A stretch of 64,000 nucleotides of DNA from positions 1 through 64,000 of the forward strand of contig CASFFZ010000001.1 in assembly GCA_949294095.1 (NCBI GenBank). Direction: 5' to 3'. A model generated the notes under the pieces. The model was given only the letters and a program-made list of their open reading frames with translations, was not told the DNA's origin and did not search any database. Positions 1 to 64,000 of the stretch are shown piece by piece (the stretch's first letter is position 1; each line of letters begins with the position of its first letter). This stretch comes from an uncultured bacterium. GTDB taxonomy: Bacteria > Elusimicrobiota > Elusimicrobia > Elusimicrobiales > Elusimicrobiaceae. Made by a program: the position numbers and the translations under genes.

Positions 1-156
1 AAAAACTCATTAACAGTCCATTTGTATGTTAAGAAAAGTGACGTCCATAAATATACTCCCAAAGAAGGTGATTTTATAGAGGGAATTTTGTGGATGTTTG
101 GCACAACCCACTTTATGACCGGTGCTTTTCCAACAAGCAATGACATCGTGGAGTAA
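1..156 (+). CDS. C-terminal end of an unidentified protein (cut by window start)
   Basis: Frame 1 is open from the first base for 51 codons and ends in TAA at 154-156, so this looks like the tail of a gene that begins outside the window. The visible peptide starts KNSLTVHLYVKK and ends TSNDIVE. It has alternating hydrophobic and charged residues and an EGDFIEGILW stretch that would suit a beta-rich fold. I do not recognise the family. Codon use is more AT-rich than in most genes of the window. The gene lies immediately upstream of the CRISPR array and reads toward it. A short open frame could occur by chance, which limits confidence. Confidence 0.5.
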   Translation, partial: KNSLTVHLYVKKSDVHKYTPKEGDFIEGILWMFGTTHFMTGAFPTSNDIVE

Positions 157-176
157 ATATATTAAGGTAAAATTTA
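141..176 (+). repeat. Degenerate terminal CRISPR repeat
   Basis: The last 14 bases (163-176) match the 3' end of the CRISPR repeat with one change (TAAGGTAAAATTTA against TAAGGTAGAATTTA), while the first half has diverged. It sits exactly one spacer length (30 bp, 177-206) before the first intact repeat, so it is in register with the array. It overlaps the stop of the upstream partial gene. Degenerate end repeats normally mark the old end of an array. Confidence 0.6.
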
Positions 177-206
177 TTGGCGGCCATTGTGAAAGGCACG
201 GACGGG

Positions 207-1434
207 GTTCCTATTAGGCACCGAAGAATAAGGTAGAATTTAGAGTTTTGAATATATGTTTGTGTTGTCTAAGTTCCTATTAGGCACCGAAGAATAAGGT
301 AGAATTTATTTTATTAGATATTTTATAGGGTTTGACCCGTTCCTATTAGGCACCGAAGAATAAGGTAGAATTTAACAGACTTTTGAATATATTTTCTTAT
401 GTTAGTTCCTATTAGGCACCGAAGAATAAGGTAGAATTTATATGCGGCGCATTGGCGGGGCCATTGCAGAGTTCCTATTAGGCACCGAAGAATAAGGTAG
501 AATTTAAGCAGTCCTGCCAGAACTGGGACGAGGCGGGTTCCTATTAGGCACCGAAGAATAAGGTAGAATTTATGTTTAAACGGCTTATCCCAGTCTTTGC
601 GGGTTCCTATTAGGCACCGAAGAATAAGGTAGAATTTAGGAAGAAGAATGGCTAAAGCTGTCTGTCAAGTTCCTATTAGGCACCGAAGAATAAGGTAGAA
701 TTTATATCCGAGTAAAATGCTCCTGTATCCGAGTGTTCCTATTAGGCACCGAAGAATAAGGTAGAATTTAGCGCGCTTTTGCGAGAAGTGCAGAGCCGAA
801 GTTCCTATTAGGCACCGAAGAATAAGGTAGAATTTATTTTTACCCAGTTGTAAAAGTCGGGGTACAGTTCCTATTAGGCACCGAAGAATAAGGTAGAATT
901 TAGAGCGAAAAAATGGCAGGAACACCGAGCAAGTTCCTATTAGGCACCGAAGAATAAGGTAGAATTTATGGGCTTATTGAGTGGGTCAAAAATTTTGTTG
1001 TTCCTATTAGGCACCGAAGAATAAGGTAGAATTTATTCTTTTACAACATGAAGCCTTGCACGAAATGTTCCTATTAGGCACCGAAGAATAAGGTAGAATT
1101 TATTATCGGCGATTTGGTGCGTTGTTTGCCGAGTTCCTATTAGGCACCGAAGAATAAGGTAGAATTTATAACAGCACAGGAGTTATACAATGAGCAACAG
1201 TTCCTATTAGGCACCGAAGAATAAGGTAGAATTTAAAAATTTATCTTTTTGCCGCGTCAGCGGGGTTCCTATTAGGCACCGAAGAATAAGGTAGAATTTA
1301 TGTTAACAAAGTTAATAACTTCTGACCGCCAGTTCCTATTAGGCACCGAAGAATAAGGTAGAATTTATAAACCTGCGGCCTTTTAATACCGCGAGTGAGT
1401 TCCTATTAGGCACCGAAGAATAAGGTAGAATTTA
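207..1434 (+). CRISPR. Type II-C CRISPR array, 19 repeats and 18 spacers
   Basis: Nineteen identical-looking 36-bp repeats start at 207, 273, 339, 405, 471, 537, 603, 669, 735, 801, 867, 933, 1000, 1067, 1133, 1200, 1265, 1332 and 1399. The repeat begins GTTCCTATTAGG and ends GGTAGAATTTA. Twelve spacers are 30 bp, five are 31 bp and one is 29 bp. All non-30-bp spacers lie in the last seven positions. The crRNA strand is plus, because the tracrRNA anti-repeat at 1491-1523 is complementary to this orientation. Positions 28-33 of each repeat read TAGAAT, a near-consensus -10 hexamer identical to that of the tracrRNA promoter. Spacer targets cannot be judged from the window alone. Confidence 0.98.
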
Positions 1435-1450
1435 TAGGCATTACAAAAAA

Positions 1451-1480
1451 TTGCTAAAAAATAAACATTTTTGGTAGAAT
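1451..1480 (+). promoter_or_regulatory. tracrRNA promoter
   Basis: A -35-like TTGCTA (1451-1456) and a -10 TAGAAT (1475-1480) are separated by 18 bp, which predicts a start near 1487, just before the anti-repeat. The octamer GGTAGAAT is identical to the 3' part of the CRISPR repeat. The region lies between the last repeat and the anti-repeat. Confidence 0.6.
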
Positions 1481-1486
1481 AATTAC

Positions 1487-1617
1487 AGAAACCTTATTCT
1501 TTTTGTGCCTCAGCTTAGGTAACAAGGGCATTAAAGCCCGCAAAGGGGTTTACCCCCACTTACAACTTTATAAATCCTCAAACAGTATGAGTTGATCATA
1601 CGGTTTGGGGATTTTTG
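1487..1617 (+). ncRNA. tracrRNA
   Basis: The anti-repeat can pair with the crRNA repeat. Bases 1491-1501 pair with repeat positions 18-28 (11 bp), 1505-1510 with 10-15 (6 bp), 1516-1519 with 4-7 and 1521-1523 with 1-3, leaving small internal loops as in known crRNA:tracrRNA duplexes. Downstream are two small hairpins, GGGC(1526-1529)/GCCC(1536-1539) and GGGG(1545-1548)/CCCC(1553-1556), the usual Cas9-binding stem-loops. A strong terminator hairpin follows at 1576-1610. The RNA therefore overlaps the 3' end of cas2 on the other strand. Both ends are predicted. A shorter form ending near 1560 is possible. Confidence 0.85.
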
Positions 1618-1912
1618 TTTGCTGCAAGGCAGGCCCGTAGAAATTTTTGATTAAGCTATATTGTTTGTCCGTAATAAACAAAAAAGCACACTTGCCCTGG
1701 GGCGGGGTTTGCTCGCCCATTTGTTTTACCAGCGCCTGCGCTTGGTGCATAGTGGGCAGGTGGCGCACATATACCGAAAACTGCAACATACTAAAGCCGT
1801 TGCGCAGCAACAACTTGCGAAATCCGGCGTACCGTTTGCGCTGGATTTTGGTATGCGTTGGCAAATCAAACACCGCAACCACCCACATAATGCGCCAGCT
1901 ATTGGGTTTCAT
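1568..1912 (-). CDS. cas2: CRISPR-associated endonuclease Cas2
   Basis: At 114 aa this is the normal size for type II Cas2, the structural partner of Cas1 in the spacer-integration complex. The ferredoxin-like core shows the first strand VVAVFDLP with the conserved Asp, followed by LLRNGFSMLQFSVYVR, typical of type II Cas2. The start overlaps the end of cas1 by 14 nt, so the two are translationally coupled, and it is the last gene of the cas9-cas1-cas2 operon. Its C-terminal codons double as the terminator hairpin of the convergent tracrRNA, which may constrain the residues near PYDQLILFEDL. No csn2 or cas4 follows, which supports subtype II-C. Confidence 0.95.
   Translation of the reverse strand: MKPNSWRIMWVVAVFDLPTHTKIQRKRYAGFRKLLLRNGFSMLQFSVYVRHLPTMHQAQALVKQMGEQTPPQGKCAFLFITDKQYSLIKNFYGPALQQTKIPKPYDQLILFEDL
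1576..1620 (+). terminator. tracrRNA terminator inside the cas2 3' end
   Basis: Arms 1576-1590 and 1596-1610 form a 15-position stem (one A/G mismatch, one G-U pair) around loop GTTGA. It is followed on the plus strand by ATTTTTGTTT. The whole hairpin lies within the final codons of cas2, which is read from the opposite strand. Confidence 0.75.
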
Positions 1913-2882
1913 CGGAAAACGAGTCGGCCTGCCACAGCACAGCGGAAGGCATTTTGCCCGGGCGGGCGGGTTGATTGGGCAGAATTAATTTGCGGCGGGG
2001 GTCTTCTAGGCTTAAGCAAAAGCTGTTTACCGCAAAGTCTACGCCGTGGAATAAACGGTAATTTTTTCCGGCGAGGGGCACTTCGCTGGCCAGCAAGGAA
2101 GACAACAGTTGTTTTTTTACTTCTTTATCAAACCTTTCCAACGGGCTATCCTGCGCCAAGCGCCAAACAATCACGTCCGCCAAAAAACGGAAAGGTTCTA
2201 TAAAATCATCCGCCAAATTGAAGGGATTATCTTTGCGGTAGTGCCCCACACCAAAATTCAGGCACAGCCCGGCGCAAGCCAAACTGCGGGCTATCATCGC
2301 CCGCAAAATCGCATAGCCGTAATTCAGGGCGATATTGGCAGGGTCTGTGGCGCCTTGTTTATCCCTAAAATCTATGGGGTTGCAAATCGCCGCAAAGAAG
2401 GCGGGCCAATAGGCTTGAGCGGCTTGTGCTTCCCGCGCGGAAGAATCGCCCGGTTCCACGTGGGCGGCCAACAGCCGCAGGCGTTGCGCTAGGGCTACAT
2501 CAAAATGTTCCGCCACAAAGGCTTGGCCCCGGATTTTGGCCGCTACCAACTGTTGCCACCATTGCTGGGAGGCTGCCGCATTTAAGTGTTTGGCTTGCAG
2601 GAAGGAACGCTTGGCCCCTTCCAAATTGCTCCCCAGCGGCAGGGCCATACTGCACGGCATGTATTTTTCCCCCGCGCATACCACCACGGCACCTTGCCGC
2701 GCCAATTCCTGAAACACCGCCAAAGACACCCGAATACACGGATGAGCCAGCACCAGCACCGCAATATCGCAGGCGGCTATAAAATGCGTTTCTTGCGTTT
2801 TGGCAAAAGAAATTTTAAGCCGCCCCGTATCCACGGAAAGCGAGGCTTCCCGCTCTATACTGATCAGATGTTGTATGCTCAT
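1899..2882 (-). CDS. cas1: CRISPR-associated integrase Cas1
   Basis: The 327-aa protein is the integrase subunit of the Cas1-Cas2 adaptation complex that inserts new spacers at the array. Metal-ligand positions are visible: E151 in SAREAQAAQAYW, H214 in NFGVGHYRKDN, and D226 and E229 in NLADDFIEPFR. The N-terminal beta-rich domain spans roughly residues 1-85 and the helical catalytic domain follows. The start overlaps the cas9 stop by 4 nt (ATGA), so it is co-translated with cas9, and it overlaps cas2 downstream. Length and the absence of fused domains are ordinary for type II-C. Confidence 0.96.
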   Translation of the reverse strand: MSIQHLISIEREASLSVDTGRLKISFAKTQETHFIAACDIAVLVLAHPCIRVSLAVFQELARQGAVVVCAGEKYMPCSMALPLGSNLEGAKRSFLQAKHLNAAASQQWWQQLVAAKIRGQAFVAEHFDVALAQRLRLLAAHVEPGDSSAREAQAAQAYWPAFFAAICNPIDFRDKQGATDPANIALNYGYAILRAMIARSLACAGLCLNFGVGHYRKDNPFNLADDFIEPFRFLADVIVWRLAQDSPLERFDKEVKKQLLSSLLASEVPLAGKNYRLFHGVDFAVNSFCLSLEDPRRKLILPNQPARPGKMPSAVLWQADSFSDETQ

Positions 2883-5800
2883 TCGCGTTTTAATTTTGAG
2901 ATGTCTTGGCGCGAAGATACCACCTTATAATTTTTTAATTTTGAAATCACAAAGGTTTTTCCTGTGGTTTCCGTAGTAGAGAGGAGCAAAATTCCATCTC
3001 TGGCGCTAAATTGTTTTATCCGATAAAACTGTTTGGTAACGGTATCAAACAGCGTATCCCCGATAAACACGCGCGTCACGCCTTCCGGTACGGTTTTGCA
3101 GGAAGCATACTTCCATATCGGTATCAACGCCACGCGCTTGCCGGTTTTGGCGTCAAAATCCATACAGGCATATCCATAGTTTTGGTAGGCTTTCTGGTGT
3201 GTTTTTCCGCCCTGGTCGGCCGTAGTGATTTTTTTGTCGGCATTCGGGTCAAATTCCCGAATTCCGCGGCCCACCAAATACATATACTTCACCTGTTTTA
3301 CTTTATGGCCGCGGTAATAAATGCCGTCCTGCGGGTCGTTTTTGCGGCCGCAAAGGGCTTCTTCCGCCGTCATTCCCTGGTCCAAGCGCTGCTGGAATTG
3401 TTCCAATATCACTTGTTTAATCGTATCGGAAAATAACAGTTTATCCAAATTGGCCTTGGTCTTTTGCGCATCGCCTTTGAGAAAACTGCTTAAAGGCGCA
3501 CGCTTTACAAAACGTTCCGTGCCGTCTTTTTGCTGCACATTGTAGGCAGTTTCGTCAAAGAATTTACCGGCGGGCAAACGATCCGGCTTGTGCCACACCA
3601 CATAATCCGTCAGTCGTTTTTTTACTTCCTCCCAAATGGCCGCATACTGGGGGATGTTTTCCGGCATAAAGCCGAGGATGTCTTTGGTTTTATCGTGTGT
3701 GCCGTCGGCATTTATCCACTCTATGGTATGCAGAGTACCGTATTTAGCATTGTGCCGGGCAGCCCGCTGCACCAGGGACAAGTTGCACAACCCAATCACA
3801 GCCGCATCCACCGCGTGGTGGCGGTGGTCGCAACGTTTGTTAAATTGCAGCTGGGTGCGTTGCTCGCGGCAAAAGGCTGCAAAGCATTTTTGTTTGTCCT
3901 TGGGCGTCAGCGGCGGCGTGGGCAGAGAAGCGCAAAATTTTCCAAAATCTTCCTGCAAGGCCGGGGCCTGGTCGTACGGAACGGCATGGGCGGCATAAAG
4001 CTCCTGCCATTTGGCGGGGTCTATTTCGTTGTCGTCTTTATCATACAGCGGCTTATGTTCCGCTATCCGCACCAGCGGCAAAATGCGGTCAAAGTGCAAC
4101 TGGGAGCGCATATACGCCGTCAAGCCGCCGTAGGAAGGGGTGACTTTCGGGCAGATGTCCTTGCACCAATCCAACACGATTTTGCCAATCCAGGCAGTTT
4201 CCTGGTTTTGGCGGTTGGAAAAATCCTGCTTTACTTGGGCGGGCGTAGCCAGCAAGTTATTAATTTTGCGCAAAATCCGCGCGCCCTTTTGCGTGGGCTT
4301 GCGTTTGTGTTCCCGCGCAGAATAGTAGCCGCCTTTTTCTTTATTGTACAGCATCCATAAATGCGAAACGAAATTAATCAGCGGGCTGTGGTTGCCAAAG
4401 GAGCCGCCGGCGTCTTCGCCTTTTTTGCGTTTGGCCTTTTTGTCTTTTTGGAACGCCAAATAGTCTTCTACATCCTGCCGAAATCTCCATTCGTAGGGCA
4501 AGCGGTTGGATTTATCTTTGTTCTCCTGCGTGAGTGCCAAGACTTTATTTTCAAATACGTTTGGCCCCGGGATTTCCCCCCGCTGCGGAATGATGTGGTC
4601 CACTTGCGTTTGCCGTTCGTCAAACGCCTGCGCGAACGAAATTGGCTGGCCGCTGTATGGGCACAGGTGGTTTTGCTCCTCCCAGAGCAGGTATTTTTCT
4701 ATATTGCGCGGGCTGACCAACACGTGGCCTTGCTGCAGCGCGGCGATGGCTTTTTTGCGTTCGTCGGCCTGCAGCCTGTTTTGGCCTTCCAGCCACTGGC
4801 GGCGGCGCAGGGAATTTTTGATTTCCCGCGAAAGTTCTACCACGATTTCGTCCGGTTGAGCGTACTTGTGGACGATGTAATTCAGCACGCGGTAAAATTC
4901 GGCTAGGGCACGGCTCATTACCGGGTCATTGATAGATTCCTGCTTTTTAATAGCCTCTACCGATCGCAACTTGCCCCGCAAAGCCGCTTGCGGCGGCTGG
5001 ATACGGGCCAGCAAATCGGTTTCGTCCTGCCCTTGCAAGATGCCGTCAGTCAGCAAACGCAAAGCTTTTACGCTGTAAGAAGCCCGGCCCTTTTCCAACG
5101 TGAAGGACAAAAAGACTTGCTTCTTTTTCAATGCGCAAATAAAGTCTATCCCGCGCTGTCGCTCGGATGCGTCGGCCGAGATATTGCGGGTTAACTCCAC
5201 AAAACTTTGGCCGATATATTCGTCCGTATTGTCCTCAATATCCGAAAACGTGGTAATGTTGGCCAAAAATTCGATCACCAACTCCTGCACTTTATCCGTC
5301 AAGTTTGCCCACTCGTTCAGCACGCCGGCCTGTTCAAAAGCAAACAGTGTGGTGTTGCCTTTTAACCCTTGTTTGGTGCCGTTTTTGCGGTCAATGGTAA
5401 ACGAAACATCAGAGGGCAGCGACAAGGCTTGATAAATTTTGGCAAACGGGATCATCGCACTGTCCGCCGTATAATCGCCGGTGGAACTGTCTACATAGTT
5501 AAAAAGCTGCGTTTGCTGGGCCAAGGTAAGCGGATAGGATTCCTTTTCGCCTTTTTTGGCAAGCCGCAAGTTGGCAATATCTTTGGCCAACCGGTAATGC
5601 TGATAGGCTACCTGGGCGCAGGCAGCGCGCTTTTCCTGCGGGAAGAGCGGACAGGCGCCTACATTTTCCAGCTCCCATTTAATGGGGCGTTGGTAAAACA
5701 GGGCGGAGTGGAAGGCGTCTTTAAGCGGAATTTCTTTTTGGCCGGGGAAATCGGGGAACATATTTCCCCCCCACACGGCGTAAGTACCGCGCAGCTGCGG

Positions 5801-6427
5801 GTGGTAAGAGCTTTGTTTGTCGTAAATGCGGTTAAATTCTTCTTCCACCATTTGGCGGTAAATAAATGTGCCGTCTTCTTCTATTTTGCGCCAAGGGTTC
5901 CCTGCGCTGGCTTGTTTACGCTCATAGAGCAACTGCCCCAACGTTTTGCCGTTGGCCAGCTGGGACGACGTTTGGCTTAATTTTTTGCCGATGGCGCCCC
6001 GCTCCTCCGCGCTTAACGTGCCTTTGTAGCCGCGGTTTTTAACGATATGGCAAAACACTTTAATCAGCTGCGGCAAGCTGAGTTCGTCTTCCACCGCTTT
6101 GGCACGCAAGGCAATTACATCCTCTTTATCCGCCAATAAATCATCCCGCGTAACACCCAACGACTCGGCCATATATTTGATTTTGCGCAAGCGGGCCGCT
6201 TTACGCTCAATTTGCTTGCGCATGAGACGTGCAGCGCGGCGGGCCGTATTAAGGGTAACCATTTCTTTGGGCGCAATGGGTTCGCCAAAGATATAACTAT
6301 CTAAATGAAGTAAACGCGTGATATTTTTATCTTCGTCCAATTCATATACGGCCGTACCAATGGAAGATGTTCCCAAATCTATACCTAAGCGGTAGGATTT
6401 TCCCGCCAGACTTTTGCTGATTGCCAT
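2879..6427 (-). CDS. cas9: CRISPR-associated RNA-guided endonuclease Cas9 (type II-C)
   Basis: A 1182-aa Cas9 that cuts DNA matching the crRNA spacer when loaded with crRNA:tracrRNA. RuvC-I is at residues 13-28 with D17 (GIDLGTSSIG). The Arg-rich bridge helix spans about 61-85, and the REC lobe runs to about 500. RuvC-II contains E531 (EIVVELSRE). The HNH domain has D610, H611 and N627 (QVDHIIPQ, ENKVLAL). RuvC-III has H871 and D874 (HHAVDAA). The remaining ~300 residues are the PAM-interacting region. All catalytic residues are present, so both nuclease sites should be active. Length is within the compact-to-medium II-C range. It is the first gene of the cas operon, with GGGGGA upstream of the ATG as ribosome-binding site. 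The PAM cannot be read from the sequence. Confidence 0.98.
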   Translation of the reverse strand: MAISKSLAGKSYRLGIDLGTSSIGTAVYELDEDKNITRLLHLDSYIFGEPIAPKEMVTLNTARRAARLMRKQIERKAARLRKIKYMAESLGVTRDDLLADKEDVIALRAKAVEDELSLPQLIKVFCHIVKNRGYKGTLSAEERGAIGKKLSQTSSQLANGKTLGQLLYERKQASAGNPWRKIEEDGTFIYRQMVEEEFNRIYDKQSSYHPQLRGTYAVWGGNMFPDFPGQKEIPLKDAFHSALFYQRPIKWELENVGACPLFPQEKRAACAQVAYQHYRLAKDIANLRLAKKGEKESYPLTLAQQTQLFNYVDSSTGDYTADSAMIPFAKIYQALSLPSDVSFTIDRKNGTKQGLKGNTTLFAFEQAGVLNEWANLTDKVQELVIEFLANITTFSDIEDNTDEYIGQSFVELTRNISADASERQRGIDFICALKKKQVFLSFTLEKGRASYSVKALRLLTDGILQGQDETDLLARIQPPQAALRGKLRSVEAIKKQESINDPVMSRALAEFYRVLNYIVHKYAQPDEIVVELSREIKNSLRRRQWLEGQNRLQADERKKAIAALQQGHVLVSPRNIEKYLLWEEQNHLCPYSGQPISFAQAFDERQTQVDHIIPQRGEIPGPNVFENKVLALTQENKDKSNRLPYEWRFRQDVEDYLAFQKDKKAKRKKGEDAGGSFGNHSPLINFVSHLWMLYNKEKGGYYSAREHKRKPTQKGARILRKINNLLATPAQVKQDFSNRQNQETAWIGKIVLDWCKDICPKVTPSYGGLTAYMRSQLHFDRILPLVRIAEHKPLYDKDDNEIDPAKWQELYAAHAVPYDQAPALQEDFGKFCASLPTPPLTPKDKQKCFAAFCREQRTQLQFNKRCDHRHHAVDAAVIGLCNLSLVQRAARHNAKYGTLHTIEWINADGTHDKTKDILGFMPENIPQYAAIWEEVKKRLTDYVVWHKPDRLPAGKFFDETAYNVQQKDGTERFVKRAPLSSFLKGDAQKTKANLDKLLFSDTIKQVILEQFQQRLDQGMTAEEALCGRKNDPQDGIYYRGHKVKQVKYMYLVGRGIREFDPNADKKITTADQGGKTHQKAYQNYGYACMDFDAKTGKRVALIPIWKYASCKTVPEGVTRVFIGDTLFDTVTKQFYRIKQFSARDGILLLSTTETTGKTFVISKLKNYKVVSSRQDISKLKRE

Positions 6428-6870
6428 AATTCAATTCCCCCTATAAATAGCCATAAAATAATATTTATTTTATATTAGCATAATTTAGCTTGATAACTTG
6501 CTTGTGTCATACAGCACCTAATTTAATATTTTTTACTATTCGCCATTTTCTACTCATTAAGTTAAATACACGATTCATTCCCTGCTATTCTAGAAAAATT
6601 CCCTGTTATTTATTTTAGGGAATTGAAGGGGTTGGAAAGGATTTTTTAGACGAAAGGTTAATAACCGAAAAGCATTAAAATCCGTAAAATCAGCTTAAAA
6701 TGAGGCAAAATTCCCTGTATTTTTCCTGATAAACAGGGATTTTACTTTCCCCTCTTACAGGGTTGGGCAGTCTGCACGCCATGCCCAACCATTTAAAAAG
6801 ACACCTTTTGCAAGGTGTCTTTTTTGTTAGTGATATTGAAATTTTCTTCCCGATATTTTTAGTTACCGGT
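6428..6870. other. Hairpin-rich intergenic region upstream of cas9
   Basis: No convincing gene is seen in these 443 bp. The first 120 bp next to cas9 are very AT-rich and probably hold its promoter, but no clear -35/-10 pair stands out. Three inverted repeats follow: AATTCCCT 6597-6604 with AGGGAATT 6617-6624; a second pair at 6707-6718 and 6733-6743 built on the same AATTCCCTG core; and GGTTGGGCA 6761-6769 with TGCCCAACC 6782-6790. A terminator hairpin ends the region. The recurring AATTCCCTG core could be an operator, or the region could encode a structured RNA. Confidence 0.5.
6796..6830. terminator. Bidirectional rho-independent terminator
   Basis: Arms 6796-6807 (AAAAGACACCTT) and 6812-6823 are perfectly complementary around loop TTGC, with A and T runs on both sides. 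On the minus strand it follows the hydrolase gene ending at 6871. Confidence 0.85.
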
Positions 6871-8193
6871 TTATTTAATTTGTACGGTTAACTCAGCCGG
6901 GATATGCAAGACTTCCGGAAGAGCAGACCTGACCTGAAACACGGAAGAGGATTTTGTTTTTAACTCCTTCGCTTCTTCCGCATCAACGGGAACTTGCAAG
7001 AAAAAGCCATTTTCTTCTTCAAAAAAACCTCTGACCGGCAATCCCGACAAAACCACTTCTCCGTTCTGTATGATATCCACCGCGACCGCAAAACGTACCC
7101 AAAAAGGCATGTGATCTCCGGGTACTTGAAGCATTAAATCGGTATCACGCAAGTATTCTTTGTCATGCGTCAGCGGCGTTTGACGGCCCCAATATAATTG
7201 CGACACCTGTAAAGGCAGCCAAGCCGGATTGCCTGCGGTATCCGTAAGCGTAAGCGGCCGCAAAGGCCCGCCCTGTAAATGCATTTTTAAAAAGGCAATT
7301 ATATCCTGTTGGATCGGCTCGTGCTCGGTTTTCGGATACGTATGCGTCTGCACATTAGGGGCTAATTGCGCCAGCAAAGAGCGGGCGGTTTCCCACCGGG
7401 TTTGCAATGTTCCCCGTCCAAATACGTAAATAACCAAATCGCCGTCTTCCTGGCCGAACAGAGAATTTAAAGGATCGTTGTAATCATAAGCGCCGTTCGT
7501 CAGCAGAATGGGAATCCGGCGCCACGCTTTTTCATTAAAATCCCGTCCGGTTATTTCTTTCACGTCGCCTACCCCTACCGGAAACAGCAATTTTTTCCCC
7601 TTGAAAACTTTTACCGGCAAAGCCGGATACATTTCTCCCCCCACGGCCACAGCCAAGATTTTTTTAGGATGCAGCAAAGCCAATTTCCAGCCGAACGCTC
7701 CCGCGGAAGAAAACCCCGCCGCCAAAAATTTCTTTTGGGTGCGTATTCCTTCTTTTTTTAGTTGTTTGCGCGCATCCTCCAGCATAGCAATTACCTGCTT
7801 GTCCAATCGCTTATAAGGGCCTTGCTGTACTAAAAAAGCCGCCCGGTTTAAATCGTGGGCATCGATCTTTCCTTTTTCCCGCAGAACCAGCGGCAATACC
7901 ATAGGAACGCCTACTTCATAGGCTATATAATCTTCGTTTCCGCGTCCGAAACGTTCCCGGGTGGCCTGTTCCAGTTCCGCCACGGATTCAAAAATTCCGC
8001 TATCGTTCATGGTAAACAAAATGGGCAGCTTTTTAGTTTTATCAACCGTGTCAGGAATATACAGCAAATACCCCCAAGAAAACCCCGCTTTGGGGTTGGC
8101 CGCAATCGTATACGTTTTCCCGGACGGCTGCGCCCAAACGGAAACAAAAGAGAACCATAAAAACAAACCAATTACCAGATATTTTTTCATCAT
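6871..8193 (-). CDS. Secreted alpha/beta-hydrolase-like protein
   Basis: The 440-aa precursor has an N-terminal signal peptide (MMKKYLVIGLFLWF...VWAQ, cleavage near residue 21), so it should act in the periplasm or outside. A GFSSAG nucleophile-elbow-like motif at 160-165 follows a helix-rich segment. A TNGAYDYND segment and a later TEHEP histidine would supply the acid and base of an esterase triad, as in PHB-depolymerase/feruloyl-esterase-like hydrolases. The last ~120 residues form a separate beta-rich domain. Substrate unknown. It starts directly after the stop of the upstream gene (ending 8194), whose last codons carry the AAGGAG ribosome-binding site, so the two form an operon. Esterase assignment is by motif only. 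Confidence 0.6.
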   Translation of the reverse strand: MMKKYLVIGLFLWFSFVSVWAQPSGKTYTIAANPKAGFSWGYLLYIPDTVDKTKKLPILFTMNDSGIFESVAELEQATRERFGRGNEDYIAYEVGVPMVLPLVLREKGKIDAHDLNRAAFLVQQGPYKRLDKQVIAMLEDARKQLKKEGIRTQKKFLAAGFSSAGAFGWKLALLHPKKILAVAVGGEMYPALPVKVFKGKKLLFPVGVGDVKEITGRDFNEKAWRRIPILLTNGAYDYNDPLNSLFGQEDGDLVIYVFGRGTLQTRWETARSLLAQLAPNVQTHTYPKTEHEPIQQDIIAFLKMHLQGGPLRPLTLTDTAGNPAWLPLQVSQLYWGRQTPLTHDKEYLRDTDLMLQVPGDHMPFWVRFAVAVDIIQNGEVVLSGLPVRGFFEEENGFFLQVPVDAEEAKELKTKSSSVFQVRSALPEVLHIPAELTVQIK

Positions 8194-9135
8194 TTACTCC
8201 TTGATCAGCGTAATTTCTTGGAAAGGCACTCCGTGGCAATCTTTCCATAAGTTTTGCGGCGGGAGCCGGCGGCCGTCTATCACCTGGGGATCCCCCAGTA
8301 TTTTTTCCAACGCCAACACCAAATCCATATAATGCCCGGCGCCCATTTCCGCAAACACCACATCATATTGGTTCAGCGCCGCCGCAATGTTTTGCAGCAT
8401 GAACCGGCTCCGTGCCAGCCCGGCAGCATTATTCAAGCGGTAAAAAGGCGTTTTAGTTACCCACTTTTCGGGATAAATGTTCATGAGGTCTTGGTAGAGG
8501 CGGATGAAATCGGTTTCAGCAAAATTTTGTTTGTAATACTTTTTAAAATAAGCATTCAGACGTTTTTCGGTAAACAGTTCGCCCCACGCGGCATGGTGAT
8601 CCCGCTTGGCATACGAAGCAATTGCTTCCTCGGGCGTAAACGGCTGACCGGTTTCCCGGGCGCGGCCATATCCATCGCGAATCATCCACAGCATTTGCCA
8701 ATCCTCGTACGAAAATCCGTTTTCTTTGGCAAATTGCCATTGTTTTTCTTGTGACAGATCGGCCCGCACCAGCGGGATTTGCCGTTTGCCGCAGAGCGCG
8801 GCGGTATAGCTGTCCTCCGCTTCCGTGCACGGGCCGCCAAACGCTTCTGCGGGCTCCCGCTCCACCAAAGCCACCTGTGGGGCATACACGTCAAACGCAT
8901 ATTGCACGGACGGCAAAGACTCCGCCCCATGCCGCGCCGCCAACAAGACTAATTTTTTATTTCCCTTCGTGTATACCGTCAGATAAGGCGGCGTCGGAAA
9001 TTTTTCATATTGTTCTTGGTAAGAAGTCCGGCATTCGGAAAGAGCGAAAAAATCCGCCGTAAACGGCTGCGCCGCCGCGTGGCTGCACAAAAAAAGACTG
9101 CAAATTCCCCAAATAAATATATGAATGTTGAACAT
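8194..9135 (-). CDS. Secreted TraB/Tiki-like protein
   Basis: A 313-aa protein with a signal peptide (about residues 1-22, ending SHAAAQ). The segment LLAARHGAESLPSV followed by YAPQVALVERE resembles the first motif of TraB/PrgY/Tiki family proteins (a GxxH segment, then Ser/Val-rich helix, then PDxVxVE). Near the end FAEMGAGHYMDL resembles their second GxGH motif. Family members include metalloprotease-like enzymes and haem-uptake ChaN-like proteins. The specific role here is unknown. It is translated just ahead of the secreted hydrolase at 6871-8193. A GGAG lies 4 nt before the chosen ATG. The assignment is suggestive. Confidence 0.5.
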   Translation of the reverse strand: MFNIHIFIWGICSLFLCSHAAAQPFTADFFALSECRTSYQEQYEKFPTPPYLTVYTKGNKKLVLLAARHGAESLPSVQYAFDVYAPQVALVEREPAEAFGGPCTEAEDSYTAALCGKRQIPLVRADLSQEKQWQFAKENGFSYEDWQMLWMIRDGYGRARETGQPFTPEEAIASYAKRDHHAAWGELFTEKRLNAYFKKYYKQNFAETDFIRLYQDLMNIYPEKWVTKTPFYRLNNAAGLARSRFMLQNIAAALNQYDVVFAEMGAGHYMDLVLALEKILGDPQVIDGRRLPPQNLWKDCHGVPFQEITLIKE

Positions 9136-9185
9136 ACTCCAAATTTAGCAATCCTGCCCCAACATGTCAACCAACGGCTCTTTTT

Positions 9186-9193
9186 GCTACACT
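9186..9193 (+). promoter_or_regulatory. Extended -10 promoter, predicted leaderless start
   Basis: The extended -10 TGCTACACT (9185-9193) ends 7 nt before the ATG at 9201, and there is no Shine-Dalgarno. Transcription would start at or next to the start codon. Confidence 0.4.
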
Positions 9194-9200
9194 ATGCATT

Positions 9201-10139
9201 ATGAAATTAAAAATCAAAAATTCTACCCTCGCGGCCGCTTCCCCGCTCTACATTTTTGTCTATATTCTCCTCGCGCTCATTGCGTTGTTTGTATTGCAGT
9301 GGCTGCTTTCCCACCTGCAGCCCGTAACTGCCGTGTGGAAGGATCTGCTGGCCTATGCACGTGAGAAAAGCCTGCTTTCTTATGCGTTTATTTACATTTT
9401 TCCGTGGTTGGTAGGGCTGTGGGTGGTGCTCTTTTTCTGCTCCCGCGCGAACCGCTGGAACAAAGCCCGCAAAACAAACCCCATTGTCTGTTTGTCTTTT
9501 GAAGAAAGAGGTGTTTTGTTGGGCCATAAAAACCCGCGGGCCGACCGTTACCTACCCTACGCCGAAACGGATTTATCCGTTTGCCTGCCGGTACTCGTTA
9601 CCTATAATAAATACGGCCAAGCATTCGCGCACCTGGCCGAGCTGGAAATAGCCTTTTCTCACACGGGTAAAACCTATTCCGTCCGCCATAAGGGCAAACT
9701 GCCGTTTGTGCAAACCTTGCTGGACGAAGGCAAAAAATTCCGCACCGCTTCCGCCACGGTTCGGCGCTTGGAAACCGATAAATTGCCCAGCCAAAGCGAA
9801 ACAAATTTCATTCATTTCTTGGAAGAACAGCTGGAAAACCACCGCCGCTACGGGCAGATGCTTCCGGAATATCCGGCCCCGCGGGCCGCTTGGCTGGTGT
9901 TGGGGCTGATGTGCCTAGCCGTGATAGAATGGGGGGTAGGAATGGTGTTGTCCGTTTTTCTCAAAACAAACGCAAGCCCGGTACTACTGGCGCTCCTGTG
10001 TATATTTGCGGCGGGGCCGCTGGTTTGGGCGGTGTGGAATATCCAAAGATACCGCGCGTTCCGCGCGGCAAGCCAAAAACTGCAAACGCTAAAAAAAGCC
10101 TCTTCCGCGGCAGAAGGCGCCACCGCAACGCGCTTTTAA
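9201..10139 (+). CDS. Membrane protein of unknown function
   Basis: The 312-aa protein has two N-terminal membrane helices (about 15-37 and 60-82), a ~130-residue soluble middle domain rich in charged residues, and two C-terminal helices (about 231-252 and 260-280), followed by a Lys/Ala-rich tail. No known enzyme motif is visible and I cannot name the family. It stands alone between a divergent operon and a small intergenic region. It lacks a Shine-Dalgarno sequence and seems to be read from a leaderless transcript. A G/C-rich inverted repeat without a T run (10143-10150 with 10163-10170) follows the stop codon. Confidence 0.7.
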   Translation: MKLKIKNSTLAAASPLYIFVYILLALIALFVLQWLLSHLQPVTAVWKDLLAYAREKSLLSYAFIYIFPWLVGLWVVLFFCSRANRWNKARKTNPIVCLSFEERGVLLGHKNPRADRYLPYAETDLSVCLPVLVTYNKYGQAFAHLAELEIAFSHTGKTYSVRHKGKLPFVQTLLDEGKKFRTASATVRRLETDKLPSQSETNFIHFLEEQLENHRRYGQMLPEYPAPRAAWLVLGLMCLAVIEWGVGMVLSVFLKTNASPVLLALLCIFAAGPLVWAVWNIQRYRAFRAASQKLQTLKKASSAAEGATATRF

Positions 10140-10188
10140 TGGCCGCCGCCTCTAAGGGCGCAGGCGGCGGAGCGGGCAAAATTTACGC

Positions 10189-10217
10189 TTGTATTTTAAG
10201 TCCAATTCTTACATAAT
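10189..10217 (+). promoter_or_regulatory. Promoter upstream of a small ORF
   Basis: TTGTAT (10189-10194) and CATAAT (10212-10217) are spaced by 17 bp in the otherwise non-coding gap before moxR. It would transcribe the 36-codon ORF at 10245. Confidence 0.4.
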
Positions 10218-10244
10218 ATATAAAGTTATTTTACGCGGGGTTTT

Positions 10245-10355
10245 ATGACTTCTGACCTTTACAAAAACATCCTGCCCGCCGCCAAGGGCGAAACCGTCTG
10301 GCAGGGCAAATGCTATCTGGCCCGTCGGCTGGCGGCGTTTTTCGGCCGCAAGTAG
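10245..10355 (+). CDS. Possible 36-aa small protein
   Basis: ATG at 10245 opens a 36-codon frame (MTSDLYKNILPAAKGE..., ending AAFFGRK) with GCGGGG 5-10 nt upstream as a possible ribosome-binding site and a plausible promoter at 10189-10217. The peptide is basic and ends in a short amphipathic Leu/Ala/Phe stretch. A terminator at 10412-10444 separates it from moxR, so the transcript may be monocistronic. No homologue is recognised. It could be a leader peptide, a small membrane-associated protein or chance. The rest of the 10140-10506 gap shows only the hairpins noted. Confidence 0.35.
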   Translation: MTSDLYKNILPAAKGETVWQGKCYLARRLAAFFGRK

Positions 10356-10411
10356 CCTCCGGCAGCCGGGCGGCCTGTTCTACTGCATCCGGATTATAAC
10401 CCTTTTTAATC

Positions 10412-10444
10412 GCACCCGGGGCTTTCCTGCGGGTGCATTTTTTT
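10412..10444 (+). terminator. Rho-independent terminator before moxR
   Basis: GCACCCG (10412-10418) pairs with the arm ending GGGTGC at 10436, followed by ATTTTTTT. It would end the transcript of the small ORF. The T run merges into TATAAT (10443-10449), which may serve as the moxR -10. Confidence 0.65.
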
Positions 10445-10506
10445 ATAATATAGGAAAAGAAACACCGCCGTTTGGCGCCGCCGCAGCAGGCGGCAGGAGG
10501 GGGATT

Positions 10507-11490
10507 ATGGATATCACGACACTTAACAAACAAGTCCAGCAGGAAAGCATTTTTTTGCAAGATTTAAAAAGAGAAGTAGGCAAAGTAATTGTGGGGCAGG
10601 AAGCCCTGTTGGAGAAAATGCTGGTGGCCTTGCTGGCGGACGGACATATTTTAATTGAAGGCGTGCCGGGCCTGGCAAAGACCTTGGCGGTCAAAACGCT
10701 GGCCCAAGCCATTCACGCCCAATTTCAGCGCATCCAGTTCACGCCCGATCTGCTCCCCGCCGATATTACCGGTACGCTTATTTTTAATCCCAAGGACGGT
10801 TTATTTTACCCCAAACGCGGCCCGGTGTTTTCCAACTTTGTTCTGGCCGACGAAATCAACCGTTCCCCGGCCAAAGTACAAAGCGCCCTGTTGGAAGCCA
10901 TGCAGGAACGCCAGGTAACCATTGGCGAGCAAACCTACAAACTGCCTTCCCCCTTTATGGTCATGGCCACGCAAAACCCGGTGGAACAGGAAGGAACGTA
11001 TCCGCTGCCGGAAGCGCAGGTAGACCGTTTTATGCTCAAGGTGCTGGTAACCTATCCGACCAAAGAAGAAGAAAAAATGATTTTGGAACGCATGGCCTCG
11101 CACCAAACCATTGAAGTAAACACCAACGTAACGCCGGAAATGATTTTGAAAGCCCGCGCGGTAACGGACAGCATTTACGTGGACGATAAAATCAAAAATT
11201 ATATTGTGGAGCTTGTCTTCGCCACGCGCGACCCCAAGGCCGCCGGCTTGGAAAAACTGGCCTCTTTTATCGCCTACGGCGCCAGCCCGCGTGCCACCAT
11301 TTTCCTTACGCAGGCCGCCAAAGCCTACGCTTTCTTAAACGGCCGCGGCTACGTAACGCCGGAAGACATCAAAGCCGTCGGCTTAGACGTGCTGCGCCAC
11401 CGCGTGCTTTTGTCTTACGAAGCCGAGGCGGAAAACATTTCTTCCGACCAAATCGTCAAACAAATTTTTGACGCCGTGGACGTACCGTAG
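10507..11490 (+). CDS. MoxR-family AAA+ ATPase
   Basis: A 327-aa MoxR ATPase, a chaperone-like AAA+ protein that typically works with VWA-domain partners, which are encoded downstream here. Walker A is EGVPGLAKT (about residues 54-62). Walker B with its following helix reads LADEINRSPAK (about 115-125), and sensor-1 is MATQNPVEQEG. The small helical lid follows. AGGAGGGGG just before the ATG is a very strong ribosome-binding site. It is the first gene of an eight-gene run: moxR, DUF58, an extra membrane-anchored protein, then batA, batB, batC, batD and batE. The order matches aerotolerance operons of Bacteroides, Leptospira and others. Confidence 0.95.
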   Translation: MDITTLNKQVQQESIFLQDLKREVGKVIVGQEALLEKMLVALLADGHILIEGVPGLAKTLAVKTLAQAIHAQFQRIQFTPDLLPADITGTLIFNPKDGLFYPKRGPVFSNFVLADEINRSPAKVQSALLEAMQERQVTIGEQTYKLPSPFMVMATQNPVEQEGTYPLPEAQVDRFMLKVLVTYPTKEEEKMILERMASHQTIEVNTNVTPEMILKARAVTDSIYVDDKIKNYIVELVFATRDPKAAGLEKLASFIAYGASPRATIFLTQAAKAYAFLNGRGYVTPEDIKAVGLDVLRHRVLLSYEAEAENISSDQIVKQIFDAVDVP

Positions 11491-11509
11491 TCCGCCCAAG
11501 GGGGTAGCC

Positions 11510-12400
11510 GTGGATACTGCGGAAATTTTAAAAAAAGTACGCCAAATTGAAATCCAGACGAACAAATTGGTGTCGGAAACGTTCGCCGGGGAGTATTTAA
11601 GCGCGTTTAAAGGGCAGGGCATTGAATTTGCCGAAGTGCGCGAATACACGCCGGGGGACGACGTCCGCTCCATTGACTGGAACGTTACCGCACGCACCGG
11701 CGTACCTTATATTAAAAAGTATAACGAAGAGCGCGAGCTGACGCTGATGATTGCGTGTGACGTGTCCGGCTCCCAAAAATTCGGCTCTTCCGGCAAACTC
11801 AAGCTGGAAATCGCCGCCGAACTAGCCGCGCTGTTTGCCTTTTCCGCCATTCAAAACAGCGATAAAGTAGGCCTCATGCTGTTTTCGGACAAAGTGGAAC
11901 TGTTTGTTCCCCCCCGCAAAGGCAAAAAACACGTGCTGCGCCTCATCCGCGAGTTGGTGGCTTTTGAACCGCAGGACACCGGCACCGACATCGGCCTTTG
12001 TTTGGAAACGCTGTCCAAAGTCATCAAACGCCAGGGGATTTTGATTTTGATCTCGGACTTTTTGGCGCCGGTATCGTCGTTTTCCAAACCGTTCAAACTG
12101 GCGGCGCGCAAGTTTGATTTGATTCCCGTCATTGTACACGATAAGCTGGAAACCCGCCTGCCGCCCTTAAGCGCCTGTGTGGAAGTAACCGACCCGGAAA
12201 CGGGGGAAGAGGATTTTTTGTGTCTGTCCTCCGGCGAGATCAATACCGCACTGGACGACTACGCCCGCACCCAACATTTAAATTTGCAGGCTTTGTTTAA
12301 TCCGTATAAAATTGAACCCATCCGCGTAGATACGGCCCTGCCGCCGGCGGATCCGGTCATTGCGTTTTTTAAACAACGCGCCAAAAAAATCAGGAGATAG
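11510..12400 (+). CDS. DUF58 protein of the MoxR/Bat operon
   Basis: I chose GTG at 11510, preceded by AAGGGGGTAG, rather than an earlier in-frame start that would overlap moxR without a good ribosome-binding site. This gives 296 aa. DUF58 proteins have a degenerate VWA-like fold and almost always sit next to MoxR. The family signature is clear: KGQGIEFAEVREYTPGDDVRSIDW, here split around residues 32-55, then ACDVSGSQKFG, a modified metal-site motif. Likely a cytoplasmic scaffold acting with MoxR on the membrane-bound Bat proteins. It ends one base before the next GTG start, and its last codons contain that gene's AGGAG. Confidence 0.9.
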   Translation: MDTAEILKKVRQIEIQTNKLVSETFAGEYLSAFKGQGIEFAEVREYTPGDDVRSIDWNVTARTGVPYIKKYNEERELTLMIACDVSGSQKFGSSGKLKLEIAAELAALFAFSAIQNSDKVGLMLFSDKVELFVPPRKGKKHVLRLIRELVAFEPQDTGTDIGLCLETLSKVIKRQGILILISDFLAPVSSFSKPFKLAARKFDLIPVIVHDKLETRLPPLSACVEVTDPETGEEDFLCLSSGEINTALDDYARTQHLNLQALFNPYKIEPIRVDTALPPADPVIAFFKQRAKKIRR

Positions 12401-12401
12401 C

Positions 12402-13310
12402 GTGAAAAAAACCGTCTTGTTTTTACTTATTTTCTTATTGGCGCCGCTTGCCCGGGCGCAGCAAATCAGCGTAGTGGAAGCCCGCGCCGCCGAGTCGGTG
12501 CCGTTTGCCCAGCCGTTTGCCCTGCAGTTTGTGCTTTCACACACGCCGGGATATCAGGTAACCGTGCAGGAGGAGTCGCTCTCCCCCCAGTTTGAAATTA
12601 CCCAAGTTTCTTCGGCCGATAATTCCCCCGGCACGGTAACGTATGATTTTACGGCCCTTCCGTTCGCCTTGGGCAAAACCACCTTTACCGTTACGTTTGA
12701 ACTGTCGCAAGACGGCAAACCGTTGGCGCAAGCCCAAAAGGAAGTGTTTATTGACGTTCCCCGCGCCCAAACATTCGACGACCCCAACCTGCGGGAAATC
12801 CGCCCGCCGCACATTCCTTCGGGATGGCTGACGTGGCTGGTGGCCCTGCTGTTGCTGGGCGCGCTGGTATACGTGTGGCGCTATTGGTACAAAAAACTGC
12901 ACGCCCGCCCGCACGCCGTACTGCAAGCGCAGGACAACCGCCCCGGCAACGTAATTGCACTCTCTAAGATAGACGCACTGCTGGACAGCGGCCTGTGGGA
13001 AAACCAGCAGTACAAATTGTTCTACATCACCCTTTCCGATATTCTGCGCGAATACCTGTGGAGGCAGTTTCATATAGACGCCTCCGCCGACACGACGGCA
13101 GAACTCTTGCGCCGGGTCAAAAATATGCCCCAAATGGCGCCGCTTATGCACCAACTGCGGGACTTTTTAACCTCCGGCGACTTGGTAAAATTCGCAAAAG
13201 CCGTCCCCAGCCTGCAACTGCGGGACAAAGACATACGGCTGCTGCGGGAGATTATTGTGGAAACCGCCCCGAAAGAACTGGCCCCCGGGGCTCCGAAGGA
13301 GGGCGCATGA
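12402..13310 (+). CDS. Membrane-anchored BatD-like protein of the Bat operon
   Basis: GTG at 12402 follows AGGAGATAGC and begins a signal peptide (VKKTVLFLLIFLLAPLARAQ). The 302-aa protein then has a periplasmic beta-sandwich of about 130 residues (resembling the repeated domains of BatD), one membrane helix (about 143-164, GWLTWLVALLLLGALVYVW) and a ~120-residue cytoplasmic helical region. The stop overlaps the batA start. A separate short BatD-like protein ahead of batA occurs in Bat operons of several phyla. The exact function is unknown. Translation from an earlier in-frame codon is possible but would lack the signal peptide at the N terminus. Confidence 0.7.
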   Translation: MKKTVLFLLIFLLAPLARAQQISVVEARAAESVPFAQPFALQFVLSHTPGYQVTVQEESLSPQFEITQVSSADNSPGTVTYDFTALPFALGKTTFTVTFELSQDGKPLAQAQKEVFIDVPRAQTFDDPNLREIRPPHIPSGWLTWLVALLLLGALVYVWRYWYKKLHARPHAVLQAQDNRPGNVIALSKIDALLDSGLWENQQYKLFYITLSDILREYLWRQFHIDASADTTAELLRRVKNMPQMAPLMHQLRDFLTSGDLVKFAKAVPSLQLRDKDIRLLREIIVETAPKELAPGAPKEGA

Positions 13311-14434
13311 TGGCTTTTTTTCTGGCCAGCGTACTGTTTTTATTGCTGGCGCTGGCAGGCAATTTGTTTATCAAACGGGCGCCTAAAGCAAGGGCGGTGG
13401 TGTTGGCGGCGGCCGCCGCGCTGATGTTGGTGAGCTTAGCCGGTTTGCTGTTTATGCGCTGGGCGGGCGGACATGCGGAATTTCTGCGCCCGTGGGCGTT
13501 TCTCTTTTTACTGGTGCCGTTTGCGGTGCTGATGGCGCAGACGGTTTTCCGCGGCGCGTTTACCCGCCGCATCGCCTACCCGATGACGCACCTGAAAGTA
13601 GAGCAAGCGTCGCTTCGCGTATTGTTTACCAAATGGCTGCCGCTGGGGCTGTACACGCTTTCTTTGCTGTTGATGACCGTGGCCCTTGCCCGGCCGGTGC
13701 GGGTGGACAGAACCGTCCTGCCGCCGACGGAAGGGATTGACATTATTTTATTGATGGACGTTTCGGCCTCCATGCAAAAACAGGATTTTTATCCCAACCG
13801 TTTCATTGCCGCCCAGCAAACGGCTTCCCGCTTTATTTCCAAACGCTTTAACGACCGCATCGGGCTGGTGGCTTTTGCCAAAGAAGCCATGCTTCAAGCC
13901 CCCTTAACCCTAGACCACGAAGCCCTGCAGGAATATCTTTCCACCTTATACCTGGGCATTGTAGACCCGAACTATACCGCCATCGGAGATGCCTTGGGCG
14001 TGGCGGCCAATCACCTAAAAGACAGCAAAGCCAAAAGCAAGGTAATTATTTTGCTGACGGACGGCGACTCCAACGCCGGCACCATTGCCCCGCAAATGGC
14101 CGCCCAAGCGGCGGCGGCGTACGGCATACGCGTCTATACCATCGGCACCGCCAGCGCACCGGGGGAAAGCCTCTATTCCAGCGCGGAGGACGAAATCAAC
14201 GAAGGGCTGATGATGGAAATCGCCAACACCACGGGCGGCAAATTCTACCGCGCCAAAAACGAGGCGGAACTGACCCAAATTTACGACACGATTAACGAAC
14301 TGGAAAAAACGGAATTCGCCCCCAGCTCCACCATTAACCGCAGCGACGTTTACCAGCCGTTCTTGCTCTTGGCGCTGGCGTGCGTGTTTGCCGCTTTTAT
14401 TTTAGAAAAATTGTTTTTTATCAAGGTGCCTTAA
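13307..14434 (+). CDS. batA: VWA-domain membrane protein BatA
   Basis: ATG at 13307 overlaps the previous stop (ATGA) and follows GGAGGGCGC. The 375-aa product has two N-terminal membrane helices, a third near residue 105-125, a VWA domain and a C-terminal membrane helix (LLLALACVFAAFILEKL). The metal-ion-dependent adhesion site is intact: DVSAS, a Thr in NYTAIGDAL, and LLTDGDSNAG. BatA proteins are inner-membrane parts of the aerotolerance complex and may bind partner proteins through the VWA face. Paired with BatB immediately downstream (1 nt apart). Confidence 0.9.
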   Translation: MMAFFLASVLFLLLALAGNLFIKRAPKARAVVLAAAAALMLVSLAGLLFMRWAGGHAEFLRPWAFLFLLVPFAVLMAQTVFRGAFTRRIAYPMTHLKVEQASLRVLFTKWLPLGLYTLSLLLMTVALARPVRVDRTVLPPTEGIDIILLMDVSASMQKQDFYPNRFIAAQQTASRFISKRFNDRIGLVAFAKEAMLQAPLTLDHEALQEYLSTLYLGIVDPNYTAIGDALGVAANHLKDSKAKSKVIILLTDGDSNAGTIAPQMAAQAAAAYGIRVYTIGTASAPGESLYSSAEDEINEGLMMEIANTTGGKFYRAKNEAELTQIYDTINELEKTEFAPSSTINRSDVYQPFLLLALACVFAAFILEKLFFIKVP

Positions 14435-14435
14435 T

Positions 14436-15479
14436 ATGGAATTATTTGCAAAACCGATTTTTTTACTGTATTTGATTCCTGCCCTGCTGGCGGCCGGGCT
14501 GGCGGCTTGGCTGGGGCTTAAACTTAAAAACCGCCTGATCCACGCCTTGTTCGGCCCGCAGGCGTATGCCAAATTAACCGCCGGGCTGCGCCCGGCAACG
14601 CGCTGGCGCGGGGTGTTGTTGTTTCTGGCGTTGTTTTTCTTGTTTGTGGCGCTGGCCGGCCCCCAGTGGGGAACGGAAGTGATAGAAGCGCAGGGCACTT
14701 TTGCCCAGGCGGTCATCGCGGTGGACGTTTCGGCCTCCATGCGGGCGCAGGACTTAAAGCCCGACCGGCTGGACAACGCCAAAAATATGCTTCGCATGCT
14801 GGTAAGCAATTTGAAAGACGAACGCATCGGCGTTTTGGCGTTTACCTCCCAAGCCTACATCCAATGCCCCATCACCACGGACGCCGACGCCCTGACCTAT
14901 TTCATCAGCTCTCTGCAGCCGGACATGCTGCCCGTGCCGGGCACGTCTTTAGCCGCGCCGGTACAGCTGGCGGCGCGGATGCTTTCCAAATATCCGGGCC
15001 AAAAAGCGCTTATTTTATTAACCGACGGGGAAGACCACTCCCCCGATGAACTGAAAGCCGCTCAGGAAACCGCCTTAAAAAACGGCATCCGCATTATTGC
15101 CATCGGCATCGGTACCAAAGAGGGCACCCTCATTCCCAGCCGCACCGATTCCTCCGGCCGCGTGTTGGAATACAAAAAAGACAAAGAAGGCAAAACCGTG
15201 GTTTCCAAACTGGACGAAAATACCTTGCTGGAATTAGCCAAGGCAACGGGCGGGGTCTATATCCCTTACACAACGCCCGCTCAAGTGGCCGCCAAGGTGG
15301 AGGCTGCCGTTAAGGGGCTGGATCGTTCCGTTTCGCGCACGGCGGCCCGGGCCGCGTACAAAAACCGCTATGCCTTCCCGCTGATTGCCGCCATGCTGTG
15401 CTTGGCCGGCTATCTGCTTTGGCCCCGCGGGCGCAAACCGGCGGAACCCAAAGAAGAAAAAGAGTCTCAAAAAAGGTAA
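14436..15479 (+). CDS. batB: VWA-domain membrane protein BatB
   Basis: The 347-aa paralogue of BatA has two N-terminal membrane helices (about 7-27 and 55-75), a VWA domain with the complete site (AVDVSASM, GTSLAAPV, LLTDGEDHS) and a C-terminal helix (FPLIAAMLCLAGYLLWP) followed by a charged tail. It begins two bases after the batA stop and is followed three bases later by batC, so the genes are co-translated. Presumed partner of BatA in an inner-membrane complex linked to oxidative-stress tolerance in anaerobes. Function comes from the family, not from this sequence. Confidence 0.9.
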   Translation: MELFAKPIFLLYLIPALLAAGLAAWLGLKLKNRLIHALFGPQAYAKLTAGLRPATRWRGVLLFLALFFLFVALAGPQWGTEVIEAQGTFAQAVIAVDVSASMRAQDLKPDRLDNAKNMLRMLVSNLKDERIGVLAFTSQAYIQCPITTDADALTYFISSLQPDMLPVPGTSLAAPVQLAARMLSKYPGQKALILLTDGEDHSPDELKAAQETALKNGIRIIAIGIGTKEGTLIPSRTDSSGRVLEYKKDKEGKTVVSKLDENTLLELAKATGGVYIPYTTPAQVAAKVEAAVKGLDRSVSRTAARAAYKNRYAFPLIAAMLCLAGYLLWPRGRKPAEPKEEKESQKR

Positions 15480-15482
15480 AAT

Positions 15483-16148
15483 ATGTATATGAAGAAATTT
15501 GCCTGTCTTATCCTGCTATTGGCCGTTAACTCCGCCTACGCCGGCGTGCGGGCCGATTTGCGCCAGGGAGGCAAATTGTATGAGAATAAAAAATACGGCC
15601 AGGCGCTTTCCAAATACAATGAAATCCTGCAGGAAAACCCCAAAAATGAAGACGCCTCCTTCGGGGCCGGTGCGGCCGCCTATTATTTGAAAGATTACCA
15701 AGCCGCCGAAAAATCGTTTGAGCAAACCGTCCAACAACAAGGCGAGCGGGAACAAGACGCCCTCTTTAACCTGGGCAACGCCTACTACCGGGCCGGCAAT
15801 GTAAAAGAAGCCGAAAAGGCATACCGCCAGGCCATCGTCAAAAATCCGAAAGACAAAGAAGCCGTTCACAATTTGCAGCTTTTGCTCCAACAACAGCAAA
15901 ATCAACAAAATCAAAACAACCAAAACCAACAAAACCAGGATCCCGACTCCTCCAATCAAAACCAGCAAAACCAAGCCAGCCAGGGCGCCTCTGAAGACCA
16001 GCAGGATCAGCCCTCTCCGGCCGATTTGCAGGATCAAATGGATAAGGCCGATGCAGACCGCGTGATGCAAATGGCCCGGGAAAACGAATACAAAAAACCC
16101 ACCCAGCCGGGCGCGGCGCAGGGAAGCAACGTGGAAAAAGATTGGTAA
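15483..16148 (+). CDS. batC: TPR protein BatC with Gln/Asn-rich tail
   Basis: 221 aa with a signal peptide (about 1-20, ending NSAYA) and three TPR units (about 24-125: GGKLYENKKYGQALSKYNE and onwards). A very Gln/Asn-rich low-complexity stretch spans about 138-180, and the C terminus is charged. The TPR part would bind a partner in the periplasm. The Q/N tract is a flexible linker of the kind also seen in other BatC proteins. AAAGG lies 6 nt before the chosen ATG. A second ATG two codons later would also work. Located between batB and batD. Confidence 0.85.
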   Translation: MYMKKFACLILLLAVNSAYAGVRADLRQGGKLYENKKYGQALSKYNEILQENPKNEDASFGAGAAAYYLKDYQAAEKSFEQTVQQQGEREQDALFNLGNAYYRAGNVKEAEKAYRQAIVKNPKDKEAVHNLQLLLQQQQNQQNQNNQNQQNQDPDSSNQNQQNQASQGASEDQQDQPSPADLQDQMDKADADRVMQMARENEYKKPTQPGAAQGSNVEKDW

Positions 16149-16152
16149 GGAT

Positions 16153-17967
16153 ATGAAAAAAGTTTGCTTATTTGTTTTATTTTCCTTCTGGGCCGTATAT
16201 GCGGCGGCGCAGGTTTCCATTACCGCGCGCGTGGACAAAACCGCCCTTGCCCTGGATGACGAATTGACCCTTTCCGTAGAAGTCAACGGCGCGGCGGGCA
16301 ATATGCTCATGCCGCAGCTGCCCAGCCTGCCCGCGTTTAACGTGTATTCCCGCGAAGTACAGCAAAACACCATCAACGGCAAAACAACCACTTTCTTCCG
16401 CTATGTCATGCTGCCGCGTTTTGTGGGAAAGGCCACCATTGGCGCCATCCGTTTTACCTATAACGGCAAAACCTATACGACAGACCCCATTACCGTAAAC
16501 ATCTACCGCCATGCGCAGGGCGTACAGAAAGCCCAACCGGCTTCCTCCTCCGCCCGCGTGACTTCTTCCGGCAATTATGATTCCGCCGCCGTCAAACGCC
16601 CGGTGGAAAAAGCCGACCCGAATTTGCCGCCTTTGGAAAGAGATCTGGCCAATCAGGCCTATGCCCGCGGAAATGAAAACTATTTTTTAATTGCCGCCGT
16701 CAGCGACGAAACCCCCTATGTAAATGAAGCGGTTACGCTGGCCGTGCGCTTTTATTACAGCCGCCCGTTTTACGACGCTCCCTATCAGAAGCCGACCGTA
16801 TCCAACATTTTTATGGAAGATTTGGGGTCTTCCCAAGGCACGCAAAGCATTGGCGGCGTTTTGTACCGCTATGAAGAACAACGCTACCAGCTGACGGCTG
16901 CTTCGGCCGGAAAAGCCACCATCGGCCCGGCGTCCGTGCGCTATATGACGGGCTCCTCCCCCCTCTCCGCTTTAGACCGCCTGTTTGGCGGCTCGGCGGT
17001 CAGCGCCGAAGAAACCGCCCAGTCCGCCCCGATTACGCTTCAGGTGCGGGCCGTGCCGGCAGATGGAAAGCCCAAATCGTTTTACGGCGCGGTAGGCTCC
17101 GGCTACACTATCTCCGCCCAAACAGACCGCACCCAAGTGGAAGCGGGCGAAGCCGTCAATTTAACCATTACCGTCCAAGGCCCCGGAAACTTAAAATCTA
17201 CGGCGGATTTGGAACTTCCGTCCTTAGACGGTTTTAAAACCTATCCCGCCCAATCCGTCTCCGACACTTCTTTTGCAGGCGGCAGCTTAAAAAGCTACAA
17301 AATTTTTAAAGCGGTTCTCGTGCCGGCGGCCTCCGAGGTATATACCATTCCCTCCGTCAAATGGTCTTATTTCAACCCGGCTACCGCCTCTTATAAAACC
17401 ATTCATACCGAACCGATTACCCTGCAGGTCTCCCCCTCCACCAAGACAGACCGCGGTTTTGACTTTGGCGCCGCCGCACCTACGGGAAGCGGGTTTCAGG
17501 CGCTGGGGCAAGATATTGCGTATTTGAAAACTTCTTACGCGCCGGAAGATTCTTTTCTGGAAAAAATCAGTATTTGGCATACGCTCAACTGGGTTATGCT
17601 GGCCCTGCTGGCGGGCAGCGTGCTGTTTGCCTCTATCGGGCGCAAGTCGCTTGCGCAGAAGCGGGCCTACGGCGTAGCCAAAAACCAGCTTAAAAAAGCC
17701 CTGTCGGACGAAGCCGTAGCAGACGCCGTGGCAGACTATTTGCAGCAAAAACTTAAAATCAGCACCGGCAGCCTGCCGCTGCGTTCTATGGTTGCATCCC
17801 TGCAGCAGCGCGGCATCACGCCGGCTACGGCGGAGGCGTTCTCCCTGCTGTGGCAGCGGCTGGAAACCGCCCGCTTTGCCCCCGGCACGCCAGACGCCCA
17901 AAGCGCGCAGGATTTGGCCCGTCAGGCGTTGGATATTTTAAAACTGATGGAGGGGGAAGCCAAATGA
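16153..17967 (+). CDS. batD: Oxygen-tolerance protein BatD
   Basis: 604-aa BatD. A signal peptide (1-21, ending YAAAQ) is followed by repeated beta-sandwich domains over about 22-450, one membrane helix near 480-500 (LNWVMLALLAGSVLFASIG) and a cytoplasmic helical domain to the end. The large periplasmic part probably contacts BatA and BatB. AAGGAT precedes the ATG, and the stop overlaps the batE start by 4 nt. The domain order matches the BatD family over its full length, with no truncation. Confidence 0.9.
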   Translation: MKKVCLFVLFSFWAVYAAAQVSITARVDKTALALDDELTLSVEVNGAAGNMLMPQLPSLPAFNVYSREVQQNTINGKTTTFFRYVMLPRFVGKATIGAIRFTYNGKTYTTDPITVNIYRHAQGVQKAQPASSSARVTSSGNYDSAAVKRPVEKADPNLPPLERDLANQAYARGNENYFLIAAVSDETPYVNEAVTLAVRFYYSRPFYDAPYQKPTVSNIFMEDLGSSQGTQSIGGVLYRYEEQRYQLTAASAGKATIGPASVRYMTGSSPLSALDRLFGGSAVSAEETAQSAPITLQVRAVPADGKPKSFYGAVGSGYTISAQTDRTQVEAGEAVNLTITVQGPGNLKSTADLELPSLDGFKTYPAQSVSDTSFAGGSLKSYKIFKAVLVPAASEVYTIPSVKWSYFNPATASYKTIHTEPITLQVSPSTKTDRGFDFGAAAPTGSGFQALGQDIAYLKTSYAPEDSFLEKISIWHTLNWVMLALLAGSVLFASIGRKSLAQKRAYGVAKNQLKKALSDEAVADAVADYLQQKLKISTGSLPLRSMVASLQQRGITPATAEAFSLLWQRLETARFAPGTPDAQSAQDLARQALDILKLMEGEAK

Positions 17968-18686
17968 AACGTCTCTTCGTTTTTGCCTTGTTCCTGCTGG
18001 GTTTTGCATCCGCCGCATGGGCCCAAACGGCCTTAGAGCAGGCCGAAGATTTTTACCGCCAAGGCAAGTTCTCCGCCGCCTTAGGTATTTATGAAAGCGA
18101 ATTAAAAAAAGTGCCTAACGACCCCTATCTTTACTACAATATAGGTAACTGCTATTTTAAGATGGGCAGCAAAGGCTTGGCCATTGCCAATTATTACCGG
18201 GCTTTCCGCTTGGCCCCGCGCGACGCCGACATCCGCCACAACCTCACGTTGGGGCTAAGCTCGGTGGGCGAGCGGTTGGTGCCTTCCGGCGTGCCGGTGG
18301 TTTTGCACCAAGCGTTTTACAGCCTGTCTTATACGGAGCTGAAAGGACTGCTGTTTGTACTGCTTTGGCTGTTTTGTGCATTAGCCAGCCTGTGGCTGTT
18401 AAAACGCAAATGGGGGCGGATGCTGGCGGCAAGCGCCGTGATTTTGCTTTTGTGCGCCGGGTGGTTTTATCTACGCCACACCCTGCAGGTGGAGCACTTG
18501 GCGGTAATTGCGTCGCCGGTGGCCGAAATCCGCAGCGGGCCGGGCACCAATTTTCCGGCCAGCGCCTCTTTGGCCCAAGGCCACCTGATTACCGTGGAAG
18601 ACGCCAAGGACGAATGGTACGAAGTCATCGTCAAATCCCAGGGGCTGAAAGGCTGGGTGGAAAAAAGCGCCGTGGAACAGATTTAA
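17964..18686 (+). CDS. batE: TPR and SH3-domain protein BatE
   Basis: ATG at 17964 overlaps the batD stop and gives 240 aa. A signal peptide (1-21, ending AWAQ) is followed by two TPR units (about 24-100), two membrane helices (about 128-147 and 153-170) and a C-terminal bacterial SH3 domain (about 176-240, with VAEIRSGPGTNFP and LKGWVEKSAV). It is the last gene of the MoxR/Bat operon. The next gene, gmhA, starts 12 nt later with its own ribosome-binding site and could be co-transcribed. Confidence 0.88.
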   Translation: MKRLFVFALFLLGFASAAWAQTALEQAEDFYRQGKFSAALGIYESELKKVPNDPYLYYNIGNCYFKMGSKGLAIANYYRAFRLAPRDADIRHNLTLGLSSVGERLVPSGVPVVLHQAFYSLSYTELKGLLFVLLWLFCALASLWLLKRKWGRMLAASAVILLLCAGWFYLRHTLQVEHLAVIASPVAEIRSGPGTNFPASASLAQGHLITVEDAKDEWYEVIVKSQGLKGWVEKSAVEQI

Positions 18687-18698
18687 CGCGAGGTGTTT

Positions 18699-19256
18699 AT
18701 GTTTGTCAAACAACAAGCCGACGAGCTGATTCAAGCCGTTACCTATGTGAAGGAAAACCTGGCAGATAAAGTGGAAGAACTGGCTGCCAAAGTGGTGGAA
18801 GCCTTTAAAAGAGGCAATAAAGTGATTTTGATGGGCAACGGCGGCAGCGCGGCGGACGCGCAGCACATTGCGGCCGAATTTGTGGGCCGTTTTAAAAAAG
18901 AGCGTCCTTCGCTGCCGGCTTTGGCGCTAAACACCAATTCCTCCACGCTTACCGCTATTGGCAACGACTATTCGTACGATGTGGTTTTTTCCCGCCAGAT
19001 TGACGGATTTGCCAAAGAAGGGGACGTCGTCATCGGCATTTCCACCTCCGGCAACAGCAAAAACGTGTATTTGGCGTTGGGAATGGCCAAACGCAAAGGC
19101 TGTTTTACCGCCGCTTTTTTGGGCAAGGACGGCGGCACCATTAAAGATATCTGCGATTTACCGCTTATTGTAAACGTAAAAGATACGCCCCATATTCAGG
19201 CCTGCCATATTTTTATGGCGCATTGTATGTGCGACTTGGTAGACCAGGCCTACTGA
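18699..19256 (+). CDS. gmhA: Phosphoheptose isomerase (SIS domain)
   Basis: 185-aa GmhA converts sedoheptulose 7-phosphate to D-glycero-manno-heptose 7-phosphate, the first step to ADP-heptose for lipopolysaccharide core. The SIS fold shows GNGGSAADAQH with the conserved Ser and Asp, then STSGNSKNV, and a terminal DTPHIQACHIFMAHCMCD helix containing the catalytic His. ATG at 18699 is preceded by CGAGG. Its presence implies heptose in the envelope, in keeping with a Gram-negative cell. rpiB and pgi follow, giving a sugar-phosphate isomerase cluster. Confidence 0.9.
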   Translation: MFVKQQADELIQAVTYVKENLADKVEELAAKVVEAFKRGNKVILMGNGGSAADAQHIAAEFVGRFKKERPSLPALALNTNSSTLTAIGNDYSYDVVFSRQIDGFAKEGDVVIGISTSGNSKNVYLALGMAKRKGCFTAAFLGKDGGTIKDICDLPLIVNVKDTPHIQACHIFMAHCMCDLVDQAY

Positions 19257-19259
19257 TTT

Positions 19260-19712
19260 ATGAAAATAGCAATTGGTTGCGATCACGCGGGATTCCCGCT
19301 AAAAGAAACCGTGAAAGAGACGGTTACCCGCCTTGGACACGAAGTGATAGACTGCGGTACTTTCAGTACCGAACGCGCCGACTACCCCGACTATGCCGAC
19401 AAAGTGGCCAAGCTGGTAGCCTCCGGCCAGGCCGACCGCGGCATTTTGCTGTGCGGCAGCGGCGTAGGCGTGTGCATCACGGCCAACAAAACAAAAGGTG
19501 TGCGGGCCTGCGTCTGCCACGACGCATACAGCGCCAAACAGGCGGTAGAGCACGATGCGTTAAACGTGCTGTGCCTGGGCGCGCGCATTATCGGGCCGGC
19601 ATTGGCCGAAGAACTTACCCAACAGTTTTTAAACGCCTCCTTTCTGACGGGTTCCCGCCACGAGGGCAGGCTAAATAAAGTAAAAGCGATTGAAAACGCA
19701 AATTTTAAATAA
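19260..19712 (+). CDS. rpiB: Ribose-5-phosphate isomerase B
   Basis: The 150-aa RpiB interconverts ribose 5-phosphate and ribulose 5-phosphate in the pentose phosphate pathway. Visible motifs are IGCDHAGFPLKE at the N terminus, the phosphate loop LCGSGVGVCITANK, the catalytic Cys in ACVCHDAYSAK, and RHEGRLNKV near the C terminus. Length is normal. It begins 3 nt after gmhA with no obvious Shine-Dalgarno, so translation probably depends on coupling. Confidence 0.95.
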   Translation: MKIAIGCDHAGFPLKETVKETVTRLGHEVIDCGTFSTERADYPDYADKVAKLVASGQADRGILLCGSGVGVCITANKTKGVRACVCHDAYSAKQAVEHDALNVLCLGARIIGPALAEELTQQFLNASFLTGSRHEGRLNKVKAIENANFK

Positions 19713-19751
19713 GGCTGCAAAGTCTTAAAACAAGAAAGGATGATGAAACTT

Positions 19752-21416
19752 ATGAACACACAAGCAAACCCCATGGCCGAAGGAATTATCAGAGAAGGCG
19801 AAATCAAGCTGGAAGGGCTGGATTTCAACACCAAATTCTGGGCCAAGGATCCCACTCTTTGGAAACACGACAAAGAGCATATGGAATTTATCGTTAAATT
19901 CTTAGGCTGGCAGAAAGTGTACGACTGGACACTGGAACGAATAGACGAAGTGCTGGCTTTTGCAAATGACGTAAAACAAAATTTCAAACACTGCGTGATT
20001 ATGGGTATGGGCGGCTCGTCCCTGGCGCCGGAAGTGTTCCGCACGGTTTTCGGCAAGCAGGACGGCTGGCCGGAACTCATCGTTCTGGATACCACCAACC
20101 CGGACTGGATCGGCGCGGCCCGCGCCCGCATCAACCCGGCGCAGACGCTGTTCATTTTCGCCAGCAAATCCGGCGGCACGGTGGAACCCTCCTCCCAATT
20201 TGCCTACTTCTTAGATGAAGTGAAAAAAGCCGGCGTCAAAGAACCCGGCCAAAACTTCGCCGCCATTACCGACCCGGGCACCGGGCTGGTGGCTTTGGCC
20301 AAAAAACACAATTTCCGCAAAGTATTTTTGAACCCGGCCGACATCGGCGGTCGTTTTTCTGCGCTGTCTATGTTTGGCATTGTGCCGGCCGCCATTATGG
20401 GCGTAGACGTCAAACGCCTGCTTACCGTGGCCAAAGAAGAAGCCGCCACATTTGGCCCCGACGCCCCGGCAAAAGACAACGCCGCCGTGAAATTGGGCGC
20501 GTTTATGGGTGCGTGCAACGTCAACCGCAGCCAAGACAAACTGACGCTGCTGACCCCGAAAGATTTTGCCACCTTCGGCTTGTGGGCCGAACAGCTGGTG
20601 GCGGAATCTACCGGCAAAGAAGGGAAAGGCATCGTACCGGTGGCGGGCGAAACCCTGACGCCAAACTTTGACTACCGGGAAGACCGCCTGTTTGTGCACC
20701 TTTCCACCGGCAGCGAAGACGACAAGCGCGTCAGCGCCATCGCCAAAGATTTAGCCGAACGCGGATATCCGATTTTGACCATTTTCATGAAAGATATCTA
20801 CCAGCTGGGCGCGATGTTCCTCTTGTGGGAAATCGCCACCGCCGCGGCGGGCGCCATTTTGGGCATTGACCCGTTTGACCAGCCCAACGTGCAGGAAGCC
20901 AAAACCTTAACCAAAAACATCTTGGCCAAGCTGGAAGCGGGCGACATCCCGGCCGAAGTATCCGCGCCGATTTTGGTTTCCGCCGACATCGCCGACGAAG
21001 TGAAGTTGGATACGCTCTCCCAAGATCTTTACTCGCTCTTGGAAAGCAACGACTATGTGGCCATTTTGCCTTATGTCTACCCGTCTGAAGACGTGGAAAA
21101 AGCCCTGTTGGCCCTGCGCGATAAAATTATGGCCCGCACCAAACGCGCCGTACTGTTTGGCTTCGGCCCGCGCTACCTGCACTCCACCGGCCAGCTGCAC
21201 AAAGGCGGCGGCAACAACGGCGTGTTTTTAATTCTCTCCGCCGATCCGGCCAAAGACATCAAAATCCCCGGCCAGCACTACACGTTCGGCCAGCTCTGCA
21301 ATGCGCAGGCGTTGGGCGATTTTCAGGCCCTGCAAGCCAAAGGCAGACGGGTTATTAAGCTGCACCTAACCCAACCGCTGTTGGAAAGCATCAACAAAAT
21401 CAGCAACTTGTTCTAA
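19752..21416 (+). CDS. pgi: Glucose-6-phosphate isomerase
   Basis: Interconverts glucose 6-phosphate and fructose 6-phosphate. Two SIS domains are seen: MGMGGSSLAPEV followed by ASKSGGTVEPSSQ, and later the C-terminal half with GFGPRYLHSTGQLHKGG. This C-terminal motif is typical of the Pgi form also found in transaldolase-Pgi fusions. Here no transaldolase is fused. I chose ATG at 19752 (MNTQAN), 11 nt after AAGAAAGGA. In-frame ATGs at 19740 and 19743 overlap that ribosome-binding site, so they are less likely. The product is 554 aa. A terminator follows at 21431. Confidence 0.93.
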   Translation: MNTQANPMAEGIIREGEIKLEGLDFNTKFWAKDPTLWKHDKEHMEFIVKFLGWQKVYDWTLERIDEVLAFANDVKQNFKHCVIMGMGGSSLAPEVFRTVFGKQDGWPELIVLDTTNPDWIGAARARINPAQTLFIFASKSGGTVEPSSQFAYFLDEVKKAGVKEPGQNFAAITDPGTGLVALAKKHNFRKVFLNPADIGGRFSALSMFGIVPAAIMGVDVKRLLTVAKEEAATFGPDAPAKDNAAVKLGAFMGACNVNRSQDKLTLLTPKDFATFGLWAEQLVAESTGKEGKGIVPVAGETLTPNFDYREDRLFVHLSTGSEDDKRVSAIAKDLAERGYPILTIFMKDIYQLGAMFLLWEIATAAAGAILGIDPFDQPNVQEAKTLTKNILAKLEAGDIPAEVSAPILVSADIADEVKLDTLSQDLYSLLESNDYVAILPYVYPSEDVEKALLALRDKIMARTKRAVLFGFGPRYLHSTGQLHKGGGNNGVFLILSADPAKDIKIPGQHYTFGQLCNAQALGDFQALQAKGRRVIKLHLTQPLLESINKISNLF

Positions 21417-21430
21417 TCTTACCACGCAAG

Positions 21431-21464
21431 CAAGGCGGTCTTTTGTAAGGCCGCCTTGTGTTTT
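21431..21464 (+). terminator. Terminator after pgi
   Basis: CAAGGCGG (21431-21438) pairs with CCGCCTTG (21451-21458), followed by TGTTTT. It lies between pgi and miaB. Confidence 0.65.
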
Positions 21465-21472
21465 GGAAACGT

Positions 21473-22702
21473 ATGAACAAAGTATTTATCCAAACATACG
21501 GCTGCCAAATGAACGTGGCCGACTCGGACGAAATGTTTGCGCATTTAGCGGCGCGCGGCGCCGTGCTGACCGACAAACTGGACGAGGCCGACACCGTGCT
21601 AATCAACACCTGCACCGTGCGCGACCATGCCGAACACCGTGCGGTGTCTTTCTTGGGGCGGCTGGCGGCGTGGAAAAAAGAAAAACCGGGCCGCGTGATT
21701 ATTTTTGCCGGCTGCGCCGCCCAGCGTTTGGGAAGCGCGCTGCAAAAGAAATATCCGTTTTTGGATATCCTCTCCGGCGCCAAAAACATTGAACATTTTT
21801 CCGATACGCTGGATAAAAGCGGCCTTTTTGGCGCGCCGTCTGCGGCCGGGGCGCTTCCGACGCCGGGGCTGACCGGCTACGTAACCATTATGCGCGGGTG
21901 CAATTTTGCCTGCACCTATTGCATTGTGCCCAGCGTGCGCGGGCCAATTAAATGTTTGCCCGTACAGGATATTTTACAGGAAGTCGCCCGCAAAACGGCG
22001 GCCGGCGCCAAAGAAATTATGCTCTTGGGCCAAACGGTAAACGCCTATGAAGACGGCGCCGTTTCGTTTGCGGATTTGTTAAACCGCGTCAGCGAAGTGC
22101 CCGGCGTAGAACGCGTGCGCTTTACGAGCCCGCACCCCATTTATTTTACGCCCGCTTTTTTAAACGCCGTCAAAGCCAATCCCAAAATTGCCCGGCATGT
22201 GCATTTGCCGGTGCAAAGCGGATCCACGAAAGTGCTTCAGGAAATGAAACGCGGCTACACACGGGAATTATTTTTAGAAAAAATCCGCGCCCTAAAAGCC
22301 TGCGGTTTTAACATTTCTACGGACATTATCGTCGGGTTTCCCACCGAAACGGAGGCCGATTTTCACCAAACGCTTACTTTGGTAGACGAGGTGCAGTTTT
22401 TTATCGCCTATTGCTATAAATACTCCCCCCGCCAAGGCACGCCGGCCGCCCAAATGAAACTTCTTCCCGAAAATGTACTGGAAGAAAGACTTGATATTTT
22501 GTTAAATAAAGTAAGAGGACTTTCGGACGCGGCCTACCAAAAGCAAGTAGGCTCCGTGCAGGAAGTACTTATGGAAACGGAAGACAAAGGCCGTTCTTCC
22601 GAAAATTTTTGGGTAAAGACAAGACAAAAACACCCGGTAGGGTCGCTGGTTCGCGCTGAAATTGAGCGGGCCGACGGGACTTTATTATTTGCGAGGGACT
22701 GA
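21473..22702 (+). CDS. miaB: tRNA methylthiotransferase MiaB
   Basis: The 409-aa radical SAM enzyme adds the 2-methylthio group to i6A37 in tRNAs. The N-terminal UPF0004 domain has its three cluster Cys (YGCQMN, NTCTVR, GCAAQ). The radical SAM cluster motif is CNFACTYC (about residues 143-150), and a short TRAM domain ends the protein (about 345-409). ATG at 21473 was chosen over an upstream GTG because homologues begin at MNKVFIQTYGC. miaA, which makes the i6A substrate, lies 1.1 kb downstream. RimO and MtaB are related alternatives, but the QTYGCQMN start favours MiaB. Confidence 0.92.
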   Translation: MNKVFIQTYGCQMNVADSDEMFAHLAARGAVLTDKLDEADTVLINTCTVRDHAEHRAVSFLGRLAAWKKEKPGRVIIFAGCAAQRLGSALQKKYPFLDILSGAKNIEHFSDTLDKSGLFGAPSAAGALPTPGLTGYVTIMRGCNFACTYCIVPSVRGPIKCLPVQDILQEVARKTAAGAKEIMLLGQTVNAYEDGAVSFADLLNRVSEVPGVERVRFTSPHPIYFTPAFLNAVKANPKIARHVHLPVQSGSTKVLQEMKRGYTRELFLEKIRALKACGFNISTDIIVGFPTETEADFHQTLTLVDEVQFFIAYCYKYSPRQGTPAAQMKLLPENVLEERLDILLNKVRGLSDAAYQKQVGSVQEVLMETEDKGRSSENFWVKTRQKHPVGSLVRAEIERADGTLLFARD

Positions 22703-22704
22703 GT

Positions 22705-23169
22705 ATGACAAAAAATTTCTCCGAAAAACGCAGACATCCGCGTATGCCGGTTATCAGCAATCTGATTGAACCGGTCAACCTGCATTATAAAACCGAAGAC
22801 GGAAAAGAAACTTCTTTAGTCGCCATCCTGGCGGACTTATCCGCTTCCGGTATGCGCATGATCAGCTTTTTAGGCGCGCCGCTGGCCGATCGCTTTTCCA
22901 TCAGCCTGCAGCTGCCCGGCACCGGCAAAATGGAAGTGGAAGCCAAGCTGGCGTGGGTCAAACAGCGCGAAAACGTGTACACCATCGGGATTGAGTTTAT
23001 CAAAATGGCGGATAAGGACGCCAAAGTCATCAGCGAAATGGCCGACGACTTTAACGACTGCGACACCCGCATTTTGCTGAAACTGCCCGAAGTGTGCGTA
23101 GCCGGCTGCAAGTGCCACAAAATCTGCAACAAAATTCAAAAAGACGAAAGCCTTTTTGAAGGCAAATAA
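22705..23169 (+). CDS. PilZ-domain protein with C-terminal Cys cluster
   Basis: A 154-aa PilZ domain, the c-di-GMP-binding fold. Both binding motifs are present: R9 and R13 in KRRHPR (RxxxR) and D44-L-S46-A-S-G49 (DxSxxG), so binding is expected. Residues 119-141 contain five Cys (C119, C131, C135, C137, C141) in a CVAGCKCHKICNK stretch after the PilZ barrel, which is unusual for this family and could bind metal. It follows miaB by 2 nt. A type IV pilin lies convergent on the other side of the terminator, so a role in pilus or surface control is possible but unproven. Confidence 0.85.
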   Translation: MTKNFSEKRRHPRMPVISNLIEPVNLHYKTEDGKETSLVAILADLSASGMRMISFLGAPLADRFSISLQLPGTGKMEVEAKLAWVKQRENVYTIGIEFIKMADKDAKVISEMADDFNDCDTRILLKLPEVCVAGCKCHKICNKIQKDESLFEGK

Positions 23170-23199
23170 TTCCCCAAACTTCGCAAATAGAAATGAAAA

Positions 23200-23227
23200 G
23201 CCCCGGGTTTACGCCCGGGGCCTTTTT
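23200..23227. terminator. Terminator after the PilZ gene
   Basis: GCCCCGGG (23200-23207) pairs with CCCGGGGC (23214-23221) and is followed by CTTTTT. The A run on the left side allows use by the convergent pilin gene as well. Confidence 0.85.
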
Positions 23228-23238
23228 GTAAAGCAAGT

Positions 23239-23694
23239 TTAATATACGTCGTACCCGTCCTTTTCCAACCCTCTGCAAATCTTCTTACCCAAGTCTGTAA
23301 AACCGCCGCAATTTTTATTTGTGTCATTTACTACTTCTTCCCAAGAAAATCCGGCCGAGCAAATGGTATAGTCCCCCCGGTTTTGGTCAGCACATACCTC
23401 CATATCAAAATCATATGTATAGTGTTTGGTTTTATAATTAATAGGCCCATCCCACTCACCTCCTTGCAACTCCAAATAGTCTTGCACTTGATACATACAT
23501 TCGTTATCTCCGCCACATTCCAAATAGCGCACCTTCATTGCATTATGAACATATTTCATTACAGTCTGCGCCTCCACCAAGCGGGATTTTTCCACCGCCA
23601 GCGTATACTGCGGCAGAGCGACAGCCGATAAAATACCAATGATTAATACCACTACCAACAGCTCTATTAACGTAAATCCAAGACTTTTATTCAT
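23239..23694 (-). CDS. Type IV pilin / pseudopilin
   Basis: ATG at 23694 gives a 151-aa prepilin with the class III signal MNKSLGFTLIELLVVVLIIGIL. Prepilin peptidase would cut after the Gly, leaving N-methyl-Phe. Residues about 8-30 form the hydrophobic polymerisation helix with the conserved Glu at +5. The globular part has six Cys (in CGGDNECMY, VCADQ, TICSAG, NCGGF, KICRG) that could form disulfides. An in-frame upstream ATG exists but would displace the signal. No pilus assembly gene is adjacent, so it may be one of several dispersed pilins. It could equally be a type II secretion pseudopilin. Confidence 0.88.
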   Translation of the reverse strand: MNKSLGFTLIELLVVVLIIGILSAVALPQYTLAVEKSRLVEAQTVMKYVHNAMKVRYLECGGDNECMYQVQDYLELQGGEWDGPINYKTKHYTYDFDMEVCADQNRGDYTICSAGFSWEEVVNDTNKNCGGFTDLGKKICRGLEKDGYDVY

Positions 23695-23827
23695 GGGATA
23701 TATCCCCCTATTTATATAAGTTGATATCCCCAATTTATCAAAAAAAAAACACAATACAAGCCCCCTTACAAAAGCCCAAAAATCACCCTCCCAGCTTCTC
23801 CGCGCATAAATTTAATAAAATAAATAG

Positions 23828-24781
23828 ATGAAACCCATTGTACTCTGCGGCCCGACCGCCTCCGGCAAAACAGAACTGGCGCTGGAACTGGCCCGCCAAA
23901 CGGGGGGGATGATTGTGTCGGCCGATTCCCGCCAAGTATACATGCGCTTAACGGCCGGCACCGCCAAACCGCGGGGGCAGTGGCGCAATGGATATTATCA
24001 AGTGGAAGGCGTTCCCTACTGCTTGGTGGATTTTTTGCCCGTTACGGAAACATTCAACGCAGGCGCGTTTAGCAGGCACGCCGCCGAAATAGCCGCCCAA
24101 CACCCGGACAGACAACTTATTTTTGCCGGCGGAACGGGAATGTATTTACACGCTTATTTTGTAGGAATGGACGAACTGCCCGCCTCTACGCCTAAAACGC
24201 GGGAATATCTGTCGGCCTTTTTAAAAGAGAAAGGCAAGCAGGGCCTGCATGCGGAGCTGGAAAAGAAAGACCCCGCATCCGCCGCCCAAATTCCGGCGGG
24301 AAACGTCCAGCGCACGATGCGCGCGTTGGAACTTTTTTTGCTGACGGGACGGCCGGCCAGCGAACTCAAAAGCGGCCACTTTTTTAAATTGCCCGATCCA
24401 AAAACTTCGTTTTGGGTATGCTTGGATTGGGAGAAAGAAATTTTAAACGAGCGGATTGCCCGCCGCACCGAATCTATTTTTGACCCGATGTGCCAAGAAA
24501 CCGGCCAACTGCTCCAAGAAGGCTTTGCCGCGGATATACCGGCTTTAAAGAGTTTGGGCTATCCGCAGGCGGTACAATATCTGTCCGGCCGGATTTCCCG
24601 GCAAGCGGCCATTGAACAGATTGCACTTCTTACCCGTCAGTACGCCAAACGCCAGCGCACCTGGTTTAACCGCTACACCAACGCCCTTCGCCTGCAGCTC
24701 CGCGCGCCGGCCGATTTTCAGCCCCGGCTGCTGGCCCGGCAAATTCTAGTGCAGCTTGCCGCTTCGCAGCAGGCAGGATGA
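23828..24781 (+). CDS. miaA: tRNA dimethylallyltransferase MiaA
   Basis: 317-aa MiaA transfers dimethylallyl to A37 of tRNAs that read UNN codons. The P-loop GPTASGKTELA is at the N terminus, followed by IVSADSRQVY and the tRNA-binding region ending RQYAKRQRTWFNR. There is no Shine-Dalgarno. TAAAAT (23816-23821) ends 6 nt before the ATG, which suggests a leaderless mRNA. It overlaps hflX by 4 nt (ATGA), a pairing widely seen in bacteria, where miaA and hflX often share an operon. Confidence 0.95.
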   Translation: MKPIVLCGPTASGKTELALELARQTGGMIVSADSRQVYMRLTAGTAKPRGQWRNGYYQVEGVPYCLVDFLPVTETFNAGAFSRHAAEIAAQHPDRQLIFAGGTGMYLHAYFVGMDELPASTPKTREYLSAFLKEKGKQGLHAELEKKDPASAAQIPAGNVQRTMRALELFLLTGRPASELKSGHFFKLPDPKTSFWVCLDWEKEILNERIARRTESIFDPMCQETGQLLQEGFAADIPALKSLGYPQAVQYLSGRISRQAAIEQIALLTRQYAKRQRTWFNRYTNALRLQLRAPADFQPRLLARQILVQLAASQQAG

Positions 24782-26028
24782 GCATGGAACGCGTTATTTT
24801 AGTAAGCGTTTGTTTAAAAAGCCAGACGTTTAACGAAGAATCGCTGGAAGAACTGCGCCGCCTGGCCCACACGGCGGGAGCGGAAGTGGCGGAGACTTTC
24901 CGCGTGCGCGTGCAGGCCTTCGGGGCCGCGGCGCTGATCGGCCGCGGAAAAGCCGAAGAAATCGCCCAAGCCGTACGGCTTAACGAAGCGCAGGCCGTTA
25001 TTTTTGACGACGAAATCTCCCCCGCCCAACAAAACAATCTAGAAGAAATCATCCCCGCCAAAGTGATAGACCGCACCCGCCTGATTTTAGACATTTTCGC
25101 CCAGCGCGCCCGCACCCAGGAAGGAAAACTGCAGGTGGAGCTGGCCCAGCTAAAATACCTTCTGCCGCGCTTAGGCGGCAAAGGAACGGCCCTGATGCAG
25201 CAAAAAGGCGGCATCGGCCTGCGCGGGCCGGGCGAAACCAAATTAGAATACGACAAACGCCGCCTGCGCTTGCGCATCAGCAAATTGGAAAAAGAAATAG
25301 AGCAAGTAAAAAAAGAACGCTCCCTGCGCCGCCAGCGGCGCGGGCAAATTCCGTTGCCGCAAATTGCCATTGTGGGCTACACCAATGCCGGCAAAAGTAC
25401 GCTCTTAAACGCGCTGACGCGCCAAAAGGCCGTTTATGCAGACGATAAACTTTTTGCCACGTTAGATCCTACCACCCGCCGCGTCGCTATGCCGGTCGGC
25501 GGAGAAATGCTGTTTACGGATACGGTGGGATTTATTCAGAAACTGCCGCATAGTTTGGTCAGCTCCTTTCGGGCCACGCTGGAAGAAACCACCTTTGCAG
25601 ACGTTATCCTGCACGTGCAGGACGCCTCCTCCCTCCACCGGGCCGAGCAGGCGGCCACCGTGCGCAAAATCCTGACGGATTTGGGCGCCCAGAAAACCCC
25701 GCTTATTGAAGTGTTTAACAAAGCGGATTTACTCTCCCCCGCCCGCCGGGCGCTCCTGCAGGCACAATTTCCGCAGGCGCTTTTTGTCAGCGCCGAAAAA
25801 GGCACCCACTTGCGCCAGCTTTTGGAACAAGTGGAAGAGGCCGCCGCCTACCGTTGGAAACTGCACCGGCTGGTGCTGCAGCCGCAAGGGTTTGGATTGC
25901 TGGGAAAAATATACGAAAAAGCCCTGGTAACCGGACGCAAAGAAAAGCCGTCCGGCGCCGTGGAACTGACCCTCATGGCAACGGACGGCAATTATGCCAG
26001 CCTGCAAAAATTATTAAAAACGAAGTGA
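24778..26028 (+). CDS. hflX: GTPase HflX
   Basis: 416-aa GTPase that binds the large ribosomal subunit and rescues stalled ribosomes. The N-terminal HflX domain (about 1-160) contains the glycine-rich GIGLRGPGETKLE and is followed by a coiled coil (about 160-190). The G domain has G1 GYTNAGKST, G2 DPTTRR, G3 DTVGFIQKLP and G4 NKAD. It overlaps miaA by 4 nt. The 3' end overlaps the convergent serine-protease gene by 15 bp, and no terminator is visible between them. Confidence 0.95.
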   Translation: MSMERVILVSVCLKSQTFNEESLEELRRLAHTAGAEVAETFRVRVQAFGAAALIGRGKAEEIAQAVRLNEAQAVIFDDEISPAQQNNLEEIIPAKVIDRTRLILDIFAQRARTQEGKLQVELAQLKYLLPRLGGKGTALMQQKGGIGLRGPGETKLEYDKRRLRLRISKLEKEIEQVKKERSLRRQRRGQIPLPQIAIVGYTNAGKSTLLNALTRQKAVYADDKLFATLDPTTRRVAMPVGGEMLFTDTVGFIQKLPHSLVSSFRATLEETTFADVILHVQDASSLHRAEQAATVRKILTDLGAQKTPLIEVFNKADLLSPARRALLQAQFPQALFVSAEKGTHLRQLLEQVEEAAAYRWKLHRLVLQPQGFGLLGKIYEKALVTGRKEKPSGAVELTLMATDGNYASLQKLLKTK

Positions 26029-27003
26029 AGCCGCCTGTTCGGCCTTTACGATGGCATCAAACTTCTTGTCGGAAGGGGTGGCAAACTCGGGGATAACCCC
26101 CACCGTCCGCAAATTGGGAACTTTGTTGCGGATAAAATTGAGGGTAGAGCCGTTAAACCCGGTAAAGAAGAAAAAATTTCGCGCGTTGCGCAAGGTAAGC
26201 AAGGTTTTGCCCTCGGCATCGTGGAAAGAGGCGCTTCCGTCCGGCGCATAGAGCAAGGAAGAAACCAACCCCACCAAATCGCCGGATCGCGTAAACACGC
26301 CGCCGCCCGAATTACCTTGCCGCACGCCAAACCCCGGCGAGATAAAATGCTGCAGCTCGTTTACAAAATAAACTTCCGGCGAATTGCCCGGCAAATACGA
26401 AATAACGCCCGCCGTCGTTTTGGGCACCACAATTTGCGGTTTTAATTTAGCCGTCCCCACATTGGAAACGTTCAACAACCGCACCCCCGACGCATTTAAT
26501 TGCAGCTGGGCTTCTTTGTCAAAACGAAGTCTTTTTTCAAATTCGGTGCGCGTTAAGGCCTGTCCGTCCGTCAGGCTAATATAGGAATATTCCGCTTGCT
26601 GCGGCTTAAAAGAAATCAACGCCGCGTCCATCCCGCTAATGCGGTTCTGCCCCGGAAAAAAGCCCGGATAAATGTACACACTGGGCGAAACGGTGCTGTG
26701 CTTTACCCGCACCCGCGCCAGCAAATCCGGCGATTCCGCCAAGGTAATTTCCACCGTACATGGCCGCGTGGCGCAGGAGGAATAGACGCAATGGGCCGAT
26801 GTTAAAAACCAATTGGGGTGCAGGCGCACCGCCTGGCAATGATATACCGGCACTTGCGTATTGAAAGTTTGATCGGTGGGCCAGGAAGCAATTTCTTTCT
26901 GGACTAAAAACGCATTTTCATTTATCGGCGCAGGGGGCTGCTCCAACGCCTGCAGCATCGGAGTAAAACAGAGCGAAAAAAGAAATATCCAAAGTAGTCT
27001 CAT
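26014..27003 (-). CDS. Secreted trypsin-like serine protease (S1 family)
   Basis: 329 aa with a signal peptide (about 1-20, MRLLWIFLFSLCF...). The catalytic triad is complete: H71 in TSAHCVYSSC, D126 in GMDAALI, S232 in GNSGGG. The fold is trypsin-like without PDZ domains, which argues against HtrA/DegP. Substrate specificity is not clear. A Cys pair beside the active His could form the usual disulfide. The gene is single, convergent with hflX and divergent from plsY. No Shine-Dalgarno is seen before the ATG. Confidence 0.82.
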   Translation of the reverse strand: MRLLWIFLFSLCFTPMLQALEQPPAPINENAFLVQKEIASWPTDQTFNTQVPVYHCQAVRLHPNWFLTSAHCVYSSCATRPCTVEITLAESPDLLARVRVKHSTVSPSVYIYPGFFPGQNRISGMDAALISFKPQQAEYSYISLTDGQALTRTEFEKRLRFDKEAQLQLNASGVRLLNVSNVGTAKLKPQIVVPKTTAGVISYLPGNSPEVYFVNELQHFISPGFGVRQGNSGGGVFTRSGDLVGLVSSLLYAPDGSASFHDAEGKTLLTLRNARNFFFFTGFNGSTLNFIRNKVPNLRTVGVIPEFATPSDKKFDAIVKAEQAASLRF

Positions 27004-27082
27004 ATTTACAAGTCTACATAAAAAACAGCCAAATTTCCATGTTAAACGCCAGATACACGCTTTGCAGACCGTTTAAATTTAA

Positions 27083-27088
27083 TATAAT
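27083..27088 (+). promoter_or_regulatory. -10 box of plsY, predicted leaderless start
   Basis: Consensus TATAAT ends 6 nt before the plsY ATG, with no Shine-Dalgarno between, so the start of transcription should coincide with the start codon. Confidence 0.5.
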
Positions 27089-27094
27089 GGTTAT

Positions 27095-27724
27095 ATGATT
27101 ACGACTGTTACCATTCTCGTTTTATTTAGTTATTTACTCGGGTCCGTCCCGACCGGTTATCTGATTGCCAAACGCGCTATGGGCATTGACATCCGCGAAT
27201 ACGGCTCCGGCAATCCCGGTGCGGCCAATGTGTACCGTACCGTGGGCAAATGGGCGGGCATTGCTACATTTTTAATTGACGGTTTGAAAGGGTTTATTCC
27301 GGTATGTCTGGCGCGCCATTATTGCCCGGAAAGCTACTGGGTGGCCATTGCCTGCGGCGTGATTGCCATTTTGGGCCACATGTGGACGATTTACCTCAAA
27401 TTCCGCGGCGGAAAAGGCGTGGCTACTTCGGCCGGCGTTTTTGCCGCCATGCTGCCCATTCCCACCGCCATCGCTTTTGCCTCGTTTGTGGTGTGTGTGG
27501 CCCTGTGGGGGCGCATTTCCATCGGTTCTATCTGCGCGTGCATTGTGCTGCCCATTGCCAGTTTTCTAATTGGAAACCATCCGCTTTCCGTCAATTTAAT
27601 GGTAACGGCTGTGGGCTTGCTGGTCATTTACAAACATATCCCCAACATCAAACGCCTGCTTGCACAAAAAGAACTTAAATTTGAAGACGGCGCCAAAAAG
27701 AGAAAAGAACATGAAAATAAATAA
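27095..27724 (+). CDS. plsY: Glycerol-3-phosphate acyltransferase PlsY
   Basis: 209-aa inner-membrane enzyme that acylates glycerol 3-phosphate from acyl-phosphate to give lysophosphatidate. The family motifs are visible: GSVPTGYLIAK with the following GSGNPGAANVYR (motif 1), HMWTIYLKFRGGKGVATS (motif 2), and five predicted membrane helices. A charged, probably cytoplasmic tail follows the last helix. Its end overlaps gpsA by 14 nt, so the enzyme that makes glycerol 3-phosphate is produced together with the one that uses it. Confidence 0.95.
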   Translation: MITTVTILVLFSYLLGSVPTGYLIAKRAMGIDIREYGSGNPGAANVYRTVGKWAGIATFLIDGLKGFIPVCLARHYCPESYWVAIACGVIAILGHMWTIYLKFRGGKGVATSAGVFAAMLPIPTAIAFASFVVCVALWGRISIGSICACIVLPIASFLIGNHPLSVNLMVTAVGLLVIYKHIPNIKRLLAQKELKFEDGAKKRKEHENK

Positions 27725-28715
27725 AATTACCGTTTTAGGGGCCGGTATTTGGGGCAGCGTAATCGCCCAGCATTTGGCCAAAAAAGGCTATAATGTGGCG
27801 CTGTGGGAATACAACGAGCACCTGCTCAATGTGCTTAAAACCATGGGGCGCCATCCGAACATCCCCAATTTTAAAATTCACGACAATATCCGCCTTACCG
27901 GCGACGTGGCAGAAGCCGTGCAGGATACCGATTTGATTATTTTCGTCATTTCCTCCAAAGCCATCCGTTCTTTCTGCCGCCAACAGCTAAAGCCGCTTTT
28001 AAACGGGCGGGCGGTTCCGGTGGTCAGCGCCTCTAAAGGCATTGAAGACAAAACGTTTAAAACCATTTGCGAACTGATTGAAGAAGAACTGCCCCAGCTA
28101 AAGGACAAAGCCTTGGCCTTTTCCGGCCCCAGCTTTGCGCTGGAAGTAGCGCAGGATGTGCCCACCAAAATCATGCTGGCCGGGAAAGATCCGGCGTTGG
28201 TGGACGAAATCCGCGACGTCATGAGCGGAGACCCTATCATTGTCGTTCCCTCTTCCGACCGGCGCGGCGTGGAGTACGGCGGCGGCATTAAAAATGTGCT
28301 GGCCATCGGCTGTGGGGTAATAGACGGCATTGGCGACGGGGCCAACTCCAAGGCGGCGCTGATTACGCAGGCCATGCAGGAAATGAATGATATTATCGTC
28401 AGCCAAGGGGGCCAGCCGGGCACCGTGTACAGCTTGGCCGGTTTTGGCGATGCGATTTTAACCGGTATGTCCGCCATTTCCCGCAACCGCCGCTTGGGCG
28501 AAAAACTGGGCTCGGGCCTTTCGCTGGAAGAGGCCAAAAAAGAAGTAGGCACCATTGCCGAAGGCGTAAATTCCGTGCAAAGCGTATGCGACATTGCACG
28601 CAAAAACAATTTAAAAACCCCGATTTTGGACGCTATTTGGCAGATTGTCTGCCAAGGCAAAAAACCCTGGGTGCTGCTGCACGCCATGGGGTTTACCAAC
28701 CGGGGAAACAAATAA
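27711..28715 (+). CDS. gpsA: NAD(P)-dependent glycerol-3-phosphate dehydrogenase
   Basis: ATG at 27711, inside the end of plsY, gives a 334-aa GpsA that reduces dihydroxyacetone phosphate to glycerol 3-phosphate. The Rossmann motif GAGIWGS is at residues 9-15. FSGPSFALEV, GGGIKNVLAIGCG with the catalytic Lys, and the C-terminal NRRLGEKLGSG region are all present. Normal length. AAAAGAGAAAAG before the ATG is a weak ribosome-binding site, and translational coupling to plsY is likely. Confidence 0.94.
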   Translation: MKINKITVLGAGIWGSVIAQHLAKKGYNVALWEYNEHLLNVLKTMGRHPNIPNFKIHDNIRLTGDVAEAVQDTDLIIFVISSKAIRSFCRQQLKPLLNGRAVPVVSASKGIEDKTFKTICELIEEELPQLKDKALAFSGPSFALEVAQDVPTKIMLAGKDPALVDEIRDVMSGDPIIVVPSSDRRGVEYGGGIKNVLAIGCGVIDGIGDGANSKAALITQAMQEMNDIIVSQGGQPGTVYSLAGFGDAILTGMSAISRNRRLGEKLGSGLSLEEAKKEVGTIAEGVNSVQSVCDIARKNNLKTPILDAIWQIVCQGKKPWVLLHAMGFTNRGNK

Positions 28716-28765
28716 TTTAAAATGCGTCTTTCGGGCCCGGCCCGGAAGCGATAAGGAAAGGAAAA

Positions 28766-29029
28766 ATGAATAAGGACGACGTAATCCGCCATTTAACCCG
28801 GCACGTGTTGGACAAAAAGCAGGCTAAAATGTCGGTAGATAAAGTTTTTGAAATCATTAAACACGGTTTAAAAAGAGACGGCAAAGTGGTCATCAGCAAT
28901 TTTGGCTCTTTTCACTTAAAGACCGCCCGCCCCGTTACGCGCCGCAACCCCAAAACGGGCGCCAAAGTGCAGGTTCCTGCCAAGCAGAAGGTGCGATTTA
29001 AACCGTCGGAAAATTTGTTAAAAAAATAA
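28766..29029 (+). CDS. HU/IHF-family DNA-binding protein
   Basis: 87 aa, the standard size of HU. It contains the dimerisation helices (MNKDDVIRHLTRHV...) and the DNA-binding arm segment around FGSFHLKTARPVTRRNPKTG, with Pro in the arm tip region. The GSF motif at the saddle is conserved. AAGGAAAGGAAAA precedes the ATG. A strong terminator follows, so it is a short transcription unit or the end of the plsY-gpsA operon. Confidence 0.92.
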   Translation: MNKDDVIRHLTRHVLDKKQAKMSVDKVFEIIKHGLKRDGKVVISNFGSFHLKTARPVTRRNPKTGAKVQVPAKQKVRFKPSENLLKK

Positions 29030-29049
29030 TTCGCTCAGCCGACAAAAAA

Positions 29050-29074
29050 CCCCGCCGTCAGGCGGGGTTTTTTA
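29050..29074. terminator. Bidirectional terminator between HU and the PrcB-like gene
   Basis: CCCCGCC (29050-29056) and GGCGGGG (29061-29067) flank a GTCA loop, with A6 before and T7 after. It serves both converging transcripts. Confidence 0.9.
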
Positions 29075-29087
29075 TGCCTAAACAAAT

Positions 29088-29798
29088 CTAGAGCACTTGT
29101 TTCAGTTCAATCGGCAAATCCGTTTTATCCATGCGCACGGCGCTGTGCGTATTGGTTTTCTGATCCAGCCCAAAGATGTTTACCCGGTAAATAACAAGCA
29201 TTTTGCCGTCATTTTTCTGCACGTCTTGGATTTCAAACACTTTGTCGGGTAAATTGCTGGTAGATTCCAACACCACCACATAATCTTTGGCAAAATCAGC
29301 TTCCGGATATTTGCCGCGGGCCGTGCGTTTGAATTTTTTATATTCATCCAACGTCTTAATCACGCGGGCCTGCACGGGGGCTTCTATCATCGAAATTTTG
29401 CTGTCGTCCTCATTCTTCGGGGAGACGAGGGCCAAGCCGGATTGGATCCGCGTCCGGTCTACATCGCCCAGCATCACCGCACCGTCATCTTGCGAAGCGG
29501 CGTCAATGGAATCGCCCGTTCGGGAAACCACCCGCTCTATGCCCTGCACCTTGATTTTAGACAACTGCGACGGTATTTGCGCATCATCCACATACGTCGG
29601 TTCCGCCACGGCCACCACCCCTTCGGGCTCGTCGGCCTCCTGCATATCCACCACCAGCAGGGAATCGCTCCCCGCCGGCGTTTCGGTGTTTTGCGCAAGC
29701 CCCTGCGCCGCAGAGGAGCCCCACATCCGCGCCGAAAACCACCCCGCCGCAAACACCAGCACCAAAGCGCCTATCCATATCCAATTTTTTTTATTCAT
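29088..29798 (-). CDS. Membrane-anchored protein with PrcB-like C-terminal domain
   Basis: ATG at 29798 shares its A with the queF stop (TAATG). The 236-aa product has an N-terminal membrane anchor (about 5-24, WIWIGALVLVFAAGWFSARM), an acidic linker, and a C-terminal domain (about 140-236). There TLDEYKKFKRTARG and DFAKDYVVVLES resemble the PrcB C-terminal domain first described in a spirochaete protease complex. That similarity is judged by eye. It is the last gene of the ileS operon. Function unknown. Confidence 0.5.
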   Translation of the reverse strand: MNKKNWIWIGALVLVFAAGWFSARMWGSSAAQGLAQNTETPAGSDSLLVVDMQEADEPEGVVAVAEPTYVDDAQIPSQLSKIKVQGIERVVSRTGDSIDAASQDDGAVMLGDVDRTRIQSGLALVSPKNEDDSKISMIEAPVQARVIKTLDEYKKFKRTARGKYPEADFAKDYVVVLESTSNLPDKVFEIQDVQKNDGKMLVIYRVNIFGLDQKTNTHSAVRMDKTDLPIELKQVL

Positions 29799-30205
29799 TA
29801 TTTTTTCTCGTATTTTGCCGTAATGACCGAGCGCAGCCCGCCGCGCGGCGTAAACACGCCGGTTACCACCGCCCTTTTGGGCTTGCACGCTTTTACCACG
29901 TCATCCAAAATTTTATTGGCGATGTTTTCCATAAATATACCCATGTCGCGGTATTCCAGCAAGTAGTATTTCAGCGATTTCAGTTCCAAACACAGCTCAT
30001 CGGGCACATATTCAATAGTAATCACGCCAAAATCCGGCAGGCCCGTTTTGGGGCAGACGGACGTAAATTCCGGCAATTCAATCTTAATGTCATAATCCCG
30101 TTTATATTGGTTAGGCCAGCATTGAATATCCGGCAGTACCGCGTCCGCATTTTTACGGGCATGATCCGAAGTATAACCAAAGTCAATATCGTGCATATGA
30201 TTCAT
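29798..30205 (-). CDS. queF: NADPH-dependent 7-cyano-7-deazaguanine reductase QueF
   Basis: ATG at 30205, with AAAGG six bases upstream, overlaps the P-type ATPase stop (ATGA) and gives a 135-aa, single-domain (YkvM-type) QueF. It reduces preQ0 to preQ1 in queuosine synthesis. The nucleophile Cys51 is in FTSVCPKTGLPDFG, and the NADPH/substrate motif ELKSLKYYLLEYRDMGIF follows. A longer in-frame start is possible but would read into the ATPase gene. Other queuosine genes are not in this window. Confidence 0.94.
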   Translation of the reverse strand: MNHMHDIDFGYTSDHARKNADAVLPDIQCWPNQYKRDYDIKIELPEFTSVCPKTGLPDFGVITIEYVPDELCLELKSLKYYLLEYRDMGIFMENIANKILDDVVKACKPKRAVVTGVFTPRGGLRSVITAKYEKK

Positions 30206-32154
30206 TTTACCTTTAACATCCTCGCAGAATTTAACAAAACAATTAACACCGCCGCCAGGCTTCCGCCCACCAACAGCGCCCAGCCGGAAGATTGCGGCAT
30301 GCGCCACACCAGCCACGCCGCCAACAAACCATTAAGCAGTACGGCCAGCAGCACATTTACCCCTACCACCCGGCGAAGTTTCTTATTTATTGTAAATAAA
30401 TAGGAAATGGGAAACAAGTCCCTCCGTTTAACAATAATATCCACCCAATTGTTGTACACATTGCGCCCGGATGAAAATACGATTCCGGCGTCGGCCTTGA
30501 GCAACGCGATAATATCGTTAAACCCGTCTCCCACCATGACCACTTTTTTCCCCAACCCGCGCAAATTGGACACAATTTCCGCCTTGGTTTTGGGCAGTAC
30601 ATTAAAATTCATTTTTTCAATTCCCGCTTCTTGCGCAATGACGCCTACGGAAACTTCATTGTCGCCTGAAATTAAAATTACGTCCTTTCCAAGAGCCTTA
30701 AGCAACGCCACCGTTTCCTTGGCGCCGGGGCGCAGTTCGTCCGACAGGGTCAAAAAACCCAAAAATTTCCCGTTCCGGGCCACGCATACCACCGCCTCCG
30801 CCGCCGTGGCGATTTTGGCGGAAGTTTTAATGCCCTGTTCTTCCAGCCATTGGGTGCGCCCGGCCAAGATTTTATCTTCCCCGCAGGTGGCCTGTACGCC
30901 TAATCCGGGCAACACGTCAAAGCACAACACCCGCTGTGTTTTTACTTTATGCTCTTTGGCATACAAATTGATGGCATCTGCAAACGGGCCGTCCACCAAT
31001 TGTTCGGCCGAAGCAATCGCTTCCAGCAGCTGCCGCTCCGATATTTTTTTGGCCGGATACACGCCCGACACCCGCAATTCGCCATACGTCAGCGTGCCGG
31101 TTTTATCAAAAAACACCGTATCGGCTTGGGCCAACTCTTCCAGGGCGTACACATTTTGAATTTTAATTTTGCGGGCCCGTGCGCCGGAACGCGTAAAAAA
31201 GGAAGGAAACACCGCCGCAAACACAAGCGCGGCCGGGCAGCCCGCCGCTAAAATAAAAAGGAAAATACCCGAATAGTGAAACCATTGCCCGGCGCCGTGC
31301 GTGTAGAGCAAAAACCCATATACTCCCCCCGCCGCCAGCATCAGCAGCAGCAACACCCACCCGGAAAAAGAATCCAAAGCGCTTTTAAATTTACTGCGCA
31401 GCAATTCCCCCTTTTTAATGGCGTCAATCACGCTCATCAGCGCCGAAGACGCCAGCACTTCCGTTACTTCCACATATATTTCCGCCGATTTGTTCAGCGT
31501 TCCCGCATACACCCGGCTGCCTTCCGTTTTGGAGGTCGGCAGCATATTGCCGGTAATCAGCTGTTCGTCAATGGAGGTTTTCCCCTGGCGGACAATTCCG
31601 TCCGCCGCCAGCCGTTCCCCCGGTTTTACAAAAATCAAATCGCCTTTTTTCAGCTCGCCGGCAAATACTTTTCTGAATTGTCTTCCCACGCACAAACGGC
31701 CGGATTTGGGCAAAAAATCATCTATTTTTTTAATAAAAACGCGGGCCTTTTCTTTCTCACGGCTCAGGCGGCGTTCCGCCCACAGGCCCAGCGTAATCAA
31801 CAGCCCGGAATACAAAAATAAATCCACAGACGGGCCGAAGAGTTGAACGGTAAGAAACGTATTAAAAGACGCATACAAGAACCCGGCCCCCGCGCACACG
31901 CTGACTAAAACGGCAAAACTAAAACGCCCTGCCCAAATGTCTTTGCCGGCCGAACGCACCAGCACATCGGCGCAAAAGAGAAAATTCATCAGTCCTAAAA
32001 TAAAAATTCCCACCCCGGAATGGCGGAAGGTAAGCGAAAAAAGCACCAGCACCAAAAAACAGGAGGAAAGAAAAAAACGGTATGTAAACGCCCGGGACGG
32101 CACAGAAAGTGCGGCCGGCTCCGGGCGGGAAATAGCAGTAGTTGTTTCTGACAT
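30202..32154 (-). CDS. Atypical heavy-metal (P1B-like) P-type ATPase
   Basis: 650 aa with the P1B layout: four N-terminal membrane helices, an actuator domain, two helices, a P/N domain and two C-terminal helices. The phosphorylation site D350KTGT, SGDN and GDGFNDIIAL are intact. Three family motifs deviate. The actuator TGE is TGN (201-203), the membrane CPC/CPx motif is CPA (306-308), and the nucleotide-domain His-Pro is replaced by Gly-Pro (379-380). There is no N-terminal metal-binding HMA domain. It probably forms the phospho-intermediate but may transport slowly or act as a sensor. Metal specificity cannot be assigned. It overlaps queF and starts 2 nt after the lipoprotein gene. Confidence 0.85.
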   Translation of the reverse strand: MSETTTAISRPEPAALSVPSRAFTYRFFLSSCFLVLVLFSLTFRHSGVGIFILGLMNFLFCADVLVRSAGKDIWAGRFSFAVLVSVCAGAGFLYASFNTFLTVQLFGPSVDLFLYSGLLITLGLWAERRLSREKEKARVFIKKIDDFLPKSGRLCVGRQFRKVFAGELKKGDLIFVKPGERLAADGIVRQGKTSIDEQLITGNMLPTSKTEGSRVYAGTLNKSAEIYVEVTEVLASSALMSVIDAIKKGELLRSKFKSALDSFSGWVLLLLMLAAGGVYGFLLYTHGAGQWFHYSGIFLFILAAGCPAALVFAAVFPSFFTRSGARARKIKIQNVYALEELAQADTVFFDKTGTLTYGELRVSGVYPAKKISERQLLEAIASAEQLVDGPFADAINLYAKEHKVKTQRVLCFDVLPGLGVQATCGEDKILAGRTQWLEEQGIKTSAKIATAAEAVVCVARNGKFLGFLTLSDELRPGAKETVALLKALGKDVILISGDNEVSVGVIAQEAGIEKMNFNVLPKTKAEIVSNLRGLGKKVVMVGDGFNDIIALLKADAGIVFSSGRNVYNNWVDIIVKRRDLFPISYLFTINKKLRRVVGVNVLLAVLLNGLLAAWLVWRMPQSSGWALLVGGSLAAVLIVLLNSARMLKVK

Positions 32155-32156
32155 AA

Positions 32157-33143
32157 TTAATTAGGGAAAAAGCGCTCCGCCAATACGCGTTGGCGGCCTT
32201 CTTCCGTACGCATTAAGCTGATTTTGCGGTCATACTTGGCGGCATGGGCCGGATCCAGCTTTTTGGCTACCATATAGTTTGCCGTGGCCGCTACGGGATC
32301 TTCCACCGAAAGCATATCCCCCATTAAATCATACGTGGGCACATACTGGCTGGCAAGCTCCTTGGATTTTACCAAAAGCCCCAAGGCATAGTCCGTCTCG
32401 CCGCGGCGGAACATTAAGTCTCCCATATAATAATAGGCCAACGCATAGGTAGGTTTAATGGAGACGGCCTCCTCCAAATCCGCATACGCCTGCGCCGGAT
32501 AGCCCGCTTTAATAAAAGCTCTGGCGCGTTCCAAATACGGGCGGGCGTCATTGGGCGTGAGGGAAATCAGGTAGGTATAATCATCCAGCGCCAATTCGTA
32601 TTGGCCGGCGGCAAAGTACGCTAATCCGCGGTTTAAGTACAGCAGCGGTTCGTCCTGCCGGATGCGAAACGCCCGGTTAAAATCCGCCAACGCATCCATC
32701 ACCCGGCCCTGATGAACGTAGGCAATGGCGCGGTTCATCAATGCCGTAAAATATTGGGGATCCTGGTTAATGGCATCGGTCAAATAATAAACGGCCGGCA
32801 CATAGCGGCCCATATCAATATACAAAGCGCCCAAATTGTTATATATCTGCGGGATATTGGGGTTGGCCTCAATGGCTTTTAAATAATCCTGCTCCGCATA
32901 TGCACGGTTTTTGGCGCGTTCTTTTTCATTTTCAAACGGAAGGCGTTCCCATAAAATACCGCGGTTGGCCAGGGCAGAAGCATTTTTGGGATCTTGCTTA
33001 AGGAGCCGCGAATACAACTGCATGGCTTGGGTATAATTTCCCTTAGAGGTTGCCAACTGGGCCTGTTTAAAAAGGCGTTCGTTTCCGTCTCCGCACGCCG
33101 CCAACAGCAAAACGGCCGCGGCACAGCCTAAGATTTTTTTCAT
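32157..33143 (-). CDS. TPR lipoprotein
   Basis: ATG at 33143 follows GGAGGGACA and overlaps the lspA stop (ATGA). The 328-aa precursor has a lipobox LLAAC with Cys17, so it would be lipidated and then cut by LspA, which is encoded immediately upstream. About seven TPR units fill residues 25-290. TPR lipoproteins often act as scaffolds for envelope assembly, and NlpI is one example. No partner is evident here. The pairing with lspA suggests only shared maturation or operon convenience. Confidence 0.85.
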   Translation of the reverse strand: MKKILGCAAAVLLLAACGDGNERLFKQAQLATSKGNYTQAMQLYSRLLKQDPKNASALANRGILWERLPFENEKERAKNRAYAEQDYLKAIEANPNIPQIYNNLGALYIDMGRYVPAVYYLTDAINQDPQYFTALMNRAIAYVHQGRVMDALADFNRAFRIRQDEPLLYLNRGLAYFAAGQYELALDDYTYLISLTPNDARPYLERARAFIKAGYPAQAYADLEEAVSIKPTYALAYYYMGDLMFRRGETDYALGLLVKSKELASQYVPTYDLMGDMLSVEDPVAATANYMVAKKLDPAHAAKYDRKISLMRTEEGRQRVLAERFFPN

Positions 33144-33631
33144 TGTCCCTCCCGTTTTTTTCTGCGGTGCATGAATAAGGAAAGCACAAACATACAACCG
33201 CCCACCGTGATAAAAGAATCAGCTACATTAAATACGGGCCAAACCCGAAAATCCAAAAAATCCACAACAAATCCTAACAGTATTCTATCATAAAGATTGC
33301 CCAATGCACCCGCCAAAATAAATACGGCGCCCCATTTTACCAGGCTTCCGTAGGAACATAATTCCCGCCAGCTGATAATAATATAGGCGATAATAGCCAG
33401 CATAATAAAAATCAGCAGGAAATTGCCGTTTTGCATCAGACCGAAGGCGGCCCCCGTATTTTCCACATAGGTTAAATGGAAAAACGGAAGCACCTCCACC
33501 GAGTGATCGGGCAAATAGAAAAAAGCGGCCACCTTGGTGATATGATCCAGCAGGAAAATCCCCGCCACCACGCTTAAGAGCATGTTGTTTTCTTTCATCC
33601 AGGCAAACGCTCTTGTCCAGAGATTACGCAC
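33140..33631 (-). CDS. lspA: Lipoprotein signal peptidase LspA
   Basis: 163-aa inner-membrane aspartic protease that removes signal peptides from prolipoproteins. Four membrane helices are visible. The catalytic Asp residues are D115 (GNLYDRI) and D138 (FNVADSF), and the VENTGAAFG motif is present. It overlaps ileS by 8 nt, the usual ileS-lspA pairing, and overlaps the downstream lipoprotein start by 4 nt. Confidence 0.97.
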   Translation of the reverse strand: MRNLWTRAFAWMKENNMLLSVVAGIFLLDHITKVAAFFYLPDHSVEVLPFFHLTYVENTGAAFGLMQNGNFLLIFIMLAIIAYIIISWRELCSYGSLVKWGAVFILAGALGNLYDRILLGFVVDFLDFRVWPVFNVADSFITVGGCMFVLSLFMHRRKKREGQ

Positions 33632-36443
33632 GGACTTGTTCCTCTTCCTCTACTTTAATTCCCTCTTTTTCCAGCACGTCCGCACACCGGGCGCACAAAT
33701 CCGCATGGCCGGGCACGGAACCCACTTCGCGTTTCCACTGCCAGCAACGGGCGCATTTTTGGCCGGCGGCGTGCTCCGCCGTTACTTCCAATTCTTCTTT
33801 TCCGTCCGCAATTTCCACTTCGGACACGATGGCAATTTCCGGCCACAGGGCTTTTGTATCTTCTAAAAACGCCTTCATTTCCGGATTGGAAGTTTTAAAA
33901 GTTACCTTAGCTTCCAGCGAAGAACCAATTACCCCTTTCTGGCGGGTTTCTTCCAACACCTTCTGCACGGTTTCGCGCACACGGCGGATTTTGTTCCACT
34001 TTTCTTCCAGTTTCACGTCCGGAATCATGGAAGCGTTGGCCGGCATGTTGGAAAGGAAAATGCTCTGCGGCAAGTCGCGCCCCAAGGCGGTTTTGCGCAG
34101 TTCCTGCCAGGCTTCTTCGGCGGTGAACGAAAGCACCGGCGCCATGAGCTGCAGCAGCGTAACGGCAATTTCGGCCAGAGCCGTCTGGGCGCTGCGGCGC
34201 GCCGCAGACGAAGCCCCCAGCGTGTACAGGCGGTCTTTGGAAGCGTCCAGCATAAACGAAGACAGATCCAAAATACAAAAATCCGTAATCGCGCGGATGG
34301 CGCGGCGGAAGTTAAACTCGCTGTAGCCGGCATGCACTTCCTGGATTAACTCGTTCAGCCGGCCCAGCATATATTGATCCATCTCCGCCAATTCTTTGGC
34401 GGGCACGCGGTGCAGGGCCGGGTCATAATCGGACAGGTTGCCCAAGGCATAGCGCACCGTGTTGCGGATTTTGCGGTAGGTGTCCACCGGGCCGCCTAAA
34501 ATCTCGTCGGAAATGCGCACGTCGCCCTGATAGTCGGAGAAGGCCACCCACAGGCGCAAAATGTCAGCGCCGTATTTGTTGATGACGTCCTCGGGGTCTA
34601 CGCTGTTGCCCAGCGATTTGTGCATCGGGCGGCCTTGCTGATCCAGCACCATGCCGTGCGTTAAAATCGTTTTGAAAGGCGCCGTTCCTTCCAATGTGAA
34701 GGAAGGAATATACGAACTTTGGAACCAGCCGCGGTGCTGGTCGGAGCCTTCGGAATAGACGTCCGCCGGGAAGGACATGCCGCGGTCTTTCACCACGGCC
34801 GCCCACGATACGCCCGAATCCAGCCATACGTCCAAGATGTCGGTTTCTTTGCGAAATTCCCCGCATCCGCATTCACAGTGATATCCTTGCGGCATCAGTT
34901 TTTCCACCGGGTCAATAAACCAAAAATCAGAGCCTTCTTTCATCGCGCGTTCTTTAATAAATGCAAACAGCTCGTGGTTTACCTGCGGCTTGCCGCATTT
35001 TTTGCAGTACAGCACCGTTACCGGGGTGCCCCAAAAGCGCTGGCGCGAAAGACACCAATCCGGCCGCAGCGCAATCATGGAGCGCATCCGCTCTTCGCCG
35101 CCGGCGGGATAGAATTTGACGTTGGACAGATTATCCATTAATTTCTGGCGCAGGCCGTCTTTGTCAATGCTCATAAACCACTGTTCCGTGGCGCGGAAAA
35201 TAATGGGGTTGTGGCAGCGCCAGCAATGCGGGTAGCTGTGGGTGATTTCCTGCTCTTTAATAAGCGCTCCCAGTTCGTCTAGCTTTTTCACCATCAGCGG
35301 GTTGGCGTCAAACACGTGCATGCCTTCAAACACGCCCGCGTCTTTGGTGTAGCAGCCTTTTTCGTCCACGGGGCAGAAGGTTTCCAAGCCCCATTGTTTG
35401 CCGGCGCGGAAGTCGTCCTCGCCGTGGCCGGGCGCGATGTGCACGATACCCACCCCGGCGTCCATCGTTACAAAGTCCGTCCAGATGACGGGGTTTTCTT
35501 TATGCGTCAGCGGATGATAGTATTTTAATCCCACCAAGTCCGCTCCGGCCACTTTGCCGGCTTGCGTGCAATCCAACCCGGTATTTTTCAAAAATTCTTC
35601 GGCCAATTTTTCGGCCACAATGTAGTATTCGCCGGTTTTTTCGTCTTTTAAAACGGCGTAATCTTCGGTATTGGACACGGCGGCCGCCATGTTGGAAGGG
35701 ATCGTCCACGGGGTGGTCGTCCAGACCGCCAGGCTGACGGGTTTGGTGTAATCCAAATCGCCAAAGATTTCTTTTTTGGGATCTACCAATTTAAAACGCA
35801 AATAAATGGAAGAAGATTTAACGTCTTTGTATTCCGTTTCGGCGTCGGCCAAGGCCGTTTCGCAGTGGGAACACCACGTAATGGTTTTTTGCCCTTTATA
35901 CACGTAGCCTTTTTCGATCAAATCCAAAAATACGCCGATCGTAATGCCTTCGTAGCGAGGGGACATGGTAAGATACGGGTTGTCCCAATCGCCCTGCACG
36001 CCCAAGCGTTTAAAGCCTTGGCGCTGCAAATCAATAAATTTAGCGGCAAAGGCGCGGGCTTTTTTGCGGAAGGCCGGCACATCGGTGATGTGCTTTTTGT
36101 CTTGTTTCAATTCTTTTAAAAGCGCCTGTTCAATGGGCAGGCCATGGCAGTCCCACCCCGGGACGTAGGGCGTATAATACCCCGTCATTGCGCGGCTTTT
36201 AATAATAATATCCTTAATGGTTTTATCCAGAGCGTGCCCGATGTGAATTTTCCCGTTGGCATAGGGCGGGCCGTCGTGCAAAACAAAATGTTTGCCGGCT
36301 TCGTTCTTTTTAAGCATTGCTTCATAGAGATGGATGGACTGCCAGAACTCCAAGATTTTGGGTTCTTTCTGCGCAAGACCTGCGCGCATCGGGAAATCCG
36401 TTTTGGGCAGCAAAACGGTATGGGAATACTTATTTTTTGCCAT
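33624..36443 (-). CDS. ileS: Isoleucyl-tRNA synthetase
   Basis: 939-aa class Ia synthetase. The HIGH motif is IHIGHALDK (about residue 66), and the KMSKS loop reads PMHKSLGNS, where His replaces the first Ser. The editing domain (CP1) lies between about 190 and 380. The C-terminal zinc site is CARCWQWKRE...CARCADVL. The central zinc-knuckle-like region CKKCGKP...CECGCGEF is also present. GGAGTGAAC precedes the ATG. It heads the operon ileS-lspA-lipoprotein-ATPase-queF-PrcB-like. No T-box is seen in the short upstream region. Confidence 0.97.
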   Translation of the reverse strand: MAKNKYSHTVLLPKTDFPMRAGLAQKEPKILEFWQSIHLYEAMLKKNEAGKHFVLHDGPPYANGKIHIGHALDKTIKDIIIKSRAMTGYYTPYVPGWDCHGLPIEQALLKELKQDKKHITDVPAFRKKARAFAAKFIDLQRQGFKRLGVQGDWDNPYLTMSPRYEGITIGVFLDLIEKGYVYKGQKTITWCSHCETALADAETEYKDVKSSSIYLRFKLVDPKKEIFGDLDYTKPVSLAVWTTTPWTIPSNMAAAVSNTEDYAVLKDEKTGEYYIVAEKLAEEFLKNTGLDCTQAGKVAGADLVGLKYYHPLTHKENPVIWTDFVTMDAGVGIVHIAPGHGEDDFRAGKQWGLETFCPVDEKGCYTKDAGVFEGMHVFDANPLMVKKLDELGALIKEQEITHSYPHCWRCHNPIIFRATEQWFMSIDKDGLRQKLMDNLSNVKFYPAGGEERMRSMIALRPDWCLSRQRFWGTPVTVLYCKKCGKPQVNHELFAFIKERAMKEGSDFWFIDPVEKLMPQGYHCECGCGEFRKETDILDVWLDSGVSWAAVVKDRGMSFPADVYSEGSDQHRGWFQSSYIPSFTLEGTAPFKTILTHGMVLDQQGRPMHKSLGNSVDPEDVINKYGADILRLWVAFSDYQGDVRISDEILGGPVDTYRKIRNTVRYALGNLSDYDPALHRVPAKELAEMDQYMLGRLNELIQEVHAGYSEFNFRRAIRAITDFCILDLSSFMLDASKDRLYTLGASSAARRSAQTALAEIAVTLLQLMAPVLSFTAEEAWQELRKTALGRDLPQSIFLSNMPANASMIPDVKLEEKWNKIRRVRETVQKVLEETRQKGVIGSSLEAKVTFKTSNPEMKAFLEDTKALWPEIAIVSEVEIADGKEELEVTAEHAAGQKCARCWQWKREVGSVPGHADLCARCADVLEKEGIKVEEEEQVRA

Positions 36444-36596
36444 GATAGTCGTTCACTCCGTATATATTAAGGATATTTACATTATAGAAAATTTAAGGGC
36501 TTTTTTCGCGCGGGAGCCCGGGCTTATGCCCCCCTTTCGCAAATACGCCGGCAAAAGCGGCTCAAGCGCGGCATCCCTTCCGTCCGGCGGGAAAGG

Positions 36597-36977
36597 TTAT
36601 TTTTCGCCGGTCTGTTTGCGCAGGTAGTCGTGCAGTTTTTCCAGAGTTTCGCGGCTGACGGCGTGCTCCATTTTGCAGGCGTCCATATCGGCAATTTTGG
36701 GGCTCACACCGATGACCTGGGTAAGAAAGCGGCTTAAAATGGCGTGGCGTTTTTTTACGTCTTCGGCGGCGCGGCGGCCTTTTACGGTCAGTTCAATGCC
36801 GCTGTAGGGCTGGTGGCGCACGTATCCCCCTTGCGCCAGCGCTTTCATGGCCCCGGTTACGCTGGGCGTTTTGACGCCCAACATATCGCGGATATCACTC
36901 ACCCGGGCCACGCCTTCGCTGTTGGCGCACAGCGAAACGGCTTCCAAATAGTCTTCCATATTGGGGGATAATTTCAT
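36597..36977 (-). CDS. DtxR/MntR-family metal-dependent repressor
   Basis: ATG at 36977 follows GAGGAGCAAGAT and gives 126 aa: a winged helix-turn-helix (about 1-70) and a dimerisation domain, without the C-terminal SH3 domain of DtxR. Metal-ligand positions are D9, E12, H78, C101, E104 and H105. The Asp at 9 is as in MntR while the Cys at 101 is as in DtxR, so the choice between Mn and Fe cannot be made by eye. It is divergent from gdhA. No transporter gene is adjacent. The protein may also bind in the shared 130-bp promoter region, but no clear operator palindrome stands out. Confidence 0.88.
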   Translation of the reverse strand: MKLSPNMEDYLEAVSLCANSEGVARVSDIRDMLGVKTPSVTGAMKALAQGGYVRHQPYSGIELTVKGRRAAEDVKKRHAILSRFLTQVIGVSPKIADMDACKMEHAVSRETLEKLHDYLRKQTGEK

Positions 36978-37048
36978 ATCTTGCTCCTCAGGCCCCGGGG
37001 GCGGTTTATGTGTGTATATCTTATCATATTTCATACCGAAAATCCCCC

Positions 37049-37077
37049 TTGCTTTCCCCCAAAGATATGTTTATAAT
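37049..37077 (+). promoter_or_regulatory. gdhA promoter
   Basis: TTGCTT (37049-37054) and consensus TATAAT (37072-37077) are 17 bp apart, predicting a start near 37084. AAAGGAGAGG then lies just before the ATG. Confidence 0.6.
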
Positions 37078-37106
37078 GGGGGTAGCAATACCCAAAAGGA
37101 GAGGCT

Positions 37107-38456
37107 ATGGATACCAATACTTACACCGAGCAGTTCCTGGCGGCACTAACCAAAAGAGACCCCGCCCAAAAAGTTTTTCATCAGGCCGTATTTGAAGTCG
37201 TCAGCACGTTAAAACCCGTGCTGGAGCAAAAACCAATCTATATAAAAGAACGTATTTTGGAACGCATTGTGGAACCGGAACGCACCATTATCTTCCGCGT
37301 GCCGTGGCAGGATGACAAAGGCGAAATTCACGTCAACCGCGGGTTCCGCGTGCAATACAACAGCGCTTTGGGGCCCTACAAAGGCGGTATGCGCTTTCAC
37401 GAAACGGTTACGCAGGACGTACTAAAATTTTTAGGTTTTGAACAAGTATTTAAAAACAGTTTAACCACCCTTCCCTTGGGCGGCGGCAAAGGCGGCAGCG
37501 ATTTTGACACGCGCGGCAAGTCCGACAGTGAAGTCATGCGTTTTTGCCATTCGTTTATCAACGAACTGTACCACCACATCGGCTACCATACCGACATCCC
37601 CGCCGGGGACTTAGGCTGCGGGGCGCGCGAAATCGGGTACATGTTCGGGCAGTACAAAAAGCTGACCAACGATTTTACCGGCGCATTCACCGGCAAAAAG
37701 CCCAACTGGGGCGGCAGCTTGCTGCGGCCGGAAGCCACCGGCTACGGCGTGGCGTATTTTGCGCAGAATATGCTGGCCACCAAAGGCGACAGCCTGCAGC
37801 ACAAAACGTGCATCGTGTCCGGTACGGGAAACGTGGGCATTTACGCCATTGAAAAATTGACCCAGCTGGGAGGGAAAGTGGTCGGATTTATGGACTACGA
37901 CGGCAGCATTTACGACGAAAACGGCGTGGACGCCGAAAAGTTGGCTTTTCTGAAAGATTTGGTCTTCGTCCGCCGCGGCAGTTTAAAAGAGTACGACAAA
38001 AAATTCAAAGGTGCGCATTTCCGCCCCGGCACTAAAACGTGGGACATTCCGTGCGACGTGGCCTGCCCCACCGCCTGCGAAAACGAACTGCACACCGAAG
38101 ACGCAAAACTGCTTTTGAAAAACGGCTGCAAATGCATTTGCGAAGGTTCCAATATGCCCTGCACACCGGGCGCGATTGAAGCCTTCCAAAAGGCGGGCAT
38201 TTTGTATTCGCCCGGCAAAGCCTCCAACGCGGGCGGCGTGGCCGTATCGGGCCTGGAGATGACGCAAAACAGCATGCGCGTATATTGGACGCGCGAAGAA
38301 GTAGACCAATACCTCCAGCGCATTATGAACAACATCCACCACAGCTGTCTTTCCGCCGCCGAAGAATACGGCATGAAAGGCAATTATATGGCGGGGGCCA
38401 ACATCGCCGGTTTTATAAAAGTGGCCGACGCGATGATAGACCAAGGGCTCGTGTAA
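37107..38456 (+). CDS. gdhA: NADP-type glutamate dehydrogenase
   Basis: 449 aa, the size of hexameric bacterial GDH, which interconverts 2-oxoglutarate plus ammonia and glutamate. Motifs: GPYKGGMRFH, the catalytic-Lys region LPLGGGKGGSDFD, DIPAGDLGCGAREIGYM, and the Rossmann segment SGTGNVGIYAIEKL. The length and KGGSDFDPRGKS-like sequence favour the NADPH-linked assimilatory type. It has a strong promoter and ribosome-binding site, is single-gene and ends at a strong terminator, so it is probably highly expressed. Confidence 0.95.
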   Translation: MDTNTYTEQFLAALTKRDPAQKVFHQAVFEVVSTLKPVLEQKPIYIKERILERIVEPERTIIFRVPWQDDKGEIHVNRGFRVQYNSALGPYKGGMRFHETVTQDVLKFLGFEQVFKNSLTTLPLGGGKGGSDFDTRGKSDSEVMRFCHSFINELYHHIGYHTDIPAGDLGCGAREIGYMFGQYKKLTNDFTGAFTGKKPNWGGSLLRPEATGYGVAYFAQNMLATKGDSLQHKTCIVSGTGNVGIYAIEKLTQLGGKVVGFMDYDGSIYDENGVDAEKLAFLKDLVFVRRGSLKEYDKKFKGAHFRPGTKTWDIPCDVACPTACENELHTEDAKLLLKNGCKCICEGSNMPCTPGAIEAFQKAGILYSPGKASNAGGVAVSGLEMTQNSMRVYWTREEVDQYLQRIMNNIHHSCLSAAEEYGMKGNYMAGANIAGFIKVADAMIDQGLV

Positions 38457-38475
38457 GCGTTCCTTTAAATAAAAA

Positions 38476-38505
38476 ACGGAGAGGATTTTTCCCTCTCCGT
38501 TTTTT
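38476..38505. terminator. Bidirectional terminator between gdhA and the symporter gene
   Basis: ACGGAGAGG (38476-38484) pairs with CCTCTCCGT (38492-38500), with A6 before and T6 after. It serves both converging genes. Confidence 0.9.
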
Positions 38506-38519
38506 ATTTGTTAAACTCT

Positions 38520-39770
38520 TTATCCAATGCGTATGCCCTGCGGGTTGCCCGGCGAGGGCGGCATTTTGGGGGCCGCCTGCGGCGCCCGGTGGGAATAAAT
38601 TTTATCCACAATTACCGAAATAGCGCCATCCCCCGTTACGTTGCAGGCCGTGCCAAACGAGTCCATCGCGATATAGAGCGCAATCATCAGCCCCAGCTCC
38701 GCCTCGGAAAAGCCCAGCATGCTTTGCAAAATGCCCAGCGCCGCCATAATGGCGCCGCCCGGCACCCCCGGCGCAGCCACCATGGTTATTCCCAGCATGC
38801 AAATAAATCCGGCAAACCGGGCAAACGGCATGGGAGTCCCGCTCATAAACAAAATAGCCAGCGCGCAGGCCACAATTTTCATGGTGCTTCCGGACAAGTG
38901 AATCGTTGCACACAGCGGCACCACAAAGCCGGCCACTTCTTCTCGCACGCCCAATTTGACGGTTTGCTTGAGGGTGACGGGAATCGTCGCCGCGGAGGAC
39001 TGCGTGCCCAAGGCCGTCATATACGCTACCGACATCGTTTTTAACATGGCAAACGGATTTTTCCCCGCCGCCGCGCCGGCCGCCGCAAACTGCAAGAAAA
39101 GCATCACCGCCGTAATGGCAAAAATCAACACGATGATTTTGGCAAATACGCCCAGCACCGCCACCACCTGGCCGGAAACCGTCATATTTAAAAAAATGCC
39201 AAAAATGTAGTACGGAAGCAGCGGAATAATCACCCGCGCGATGACGCGGTCAATAATATCGCGAAAATCCCACATAATGCCTTTTAAACGGCTGCCCTGT
39301 ATGACCGCCATCCCCAGCCCCAGCGTAAACGCCAGCACCAAGGCGCTCATCACGTCCATCACGGGGGGCATGGCCACCGTAAAATACGGCTTTAACTCCG
39401 CCGCAGCCGCAAACTGCGCCGTTTGGGAAGACGTTTCCAACAAATACGGAAACACCGCTTCCGACACACCGTAACTAAAAAAGCCCGACGCCAGCGTAAA
39501 CCCATACGCCAACACCGTGGTAATCAGCAACAGCCGGCCCGCGCTGCGCCCCAACTCCGCAATGCCGGGCGCCACCAGGCCCACAATCAATAACGGGATG
39601 ATAAATCCCAAAAAATTCCCGAACAACCCGTTAAACGTAAGGGCGACGCGCACCAGCCAGTCCGGGAAAAACAGGCCGCACCCGATCCCAAGCGCAATTG
39701 CACAGATTACCCCCGGCAGCAGCCCCCATTTTAATTTCAAATGCAGTTTTCTTTTTCTCAGTTTCATCAT
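38520..39770 (-). CDS. Dicarboxylate/amino acid:cation symporter (DAACS family)
   Basis: ATG at 39770 (MMKLRKRK) with AAAAGG upstream gives 416 aa. About eight membrane helices and two re-entrant loops are seen. The family loops are visible: the Ser-rich GTQSSAATIP (hairpin 1), GVPGGAIMAALGIL (hairpin 2) and the substrate/Na-site helix MDSFGTACNVTGDG. Such carriers take up glutamate, aspartate, serine or C4-dicarboxylates with Na+ or H+. The substrate is not decidable here. It is convergent with gdhA, so glutamate is an attractive but unproven guess. Confidence 0.88.
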   Translation of the reverse strand: MMKLRKRKLHLKLKWGLLPGVICAIALGIGCGLFFPDWLVRVALTFNGLFGNFLGFIIPLLIVGLVAPGIAELGRSAGRLLLITTVLAYGFTLASGFFSYGVSEAVFPYLLETSSQTAQFAAAAELKPYFTVAMPPVMDVMSALVLAFTLGLGMAVIQGSRLKGIMWDFRDIIDRVIARVIIPLLPYYIFGIFLNMTVSGQVVAVLGVFAKIIVLIFAITAVMLFLQFAAAGAAAGKNPFAMLKTMSVAYMTALGTQSSAATIPVTLKQTVKLGVREEVAGFVVPLCATIHLSGSTMKIVACALAILFMSGTPMPFARFAGFICMLGITMVAAPGVPGGAIMAALGILQSMLGFSEAELGLMIALYIAMDSFGTACNVTGDGAISVIVDKIYSHRAPQAAPKMPPSPGNPQGIRIG

Positions 39771-39851
39771 ATACCTTTTCGGGTCAACTGTTTTATTATA
39801 CGAAACCTGACGAGGATTTGTTATAATAAATATCATTTTCAAGGAAGATCT

Positions 39852-41204
39852 ATGCATAAAATATTAGGGTGTATTTTATGTCTCTTGTGCGCTAGCGCGG
39901 CAGCGGGGCTGTCTTTTTCCTCTCAAACCGCCTTAGCCGGCAATGCCGGCACCGCTGAACGTTCTTTTACCTTGCAGCAATATATTGCCCGCTACCTGGC
40001 CACCTCTCCCCAGCTGCAAGTTGAAACGAACAAGCTCTCCATGACATACAATGATTACAAAAACGCTTTTACAAGCGCGTTTCTGCCGTCGTTTTCCCTC
40101 AGCGTAACCGCCTCGGAACAGTGGGGGCGGGATTATTATTTTTCTTCGTGGGAAGATGTCCAGCACGGGGATTCTTTCGGCCAAGCGCAGGGTTCGTGGA
40201 ATGTATTTAACAGCGGCAAAGATGTGCTGAATTACAAAATAGAATCCCTGGATTGGCAAGTGGCAAAAATTAATTACGATTCCGCCGTCCAGCAATATGT
40301 ATTGGAAGCCGCGCAAACCTATTACAATTTGTTGTTAAGCCAAAAACTTCTGCAGGTGTATCAGGAAGATTTGGACGTGGCCTTCCGCCAATACAAACAA
40401 GATAAAATTTTATACGAAAACGGCTTAAAAACCCGCTCCGATTTGCTCTCCAGCGAAACCAACTGGCGCAGCAGCCAGCTTGCCCTGTTTTCGGCGCAGA
40501 ATGATTATGCAAACGCCCTTAAAAATTTCAACATAGCCATCAACCGCCCGGTGGAAGCGCCGGCCCAATTGGATGAAAATATCTCCCAAGATTTGCCCCC
40601 TCTTCCCCCCTTGGATCAAGACCTTACCACCGCCATCGCGCACCGCTACGACGCCCGAACCCGCCGCTTGAGCCTCAAGCAAAGCGACATTACCCAAACG
40701 CTGGGCAACCTCAACACGCTTCCCTCCGTATTTGTGGATTTGTTCGCCAACACCGGCCGCAGCTTTTCCGCCCACGAAAAGTGGGATTATAACTACGGCG
40801 TTTCGGCGGGCATTTCGTTTGACATCGGTTTTCTGTATTTTAATAAATACCGCGAACGTAAAAACGTCCGGCTGACCAACCAAAACGCCCATCTGGAATA
40901 CGAGCAGTTTTTGCGCTCGTTGCGCGACGACGTGGTGGAAACGCGCAATACGCTTGCCCTCAAAATGCGCTCGCTGGAAATCTCCAAACTGCGCCTGCAG
41001 ACGGCCACCGAAAAATTTGACGCCACCCAACTGAAATACAAAAACGGGCTGATGGGAGCCACCGACCTGACGGTGGCCCGCCAAGAATTAATTTCCGCAC
41101 AGGTGGATTACGCCACCTTGCTTTCCGAGCTGACGCTCTCCCGCCTGCGCTACCAGTACGCCTTGGGAGAACAGCTTTATGATTACAAACCGGAGGGGTT
41201 ATGA
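39852..41204 (+). CDS. TolC-family outer-membrane efflux protein
   Basis: ATG at 39852 after AAGGAAGATCT gives 450 aa. A signal peptide (about 1-28) is followed by two OEP repeats with long heptad-rich helices typical of TolC channels (about 40-240 and 255-445). Family features such as YENGLKTRSDLLSSE and its second-half copy YKNGLMGATDLTVARQE are visible. It is the first gene of an operon with a periplasmic adaptor, an ATPase and a permease, so the cluster encodes a complete tripartite ABC exporter. Confidence 0.9.
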   Translation: MHKILGCILCLLCASAAAGLSFSSQTALAGNAGTAERSFTLQQYIARYLATSPQLQVETNKLSMTYNDYKNAFTSAFLPSFSLSVTASEQWGRDYYFSSWEDVQHGDSFGQAQGSWNVFNSGKDVLNYKIESLDWQVAKINYDSAVQQYVLEAAQTYYNLLLSQKLLQVYQEDLDVAFRQYKQDKILYENGLKTRSDLLSSETNWRSSQLALFSAQNDYANALKNFNIAINRPVEAPAQLDENISQDLPPLPPLDQDLTTAIAHRYDARTRRLSLKQSDITQTLGNLNTLPSVFVDLFANTGRSFSAHEKWDYNYGVSAGISFDIGFLYFNKYRERKNVRLTNQNAHLEYEQFLRSLRDDVVETRNTLALKMRSLEISKLRLQTATEKFDATQLKYKNGLMGATDLTVARQELISAQVDYATLLSELTLSRLRYQYALGEQLYDYKPEGL

Positions 41205-42184
41205 TTAAAAAAATGTTAAAACGCATCTGGAAACCGATTTTGTTTTTACTGCTGGCGGCAGCCGTAGTGGCTGGCGGGTGGATGTGGGGCGTAAAGCCTT
41301 TGATTGCAAAACTCAAAGGGGATGTGATTATGCCGGAAGACATCGTATCCGTTAAAAAAGGGTCGGTGGAAATCTTTCTTAAAAGCCAAGGAACGGTCAT
41401 GGCCAAGCAAGATATCAAAGTAACTTCCAAACCCAGCGGCATTCTGCAAGCCGTATACGTAAAAGAAGGCGATCAGGTAAAAAAAGGGCAGAAATTAGGC
41501 CTTATTAAGCCCGGGAGAAACGAATTTGAAGACTTTAAACCCGTGCCCATTTATGCACCGGCGGCCGGCACCGTGGTCAAGTGCCATGCCGATTCACGGG
41601 ATTATGACAAAGATCTGTCCGAGCGGGATTTATCGCTCCCCCGGCCGGGCACCTTTCTGGAAGGTTCTTACGACAATACCGAAAACGCCACCTGTTTTTT
41701 GCGCCTGGTCAATACGGATACGCTGGTCATTCCGCTGTATGTAAGCGAAACCCAAGTGCTGATGTTAAAGAAGGGCATGCCGGCCGAGGTGGAAGTCCTT
41801 TCGCTGGGGAAAAAGGCCCAACCGATGCAAGGCAAAATTACCCATATTTCCACCCAAATAGAGAAAACCGGCGACCGCTGGAGCGACAACAAAGGCTTTT
41901 TGGTGTTGGTGGAGCTCCCCCGCAACGGCCAAAACATTTTGCTGGGGGTAAACACTAATGTCACGGTTGTGCTGCAAAAAAAAGAAAACACCTTAACGAT
42001 TCCGGCCAACGCTCTTTTTGAAAAAGCCGGAAAAAGCTATGTGTTTAAATACCGGGGCAAAAATAAAGCCGACAAGACGGAAGTAACCACCGGGCTGGCA
42101 AGCGATACCACCGTAGAAATTACCAGCGGCCTGCAAGAAAACGAACAAATACTGATAGACCTGCCGTACGGAGAATCATGGTAA
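41201..42184 (+). CDS. MacA/HlyD-type periplasmic adaptor
   Basis: 327 aa with one N-terminal membrane helix (about 10-30). The lipoyl half-motif ILQAVYVKEGDQVKKGQKLG at about 79-98 is followed by a short or nearly absent coiled-coil hairpin, then beta-barrel and membrane-proximal domains ending GLQENEQILIDLPYGE. The short hairpin is notable, since MacA normally has long helices that reach TolC. The start overlaps the TolC-like gene by 4 nt, and the end overlaps the ATPase by 7 nt. Confidence 0.88.
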   Translation: MIKKMLKRIWKPILFLLLAAAVVAGGWMWGVKPLIAKLKGDVIMPEDIVSVKKGSVEIFLKSQGTVMAKQDIKVTSKPSGILQAVYVKEGDQVKKGQKLGLIKPGRNEFEDFKPVPIYAPAAGTVVKCHADSRDYDKDLSERDLSLPRPGTFLEGSYDNTENATCFLRLVNTDTLVIPLYVSETQVLMLKKGMPAEVEVLSLGKKAQPMQGKITHISTQIEKTGDRWSDNKGFLVLVELPRNGQNILLGVNTNVTVVLQKKENTLTIPANALFEKAGKSYVFKYRGKNKADKTEVTTGLASDTTVEITSGLQENEQILIDLPYGESW

Positions 42185-42840
42185 TTCATTGCGAACATCT
42201 GGTAAAAATTTATGAAACCACGCAATCTTTCCGCGCGTTGGATGATGTGTCGCTGGATATAGAAAAAGGGGATTTTGTTTCCATTATGGGCCCCAGCGGC
42301 TGCGGCAAAAGCACGCTGCTGAATATCTTGGGGTTATTGGATGAGCCGACCTCCGGCGAATATCTGTTAAACGGCGTCAAAACCGCTCATATGAAGGATT
42401 TTGTCCGTTCCCGGCTGCGCTGCAACAACATCGGGTTTGTTTTCCAGTCGTTTAATTTAATGCCCAAGCTTTCCGTCCTGCAGAACATCGCCCTTCCCAT
42501 GCGCTACAACAGCCTTATTCCCCGCAAGGAAATTTTGCCCCGCGCGCGCGAACTGCTGCGCCGGGTAGGCTTGGAGCAAAAGGCCGAAAACACCCCTTTG
42601 CAGCTTTCCGGCGGGCAATGCCAGCGTGTAGCTTGCGCGCGGGCCTTGGCCAACCGGCCGGAAATTATCTTGGCGGACGAACCCACCGGCAATTTGGATT
42701 CCAAATCCGGAGCGGAAATTTTGAATTTGCTGCAAGAGCTAAACCAAAACGGGCTGACCATTATTATGGTTACACACGACGAAAAAATTGCCGCCGGCGC
42801 CCGGAGCATCATCCGCATGAAGGACGGTAAAATCGTATGA
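42178..42840 (+). CDS. ABC transporter ATP-binding protein (MacB/LolD type)
   Basis: 220 aa. Walker A GPSGCGKST, Q-loop FVFQSFNLMPKLS, signature LSGGQCQRVACARAL, Walker B IILADEPTGNLD and the H-loop VTHD are all present. This is the MacB/LolD/FtsE type of nucleotide-binding domain, here a separate polypeptide rather than fused to the permease as in E. coli MacB. Overlaps with both neighbours indicate tight co-expression with the adaptor and permease. Confidence 0.93.
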   Translation: MVIHCEHLVKIYETTQSFRALDDVSLDIEKGDFVSIMGPSGCGKSTLLNILGLLDEPTSGEYLLNGVKTAHMKDFVRSRLRCNNIGFVFQSFNLMPKLSVLQNIALPMRYNSLIPRKEILPRARELLRRVGLEQKAENTPLQLSGGQCQRVACARALANRPEIILADEPTGNLDSKSGAEILNLLQELNQNGLTIIMVTHDEKIAAGARSIIRMKDGKIV

Positions 42841-44084
42841 AACTGCCCGATTTAATCGTTACCGGCTGGGCCGAAATTATAAGCCATAAAATGCGCAGTT
42901 TTTTAAGCGTGTTTGCCATTGCAATCGGCATTGCCACCACGTTCTACACGTTAAGCATTCTCAGCCAGAACTACCGGAATATAAATCGCACCGCCGAAAT
43001 ATCCGGCACGGGCCGGCTGGATTCCCAGGTGGACCGGCCCATCTCGATGGAACAGCACCGGCAGCTGATGCAGGTACTGCCGCCGGGATCATCCGTCTCG
43101 CTGCGCACGGAGGAAGCTTTCGTTCTGGCGTCTTATAAAGAACAACCTTTTAGCGGGTTTTCCATGGAGGGGGTGCTTCCTTCCTGGATGGACAGCGCCT
43201 TCAACTATGAGGTGGAAGGCCGTTTTTTTAATTGGCAGGATATAGAAAACAAACACCGGGTAGCGGTTATCATCGTATACCCCCGGGAAAAAAATCTGCG
43301 TGACATGTACTTTCTATGGGACAATCACGGCGTGGACACAAAACTGGAGGACATGGCCAAACACATCAATCTGCTGAACCAACAAATTACCTTAAACGGA
43401 GAAACTTTTACGGTTGTGGGCATTCTGCGGGCGCCGCGCGTGGAAAAAGATTTCCGGGCCGCCAGAGACCAAGAAAGACGTCAATTAATTTTAATTCCTT
43501 ACTCCACCTGGGGCGAAATGCTTCCCTATCGGTTGGAATATGCTTCTACCGACTTGCGGATTGTTACCGGCGATGAAAAAACCGCCCATTTGGCCCAAGC
43601 GGAGCTGACTTCTTTTCTCCGCCAGCAGTTTGGGCGCCAATTTAATCCCAATATCCGTTTATTCCGAAATGAATTGCTCCTCGCGCGCAAAACGGCGTGG
43701 TACAATTTGCGTTCTATGTTTTTTATCGGTTTAATTGCGATGATTGCGGGCGGGATTGGAATTATGAACATTACGATGGTAATCATTTTTTCCCGCACGC
43801 GGGAAATCGGCATCCGCCGCGCGCTAGGAGCCACCCGGTTGGATATTTTGGTTCAGTTTCTAGTGGAAGCCTTGCTCTTGGGTCTGTGCGGCGCAGCAGG
43901 CGGCATTGTGCTGGGATACCTGGCCGTTGTGCACATGGCGGACAATGCCGCCCAAATGACATCTTCCTGGTGGGTAATCGCTACCGCTGTGCTGCTGGCG
44001 CTGGCCACCAGTTTTTTATTTGCGCTGTACCCGGCGTACCAAGCCTCCAAACTCAAACCGGTGGACGCGCTTAAATACGAATAA
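42837..44084 (+). CDS. MacB-type ABC permease
   Basis: 415 aa with the MacB topology: one N-terminal membrane helix (about 18-40), a ~230-residue periplasmic domain and three C-terminal helices (about 290-310, 340-365, 375-400) forming the FtsX domain. MFFIGLIAMIAGGIGIMNIT and SRTREIGIRRALGAT are diagnostic. MacB-type systems are mechanotransmitters that drive export of peptides, lipoproteins or drugs through the TolC channel without moving substrate across the inner membrane. Cargo unknown. Last gene of the export operon. Confidence 0.92.
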   Translation: MKLPDLIVTGWAEIISHKMRSFLSVFAIAIGIATTFYTLSILSQNYRNINRTAEISGTGRLDSQVDRPISMEQHRQLMQVLPPGSSVSLRTEEAFVLASYKEQPFSGFSMEGVLPSWMDSAFNYEVEGRFFNWQDIENKHRVAVIIVYPREKNLRDMYFLWDNHGVDTKLEDMAKHINLLNQQITLNGETFTVVGILRAPRVEKDFRAARDQERRQLILIPYSTWGEMLPYRLEYASTDLRIVTGDEKTAHLAQAELTSFLRQQFGRQFNPNIRLFRNELLLARKTAWYNLRSMFFIGLIAMIAGGIGIMNITMVIIFSRTREIGIRRALGATRLDILVQFLVEALLLGLCGAAGGIVLGYLAVVHMADNAAQMTSSWWVIATAVLLALATSFLFALYPAYQASKLKPVDALKYE

Positions 44085-44094
44085 GCCCTTATTT

Positions 44095-44103
44095 TGATAC
44101 AAT
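44095..44103 (+). promoter_or_regulatory. Extended -10 of rnhA, predicted leaderless start
   Basis: TGATACAAT (44095-44103) is an extended -10 that ends 6 nt before the rnhA ATG. The bases between are ACCCCT, with no Shine-Dalgarno. Confidence 0.5.
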
Positions 44104-44109
44104 ACCCCT

Positions 44110-44688
44110 ATGCAAGTAAAAATAAACATTGACGGCGGTTCCCGCGGCAACCCCGGCCCCGGCGCCGCGGCGTACGTGATCTGTTCCCTAGATGGCGCCA
44201 TACTGGCGCAGGAAGGGCACTTTATGCCGCATTGCACCAATAATCAGGCCGAATACACCGCCCTGAAGCTGGCTTTGATTAAAGCCAAAGAACTGGGCGC
44301 AACGGAGCTTTTTATTCAATCGGATTCGTTGCTTTTAGTTAAACAATTTTTAGGCGAATACAAAATAAAACATCCGGACTTGGCGGCCCGCATGGCCGTC
44401 ATCCGCCGCCTGGCCGCCCCGTTTACCATTCATATGCAGCATGTGCTGCGCCACCTCAATAAAGCGCCCGACGCCTTGGCCAATAAAGCCATGGACGCCA
44501 AGCAGTCCGTCGGATTTAATCCTATCGTCCGCCTGCCGCAGGACGAAGAGCTCCCCCCCGCCCCGCGGGAAAATATCGTAAACGGTGTAGAAGTAAAACC
44601 GGTACAACGGCAAACCGCCCCGGCCAAACCCGCTTCCAAGCGCACCCTCAAAAAGCCGCACCAACCGGACTTGTTTGGCGAGCTGTAA
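44110..44688 (+). CDS. rnhA: Ribonuclease HI with C-terminal clamp-binding motif
   Basis: 192 aa. The RNase H fold covers residues 1-130 with the four acidic catalytic positions D8 (NIDGGSRGNPG), E48 (NNQAEYTAL), D72 (IQSDSLLLV) and D121 (NKAPDALAN). It degrades RNA in RNA:DNA hybrids. A Pro/Lys-rich flexible tail (about 135-184) follows and ends in HQPDLFGEL. Residues 185-189, QPDLF, match the pentapeptide by which DNA polymerases and repair proteins bind the beta sliding clamp. The promoter of rnpB overlaps the last codons. The HBD domain of eukaryotic RNase H1 is absent. Confidence 0.88.
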   Translation: MQVKINIDGGSRGNPGPGAAAYVICSLDGAILAQEGHFMPHCTNNQAEYTALKLALIKAKELGATELFIQSDSLLLVKQFLGEYKIKHPDLAARMAVIRRLAAPFTIHMQHVLRHLNKAPDALANKAMDAKQSVGFNPIVRLPQDEELPPAPRENIVNGVEVKPVQRQTAPAKPASKRTLKKPHQPDLFGEL

Positions 44689-44705
44689 CCGCTTTTTGCT
44701 ACAAT
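44675..44705 (+). promoter_or_regulatory. rnpB promoter
   Basis: TTGGCG (44675-44680) and the extended -10 TGCTACAAT (44697-44705) are separated by 19 bp. The -35 lies in the last codons of rnhA. The predicted start agrees with the 5' end of helix P1 at 44711. Confidence 0.65.
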
Positions 44706-44710
44706 AAGAA

Positions 44711-45048
<338 letters not shown>

Positions 45049-45054
45049 CTTTTC

Positions 45055-45079
45055 ACTCCGCTTGATGCGGAGTTTTTTT
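45055..45079 (+). terminator. rnpB terminator
   Basis: ACTCCGC (45055-45061) and GCGGAGT (45067-45073) form a stem followed by T7, directly after P1 of RNase P RNA. Confidence 0.9.
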
Positions 45080-45151
45080 ATGAAAGCGGCCCCGTTTGGC
45101 TGCGGCGCTTCTTTGCAAACGGCGGCCGCCTCGGCGCATTTACCAACAAAA

Positions 45152-45173
45152 ACGCCCGCCTGCAGGCGGGCGT
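45152..45173 (-). terminator. Terminator of the rsmI-tsaC-kinase operon
   Basis: ACGCCCGCC (45152-45160) and GGCGGGCGT (45165-45173) form a perfect 9-bp stem, and on the minus strand a TTTTTG run follows. It lies 20 bp beyond the histidine-kinase stop. Confidence 0.85.
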
Positions 45174-45193
45174 GATGTGCCAAAAGGGCGGTT

Positions 45194-46189
45194 TTATTCG
45201 GCCAGAATAGTCTTTTTTTCCACATTGGGAATCGGCGCTTTGTCCGCTGCCGCGCCGGAAGGCTTCTGCGGAATAGAAAACCAAAACACGGATCCCTGCC
45301 CCAGCCCGGCGCTTTCCACGCCAATCTCCCCGCCGTGGGCGTTTACAATTTCCTGCGCAATAGAAAGCCCTAATCCCCAGCCTTGTTTTTTAAGGCTGCG
45401 GTTATTTTCGGACTGGTGGAACTTTTGGAACACTTTTTCTTTTTCCGTGTGCAGCAGGCCCGGGCCGTTGTCTGCCACTTTAAAGGTGAGCATCCCGTTT
45501 AATACATAAAACCACGCTTCCACTCTTCCTCCCTGCGGCGAAAATTTAATGGCGTTTCCGATTAAATTATTAAGCACCTGCGAAATGCGAAAGCGGTCGG
45601 CCACTACGGTTACTTCGGCGGGATATTCGCATTTTTGCAAAAAGATGCCTTTTTTCTGGGCATTTACGGCCTGCAAGGTAATAACATCGTTTAACAGTGC
45701 GTTAAAATTAAACGGCTGGGCGTCCATTTTGAAGCGGCCGGATTCAATCATGGAAATATCCATTAAATCCGCCATTAGCATATTCATATTGTCCGTCGCT
45801 TTTAGAATGTTGTTCAGGGCGGTCTGGTCGTTATTTCCGCCGCCTTGCGGGTTATCCATCATCAATACGGAGGTAAAGCCTTGAATGGAAGAAAGCGGCT
45901 GGCGCAGATCGTGCGCCACGATAGACATAAATTTGGAACGGATTTCGTTTAACCGGTTCAGCTCCTGGTTGGAAAGGCGCAGCTTTTCCACCATGCTTTC
46001 CAGTACATTTACTTTGCCCGAAAGCTGCATCTGCAGGGTGGCAATTTGCTGCTGGTAATTATGTTCCGCCTTCATAATGGTGCGGTGCATTTTTTTAAGC
46101 ACGAATTTTTTGGTAATCCAATACGTCAATAGCGACAAAGACGCCGCCACCAACAAGGAATAAGAAACCAGAATTTGCCATAGCGTCAT
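45194..46189 (-). CDS. Sensor histidine kinase
   Basis: 331 aa. A short N-terminal membrane helix (about 5-24) with almost no periplasmic loop is followed by a coiled coil (about 33-85). The HisKA domain has phospho-acceptor H93 in SIVAHDLRQPLSS, and the HATPase domain has N box NNLIGNAIKFSP, G1 DNGPGL and G2 GWGLGLSIA. With no extracellular domain it probably senses an internal or membrane cue. No response regulator is adjacent, so it is an orphan. It starts 3 nt after tsaC. Confidence 0.9.
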   Translation of the reverse strand: MTLWQILVSYSLLVAASLSLLTYWITKKFVLKKMHRTIMKAEHNYQQQIATLQMQLSGKVNVLESMVEKLRLSNQELNRLNEIRSKFMSIVAHDLRQPLSSIQGFTSVLMMDNPQGGGNNDQTALNNILKATDNMNMLMADLMDISMIESGRFKMDAQPFNFNALLNDVITLQAVNAQKKGIFLQKCEYPAEVTVVADRFRISQVLNNLIGNAIKFSPQGGRVEAWFYVLNGMLTFKVADNGPGLLHTEKEKVFQKFHQSENNRSLKKQGWGLGLSIAQEIVNAHGGEIGVESAGLGQGSVFWFSIPQKPSGAAADKAPIPNVEKKTILAE

Positions 46190-46192
46190 CGG

Positions 46193-46843
46193 TTATGCCT
46201 CCTTTTTTTCCTGCAACGCAATCCCCATTGTCTGCTCCAGCGCCGCGCGGGCAATTCCTCCCTCCCGCAGCAAAACGGGTTTTTCTCCCGTCAGATCCAC
46301 CACGCTGGAAGCCGTGGGGCTAAGCGTTCCGCCCAAAAAGATATAATCCACTTTTCCCGTAAACGTTTCCAAAATGCTTTTTTCATCCGTCAAGACGGGC
46401 TGGCCGTGCAAATTGGCGCTGGTGCACGCCATAGGCGCTTGCATCAGGGACAGCAATTTAACCAAAAAAGCATTCCCCGGCACCCGAATGCCCAGCCCCG
46501 CAAACCCGCGCGCCAGCGGCTTGCCTTTATCGGAGGGCGGCACAATGGCCGTCAGCGCACCGGGCCAATAGGCCTGCGCCAATTTTTCGGCCGCCGGCGA
46601 AAACGTGGCCACTTGATGGGCTTGGCGTAAAGAACCCGTTAAAATTTGCAGCGGCGAAGCAGCCGGCCGCTCTTTAATGCGGTAAATTTCCGCTATCGCC
46701 GTTTCGCAAAACGCGCCGGTGCCAATGCCGTATACGGTGTCTGTAGGCAGTACGGCCAGGGCCCCTTTTTCAAGGTCTTGGGCCGCCCGCAACATATATT
46801 CCGGCGTCATTTCTTCTGTTTTAAAAACAAGCGTCTTGCGCAT
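46193..46843 (-). CDS. tsaC: Threonylcarbamoyl-AMP synthase (TsaC/Sua5 family)
   Basis: ATG at 46843 after GGAGGAAGAAG gives 216 aa. The YrdC fold makes threonylcarbamoyl-AMP from Thr, bicarbonate and ATP for the t6A37 modification. Motifs: VLPTDTVYGIG, IKERPAASPLQI and CTSANLHGQPV. The extra Sua5 domain is lacking, so it is TsaC-like. It overlaps rsmI by 23 nt. The partners TsaB and TsaE are encoded at 54756-55906. TsaD is not in the window. Confidence 0.92.
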   Translation of the reverse strand: MRKTLVFKTEEMTPEYMLRAAQDLEKGALAVLPTDTVYGIGTGAFCETAIAEIYRIKERPAASPLQILTGSLRQAHQVATFSPAAEKLAQAYWPGALTAIVPPSDKGKPLARGFAGLGIRVPGNAFLVKLLSLMQAPMACTSANLHGQPVLTDEKSILETFTGKVDYIFLGGTLSPTASSVVDLTGEKPVLLREGGIARAALEQTMGIALQEKKEA

Positions 46844-47531
46844 CTTCTTCCTCCCGCCCGTCAGCGGCCGGACGGTCAATAATCATTACAAATTCTCCCA
46901 GCACTTTTTGTTTTTTGCTCAAATTTTCTGCCAACTGCTGCGCCGTGCCGCGCAGCCATTCTTCGTATACTTTTGAAAGCTCCCGCGCCAAAATAACCGG
47001 CGTTTCTTTGCCCAGCGTATCGGCAATCAGCTGCAGCATTTTCACCACGCGGTAAGGCGACTCGTACAGCACCACCGGGTGCTGCAGCGCATAAGCGGAC
47101 GCAATCAGTTTGGCGGCCTTGCCGGGCTTGCGCGGCAAAAAGCCCAAAAACGTAAACGCCCCCCCGGTAATGCCCGCCCCCGCCAAAGCGCACGCCACCG
47201 CACTGGGCCCCGGCAGGGAAGATACTTTTATCCCTTCCGCCACGGCTTGTTTTACCAGTTTCCACCCCGGGTCGGAAATACACGGGGTGCCGCAGTCCGA
47301 CACCAAGGCGCAGGTTTTGCCGCTTTTTAGTGCCTCCAGGCACCGGGCCACCGAACGGTCGTCGTTTTCGTTATAGCGGTAAGTCGGTTTGGAAATGCCG
47401 AAATGAGACAGCAAAATCTGGGTGCGGCGCGTATCTTCGCACAAGACGGCATCGGCGGTTTTGAGAACCTCCAAAGCGCGCAGGGTAATGTCCTGCAGAT
47501 TGCCGATCGGGGTGGGGACGATATAGAGCAT
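46821..47531 (-). CDS. rsmI: 16S rRNA (cytidine-1402 2'-O) methyltransferase RsmI
   Basis: 236 aa from ATG 47531. Tetrapyrrole-methylase fold: LYIVPTPIGNLQDITLRAL, CEDTRRTQILLSHFGI, LVSDCGTPCISDPG and LPGPSAVACALAGAGI match RsmI throughout. It methylates C1402 in the decoding centre. Start codons further upstream give no family similarity. First gene of the operon with tsaC and the kinase. Confidence 0.95.
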   Translation of the reverse strand: MLYIVPTPIGNLQDITLRALEVLKTADAVLCEDTRRTQILLSHFGISKPTYRYNENDDRSVARCLEALKSGKTCALVSDCGTPCISDPGWKLVKQAVAEGIKVSSLPGPSAVACALAGAGITGGAFTFLGFLPRKPGKAAKLIASAYALQHPVVLYESPYRVVKMLQLIADTLGKETPVILARELSKVYEEWLRGTAQQLAENLSKKQKVLGEFVMIIDRPAADGREEEDAQDACF

Positions 47532-47679
47532 ATAGTAAGAGTATATAAAATAGCGGGGCGCGCCAACAGAAAATCTTATACGCAAGCAAAAAAATAAAAT
47601 ACAACGCAAGGGAGGTTATTTAGTAAAATATTTAATTGTTATTTATTTTAAAACCACACAGAGGAAACACAGAAAAGAA

Positions 47680-49146
47680 ATGTCTAAAATTCTGTCCAAA
47701 ATCAAACTCAACACGTTCGCCATTATCCTTTCCATCGTGGCGGTCGTGGCGGCGCTGACGTGGATCGTGCCCAGCGGCGCTTATGAAAAAATGGACGTAG
47801 ACGGCCGGCAGGTCGTCGTCGCCGGGACTTACCACCCCGTTCCGGCCAACCCCCAAGGGTTGTTTGATGTACTCAAAGCCCCGATTCAAGGTTTTTCCAA
47901 CACGGCGGAAGTAATTGTATTTCTGCTGGTCATCGGCGGTGTGCTGGCCGTGGTGGAAAAAACGGGCGCCATTGCCGCCGGCATTCAGGCCGCCAGCGGT
48001 TTCTTTCAGCGCAAGCCCCATTTGCGGTTTATGTTTATCCCGCTGGGGATTATTGTGTTTTCGTTGTGCGGCGCCACTTTTGGCATGTGCGAAGAAGCGC
48101 TGATTTTTATTCCCATTTTTATTCCCCTTGCCCTTTCGCTGGGGTACGACTCCGCCCTCGGCACCGCCATTCCGTTTATCGGCGCGGGGGTAGGGTTTGC
48201 CGCCGCGTTTACCAACCCCTTTACCGTAGGCATTGCGCAGGGCATTGCCCAAGTGCCGCTGTATTCGGGCATCGGCTACCGCTTTATCATCTGGATCATC
48301 TGCACCACGGTGGTAATTACATGGCTGAGCGTATATGCGCGCAAAATCCGCAAAGATCCCACCAAAAGCTTAACCTACGAGTTTGATATTGAAAAACGAA
48401 AAGAATTAAAACTCAACAAAGAAGAAACCCGTATGACCCGCCGCCAAAAATGGGTGCTGGTAGCCTTTGGGTTAGGCATGCTGACGCTGATTGCGGGCGT
48501 GTTAAAGCCGCAGCTGTGCTCCATGATTAAAGGCATGTGGGGCGTGGATTTGATGCAAATGCTGAATCTGGAAGCAAGCGGCTGGTACATTACCGAGATT
48601 GCGGCGTTGTTTTTGGGCGTAGGCTTTTTGTGCGGATTCTTGGGCAAAATGAGCATGCAAAAATTTACGGACGCTTTCTTTGACGGCGTGCGCGGCATGG
48701 CGGAAATCGCCATGCTGTTGTGTTTTGCTCAGGCCATTGTGATTATTGCCAACAACGGGCATATTTTGGATACACTGCTTAACTGGATGTCCGGCGCCAT
48801 CAGCCGGCTGCACCCGGTGTGCGCTTCTTGGGCGGCCATGATGCTGCAAACCGTGATTGATTTCTTTATTCCCTCCGGCTCCGGCAAAGCCGTGCTGACC
48901 ATGCCCATTTTGGCGCCGCTGGCCGATTTAATCGGCATTACGCGCCAGACGATGGTGCTGGCCTTCCAACTGGGCGGCAGCTGGATGAACATGGTCATCC
49001 CCACCGACCCGGTAACCATTGCCGCCATCGGCTTTGCGCGCATTGCGTATCCGAAATGGCTTAAATGGATGCTGCCGCTGTTGGCCGTGATGTACTTGTT
49101 GTCGTTTGTGCTGCTGATTCCGCCGTATTTGATGAAGTGGCAATAA
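47680..49146 (+). CDS. YfcC-family carrier (basic amino acid antiporter-like), copy 1
   Basis: 488-aa polytopic protein with about 11-12 membrane helices. The start LNTFAIILSIVAVVAALTWIVPSGAY and the SLCGATFGMCEEALIF, TNPFTVGIAQGIA and FIPSGSGKAVLTMPILAPLADL segments identify the YfcC/DcuC-like superfamily. Members are often annotated as arginine/ornithine or C4-dicarboxylate carriers. The substrate is uncertain. An AGAGGAAA lies 16 nt before the ATG, farther than usual. It is followed by a paralogue in the same direction. Confidence 0.85.
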   Translation: MSKILSKIKLNTFAIILSIVAVVAALTWIVPSGAYEKMDVDGRQVVVAGTYHPVPANPQGLFDVLKAPIQGFSNTAEVIVFLLVIGGVLAVVEKTGAIAAGIQAASGFFQRKPHLRFMFIPLGIIVFSLCGATFGMCEEALIFIPIFIPLALSLGYDSALGTAIPFIGAGVGFAAAFTNPFTVGIAQGIAQVPLYSGIGYRFIIWIICTTVVITWLSVYARKIRKDPTKSLTYEFDIEKRKELKLNKEETRMTRRQKWVLVAFGLGMLTLIAGVLKPQLCSMIKGMWGVDLMQMLNLEASGWYITEIAALFLGVGFLCGFLGKMSMQKFTDAFFDGVRGMAEIAMLLCFAQAIVIIANNGHILDTLLNWMSGAISRLHPVCASWAAMMLQTVIDFFIPSGSGKAVLTMPILAPLADLIGITRQTMVLAFQLGGSWMNMVIPTDPVTIAAIGFARIAYPKWLKWMLPLLAVMYLLSFVLLIPPYLMKWQ

Positions 49147-49262
49147 GATTTTTGCGTCCCGCCGCATTTTTGGGCAAAAAAGCCCGTGTTTGAGCCGGCG
49201 GGACGCTTTTTATGCTGGTAAGCAAAAAAATACGCTGTATAAAAAGAGGAAAACTAAAACAA

Positions 49263-50657
49263 ATGAAAAAAATGCTGTGCAACACCTATTTTTTGGTGTT
49301 CTCCATTATGGTGTTTGTGGCCGCGCTGACGTGGATCGTCCCCCCCGGCCTGTATGACCGGGTGGAAGCCGACGGCCGCACCTATGCGGTGGCGGGCTCC
49401 TACCACAGCGTCGCCAAAAACCCGCAAGGCATTGGCGCCGTTCTTTCCGCCCCGGTGGAAGGCTTCACGCAATGTGCGGAAATTATTGCTTTTATTTTGG
49501 TGGTGGGCGCCTTGTTCACCATTATTGAGCGCACGGGTGCCATTAATACGCTGATTAAAAAAGTCAGCTTCTTCTTTGCCAGCCGGCCCAAATACAAGAA
49601 ACTGTTTATTCCGGTGTGTATGTTTCTGTTCTCCCTGTGCGGGGCGATGTTTGGCATGGAAGAAGAAACGCTGATTTTTATTCCCATCTTTATCCCGCTG
49701 GCGCTTTCTCTGGGGTATGATACTGTCATCGGCATGTCCATCCCGTTTATTGGCGCCTTTACCGGATTTTCTTCGGCCTTCGTCAATCCGTTTACCGTGG
49801 GCATCGCCCAAACCATTGCCCAGCTGCCCATGTATTCCGGCTGGCAGTACCGGGTGGTCATTTGGTTTATTTTCACCTCGGTCGTGGCGGGCTTTTTTAC
49901 TTGGTACGGCGAACGCGTGCGCAAGAACCCCACCAAAAGCTTAACCTATAAAATGGATTTGGACAAACGGGCCGAGCTGAAAATCATCAACGATGTAGTG
50001 GTGGACGAATCGTTCCGCCTTACCCGCGCCCACAAACGCGTGATTGCGTCGTTTGTATTGGGGATGGGGCTTTTGTTTTACGGCGTCATCCGCTACCAAT
50101 GGTATATGATTGAAATTGCGGCGGTATTTTTGGGCGTATCCATTGCGTGCGCCTATTTCGGCAAGCTGACGCTGGATCAGGCGACCGACGCCATTATAGA
50201 CGGCGCCAAATCCATGATTGGCGTGTGTATTTTGATGGCGCTGGCGCGCTCTATTGTAATTGTAGCCACCAACGGCCATATTTTAGACACGTTCCTGCAC
50301 GCCATGACGCAAAGCGTAGGCGGGCTGCACCCCATTTTGGCCTCGCAGGCGATGTTTGTCATCCAGACGGTGCTGAACTTTTTTATCGCCTCCGGGTCGG
50401 GCCAGGCGGTGCTGACGATGCCCATTATGGTGCCGCTGGGGGACTTGGTAAACGTTTCGCGCCAAACGGTCATTTTGGCCTATCAATTCGGCGAAGGCTG
50501 GGGCAACCCGATTATCCCCACCGCCCCGGTTACCATGGGGGCGCTGGCGTTGGCAGGCATTTCGTACCCGATGTGGGTGAAATGGTTTTTAAAACTGGAA
50601 GTGATTCTGGTGGCCCTGTCGCTGATTCTGCTTATTCCGGCGTATTATATTTGGTAG
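49263..50657 (+). CDS. YfcC-family carrier, copy 2
   Basis: 464 aa from ATG 49263. A longer start at 49212 would add 17 charged residues absent from copy 1. The same landmarks occur as in copy 1: VAALTWIVPPGLYDRVEADGR, SLCGAMFGMEEETLIF, VNPFTVGIAQTIA, FFIASGSGQAVLTMPIMVPLGDL. The central loop is shorter. Tandem position and similar leaders (AGAGGAAA well before the ATG) show a duplication. Differing loops suggest divergence in substrate or regulation. A terminator follows at 50668. Confidence 0.85.
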   Translation: MKKMLCNTYFLVFSIMVFVAALTWIVPPGLYDRVEADGRTYAVAGSYHSVAKNPQGIGAVLSAPVEGFTQCAEIIAFILVVGALFTIIERTGAINTLIKKVSFFFASRPKYKKLFIPVCMFLFSLCGAMFGMEEETLIFIPIFIPLALSLGYDTVIGMSIPFIGAFTGFSSAFVNPFTVGIAQTIAQLPMYSGWQYRVVIWFIFTSVVAGFFTWYGERVRKNPTKSLTYKMDLDKRAELKIINDVVVDESFRLTRAHKRVIASFVLGMGLLFYGVIRYQWYMIEIAAVFLGVSIACAYFGKLTLDQATDAIIDGAKSMIGVCILMALARSIVIVATNGHILDTFLHAMTQSVGGLHPILASQAMFVIQTVLNFFIASGSGQAVLTMPIMVPLGDLVNVSRQTVILAYQFGEGWGNPIIPTAPVTMGALALAGISYPMWVKWFLKLEVILVALSLILLIPAYYIW

Positions 50658-50667
50658 AATGAATTAA

Positions 50668-50695
50668 GCCCCTTGGCCCGGCCAAGGGGCTTTTT
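50668..50695 (+). terminator. Terminator after the carrier pair
   Basis: GCCCCTTGGC (50668-50677) pairs with GCCAAGGGGC (50681-50690), followed by T5. It lies just 7 bp ahead of the next ATG. Confidence 0.88.
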
Positions 50696-50702
50696 AAAAG
50701 CT

Positions 50703-52130
50703 ATGTTAAATGAATTAAAAACCGTTTCCTACTTTCACTGGGCGGATTGGGCCGTTTTTTTTGCGGTGCTGGCCGCCACGGCCGGTGCGGCCATATACGG
50801 AAACCGCCGGTTAAAAAAGAAGCAGGGACAAAAACCCCTTAGCGTGCTGGATTATTTGCTCATGGGCCGCCAGCTGACGCTGCCGCTGTTTGTGGCCACC
50901 TTGGTGGCTACGTGGTACGGCGGGATTTTCGGCGTCAATGAAATTACGTTTAACTACGGCATTTATAATTTTGTAACCCAGGGGCTTTTTTGGTATGCGG
51001 CGTATTTGATTTTTGCTTTTTTTATCGCCGAAAAAGTAGCCCGTTATCAATCCATGACGCTGCCCGATTTGACGGGGCAGATGTTCGGCCCGAAATCAGC
51101 CAAAGTGGCGGCGCTGTTTACGTTCTTCTACATTACGCCGGTGGCCTATGTGCTGAGTTTGGGGATGTTTTTGCATATGGTTTTTGGCATAGGCATACTG
51201 CCGGGGATGGCCTTAGGCACGCTGTTTGCCGGGCTGTATACGGCGTGGGGCGGGTTCCGCTCGGTGGTGTTTTCGGACTTGGTGCAATTTTTCGTCATGT
51301 GCAGTGCGGTGCTGTTGGTGGTGGTGTTTTCCGTAGGCACTTTTGGCGGGCTGGATTTTTTAAAAGCGCATTTGCCGGCTTCCCACTTTACCTTAACGGG
51401 CGGCAACTCGTGGCTAAATACGCTGATTTGGGGGTTTATCGCTTTATCTACGCTTATTGACCCCAGCTTTTACCAGCGTTGTTTTGCCGCCAAAAATCCG
51501 AGCGTCGTCAAAAAAGGCGTGTTAATTTCCACGTTTATTTGGTTTTGCTTTGACCTGTGCACCACGGCGGGCTCGCTGTATGCGCGGGCGCTCCTGCCGC
51601 AGGCCCAGCCGGGGCAGGCTTATTTCTTTTATGCTATCCAGCTGCTGCCGGCGGGGCTGCGCGGATTTTTTGTGGCGGGTATTTTGTCCATCATTTTGTC
51701 CACGCTCAATTCCTTTCTGTTTATTGCCTCCAACACGCTTAGTTTTGACCTCTTGCGAAACCGCTTTAAAAATGTCGTTCTTTCCAACCGCATCGCCATT
51801 TTTGCCGTGGGGATATTGGCTATTTTGATGGCGCACCTGTTCCACGGCAGTTTTAAAGAGATTTGGCTGGTGCTGGGGTCGTATTTTTCGGCGTGTTTGC
51901 TGGTACCGATTTTGATGGGGTATTTGTCGCCGGGGCGCATCAGCGACGGGCTGTTTGTGTTCTCTTCCCTGGCCAGCGCCGCCGCCATGACGGCGTGGCG
52001 CTTTGTGCGCAAACACGAAGTGCTGGAAGCCGTAGATCCCTTTTACATCGGCGTGGCAACGGGGCTAGTGATTTTAATTTTACTGCGCAGGAGCAAAAAT
52101 GCCAGCATTTCACGCATTACTTATCGGTAA
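50703..52130 (+). CDS. Sodium:solute symporter (SSS family), candidate thiamine or precursor importer
   Basis: 475 aa from ATG 50703 with 12-13 membrane helices. SSS features: SVLDYLLMGRQLTLPLFVATLVATWYGG in the first helices, AGLYTAWGGFRSVVFSDLVQF and GFFVAGILSIILSTLNSFLFIASN. The 3' end overlaps the thiamine pyrophosphokinase gene by 32 nt, so the two are coupled. SSS-family transporters (ThiV) have been proposed for thiamine or its pyrimidine precursor in other bacteria by similar context, so that substrate is a reasonable inference. No TPP riboswitch fits into the 45 bp upstream. Confidence 0.82.
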   Translation: MLNELKTVSYFHWADWAVFFAVLAATAGAAIYGNRRLKKKQGQKPLSVLDYLLMGRQLTLPLFVATLVATWYGGIFGVNEITFNYGIYNFVTQGLFWYAAYLIFAFFIAEKVARYQSMTLPDLTGQMFGPKSAKVAALFTFFYITPVAYVLSLGMFLHMVFGIGILPGMALGTLFAGLYTAWGGFRSVVFSDLVQFFVMCSAVLLVVVFSVGTFGGLDFLKAHLPASHFTLTGGNSWLNTLIWGFIALSTLIDPSFYQRCFAAKNPSVVKKGVLISTFIWFCFDLCTTAGSLYARALLPQAQPGQAYFFYAIQLLPAGLRGFFVAGILSIILSTLNSFLFIASNTLSFDLLRNRFKNVVLSNRIAIFAVGILAILMAHLFHGSFKEIWLVLGSYFSACLLVPILMGYLSPGRISDGLFVFSSLASAAAMTAWRFVRKHEVLEAVDPFYIGVATGLVILILLRRSKNASISRITYR

Positions 52131-52728
52131 CGGGCAGACGGACGATCCCGCTTTTCTCAAAACCTTGGCCGCACAAGCGCAGCTGGTGGCGGCGGCGGAC
52201 GGCGGGGCCGACCGCGCGCTGCAAGCCGGCCTGACGCCGGACGTGATTATCGGGGATTTGGATTCAGTCTCCGCGCGGGCCAAACGCGCCGTGCGCCCGG
52301 AGAACCTGATTTTCGTAAACAACCAAAACAATACCGACCTGGAAAAAGCGCTGGACTGGCTGTGCGCGCACGGCGTATCTTCCTGCACGATGGTAGGATT
52401 TATGGGCGGCCGGTGGGATTTTACGCTGGGGAACTTCCTTTCCGTAGTGCCCTACGCCCAAAAAATGGCGCTTGCGTTTGCCGGCCCGGGCTGGAAATTC
52501 TACCCCGTTTACAAAAGCCGCCGCTTTTCCTGCCGGCCGGGAACGCGCGTAAGCCTTATCCCGCTGCGCGTTTGCCGCGGCGTAAGCCTAAAAGGGCTTA
52601 AATATCCCCTTCAAAATGCGCGTCTGCATTTGGGCGGAACGGGCCGCACGCTAAGCAACCAAACCACCGGAAAAACGTTTTCCGTTTCGCTGCAAAGCGG
52701 TTTTTTGTTCGTATACGCCGAAGATTAA
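52099..52728 (+). CDS. Thiamine pyrophosphokinase
   Basis: 209 aa. The enzyme phosphorylates thiamine with ATP to thiamine diphosphate. Motifs: AADGGADRALQAGLTPDVIIGDLDS and NQNNTDLEKALDW form the catalytic domain with its Asp residues, here split across about 33-90. The C-terminal beta-domain with LSNQTTGKTFSVSL binds thiamine. It begins inside the symporter gene, 32 nt before its stop. No thiamine biosynthesis genes are nearby, so the cell may import thiamine and activate it. Confidence 0.9.
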   Translation: MPAFHALLIGNGQTDDPAFLKTLAAQAQLVAAADGGADRALQAGLTPDVIIGDLDSVSARAKRAVRPENLIFVNNQNNTDLEKALDWLCAHGVSSCTMVGFMGGRWDFTLGNFLSVVPYAQKMALAFAGPGWKFYPVYKSRRFSCRPGTRVSLIPLRVCRGVSLKGLKYPLQNARLHLGGTGRTLSNQTTGKTFSVSLQSGFLFVYAED

Positions 52729-52738
52729 TGCAAATAAA

Positions 52739-52760
52739 AACCGCGCGGAACCGCGCGGTT
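52739..52760. terminator. Bidirectional terminator
   Basis: AACCGCGCGG (52739-52748) and CCGCGCGGTT (52751-52760) form a perfect stem. On the minus strand TTTTTATTTG follows, ending the TPR operon. On the plus strand only TTTG follows. Confidence 0.75.
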
Positions 52761-52777
52761 TGTAAAATGCAGTTTTC

Positions 52778-54328
52778 CTATTTTTGCACCGGCAGTTTCT
52801 TATACAGTTTATCGGCTTCTTTAATTTTGCCGCGGGCACGTTCCAAATAGGGGCGGGCTTCTTCCGCTTTCCCCTGGGCGAACAATACAGCTCCCATATG
52901 ATAAGAAATTTCCGCGTCCGCGGCCACGTTTTTTGGCGAAATACCGGCCAGCAAATCCGCCGCGGCCTGCAGTTTGCCCTGTTTAAAATAAATCCACGCC
53001 TGTGTGTCTATAAACGAATTGTCTTCCGGGGCCAGCGCCAGCGCACGGGCGATGTATTCCTGCGCCTCTTCCAGGCGGATATTCCGCTTGGCCAGCGAAT
53101 AGGCATACAAATTAAGCGCCGGGGCATTTTTGGGGTTTTTCTCTAAAATCTGTTCCAGCTGAGTTTCCATTTCCTTATATTTTTTAAGGCTTTCCAGCGT
53201 AAACGCGTATTGCAGGCGGGCGTCTTCGTATGCGGGGTTGGAATCCAACAGTTTTTTTAACACCCGGGCCGCTTTTTTGTACTCCTGCACTTCGTTTAAC
53301 GCCAAGGCATAGAAATAGGCAATTTCCACGTTCCCGTCAAACTTTTTATAGGCCTGTTCCAAGGTATTTAAACTTTCCTGCGGCTGGTTTAAACGCTGTT
53401 GGTAAAAACTGACTTGCAGCCATTTGGAGGCGGAAACGTCATAATCGGCCGAATCTTTTAAGTAGCCGATCGCGCGGGAAAAATCGCCTTTCTGCTCGGC
53501 AATCAAGGCCAGAAAATAGGCCGAAGGCACGTCGCCGTTATCGTCGGCCTTGGCTTTTAAAAAATAGGCCTCGGCTTTCGGCACGTCGTTGACCATTAAA
53601 AACACCGACGCCATGCGCGAGAGCGTGCCGGCATTGGCATAGCCCATTTTTTCCAATTCTTCAAACTCGTGCAACATTAAAAAATACTGCGAAGCTTTTT
53701 CGTACACTTCCCCGCGGCCCAGGCGCGCCTCGGGGTTGGAAGGGTCGGCTTCTACGGCTTTATTGTAATAAACCAAGGCTTGGTTTAAATCTTTTATCCG
53801 CAAATACAAAGCGCCTATTTCCGTATAGACATCCGACTCCAGGGCCGGATATTCTTCCGCCAACGGGAGCAATTTGGAAACGGCCTTATCCACATTGGTA
53901 ACGGTCAGAAGCAGCACATATTGGTATAGAATACGCGTATTGTCCGGCTCCAGCTTAAGGGCCTTTTCGTAGGCGGTTTCGGCCTCGGAGAGATTTCCTT
54001 TTTTCCATTGGTAGGCGGCATACACCATCCAGTCTTCGGCTTCGTTTTCGCCTTCTTGAATAAAGGAGGCGTAAGCATCGGCTTTTGCCGCATTTCCCTG
54101 CGCAAGCGCCTCGGAAACCAGCAAACGCTTGAGGTATTTAGAAGAAGGATCCATCTCCAGCGCTTTTTCCAAATACGAAAAAGCCCGCGGGTCTTCTTCC
54201 CGCTGGGCATATACCGCTTTTAAAAATTGATTAAACAGGCGGGCTTCTTGTTTGCTTTCTTTACCAAGCGAAAGCCCCCACCCCGGAGCCGCCGCCAACA
54301 AAACCGCCAGCACAAGATATTTTTTCAT
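52778..54328 (-). CDS. Secreted TPR-repeat protein
   Basis: 516 aa with a signal peptide (about 1-18, MKKYLVLAVLLAAAPGWG) but no lipobox Cys. About twelve TPR units run from residue 35 to the end, several with the canonical small residues at positions 8, 20 and 27. Probably a periplasmic protein-binding scaffold. It overlaps rimI by 4 nt and ends the operon that carries tsaE, tsaB and rimI. No specific partner can be named. Confidence 0.82.
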   Translation of the reverse strand: MKKYLVLAVLLAAAPGWGLSLGKESKQEARLFNQFLKAVYAQREEDPRAFSYLEKALEMDPSSKYLKRLLVSEALAQGNAAKADAYASFIQEGENEAEDWMVYAAYQWKKGNLSEAETAYEKALKLEPDNTRILYQYVLLLTVTNVDKAVSKLLPLAEEYPALESDVYTEIGALYLRIKDLNQALVYYNKAVEADPSNPEARLGRGEVYEKASQYFLMLHEFEELEKMGYANAGTLSRMASVFLMVNDVPKAEAYFLKAKADDNGDVPSAYFLALIAEQKGDFSRAIGYLKDSADYDVSASKWLQVSFYQQRLNQPQESLNTLEQAYKKFDGNVEIAYFYALALNEVQEYKKAARVLKKLLDSNPAYEDARLQYAFTLESLKKYKEMETQLEQILEKNPKNAPALNLYAYSLAKRNIRLEEAQEYIARALALAPEDNSFIDTQAWIYFKQGKLQAAADLLAGISPKNVAADAEISYHMGAVLFAQGKAEEARPYLERARGKIKEADKLYKKLPVQK

Positions 54329-54759
54329 AACCGGATCCCCATAATCAACGCGTCATCGATTCCGCCATAGAATTTTTCCCGGCGGCCCCATTCCGAAAAT
54401 CCGGCCTTGGTATAGAGCGCGATGGCCGGCAGGTTGGTTACGTTTACTTCCAGCGTAACCGTCCGTCCGCCGCGGGCGCGCACATCGCGCAGGGCGTGGG
54501 CAAGCAGCCGAAAGCCAATCCCCCTGCGGCACAGGGCCGGGCAAACCGCAAAATTTAAAATTTCCCCCATATCCGCCGCCAGCCGCAGCGCCAAAAACCC
54601 TTGCACTTCGCCGTTTTCTTCCCAGCACCAGATGCGGGAGGCGGCATTGGCGATTTCGCCCGCAAAGCCTTTCTCGCCCCAGTGCGCGCTCATCGGCTGG
54701 GTTTTCTCAATCCACGCCAAACGCGGCGCATCCAAGGTAACGGCCGGGCGCATTTTCAT
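54325..54759 (-). CDS. rimI: GNAT acetyltransferase RimI-like
   Basis: 144-aa GNAT domain. The acetyl-CoA motif is seen at VCPALCRRGIGFRLLAHAL (V/I-x-x-x-x-R-x-x-G-x-G/A), followed by VNVTNLPAIALYTKAGF, a typical RimI ending (N-x-x-A-x-x-x-Y-x-x-x-G-F). RimI acetylates the N terminus of ribosomal protein S18 in E. coli. It sits with tsaB, the usual neighbour of rimI. Overlaps both neighbours by 4 nt. Confidence 0.85.
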   Translation of the reverse strand: MKMRPAVTLDAPRLAWIEKTQPMSAHWGEKGFAGEIANAASRIWCWEENGEVQGFLALRLAADMGEILNFAVCPALCRRGIGFRLLAHALRDVRARGGRTVTLEVNVTNLPAIALYTKAGFSEWGRREKFYGGIDDALIMGIRL

Positions 54760-55451
54760 ACGGGTTTTACAAGTTCAAAACGGGCCGGCTTTAAATACAA
54801 CGGTTCCAACGCGTCTTTCGTCCAGCGTTCTTCCGCCGCCATTTCCAGCAAGCGGGCCGGCTGCAATTTGCAAGCCTTCGGCTCCGCCAGCGCATAGCCC
54901 GAGCCGACCAGCCCCTCCAAGCCAGCGCCGTCTTTGTCGCTGCCGGCTATAAAAAGCGGCTGGGCATACGCGGCCAAACGCGCCAGCAGTTCTTCGCGCG
55001 AAAGCCACGCAGGGCCTTCATTTTTAGCGTCAAAAATTTGTAAAAAGTATTCTTCCCGAAACGCGTGCAGCACTACCGCCAACACCCCTTGGGGATGTTG
55101 CTTTTGCCAAATTTGAAATTGGCGGGAAGCAAGCGTTTGAAAGCGCACGGCTTCAAACATCGTCGTGCCGCGCACCTCGGTATGATTTAAATACTTCATC
55201 ATGGAAGCAAACGTAAGCGAGATGCGAATCCCGGTAAAGCGCCCCGGCCCGCGGATTAAGAAAATGCGGCCGATGTCGTTTAGCGATGCGCCGGCTTTGG
55301 CCAGCAGCGTATGCAGCGCCGGGAAGAGCAGCTTCTCCTGTTTGACGCCTTTGCGGCGCACGGTATAGATTTTTCCGTCTTTTTCCAACGTTAACAGCAA
55401 AGGCGAGGCAGACGTATCCATCGCGAGCGTTACTAGTTTGCCGCTTTGCAT
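54756..55451 (-). CDS. tsaB: tRNA t6A synthesis protein TsaB
   Basis: 231 aa. ASKHA-fold partner of TsaD in threonylcarbamoyl transfer to A37. LAMDTSASPLLLTL at the N terminus and the family motif GPGRFTGIRISL (usually GPGSFTGLRIG) are present. The 5' end overlaps tsaE by 19 nt. Together with TsaC (46193-46843) and TsaE here, three of the four bacterial t6A proteins are in this window. Confidence 0.93.
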   Translation of the reverse strand: MQSGKLVTLAMDTSASPLLLTLEKDGKIYTVRRKGVKQEKLLFPALHTLLAKAGASLNDIGRIFLIRGPGRFTGIRISLTFASMMKYLNHTEVRGTTMFEAVRFQTLASRQFQIWQKQHPQGVLAVVLHAFREEYFLQIFDAKNEGPAWLSREELLARLAAYAQPLFIAGSDKDGAGLEGLVGSGYALAEPKACKLQPARLLEMAAEERWTKDALEPLYLKPARFELVKPV

Positions 55452-55906
55452 AAAGCCTCCAACAGCGCGTCCGAAACGCGCCCGAAGGATTTGAGCGCGA
55501 TGACGCGGTCATCTCCTTCCTGTAAAATAAAATCCATTTCCAGCCGGTCTTCCGGCAGCATATGCCGGATGGGATCCGGCCACTCCGCCAAGATGATGGC
55601 TTTCTCGTCTTCCAGCATTTCTTCAAAACCCAGGTTAAACACTTCTCCTTCTTCCAGGCGGAACAAATCGATATGAAACAAACGGCAATGTTTGTTTTTG
55701 TATTCTTTCATCAGGCTAAAGCTGGCGCTGGTGGGCGAGCTTTTAAGCCCCAATGCCGCCGCCACGCCTTTTACAAAAACCGTTTTCCCCGCGCCAATCG
55801 GCCCGCGCAAAAATACAATTTCGCCGCCTTTTAAGGCGCGCGCAAACCGCCCGGCCAAGGCCAGCGTCTCTTCGCGGGAATGGGAAGCAATTTCAGCTGT
55901 TTTCAT
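55433..55906 (-). CDS. tsaE: tRNA t6A synthesis ATPase TsaE
   Basis: ATG at 55906 shares its A with the upstream stop (TAATG) and gives 157 aa. The P-loop FLRGPIGAGKTVFVKG (about 30-45) is followed by SPTSASFSLMKEY and a Walker-B-like LAEWPD. TsaE hydrolyses ATP to reset the TsaBD complex. An upstream in-frame ATG would lie within the CBM48 gene. Conserved pairing with tsaB. Confidence 0.93.
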   Translation of the reverse strand: MKTAEIASHSREETLALAGRFARALKGGEIVFLRGPIGAGKTVFVKGVAAALGLKSSPTSASFSLMKEYKNKHCRLFHIDLFRLEEGEVFNLGFEEMLEDEKAIILAEWPDPIRHMLPEDRLEMDFILQEGDDRVIALKSFGRVSDALLEALCKAAN

Positions 55907-56364
55907 TATTTCACCGTTTTGATGCAAATTTCGTGTCCGTCCACTTCCCGGCGGTCTAAATTGGTGGGATCCAGCACTTCTTTCCCGTCCACCGAAAATA
56001 CATATTTGTATTCGCCGCCGGTCAGCGCGACGGAAGTTTCAAAATAGCCTTTGCGGTAAGGTTTCAGGACGATCGGGTCTTTTCCCCAGCGGTTAAAATC
56101 CGCCAGCAATTCCACCTTTTTGGCGCCGGGGGCGGTAATGTAGAATTTGCGGTATTTCACTTCCGTGTCATACTTATGCCGCACCGGCTGCATGCGGGCC
56201 AACAGGCTTTCTTTGTTAAGCGGCGCCACGGAGGCGGAACTTTCAATCGTGTCGGCGGCGTAATCGTAATAATCTTCACTGGCGACAAAAAACCACGTCA
56301 GCACAATGGCAATCAGCAACACAAACAGCACAAACAAGGCGCCGGGTCTTTTAATTTTGGGCAT
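55906..56364 (-). CDS. Membrane-anchored CBM48-like (glycogen-binding) protein
   Basis: 152 aa: one N-terminal membrane helix (about 9-28, ALFVLFVLLIAIVLTWFFV), a ~40-residue linker, and a C-terminal beta-sandwich (about 68-152). There KKVELLADFNRWGKDP, GYFETSVAL and GGEYKYVFSVDGKEVLDP match the early-set/CBM48 fold found in AMPK-beta and isoamylase N-termini. Such domains bind alpha-glucans. Here the domain would face the periplasm and carries no enzyme. It overlaps the radical SAM gene by 14 nt and abuts tsaE. Confidence 0.75.
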   Translation of the reverse strand: MPKIKRPGALFVLFVLLIAIVLTWFFVASEDYYDYAADTIESSASVAPLNKESLLARMQPVRHKYDTEVKYRKFYITAPGAKKVELLADFNRWGKDPIVLKPYRKGYFETSVALTGGEYKYVFSVDGKEVLDPTNLDRREVDGHEICIKTVK

Positions 56365-57004
56365 CCAAAAAACTCCTTAAGTAGAACTGGGCACCGTCGG
56401 CCTCGGCTATTTTTTGGACGGCTTTCGGGTCGGCCCCGGTTTGGTCTACACAGCTGGCGACCACCTTGTCAAACCCGGCCGCCGCGCACGAACGGATAAA
56501 AGCGCGCACGGCCTCGTAACCGTTTTCATACCCCTCTTCCGGCCGAACAATGCGGCGCCACACGGTTTCGTTTTCAGCGTTCAGGCTGACGTTTACCACA
56601 TCCACCACGCGGCGCAATTCGGGCACGATGTCTTTATGGTTAATCAAATTTCCCAACCCGTTGGTATTTAAGCGGATTTTAAAAGGCGGGTATTTGGCCT
56701 GCGCCATCCAGCCTTTTAACGTTTGAGCCACGAAAAGAAGCACATCCAGGCGCATGGTCGGCTCGCCGTATCCGCAAAAAACGACTTCTTTAAAGGGCGC
56801 TTTTTTAAGTTCTGCGTCCAAGGCGGCCACGACCTCGCTGGCGGAGGGCTCGCGGCCTTGCAAATTCAGATTATTGCCGTGAAAATCCATATGCCATTTG
56901 GTTTTAATGCAAAAAGCGCACAAATTGGGGCAGCGGTTGGTAATGTTTAAATAAACGCCTTCCCCAAAACGGTATACGACTTTGGGCCTATTTTCAGTTT
57001 TCAT
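56351..57004 (-). CDS. Radical SAM protein, TatD-associated type
   Basis: ATG at 57004, preceded by AAAGAGGTATTT, gives 217 aa. The start VVYRFGEGVYLNITNRCPNLCAFC carries the cluster motif CPNLCAFC (CxxxCxxC, about residues 25-32) and matches the TatD-linked radical SAM family. FCGYGEPTMR is the GGE-like SAM-binding motif, and LNTNGLGNLIN follows. No tatD gene lies next to it here. Longer upstream frames would run through tRNA-Ser antisense and are rejected. Substrate unknown. Confidence 0.82.
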   Translation of the reverse strand: MKTENRPKVVYRFGEGVYLNITNRCPNLCAFCIKTKWHMDFHGNNLNLQGREPSASEVVAALDAELKKAPFKEVVFCGYGEPTMRLDVLLFVAQTLKGWMAQAKYPPFKIRLNTNGLGNLINHKDIVPELRRVVDVVNVSLNAENETVWRRIVRPEEGYENGYEAVRAFIRSCAAAGFDKVVASCVDQTGADPKAVQKIAEADGAQFYLRSFLDAQN

Positions 57005-57107
57005 AAATACCTCTTTTTGTATTATAGCAATTTGGACGGACGCGCACCGCCCCCCGGCAAGAGGAAAAACGGACAAGGCCGCCCCAAAATTAATAAAATG
57101 AAAATAG

Positions 57108-57192
57108 GGAGAGGTGGCCGAGTGGTTTAAGGCACTAGTCTTGAAAACTGGCATACCGCAAGGTATCGAGGGTTCGAATCCCTCCCTCTCCG
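57108..57192 (+). tRNA. tRNA-Ser (UGA)
   Basis: Class II tRNA of 85 nt. The acceptor stem is GGAGAGG (57108-57114) with CCTCTCC (57185-57191), and G57192 is the discriminator. The anticodon loop reads CTTGAAA, giving anticodon TGA. The long variable arm is GCATACCGCAAGGTATC, and the T arm GGGTTCGAATCCC is normal. CCA is not encoded. Its last 17 bases belong to a 32-bp sequence repeated 185 bp downstream. Confidence 0.97.
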
Positions 57193-57207
57193 CAGCTTTT
57201 GGCGCGC
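57176..57207 (+). repeat. Direct repeat copy 1: tRNA-Ser 3' end
   Basis: 32 bp starting GAATCCCTCCCTCTCCGCAG, covering the 3' part of tRNA-Ser and 15 bp beyond. It is identical to 57361-57392. This has the form of an attachment site at a tRNA 3' end. Confidence 0.9.
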
Positions 57208-57360
57208 GAGCGGCAAAAAAAGGATGGAGCGGCATAAACTGCTTTATGCCGCGTCGGGATTCGAAAGGCGCAGCGTTGTTTTGGTTTGCACCCAAGAAGC
57301 AAGGCCAAAACCGCGAGCCCGGACTGCAGGAAAATTCCGTCAGGAATTTTACCGGAAGGA
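57208..57360. mobile_element. 153-bp hairpin-rich segment between tRNA-end repeats
   Basis: Flanked by the 32-bp direct repeats at 57176 and 57361. It has a perfect 10-bp stem (GCGGCATAAA 57229-57238 with TTTATGCCGC 57243-57252), an 8-bp stem with GTCA loop (57331-57338 with 57343-57350), and a looser TTTTGG...CCAAAA pairing between them. It contains no integrase and is too small to be a gene. It could be the residue of an integrated element after deletion, or a small non-autonomous repeat. Confidence 0.45.
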
Positions 57361-57392
57361 GAATCCCTCCCTCTCCGCAGCTTTTGGCGCGC
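57361..57392 (+). repeat. Direct repeat copy 2: tRNA-Ser 3' end duplicate
   Basis: Exact 32-bp copy of 57176-57207, detached from any tRNA body. It ends 19 bp before the MBL-hydrolase start. Confidence 0.9.
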
Positions 57393-57411
57393 ACTCTTTT
57401 TATTAAACCGT

Positions 57412-58215
57412 ATGGCAACTTCTCTTATTTTTTTAGGTACGGGCAATGCCCTGGTAACCAAATGTTACAACACCTGTTTTGCGTTGCAAAACGGGGAAGA
57501 TTTTTTTCTGACGGACGCCGGCGGCGGCAACGGTATTTTGGCCCAGCTTGAAAAAGCCCGTATTTCCCTGCCGCAAATCCGCTCTCTGTTTGTTACCCAC
57601 GGCCATACCGACCATATTTTAGGCGTTATTTGGGTAATTCGGCTGGCGGCCTCTCTTTTTACGCGGGGCAAACACCCAGGGCTGACGATCTATTGCCACG
57701 ACGAATGCGAGAAGAAACTGCGCGCCTTCTGCCAAATGACGCTGACGGCCAAACTGCAGGCCGTGCTGGACAACGGCATCCGATTTGTTTGTTTGCAAGA
57801 CGGGGATTCTTTCCAAGCGGCCGGGTTTGCGTGCACCGCGTTTGACATCCACTCCACCAAAACCAAACAATTCGGCTACCGCGCCGTCTTGCCGGACGGC
57901 CAAACCCTGGTTTGCCTGGGGGACGAGCCGTATAACCCCGCCTGCCAACGCTATGCCCAACAAGCCGACTGGCTGCTGAGCGAAGCGTTTTGCCTCTTTA
58001 GCGAACGGGAACAATTTAAACCCTACGAAAAACATCACAGCACCGCCCGAGATGCGGCCTGCACCGCGGCGCAACTGGGTGCCAAAAACCTGGTGTTGTA
58101 CCACACGCAGGACAATTGCCTGCCCGAGCGCAAGCGCTTATATACCGCCGAGGCCAGGCAATGCTTCTTTGGCCCGGTATATGTGCCGGATGATTTGCAA
58201 ACGATTGTTTTATAA
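57412..58215 (+). CDS. MBL-fold metal-dependent hydrolase (RNase Z-like)
   Basis: 267 aa from ATG 57412. The metallo-beta-lactamase motif THGHTDHILG (about 60-69) and the Asp in CLGDEPY, with a later YHTQD His, form the two-metal site. The N terminus SLIFLGTGNALVTKCYNT resembles RNase Z and related phosphodiesterases, but the RNase Z exosite is not evident. The reading frame stays open upstream through the 153-bp insert, yet no family similarity is found there, so the later ATG is preferred. No Shine-Dalgarno. TATTAA (57401-57406) ends 5 nt before the ATG. Confidence 0.82.
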   Translation: MATSLIFLGTGNALVTKCYNTCFALQNGEDFFLTDAGGGNGILAQLEKARISLPQIRSLFVTHGHTDHILGVIWVIRLAASLFTRGKHPGLTIYCHDECEKKLRAFCQMTLTAKLQAVLDNGIRFVCLQDGDSFQAAGFACTAFDIHSTKTKQFGYRAVLPDGQTLVCLGDEPYNPACQRYAQQADWLLSEAFCLFSEREQFKPYEKHHSTARDAACTAAQLGAKNLVLYHTQDNCLPERKRLYTAEARQCFFGPVYVPDDLQTIVL

Positions 58216-58233
58216 CCGGTTCATACACAAAAA

Positions 58234-58256
58234 ACCCCGCCTGCAGGCGGGGTTTT
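58234..58256. terminator. Bidirectional terminator
   Basis: ACCCCGCC (58234-58241) and GGCGGGGT (58246-58253) around loop TGCA, with an A run before and T4 after. It serves the MBL gene and the converging gene at 58273. Confidence 0.88.
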
Positions 58257-58272
58257 AATGGGTGCAAGTTCT

Positions 58273-58800
58273 TTAACTGCGGTAGGGGTCTTCCTGCGGG
58301 GAATCTTCTTCATCAAAATCTTCTTCTTCCGCGCGGATGGCCTGCGCAAAATCCGCCCAATCTTTTCCCGCCGCTTCAAAGCTGATCATCAGCCCGGTAT
58401 TGGAGTAAGGGCCAAACACTTTATCTTCCCCGGCAAAGATATTTTGCTCCAAAGTCATTTGCAGCAAAAAATTATCCGGCTGGTTGTATGCCGAACAACA
58501 CCCCGCCGGCGGCGGCACCGGCCGCATATACAGGGAAACTTTAGGCTCCAGCATCGTCCAATTATTTTCTTTCCGCTCGGCCAGCGTTTCGGCAATAAAA
58601 TCGGACAGGTAAATGTTTTCTTCGTCTTTCAGCGCCACCAGTTTCGGCTCCAGCGCCGGATTAAAAACATTTTCTCCTTCGCAAAACAGCCCCAGCTGGT
58701 ATTCCATAAACTCCCCTTCGCTGCCCGGGTTAGACCATATGGTCAGCGGGGTAATTTCCAATTCCAAATGTCCTTTTTTGCCAAACTTAATTTTTGCCAT
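58273..58800 (-). CDS. Conserved-looking protein of unknown function
   Basis: 175 aa, soluble, starting MAKIKFGKKGHLELEITPL and rich in beta-prone segments. Residues about 80-115 include LEPKVSLYMRPVPPPAGCC, and the last 20 are strongly acidic (EEEDFDEEDSPQEDP). GGAGCGTGT precedes the ATG. No catalytic motif or membrane segment is seen, and I do not recognise the family. It is a monocistronic unit between a terminator and a divergent promoter. Confidence 0.7.
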   Translation of the reverse strand: MAKIKFGKKGHLELEITPLTIWSNPGSEGEFMEYQLGLFCEGENVFNPALEPKLVALKDEENIYLSDFIAETLAERKENNWTMLEPKVSLYMRPVPPPAGCCSAYNQPDNFLLQMTLEQNIFAGEDKVFGPYSNTGLMISFEAAGKDWADFAQAIRAEEEDFDEEDSPQEDPYRS

Positions 58801-58921
58801 ACACGCTCCTTGCCCTTCTTTCTGTTGGCGGCAGAACCATAAACCCCGCCGCTATTTGCCGATATTATTTTTATTATATTTATTTTCAGTTCATTTTGAT
58901 AGAATATAGAAAAGGATTTCT

Positions 58922-59533
58922 ATGCGCTACATTCTTTATTTATTCACGATGGCCTTATTGTTTGTGGGCGGGATGATGGTGGGAAACATCTACCTGCCGC
59001 AGCGCGCCGCCACATTGGCCTCAGCCGTATCCGTGCCGCCCCTGTCGCAGGAAAACCCGGTGCTTCAACACACCAACCGGGAGACGGCGGAGCGCAATTT
59101 GAACATTTTAGACCAGGCCATGCAGTCCTGCCCCGTGGTGGTAAACGAAGAAAAAGACCGGCTGGTAAACCAAATTCGGCTGCTGTTGGCGCTGGAAGAT
59201 TTTGAACTAAAAAAAGCGCAGTTGGAATTGGAAATGGCCAAAAATACAGATACCAACCGCCCGACGGCCCAGTTTACGCAAGCCGTTTCCAACTACAACG
59301 AAGCCCGCGAATTTGCCGAACAACTGGCGGACGAACTTTTCCCGGCGCCGGCCCCGCAAGACACGCCCGCTTCCGAAACGGCCGCCGATACGAAAGAAAC
59401 AGCTCCGGCCGACGAACAAGCCAAGCAGCCGGCCGATCAGGCAACCGATTCGGCCTCTACGCCCCAATCGGCCGCACCCGCCAATAAAAAACCCTCCGCC
59501 GACACCGCAGCAGAGGGCTCTTCCCAAAAATAA
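58922..59533 (+). CDS. Membrane-anchored protein with Pro/Ala-rich tail
   Basis: 203 aa. An N-terminal membrane helix (about 4-24) is followed by a helical, coiled-coil-like domain (about 45-140, with RLLLALEDFELKKAQLELEM) and a low-complexity Ala/Pro/Thr/Asp/Lys tail (about 140-203) probably lying along the cell wall or periplasm. TAGAAT (58900-58905) and AAAGGA before the ATG give a usual promoter and ribosome-binding site. No family recognised. It ends 7 bp from the convergent nucleotidyltransferase gene. Confidence 0.7.
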   Translation: MRYILYLFTMALLFVGGMMVGNIYLPQRAATLASAVSVPPLSQENPVLQHTNRETAERNLNILDQAMQSCPVVVNEEKDRLVNQIRLLLALEDFELKKAQLELEMAKNTDTNRPTAQFTQAVSNYNEAREFAEQLADELFPAPAPQDTPASETAADTKETAPADEQAKQPADQATDSASTPQSAAPANKKPSADTAAEGSSQK

Positions 59534-59540
59534 ACATTTC

Positions 59541-60473
59541 TTAAAAGTTGTATTTATCCAATACGGTATGTTCCGCCGTTTTATGCTGCAGCCGCGTCTG
59601 CGGGCCGACAATGGCATCTTTAAGCGCGCAATCCGTCAGTTGTGCTTCATACGCAATAGAAACATAAGGCCCCAGCGTGCAATTTTGGGCCTGCACCCCG
59701 TCGGCAATCCAACACGGAGGAATAATTTTATTGTTTCGTTCCAGCCCGGCGGGAATACGGTGGTGGCGGTCTAAAAGAAGGCGGTTGGTCTGCAGCAAGA
59801 CTTCCACCGTTCCGCAGTCAAACCAATCGTTCATCTGCACCGGATGAATTTCCACTCCCCGCGCCAGCAGTACCGAAAGCGCGTCCGTGAGCTGGATTTC
59901 GTTTTTGACGGTTTTCCCCGAGCGGATGACTTCTTCCAACGCGCTAAAAAGCTGGGCCGAGTCCAAAAACGAATACGCCCCGATAATGGCCAAATTGGAT
60001 TTGGGACGGGCGGGTTTTTCTTCAAACGAAACGATTTTTCCGTTTTTTAATTCCACAATGCCAAAGCGGGACGGATCCTGCACCGTCCGAATGCCGATTG
60101 CGTTTTGCCCGCCAAAAACCAACGGTTTTAAATCGCCGTCTACAATCGTATCCCCCAGCAAAATAAAACACGGGCCGGATACTTTTTCTTTGGCCAGGTA
60201 AATGGCGTGGCCCAGCCCTTTGGGCTCCGGCTGTTCTACAAAGCTAGCCTCCAAATGCGGATACTGTGACTGAACAAATTCCAGAATGGTTTCTTTTTTA
60301 TATCCGACGATAAATACGACTTTTTTAATGCCCAAGCTTTCTACCTGATCCAAAATATGGCCCAAAATCGGCTTTCCCGCCACGCAAATCATGGTTTTGG
60401 GCATATGGGCGGTATAGGGGAGCAGGCGCACCCCCTTTCCCGCCGCCGGAATAATAGCGGTAAACTCTTTCAT
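59541..60473 (-). CDS. Sugar-phosphate nucleotidyltransferase
   Basis: 310 aa. The NTP-transferase signature PAAGKGVRLLPYTAHMPKTM at residues 9-28 is followed by the sugar-binding GLGHAIYLAKE and LGDTIVDGD. The C-terminal part (about 240-310) has hexapeptide-like left-handed helix sequence. It resembles glucose-1-phosphate uridylyl/thymidylyltransferases (RmlA/GalU type). The base and sugar are not fixed by eye. It starts 3 nt after malQ, suggesting use of glucose 1-phosphate from glucan turnover. Confidence 0.85.
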   Translation of the reverse strand: MKEFTAIIPAAGKGVRLLPYTAHMPKTMICVAGKPILGHILDQVESLGIKKVVFIVGYKKETILEFVQSQYPHLEASFVEQPEPKGLGHAIYLAKEKVSGPCFILLGDTIVDGDLKPLVFGGQNAIGIRTVQDPSRFGIVELKNGKIVSFEEKPARPKSNLAIIGAYSFLDSAQLFSALEEVIRSGKTVKNEIQLTDALSVLLARGVEIHPVQMNDWFDCGTVEVLLQTNRLLLDRHHRIPAGLERNNKIIPPCWIADGVQAQNCTLGPYVSIAYEAQLTDCALKDAIVGPQTRLQHKTAEHTVLDKYNF

Positions 60474-60476
60474 GGT

Positions 60477-62048
60477 TTAGACCCGTCCCGTTTCTTTTAA
60501 TAGTTCGCGGTAGGTGGCTAACTGAGGAGCATATACTTGTGCAGCTTGGTCTGGCGTATAGGCGCTGCGGTACGTCCAATTATCCTCGCCCACCGTGCCG
60601 GGCGTGTTTACCCGATCCAGCGTGCCGATGATATCCTGCCAGGAAAAAAGCGTAATTGCCGAGTTGGACTCCAACACCCGTCTCAAAATCGCCCGTTGGG
60701 AATAGTCGTTAAACGGCACGTTTCCGTCCGTCTTTTGGGCGGAAATCATTTCCCAAATGTTGGCGCGTTCGTGCACGTCCATGGTTTCCCACCAGCCGCG
60801 CACGGTTTCGGTGTCGTGGGTGGAAGTGGTGGCTAAAGACACTTGCGGATAATTGCGCGGCTCGCGGTAATAGCCGTTGTCTTCCCGTTCCCAGCGCAGC
60901 ACTTTATAGCCCGGAATGCGCAAATCCGCCAGCATCCGGCGCACATAATTGGGGATTACCCCTAAATCTTCGCCCACCGGCAATTTGCCTTTGGCTTCAT
61001 CCAACACCATACGCAAAAAGTTGTATCCGCGGTCAATTTGGTTTTGTTCGCCCTGGATATCAAAACCACCTACTTGATCCCCCGGCGCAAACACATACGT
61101 GCGGAAAAAGCCCACCAAATGGTCTAAGCGGAAAATGTCATACAGTTCCGTTACGCGGCGGATTTTGCGGCGCCACAAATCCAAGTTGTGGGAATGCTGG
61201 TATACCCAGTCATAGGCGGGCAGGCCCCAGCGCTGGCCGCCCTTGGAAAATTGGTCTGCCGGCGCGCCGATTTCCCACCCCAGGCGGTAGTTGGCCCGCT
61301 CCGACCAGACTTCCGCACTGTCTAAATTGGTGCCGAACGGAATGTCGCCAAAAATAAGCACGCCCTTTTCTTGTGCAAACGTTTTGGCTTGGCGGAGCTG
61401 CAAGTCCAAAATCCACTGCATATAAGAGAAATAGTGCACATATTCGCGGTACTGCACTTCAAACGCGCGCACGGCCGCCGGTTCAAAGTTGCGCAGGCCT
61501 TCGGGCCATTGCGTCCACGTCTGCCATTTATAAAATTCTTTTATCGCGCGGAAAAGTGCATAACCCCGCAGCCAGCCCGCCTGGGCGGCGCAGTAGGCTT
61601 CAAACGCTTGGAAGCGCGGCGAATTGGCCGCGGCTTGCGTTTCCAAAAAATACTGATACCCAAACCAAAGCGCTTTTAACTTGGCTTGCTTGACCGCAAA
61701 GAAAGGAGCCCGGGGGGCGTCGTGCCATTCGCGGATTTTAAAGGAAATGGAATCAATAAATTCCTGTGCGCGCGGGCTGGCCGCCACATCGGGCACATTG
61801 GAAATATCGGCGTATACCGGATCGGTCGCAAAGGCGCTTAAGGCCGAATAAGGGCAGTTCTCGCCGGGGGCGGTTTCCTGCAAGGGCAAAATTTGAATGA
61901 TTTTGGCCCCCTGCGCGGCTAAAAATTCCGTCCATTCCCGCAGCGAAGAAAAATCCCCCACGCCCCAATCCCCCGCGGTTTTCATGGCGGAAAGCGGCAA
62001 CAATACACCGTTTAAACGGCTGGAAAGCACTTGGTCTTGAATCGTCAT
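60477..62048 (-). CDS. malQ: 4-alpha-glucanotransferase (amylomaltase, GH77)
   Basis: 523 aa, typical amylomaltase length. It transfers alpha-1,4-glucan segments between maltodextrins. Catalytic regions are visible: FRLDHLVGFFRTYV with the nucleophile Asp, PVGEDLGVIPN with the acid/base Glu, and TSTHDTETVRGWWE with the transition-state Asp. The N terminus LSSRLNGVLLPLSAMKTAGDWGVGD is standard. It lies between ridA and the nucleotidyltransferase, all on one strand with short gaps. Confidence 0.95.
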   Translation of the reverse strand: MTIQDQVLSSRLNGVLLPLSAMKTAGDWGVGDFSSLREWTEFLAAQGAKIIQILPLQETAPGENCPYSALSAFATDPVYADISNVPDVAASPRAQEFIDSISFKIREWHDAPRAPFFAVKQAKLKALWFGYQYFLETQAAANSPRFQAFEAYCAAQAGWLRGYALFRAIKEFYKWQTWTQWPEGLRNFEPAAVRAFEVQYREYVHYFSYMQWILDLQLRQAKTFAQEKGVLIFGDIPFGTNLDSAEVWSERANYRLGWEIGAPADQFSKGGQRWGLPAYDWVYQHSHNLDLWRRKIRRVTELYDIFRLDHLVGFFRTYVFAPGDQVGGFDIQGEQNQIDRGYNFLRMVLDEAKGKLPVGEDLGVIPNYVRRMLADLRIPGYKVLRWEREDNGYYREPRNYPQVSLATTSTHDTETVRGWWETMDVHERANIWEMISAQKTDGNVPFNDYSQRAILRRVLESNSAITLFSWQDIIGTLDRVNTPGTVGEDNWTYRSAYTPDQAAQVYAPQLATYRELLKETGRV

Positions 62049-62054
62049 AACCGT

Positions 62055-62432
62055 CTATTTTTTGGCAATCGCTTCAATTTCTACCACACTGCCTTTGGGC
62101 AAAGCCACCACCTGAATGGTGCTGCGGGCGGGCGGATTGTCTTTAAAGAAAGAAGCATACACCGCGTTCATTTCGGCAAATTTGGTCAAATCCGTCATAA
62201 ATACCGTGGTTTTGACCACGTTTTTCAACGCGCAGCCGGCTTCTTTTAAGATGTTTTCCAAGTTTTTTAAAATCAGTTCGGTCTGCACCTGCACATCGCC
62301 GCTGTAAATCTCGCCGGTTACGGGGTCAATCGGCAGAACGCCGGAAGTAAAAACGAAGCCGCCGTCTTCAATGGCCTGCGAATAAGGCCCGATGGCTTTG
62401 GGCGCGTTGTTGGAATTGATGACTTTTTTCAT
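62055..62432 (-). CDS. ridA: RidA/YjgF-family enamine/imine deaminase
   Basis: 125 aa, full-length. It hydrolyses reactive 2-aminoacrylate and related imines formed by PLP enzymes. Motifs: NAPKAIGPYSQAI, FTSGVLPIDP and NPPARSTIQVVALPKGSVVEIEAIA with the conserved Arg and Glu of the RidA subgroup. GGAGAGGG precedes the ATG. First gene of the ridA-malQ-nucleotidyltransferase run. Confidence 0.95.
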   Translation of the reverse strand: MKKVINSNNAPKAIGPYSQAIEDGGFVFTSGVLPIDPVTGEIYSGDVQVQTELILKNLENILKEAGCALKNVVKTTVFMTDLTKFAEMNAVYASFFKDNPPARSTIQVVALPKGSVVEIEAIAKK

Positions 62433-62539
62433 AAAACCCTCTCCAAATAAATTGGGGCGTAAATACCCATTTTTTATATGGTATCAAGCACGGCGGGGGA
62501 TGTCAAACAATTTTACGCAGCCGGCGGCTCAAAAGCGGT

Positions 62540-62569
62540 TTGACGCAAAAAGTGCAAAAGTGTTATAAT
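62540..62569 (+). promoter_or_regulatory. Upstream tRNA-operon promoter (P1)
   Basis: TTGACG (62540-62545) and consensus TATAAT (62564-62569) with an 18-bp spacer. One of the best promoter matches in the window, in the otherwise empty 62433-62706 gap. Confidence 0.65.
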
Positions 62570-62614
62570 AAAGTATCGGAAAGAAAGCTGCAACAACAAA
62601 TAAAAATAAATTTC

Positions 62615-62644
62615 TTGTGCGACAGCTTAAATTTGTAGTATAAT
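62615..62644 (+). promoter_or_regulatory. Downstream tRNA-operon promoter (P2)
   Basis: TTGTGC (62615-62620) and TATAAT (62639-62644), 18-bp spacer. The transcript would begin with the inverted repeat GGGTTTAA (62654-62661) / TTAAACCC (62674-62681), followed after six bases by T7, then tRNA-Lys. Confidence 0.6.
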
Positions 62645-62706
62645 ATTTCTGTTGGGTTTAACCCGATGCAAGATTAAACCCGGATCGTTTTTTTGACTGC
62701 TTTTTA

Positions 62707-62778
62707 GCGCTCGTAGCTCAGTGGTAGAGCATCCGCCTTTTAAGCGGGGGGCCGTGAGTTCAAGTCTCACCGGGCGCA
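62707..62778 (+). tRNA. tRNA-Lys (UUU)
   Basis: 72 nt. Acceptor GCGCTCG with CGGGCGC, D arm GCTC/GAGC, anticodon stem TCCGC/GCGGG with loop CTTTTAA (anticodon TTT), T arm GTGAG TTCAAGT CTCAC, discriminator A62778. CCA is not encoded. Confidence 0.97.
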
Positions 62779-62786
62779 CTTTAAAT

Positions 62787-62858
62787 GCCCTCTTCGTCTA
62801 TCGGTTAGGACGTCGGATTTTCAATCCGAAAAGAGGAGTTCGATTCTCCTAGAGGGCG
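62787..62858 (+). tRNA. tRNA-Glu (UUC)
   Basis: 72 nt. Acceptor GCCCTCT with AGAGGGC, anticodon stem TCGGA/TCCGA with loop TTTTCAA (anticodon TTC), T arm AGGAG TTCGATT CTCCT, discriminator G62858. CCA is not encoded. It lies 8 nt after tRNA-Lys, on the same transcript. Confidence 0.97.
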
Positions 62859-62894
62859 TTTTTTATTTTCCATTTAGCCGTTAGGCGTTTTACA

Positions 62895-62924
62895 GGAAGA
62901 GGCCGAGATCCCTCTTCCTTTTTT
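62895..62924 (+). terminator. Terminator of the tRNA operon
   Basis: GGAAGAGG (62895-62902) and CCTCTTCC (62911-62918) followed by T6. Confidence 0.88.
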
Positions 62925-62961
62925 ATTTTTCCCCTCTTTTTCCCTATGCTATAATAGCGGT

Positions 62962-63036
62962 ATGAACAAAACCCGGCTTGCCGTCGTTTATGCACGAACC
63001 GCGGCCGACACATCCTCCCGCCCCGAAGTACCTTAA
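62962..63036 (+). CDS. Possible 24-aa leaderless small ORF
   Basis: ATG at 62962 opens 24 codons ([19 protein letters not shown]...). The extended -10 TGCTATAAT (62947-62955) ends exactly 6 nt before it, as in the leaderless genes of the window. The [10 protein letters not shown] start resembles the first strand of serine recombinases (YAR motif), so it could be a remnant of such a gene, but 24 residues are too few to decide. Its stop overlaps the end of msrBA on the other strand. Confidence 0.25.
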
Positions 63037-63887
63037 AAGCGCTTTACCCGGCGGTGGCAATACGGCTGCGCACCGGTGCGTTCATAGTAACGGTGGTGAT
63101 AATCTTCGGCCGGCCAAAAAGAAGAAGCTTTTGTTACCTGCGTAACAACGGGGTAGCCCTTGCTTCGCAATAAGGCAATGACCGCCAACGCCGTTTGGCG
63201 TTGGGCCTGGGTCGTGTAAAAAATTTCCGATCGGTACTGTGATCCCTCATCCGGCCCTTGGCGGTTGTGCTGGGTCGGGTCGTGGATTTCCATAAAACCT
63301 TTTACCAACGTTTCATAACTTACCTGTTTGGGATCAAACACAATCCGCACGGCTTCGGCATGGCCGGTAAGCTGCGAGCAAACTTGTTCGTAAGTGGGGT
63401 GCGGCTGGTAGCCGCCCGTATAGCCGGGCTCTATTTGCAAAATACCCGGGAAATTTTTCATCAGATGCTCTACCCCCCAAAAACAACCGCCCGCAAAAAT
63501 AGCCACCTCCCCCCGGGGGCTGGTGGTTTCTTGTCCGGCCGGCTGAAACACCAAAGACAGGGAATTGACGCAGTGGCGCACATTTTTGGCGGTTAAGTGT
63601 TCCCCCTCAAACACGTGGCCCAAATGCCCTGCGCACCGGGCGCATACAATTTCCGTCCGCACGCCGTCGGCATCCGGCACGCGCCTGACCGCGCCGGGGA
63701 TTTCATCGTCAAAGCTGGGCCAACCGCAGGCGGAGTTAAATTTGTCCTCGCTTCTGTACAGGGGCGCACCGCATTGGCGGCACAGATAACGACCCGCCGC
63801 TTTGTGGCGGTAGTATTTCCCGCTGAACGGGGGTTCCGTTCCTTTTTCCAGCAGGATGTGTTTTTCTTCCGGATTCAGGGGCTTCAT
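63033..63887 (-). CDS. Fused methionine sulfoxide reductase MsrB-MsrA
   Basis: 284 aa with MsrB first (about 1-115) and MsrA second (about 125-284). MsrB has the zinc Cys C36, C39, C82 and C85, and catalytic C106 in RHCVNSLSL. MsrA has catalytic C135 in [27 protein letters not shown] and [19 protein letters not shown]. The two activities repair R- and S-methionine sulfoxide. No signal peptide is present, so it acts in the cytoplasm. GAGGTAACT precedes the ATG. Fusion in B-A order is known in other bacteria. Confidence 0.96.
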
Positions 63888-63991
63888 AGTTACCTCTTTT
63901 TCATCCTATCCGTTTCCCGCGCCGCCGTCAAGCCGAAAAAGCGGGCTATGTTAATCCCGCCTTTCAGAAAAGCTATAATATAACCAGTTAT

Positions 63992-64000
63992 ATGAAAAAA
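63992..64000 (+). CDS. Start of a further gene cut by the window end
   Basis: ATG AAA AAA at the end of the window, preceded by TATAAT (63974-63979), which would give only a ~6-nt leader. Lys-rich starts like this often begin signal peptides. Too short to assign. Confidence 0.3.

Follow-up and report, generated by a model that had tools for sequence, protein, structure and literature searches.

A conserved C-terminal motif on the RNase HI of Elusimicrobiales is a candidate tether to the beta clamp

The RNase HI gene, its catalytic core and its tail

The window (the whole stretch of DNA that was analysed, 64,000 nucleotides) carries on its forward strand an rnhA-like gene whose product joins an RNase H core to a C-terminal extension, with the gene for RNase P RNA directly downstream. 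The features of this locus are as follows.

44110..44688, forward strand: rnhA-like gene encoding RNase HI of the Rv2228c/haloarchaeal subtype with a C-terminal extension (open reading frame, Pfam, NCBIfam, Foldseek)
44110..44499, forward strand: RNase H catalytic core, residues 1-130, with D8, E48, D72 and D121 invariant (Pfam, AlphaFold, Foldseek)
44500..44661, forward strand: Pro/Lys/Ala-rich linker, mostly unstructured, residues 131-184, with length and sequence differing widely among relatives
44662..44676, forward strand: putative beta-clamp-binding motif Q185-P-D-L-F189 (conservation, synonymous spellings, Q-x-x-L-F rule of PMC11139829)
44677..44685, forward strand: post-motif residues GEL, often acidic in relatives
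44710..45052, forward strand: rnpB (RNase P RNA, class A), directly downstream, a conserved neighbour outside the proposed mechanism

The open reading frame starts with ATG and encodes 192 amino acids, the last of which are HQPDLFGEL; the C-terminal sequence reads ...KKPHQPDLFGEL, and the longer stretch before the stop codon reads ...SKRTLKKPHQPDLFGEL. Residues 3-127 matched the Pfam families RVT_3 (E=2.6e-16) and RNase_H (1.2e-6), both above cut-off, and this frame is the only match to PF00075 in the 1.48-Mb genome. The core was modelled by AlphaFold as a confident RNase H fold (pLDDT ~98), and Foldseek matched it to RNase HI structures with E values down to 1e-13, the alignment being confined to the core. 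Among NCBIfam models and solved structures alike, mycobacterial Rv2228c-type and haloarchaeal RNase HI come closest. These enzymes (PDB 3hst and, from Halobacterium, 4e19) are the closest in both solved fold and core sequence but differ from the window's protein in that the matches cover the core only, and the Rv2228c-type proteins (model NF005567) are acid phosphatase fusions rather than proteins with a clamp-motif tail. The catalytic residues D8, E48, D72 and D121 showed no variation in an alignment of 46 homologues, and the fold together with these D-E-D-D carboxylates makes the protein a type 1 RNase H; it does not have the fold of the type 2 enzymes (HII/H2). Given this intact core, the RNase HI of the window is, as far as its sequence can tell, a catalytically competent enzyme.

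The first-pass annotation had placed QPDLF at residues 185-189, within a terminal HQPDLFGEL and at the end of a flexible Pro/Lys-rich tail, and the translation and the predicted structure agree with both statements. Tails of the window's protein and of its relatives are rich in Pro, Lys and Ala, and residues 141-192 have pLDDT values of ~58-79 with regular structure almost absent. Linkers of Elusimicrobiales RNase HI range from 13 to 109 amino acids, and their sequences diverge freely and do not align. The distance from the motif to the C-terminus is always 0-5 residues, and the motif is often followed by acidic residues or by the free carboxylate (none, DGF, GDL, DDF, EDF and DLNNL were found after it). 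As a separate observation on the linker (44500-44661), an [VI]NGVEVxPV element, for which short strands are predicted, is kept in the window's genus and occurs in 54 of 150 alignment rows, all from that genus.

Conservation of the terminal motif and its fit to the clamp

Of 107 distinct RNase HI homologues from Elusimicrobiales, 103 had a terminal Q-x-x-L-F followed by 0-5 residues, a count of distinct proteins and not of independent occurrences. Within the 103, Q, L and F are invariant by construction, these rows having been chosen by the pattern, and the fraction of 107 is the real test. Taxon labels of the relatives (Elusimicrobium, Elusimicrobiaceae or Elusimicrobiales) were taken from public records. 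The first-pass annotation had named absence of the motif from close relatives as an observation that would overturn its proposal; the motif is instead kept in the window's genus, in other genera of the family and in a second family of the order, all on divergent linkers. Variants include QPDLF, QPSLF, QPELF, QLELF, QLDLF and also QLNLF, the last three being shared out among many relatives. Within the window's genus, tails end in QPDLFGEL, QPDLFGDL, QPSLFDGF, QPSLFD and QLDLFGDL, among others, and in other genera of the same family they end in QLELFDLNNL, QLELF, QLTLF and QGNLF. Proteins of the second family have cores ~50% identical and unrelated tails, which stop immediately after RQPELF, KQPGLF, HQPKLF, KQEELF or SQSDLF. 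In a core-domain tree of 150 rows, both Elusimicrobiales families formed one group with a support of 97; Q..LF was found in the last 14 residues of 103/107 rows inside this group versus 3/43 outside it. The four exceptions comprise L020, in which the motif Gln is replaced by Pro (PPSLF), and L098, L099 and L161, which have lost their tail ends. The 3' end of the L098 gene holds a near-perfect palindrome where relatives have the motif; it resembles a repeat whose insertion abolished the tail end.

RNase HI from other classes of the phylum has no tail and stops at the core, and none of 79 viral RNase HI homologues carried the motif, even when a looser pattern was included. On these grounds we rejected a phage origin for the clamp tails of RNase HI, as well as their widespread occurrence.

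Peptides that bind the bacterial clamp follow the rule Q-phi-x-[LM]-[FL], in which position 2 is tolerant with Leu as the best residue, position 3 is free with a slight preference for Asp, position 4 is Leu and position 5 is Phe; the tightest-binding pentapeptide known for the beta clamp is QLDLF, and acidic residues or a carboxylate at the flanks are favourable (PMC11139829). The fit to this consensus claimed at first pass extends across the homologues, whose tails match the rule position by position: positions 1, 4 and 5 are conserved and positions 2 and 3 are free, with D, E, S, K, G or N at position 3. Position 2 is mostly Pro or Leu; the QL lineages thus have the aliphatic residue that the rule asks for, whereas the QP lineages, which include most of the window's genus, are atypical. 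In the QPLLI motif of E. coli MutL, Pro is believed to exclude Gln from subsite II (PMC11139829). By this comparison Pro at position 2 is suboptimal, and the affinity of the QP motifs may therefore be modest. As expected of a clamp-binding protein, the motif lies in an accessible segment in which Q, L and F recur throughout the order, and it is conserved by selection in orthologues.

The clamp encoded in the same genome offers a matching peptide pocket. Compared with E. coli DnaN, the own-genome DnaN (L175) keeps most pocket residues (R152, L155, T172, G174, R176, L177, F241, P242, V247, N320, Y323, V360, M362 and P363) and differs at H175G, R246Q, V344S, S346P and M364V. Pol IV of this genome ends in PGRQLWFDF, a hexameric clamp-type motif, indicating that this organism probably does make use of the DnaN pocket. 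DnaE (L177) has an internal clamp motif, TGNLF, at the position of E. coli QADMF, and since Gln is absent from it, this residue is not universal among the genome's clamp partners. MutS has no C-terminal QxxLF, and RNase HII, a separate gene product, is without such a tail.

Alternative readings of the conserved tail

A chance resemblance in a low-complexity tail would be the simplest account of the motif, as the pentapeptide Q..LF is common genome-wide and the DNA pattern for QLxLF has 154 sites in this genome. However, shuffling the window's tail placed Q..LF in the last 14 residues in 0.25% of trials, and shuffled tails of the 107 Elusimicrobiales homologues gave 0.3 matches on average (maximum 3) versus the 103 observed. 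The motif is also conserved across families whose linkers are unrelated, and a match was seen in just 2 of the ~480 long open frames from the same fetched DNA that are unrelated to RNase HI, both apparently spurious (the scan of long frames returned five matches, three of which were RNase HI copies). Chance was rejected on the strength of the conservation and the tail shuffles, and we give it a negligible probability. Alternatively, the 3' end of the gene may be conserved for a DNA or RNA signal such as an rnpB promoter, with the peptide as a by-product. In the window, rnpB starts 22 bp past the stop codon of the RNase HI gene, and it lies downstream of this gene in 16/20 sampled relatives; its promoter could overlap the gene end. 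This reading is nevertheless highly improbable. Q, L and F of the motif are spelled by 20 different synonymous codon combinations across the homologues, with CAA and CAG about equally frequent and with all six Leu codons and both Phe codons in use, and selection therefore acts on the peptide. Moreover, the spacing between the stop codon and conserved rnpB sequence ranges from 28 to 109 nt, promoter scoring at the gene 3' end revealed no sigma-70-like promoter, and the motif is kept in L110, L119, L133 and L142, in whose fetched downstream DNA rnpB was undetected. Synonymous variation and variable spacing together rule out an rnpB promoter or other DNA-level constraint. Judged from these alignments, the terminal Q-x-x-L-F is under strong protein-level selection across Elusimicrobiales. 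The rnhA-rnpB gene order itself (window 44110-45052) is conserved across the order and seems to reach other families of the class.

A further reading is that the conserved tail docks, as a strand or short linear motif, on some protein other than DnaN, such as another replication or RNA-processing factor. A C-terminal QLxLF can indeed differ in role, as illustrated by a second locus in the same window.

1568-6427, reverse strand: type II CRISPR-Cas locus with cas9 (1182 aa), cas1 and cas2
1568-1912, reverse strand: Cas2, with C-terminal DQLILFEDL, beside type II cas9 and cas1

Among the fraction of the QLxLF genome sites that was read in frame, only cas2 encoded the motif at the C-terminus of its product. 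The C-terminal strand of Cas2 joins the beta sheet of Cas1 in type II Cas1-Cas2 complexes (PMC6620040), and DQLILFEDL is probably such a Cas1-docking strand, although it may have a dual role; it follows that a conserved motif of this kind is not, taken alone, proof of clamp binding. The case for RNase HI is nonetheless stronger than that for Cas2, in that Q, L and F alone are fixed and sit on a free linker, whereas the Cas2 tail is fixed in length with conserved flanks. Three fixed residues at the end of a very variable disordered linker are the hallmark of a short linear motif and fit the clamp rule, and the own-genome DnaN has the conserved pocket to receive them. We therefore consider a different partner for RNase HI unlikely. 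The Cas2 look-alike is kept in 12 close family sequences, with more distant ones ending in EQLQFW or EQLLLF. Three further species-level genomes of the genus encode a Cas2 with 100% identity to this one, a pattern suggestive of recent horizontal transfer.

Proposed clamp tethering and its known counterparts

The best explanation of these data, and in our judgment a very likely one, is that the RNase HI is active and is held on the beta clamp by the clamp-binding motif at its C-terminus. In the proposed mechanism, the terminal Q-x-x-L-F would dock in the hydrophobic peptide pocket of DnaN, and the docked enzyme would stay tethered to clamps on DNA, including those left on the lagging strand. 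RNase HI held in this way could act at the fork or behind it on Okazaki primers, R-loops or ribonucleotide tracts, cutting their RNA, with the disordered linker giving it reach in the manner of Pol IV or of archaeal RNase HII on PCNA.

Comparable recruitment is known from several systems. E. coli RNase HI is recruited by the C-terminal tail of SSB (Petzold 2015, Wolak 2020, reviewed in PMC11253446), and in both cases a type 1 RNase H would be brought to the replisome through a short linear motif; the motif in E. coli, however, is on SSB and binds the RNase, whereas here it is on the RNase and fits the beta clamp. The clamp route may replace or supplement the SSB route. Since the own-genome SSB still ends in DDVPF, the two routes could coexist. 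Bacterial Pol II and Pol IV (PMC11139829) likewise carry their motif at the extreme C-terminus, as Gln-x-x-Leu-Phe or in the hexameric form, but on polymerases rather than on an RNase H. Archaeal RNase HII (A. fulgidus) and eukaryotic RNase H2 are bound to PCNA through PIP boxes (PMC3504372, PMC11731006), in A. fulgidus by a motif that follows a flexible hinge, and they resemble the arrangement proposed here in using a short motif as a sliding-clamp tether. They differ in pairing a type 2 enzyme with PCNA, in contrast to a type 1 enzyme with bacterial DnaN. The likeness to RNase H2 drawn in the first-pass annotation is thus sound as an analogy and fails as an identity of enzyme type, the window's enzyme being type 1. 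The type 2 enzyme of E. coli, RNase HII, does not bind its clamp (PMC11253446).

Clamp-tethered RNases H are therefore already known as type 2 enzymes on PCNA in archaea and eukaryotes, and what appears to be new here is the type 1 enzyme with a bacterial clamp motif. The first-pass remark that such a motif is not known as a standard feature of bacterial RNase HI is in keeping with the largely open-access literature searched, in which we found no report of one. If binding is real, it would constitute a direct link between clamp and RNase HI in bacteria that is absent from the E. coli and B. subtilis models, and each of the three domains of life would have an RNase H anchored to its sliding clamp, through convergent short motifs carried by RNase H types that are unrelated. 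Three tail residues would then provide a simple separable mutant for the role of RNase HI at the fork, through which primer removal, R-loop clearance and ribonucleotide repair could be distinguished.

In evolutionary terms, we think it reasonably probable that the RNase HI of Elusimicrobiales, once a diffusing or SSB-recruited enzyme, has been rewired into a nuclease that removes primers and R-loops while tethered to the clamp, making it an independent type 1 counterpart of PCNA-bound RNase H2. The sporadic occurrence of terminal Q-x-x-L-F in other families of the class suggests that tethers were gained, or lost, more than once. Three proteins from outside Elusimicrobiales (L153, L156 and L171) have short tails whose last residues are QGLLF, QAELF or QGELF, and these terminal motifs may either have been gained separately or be what is left of an older tether.
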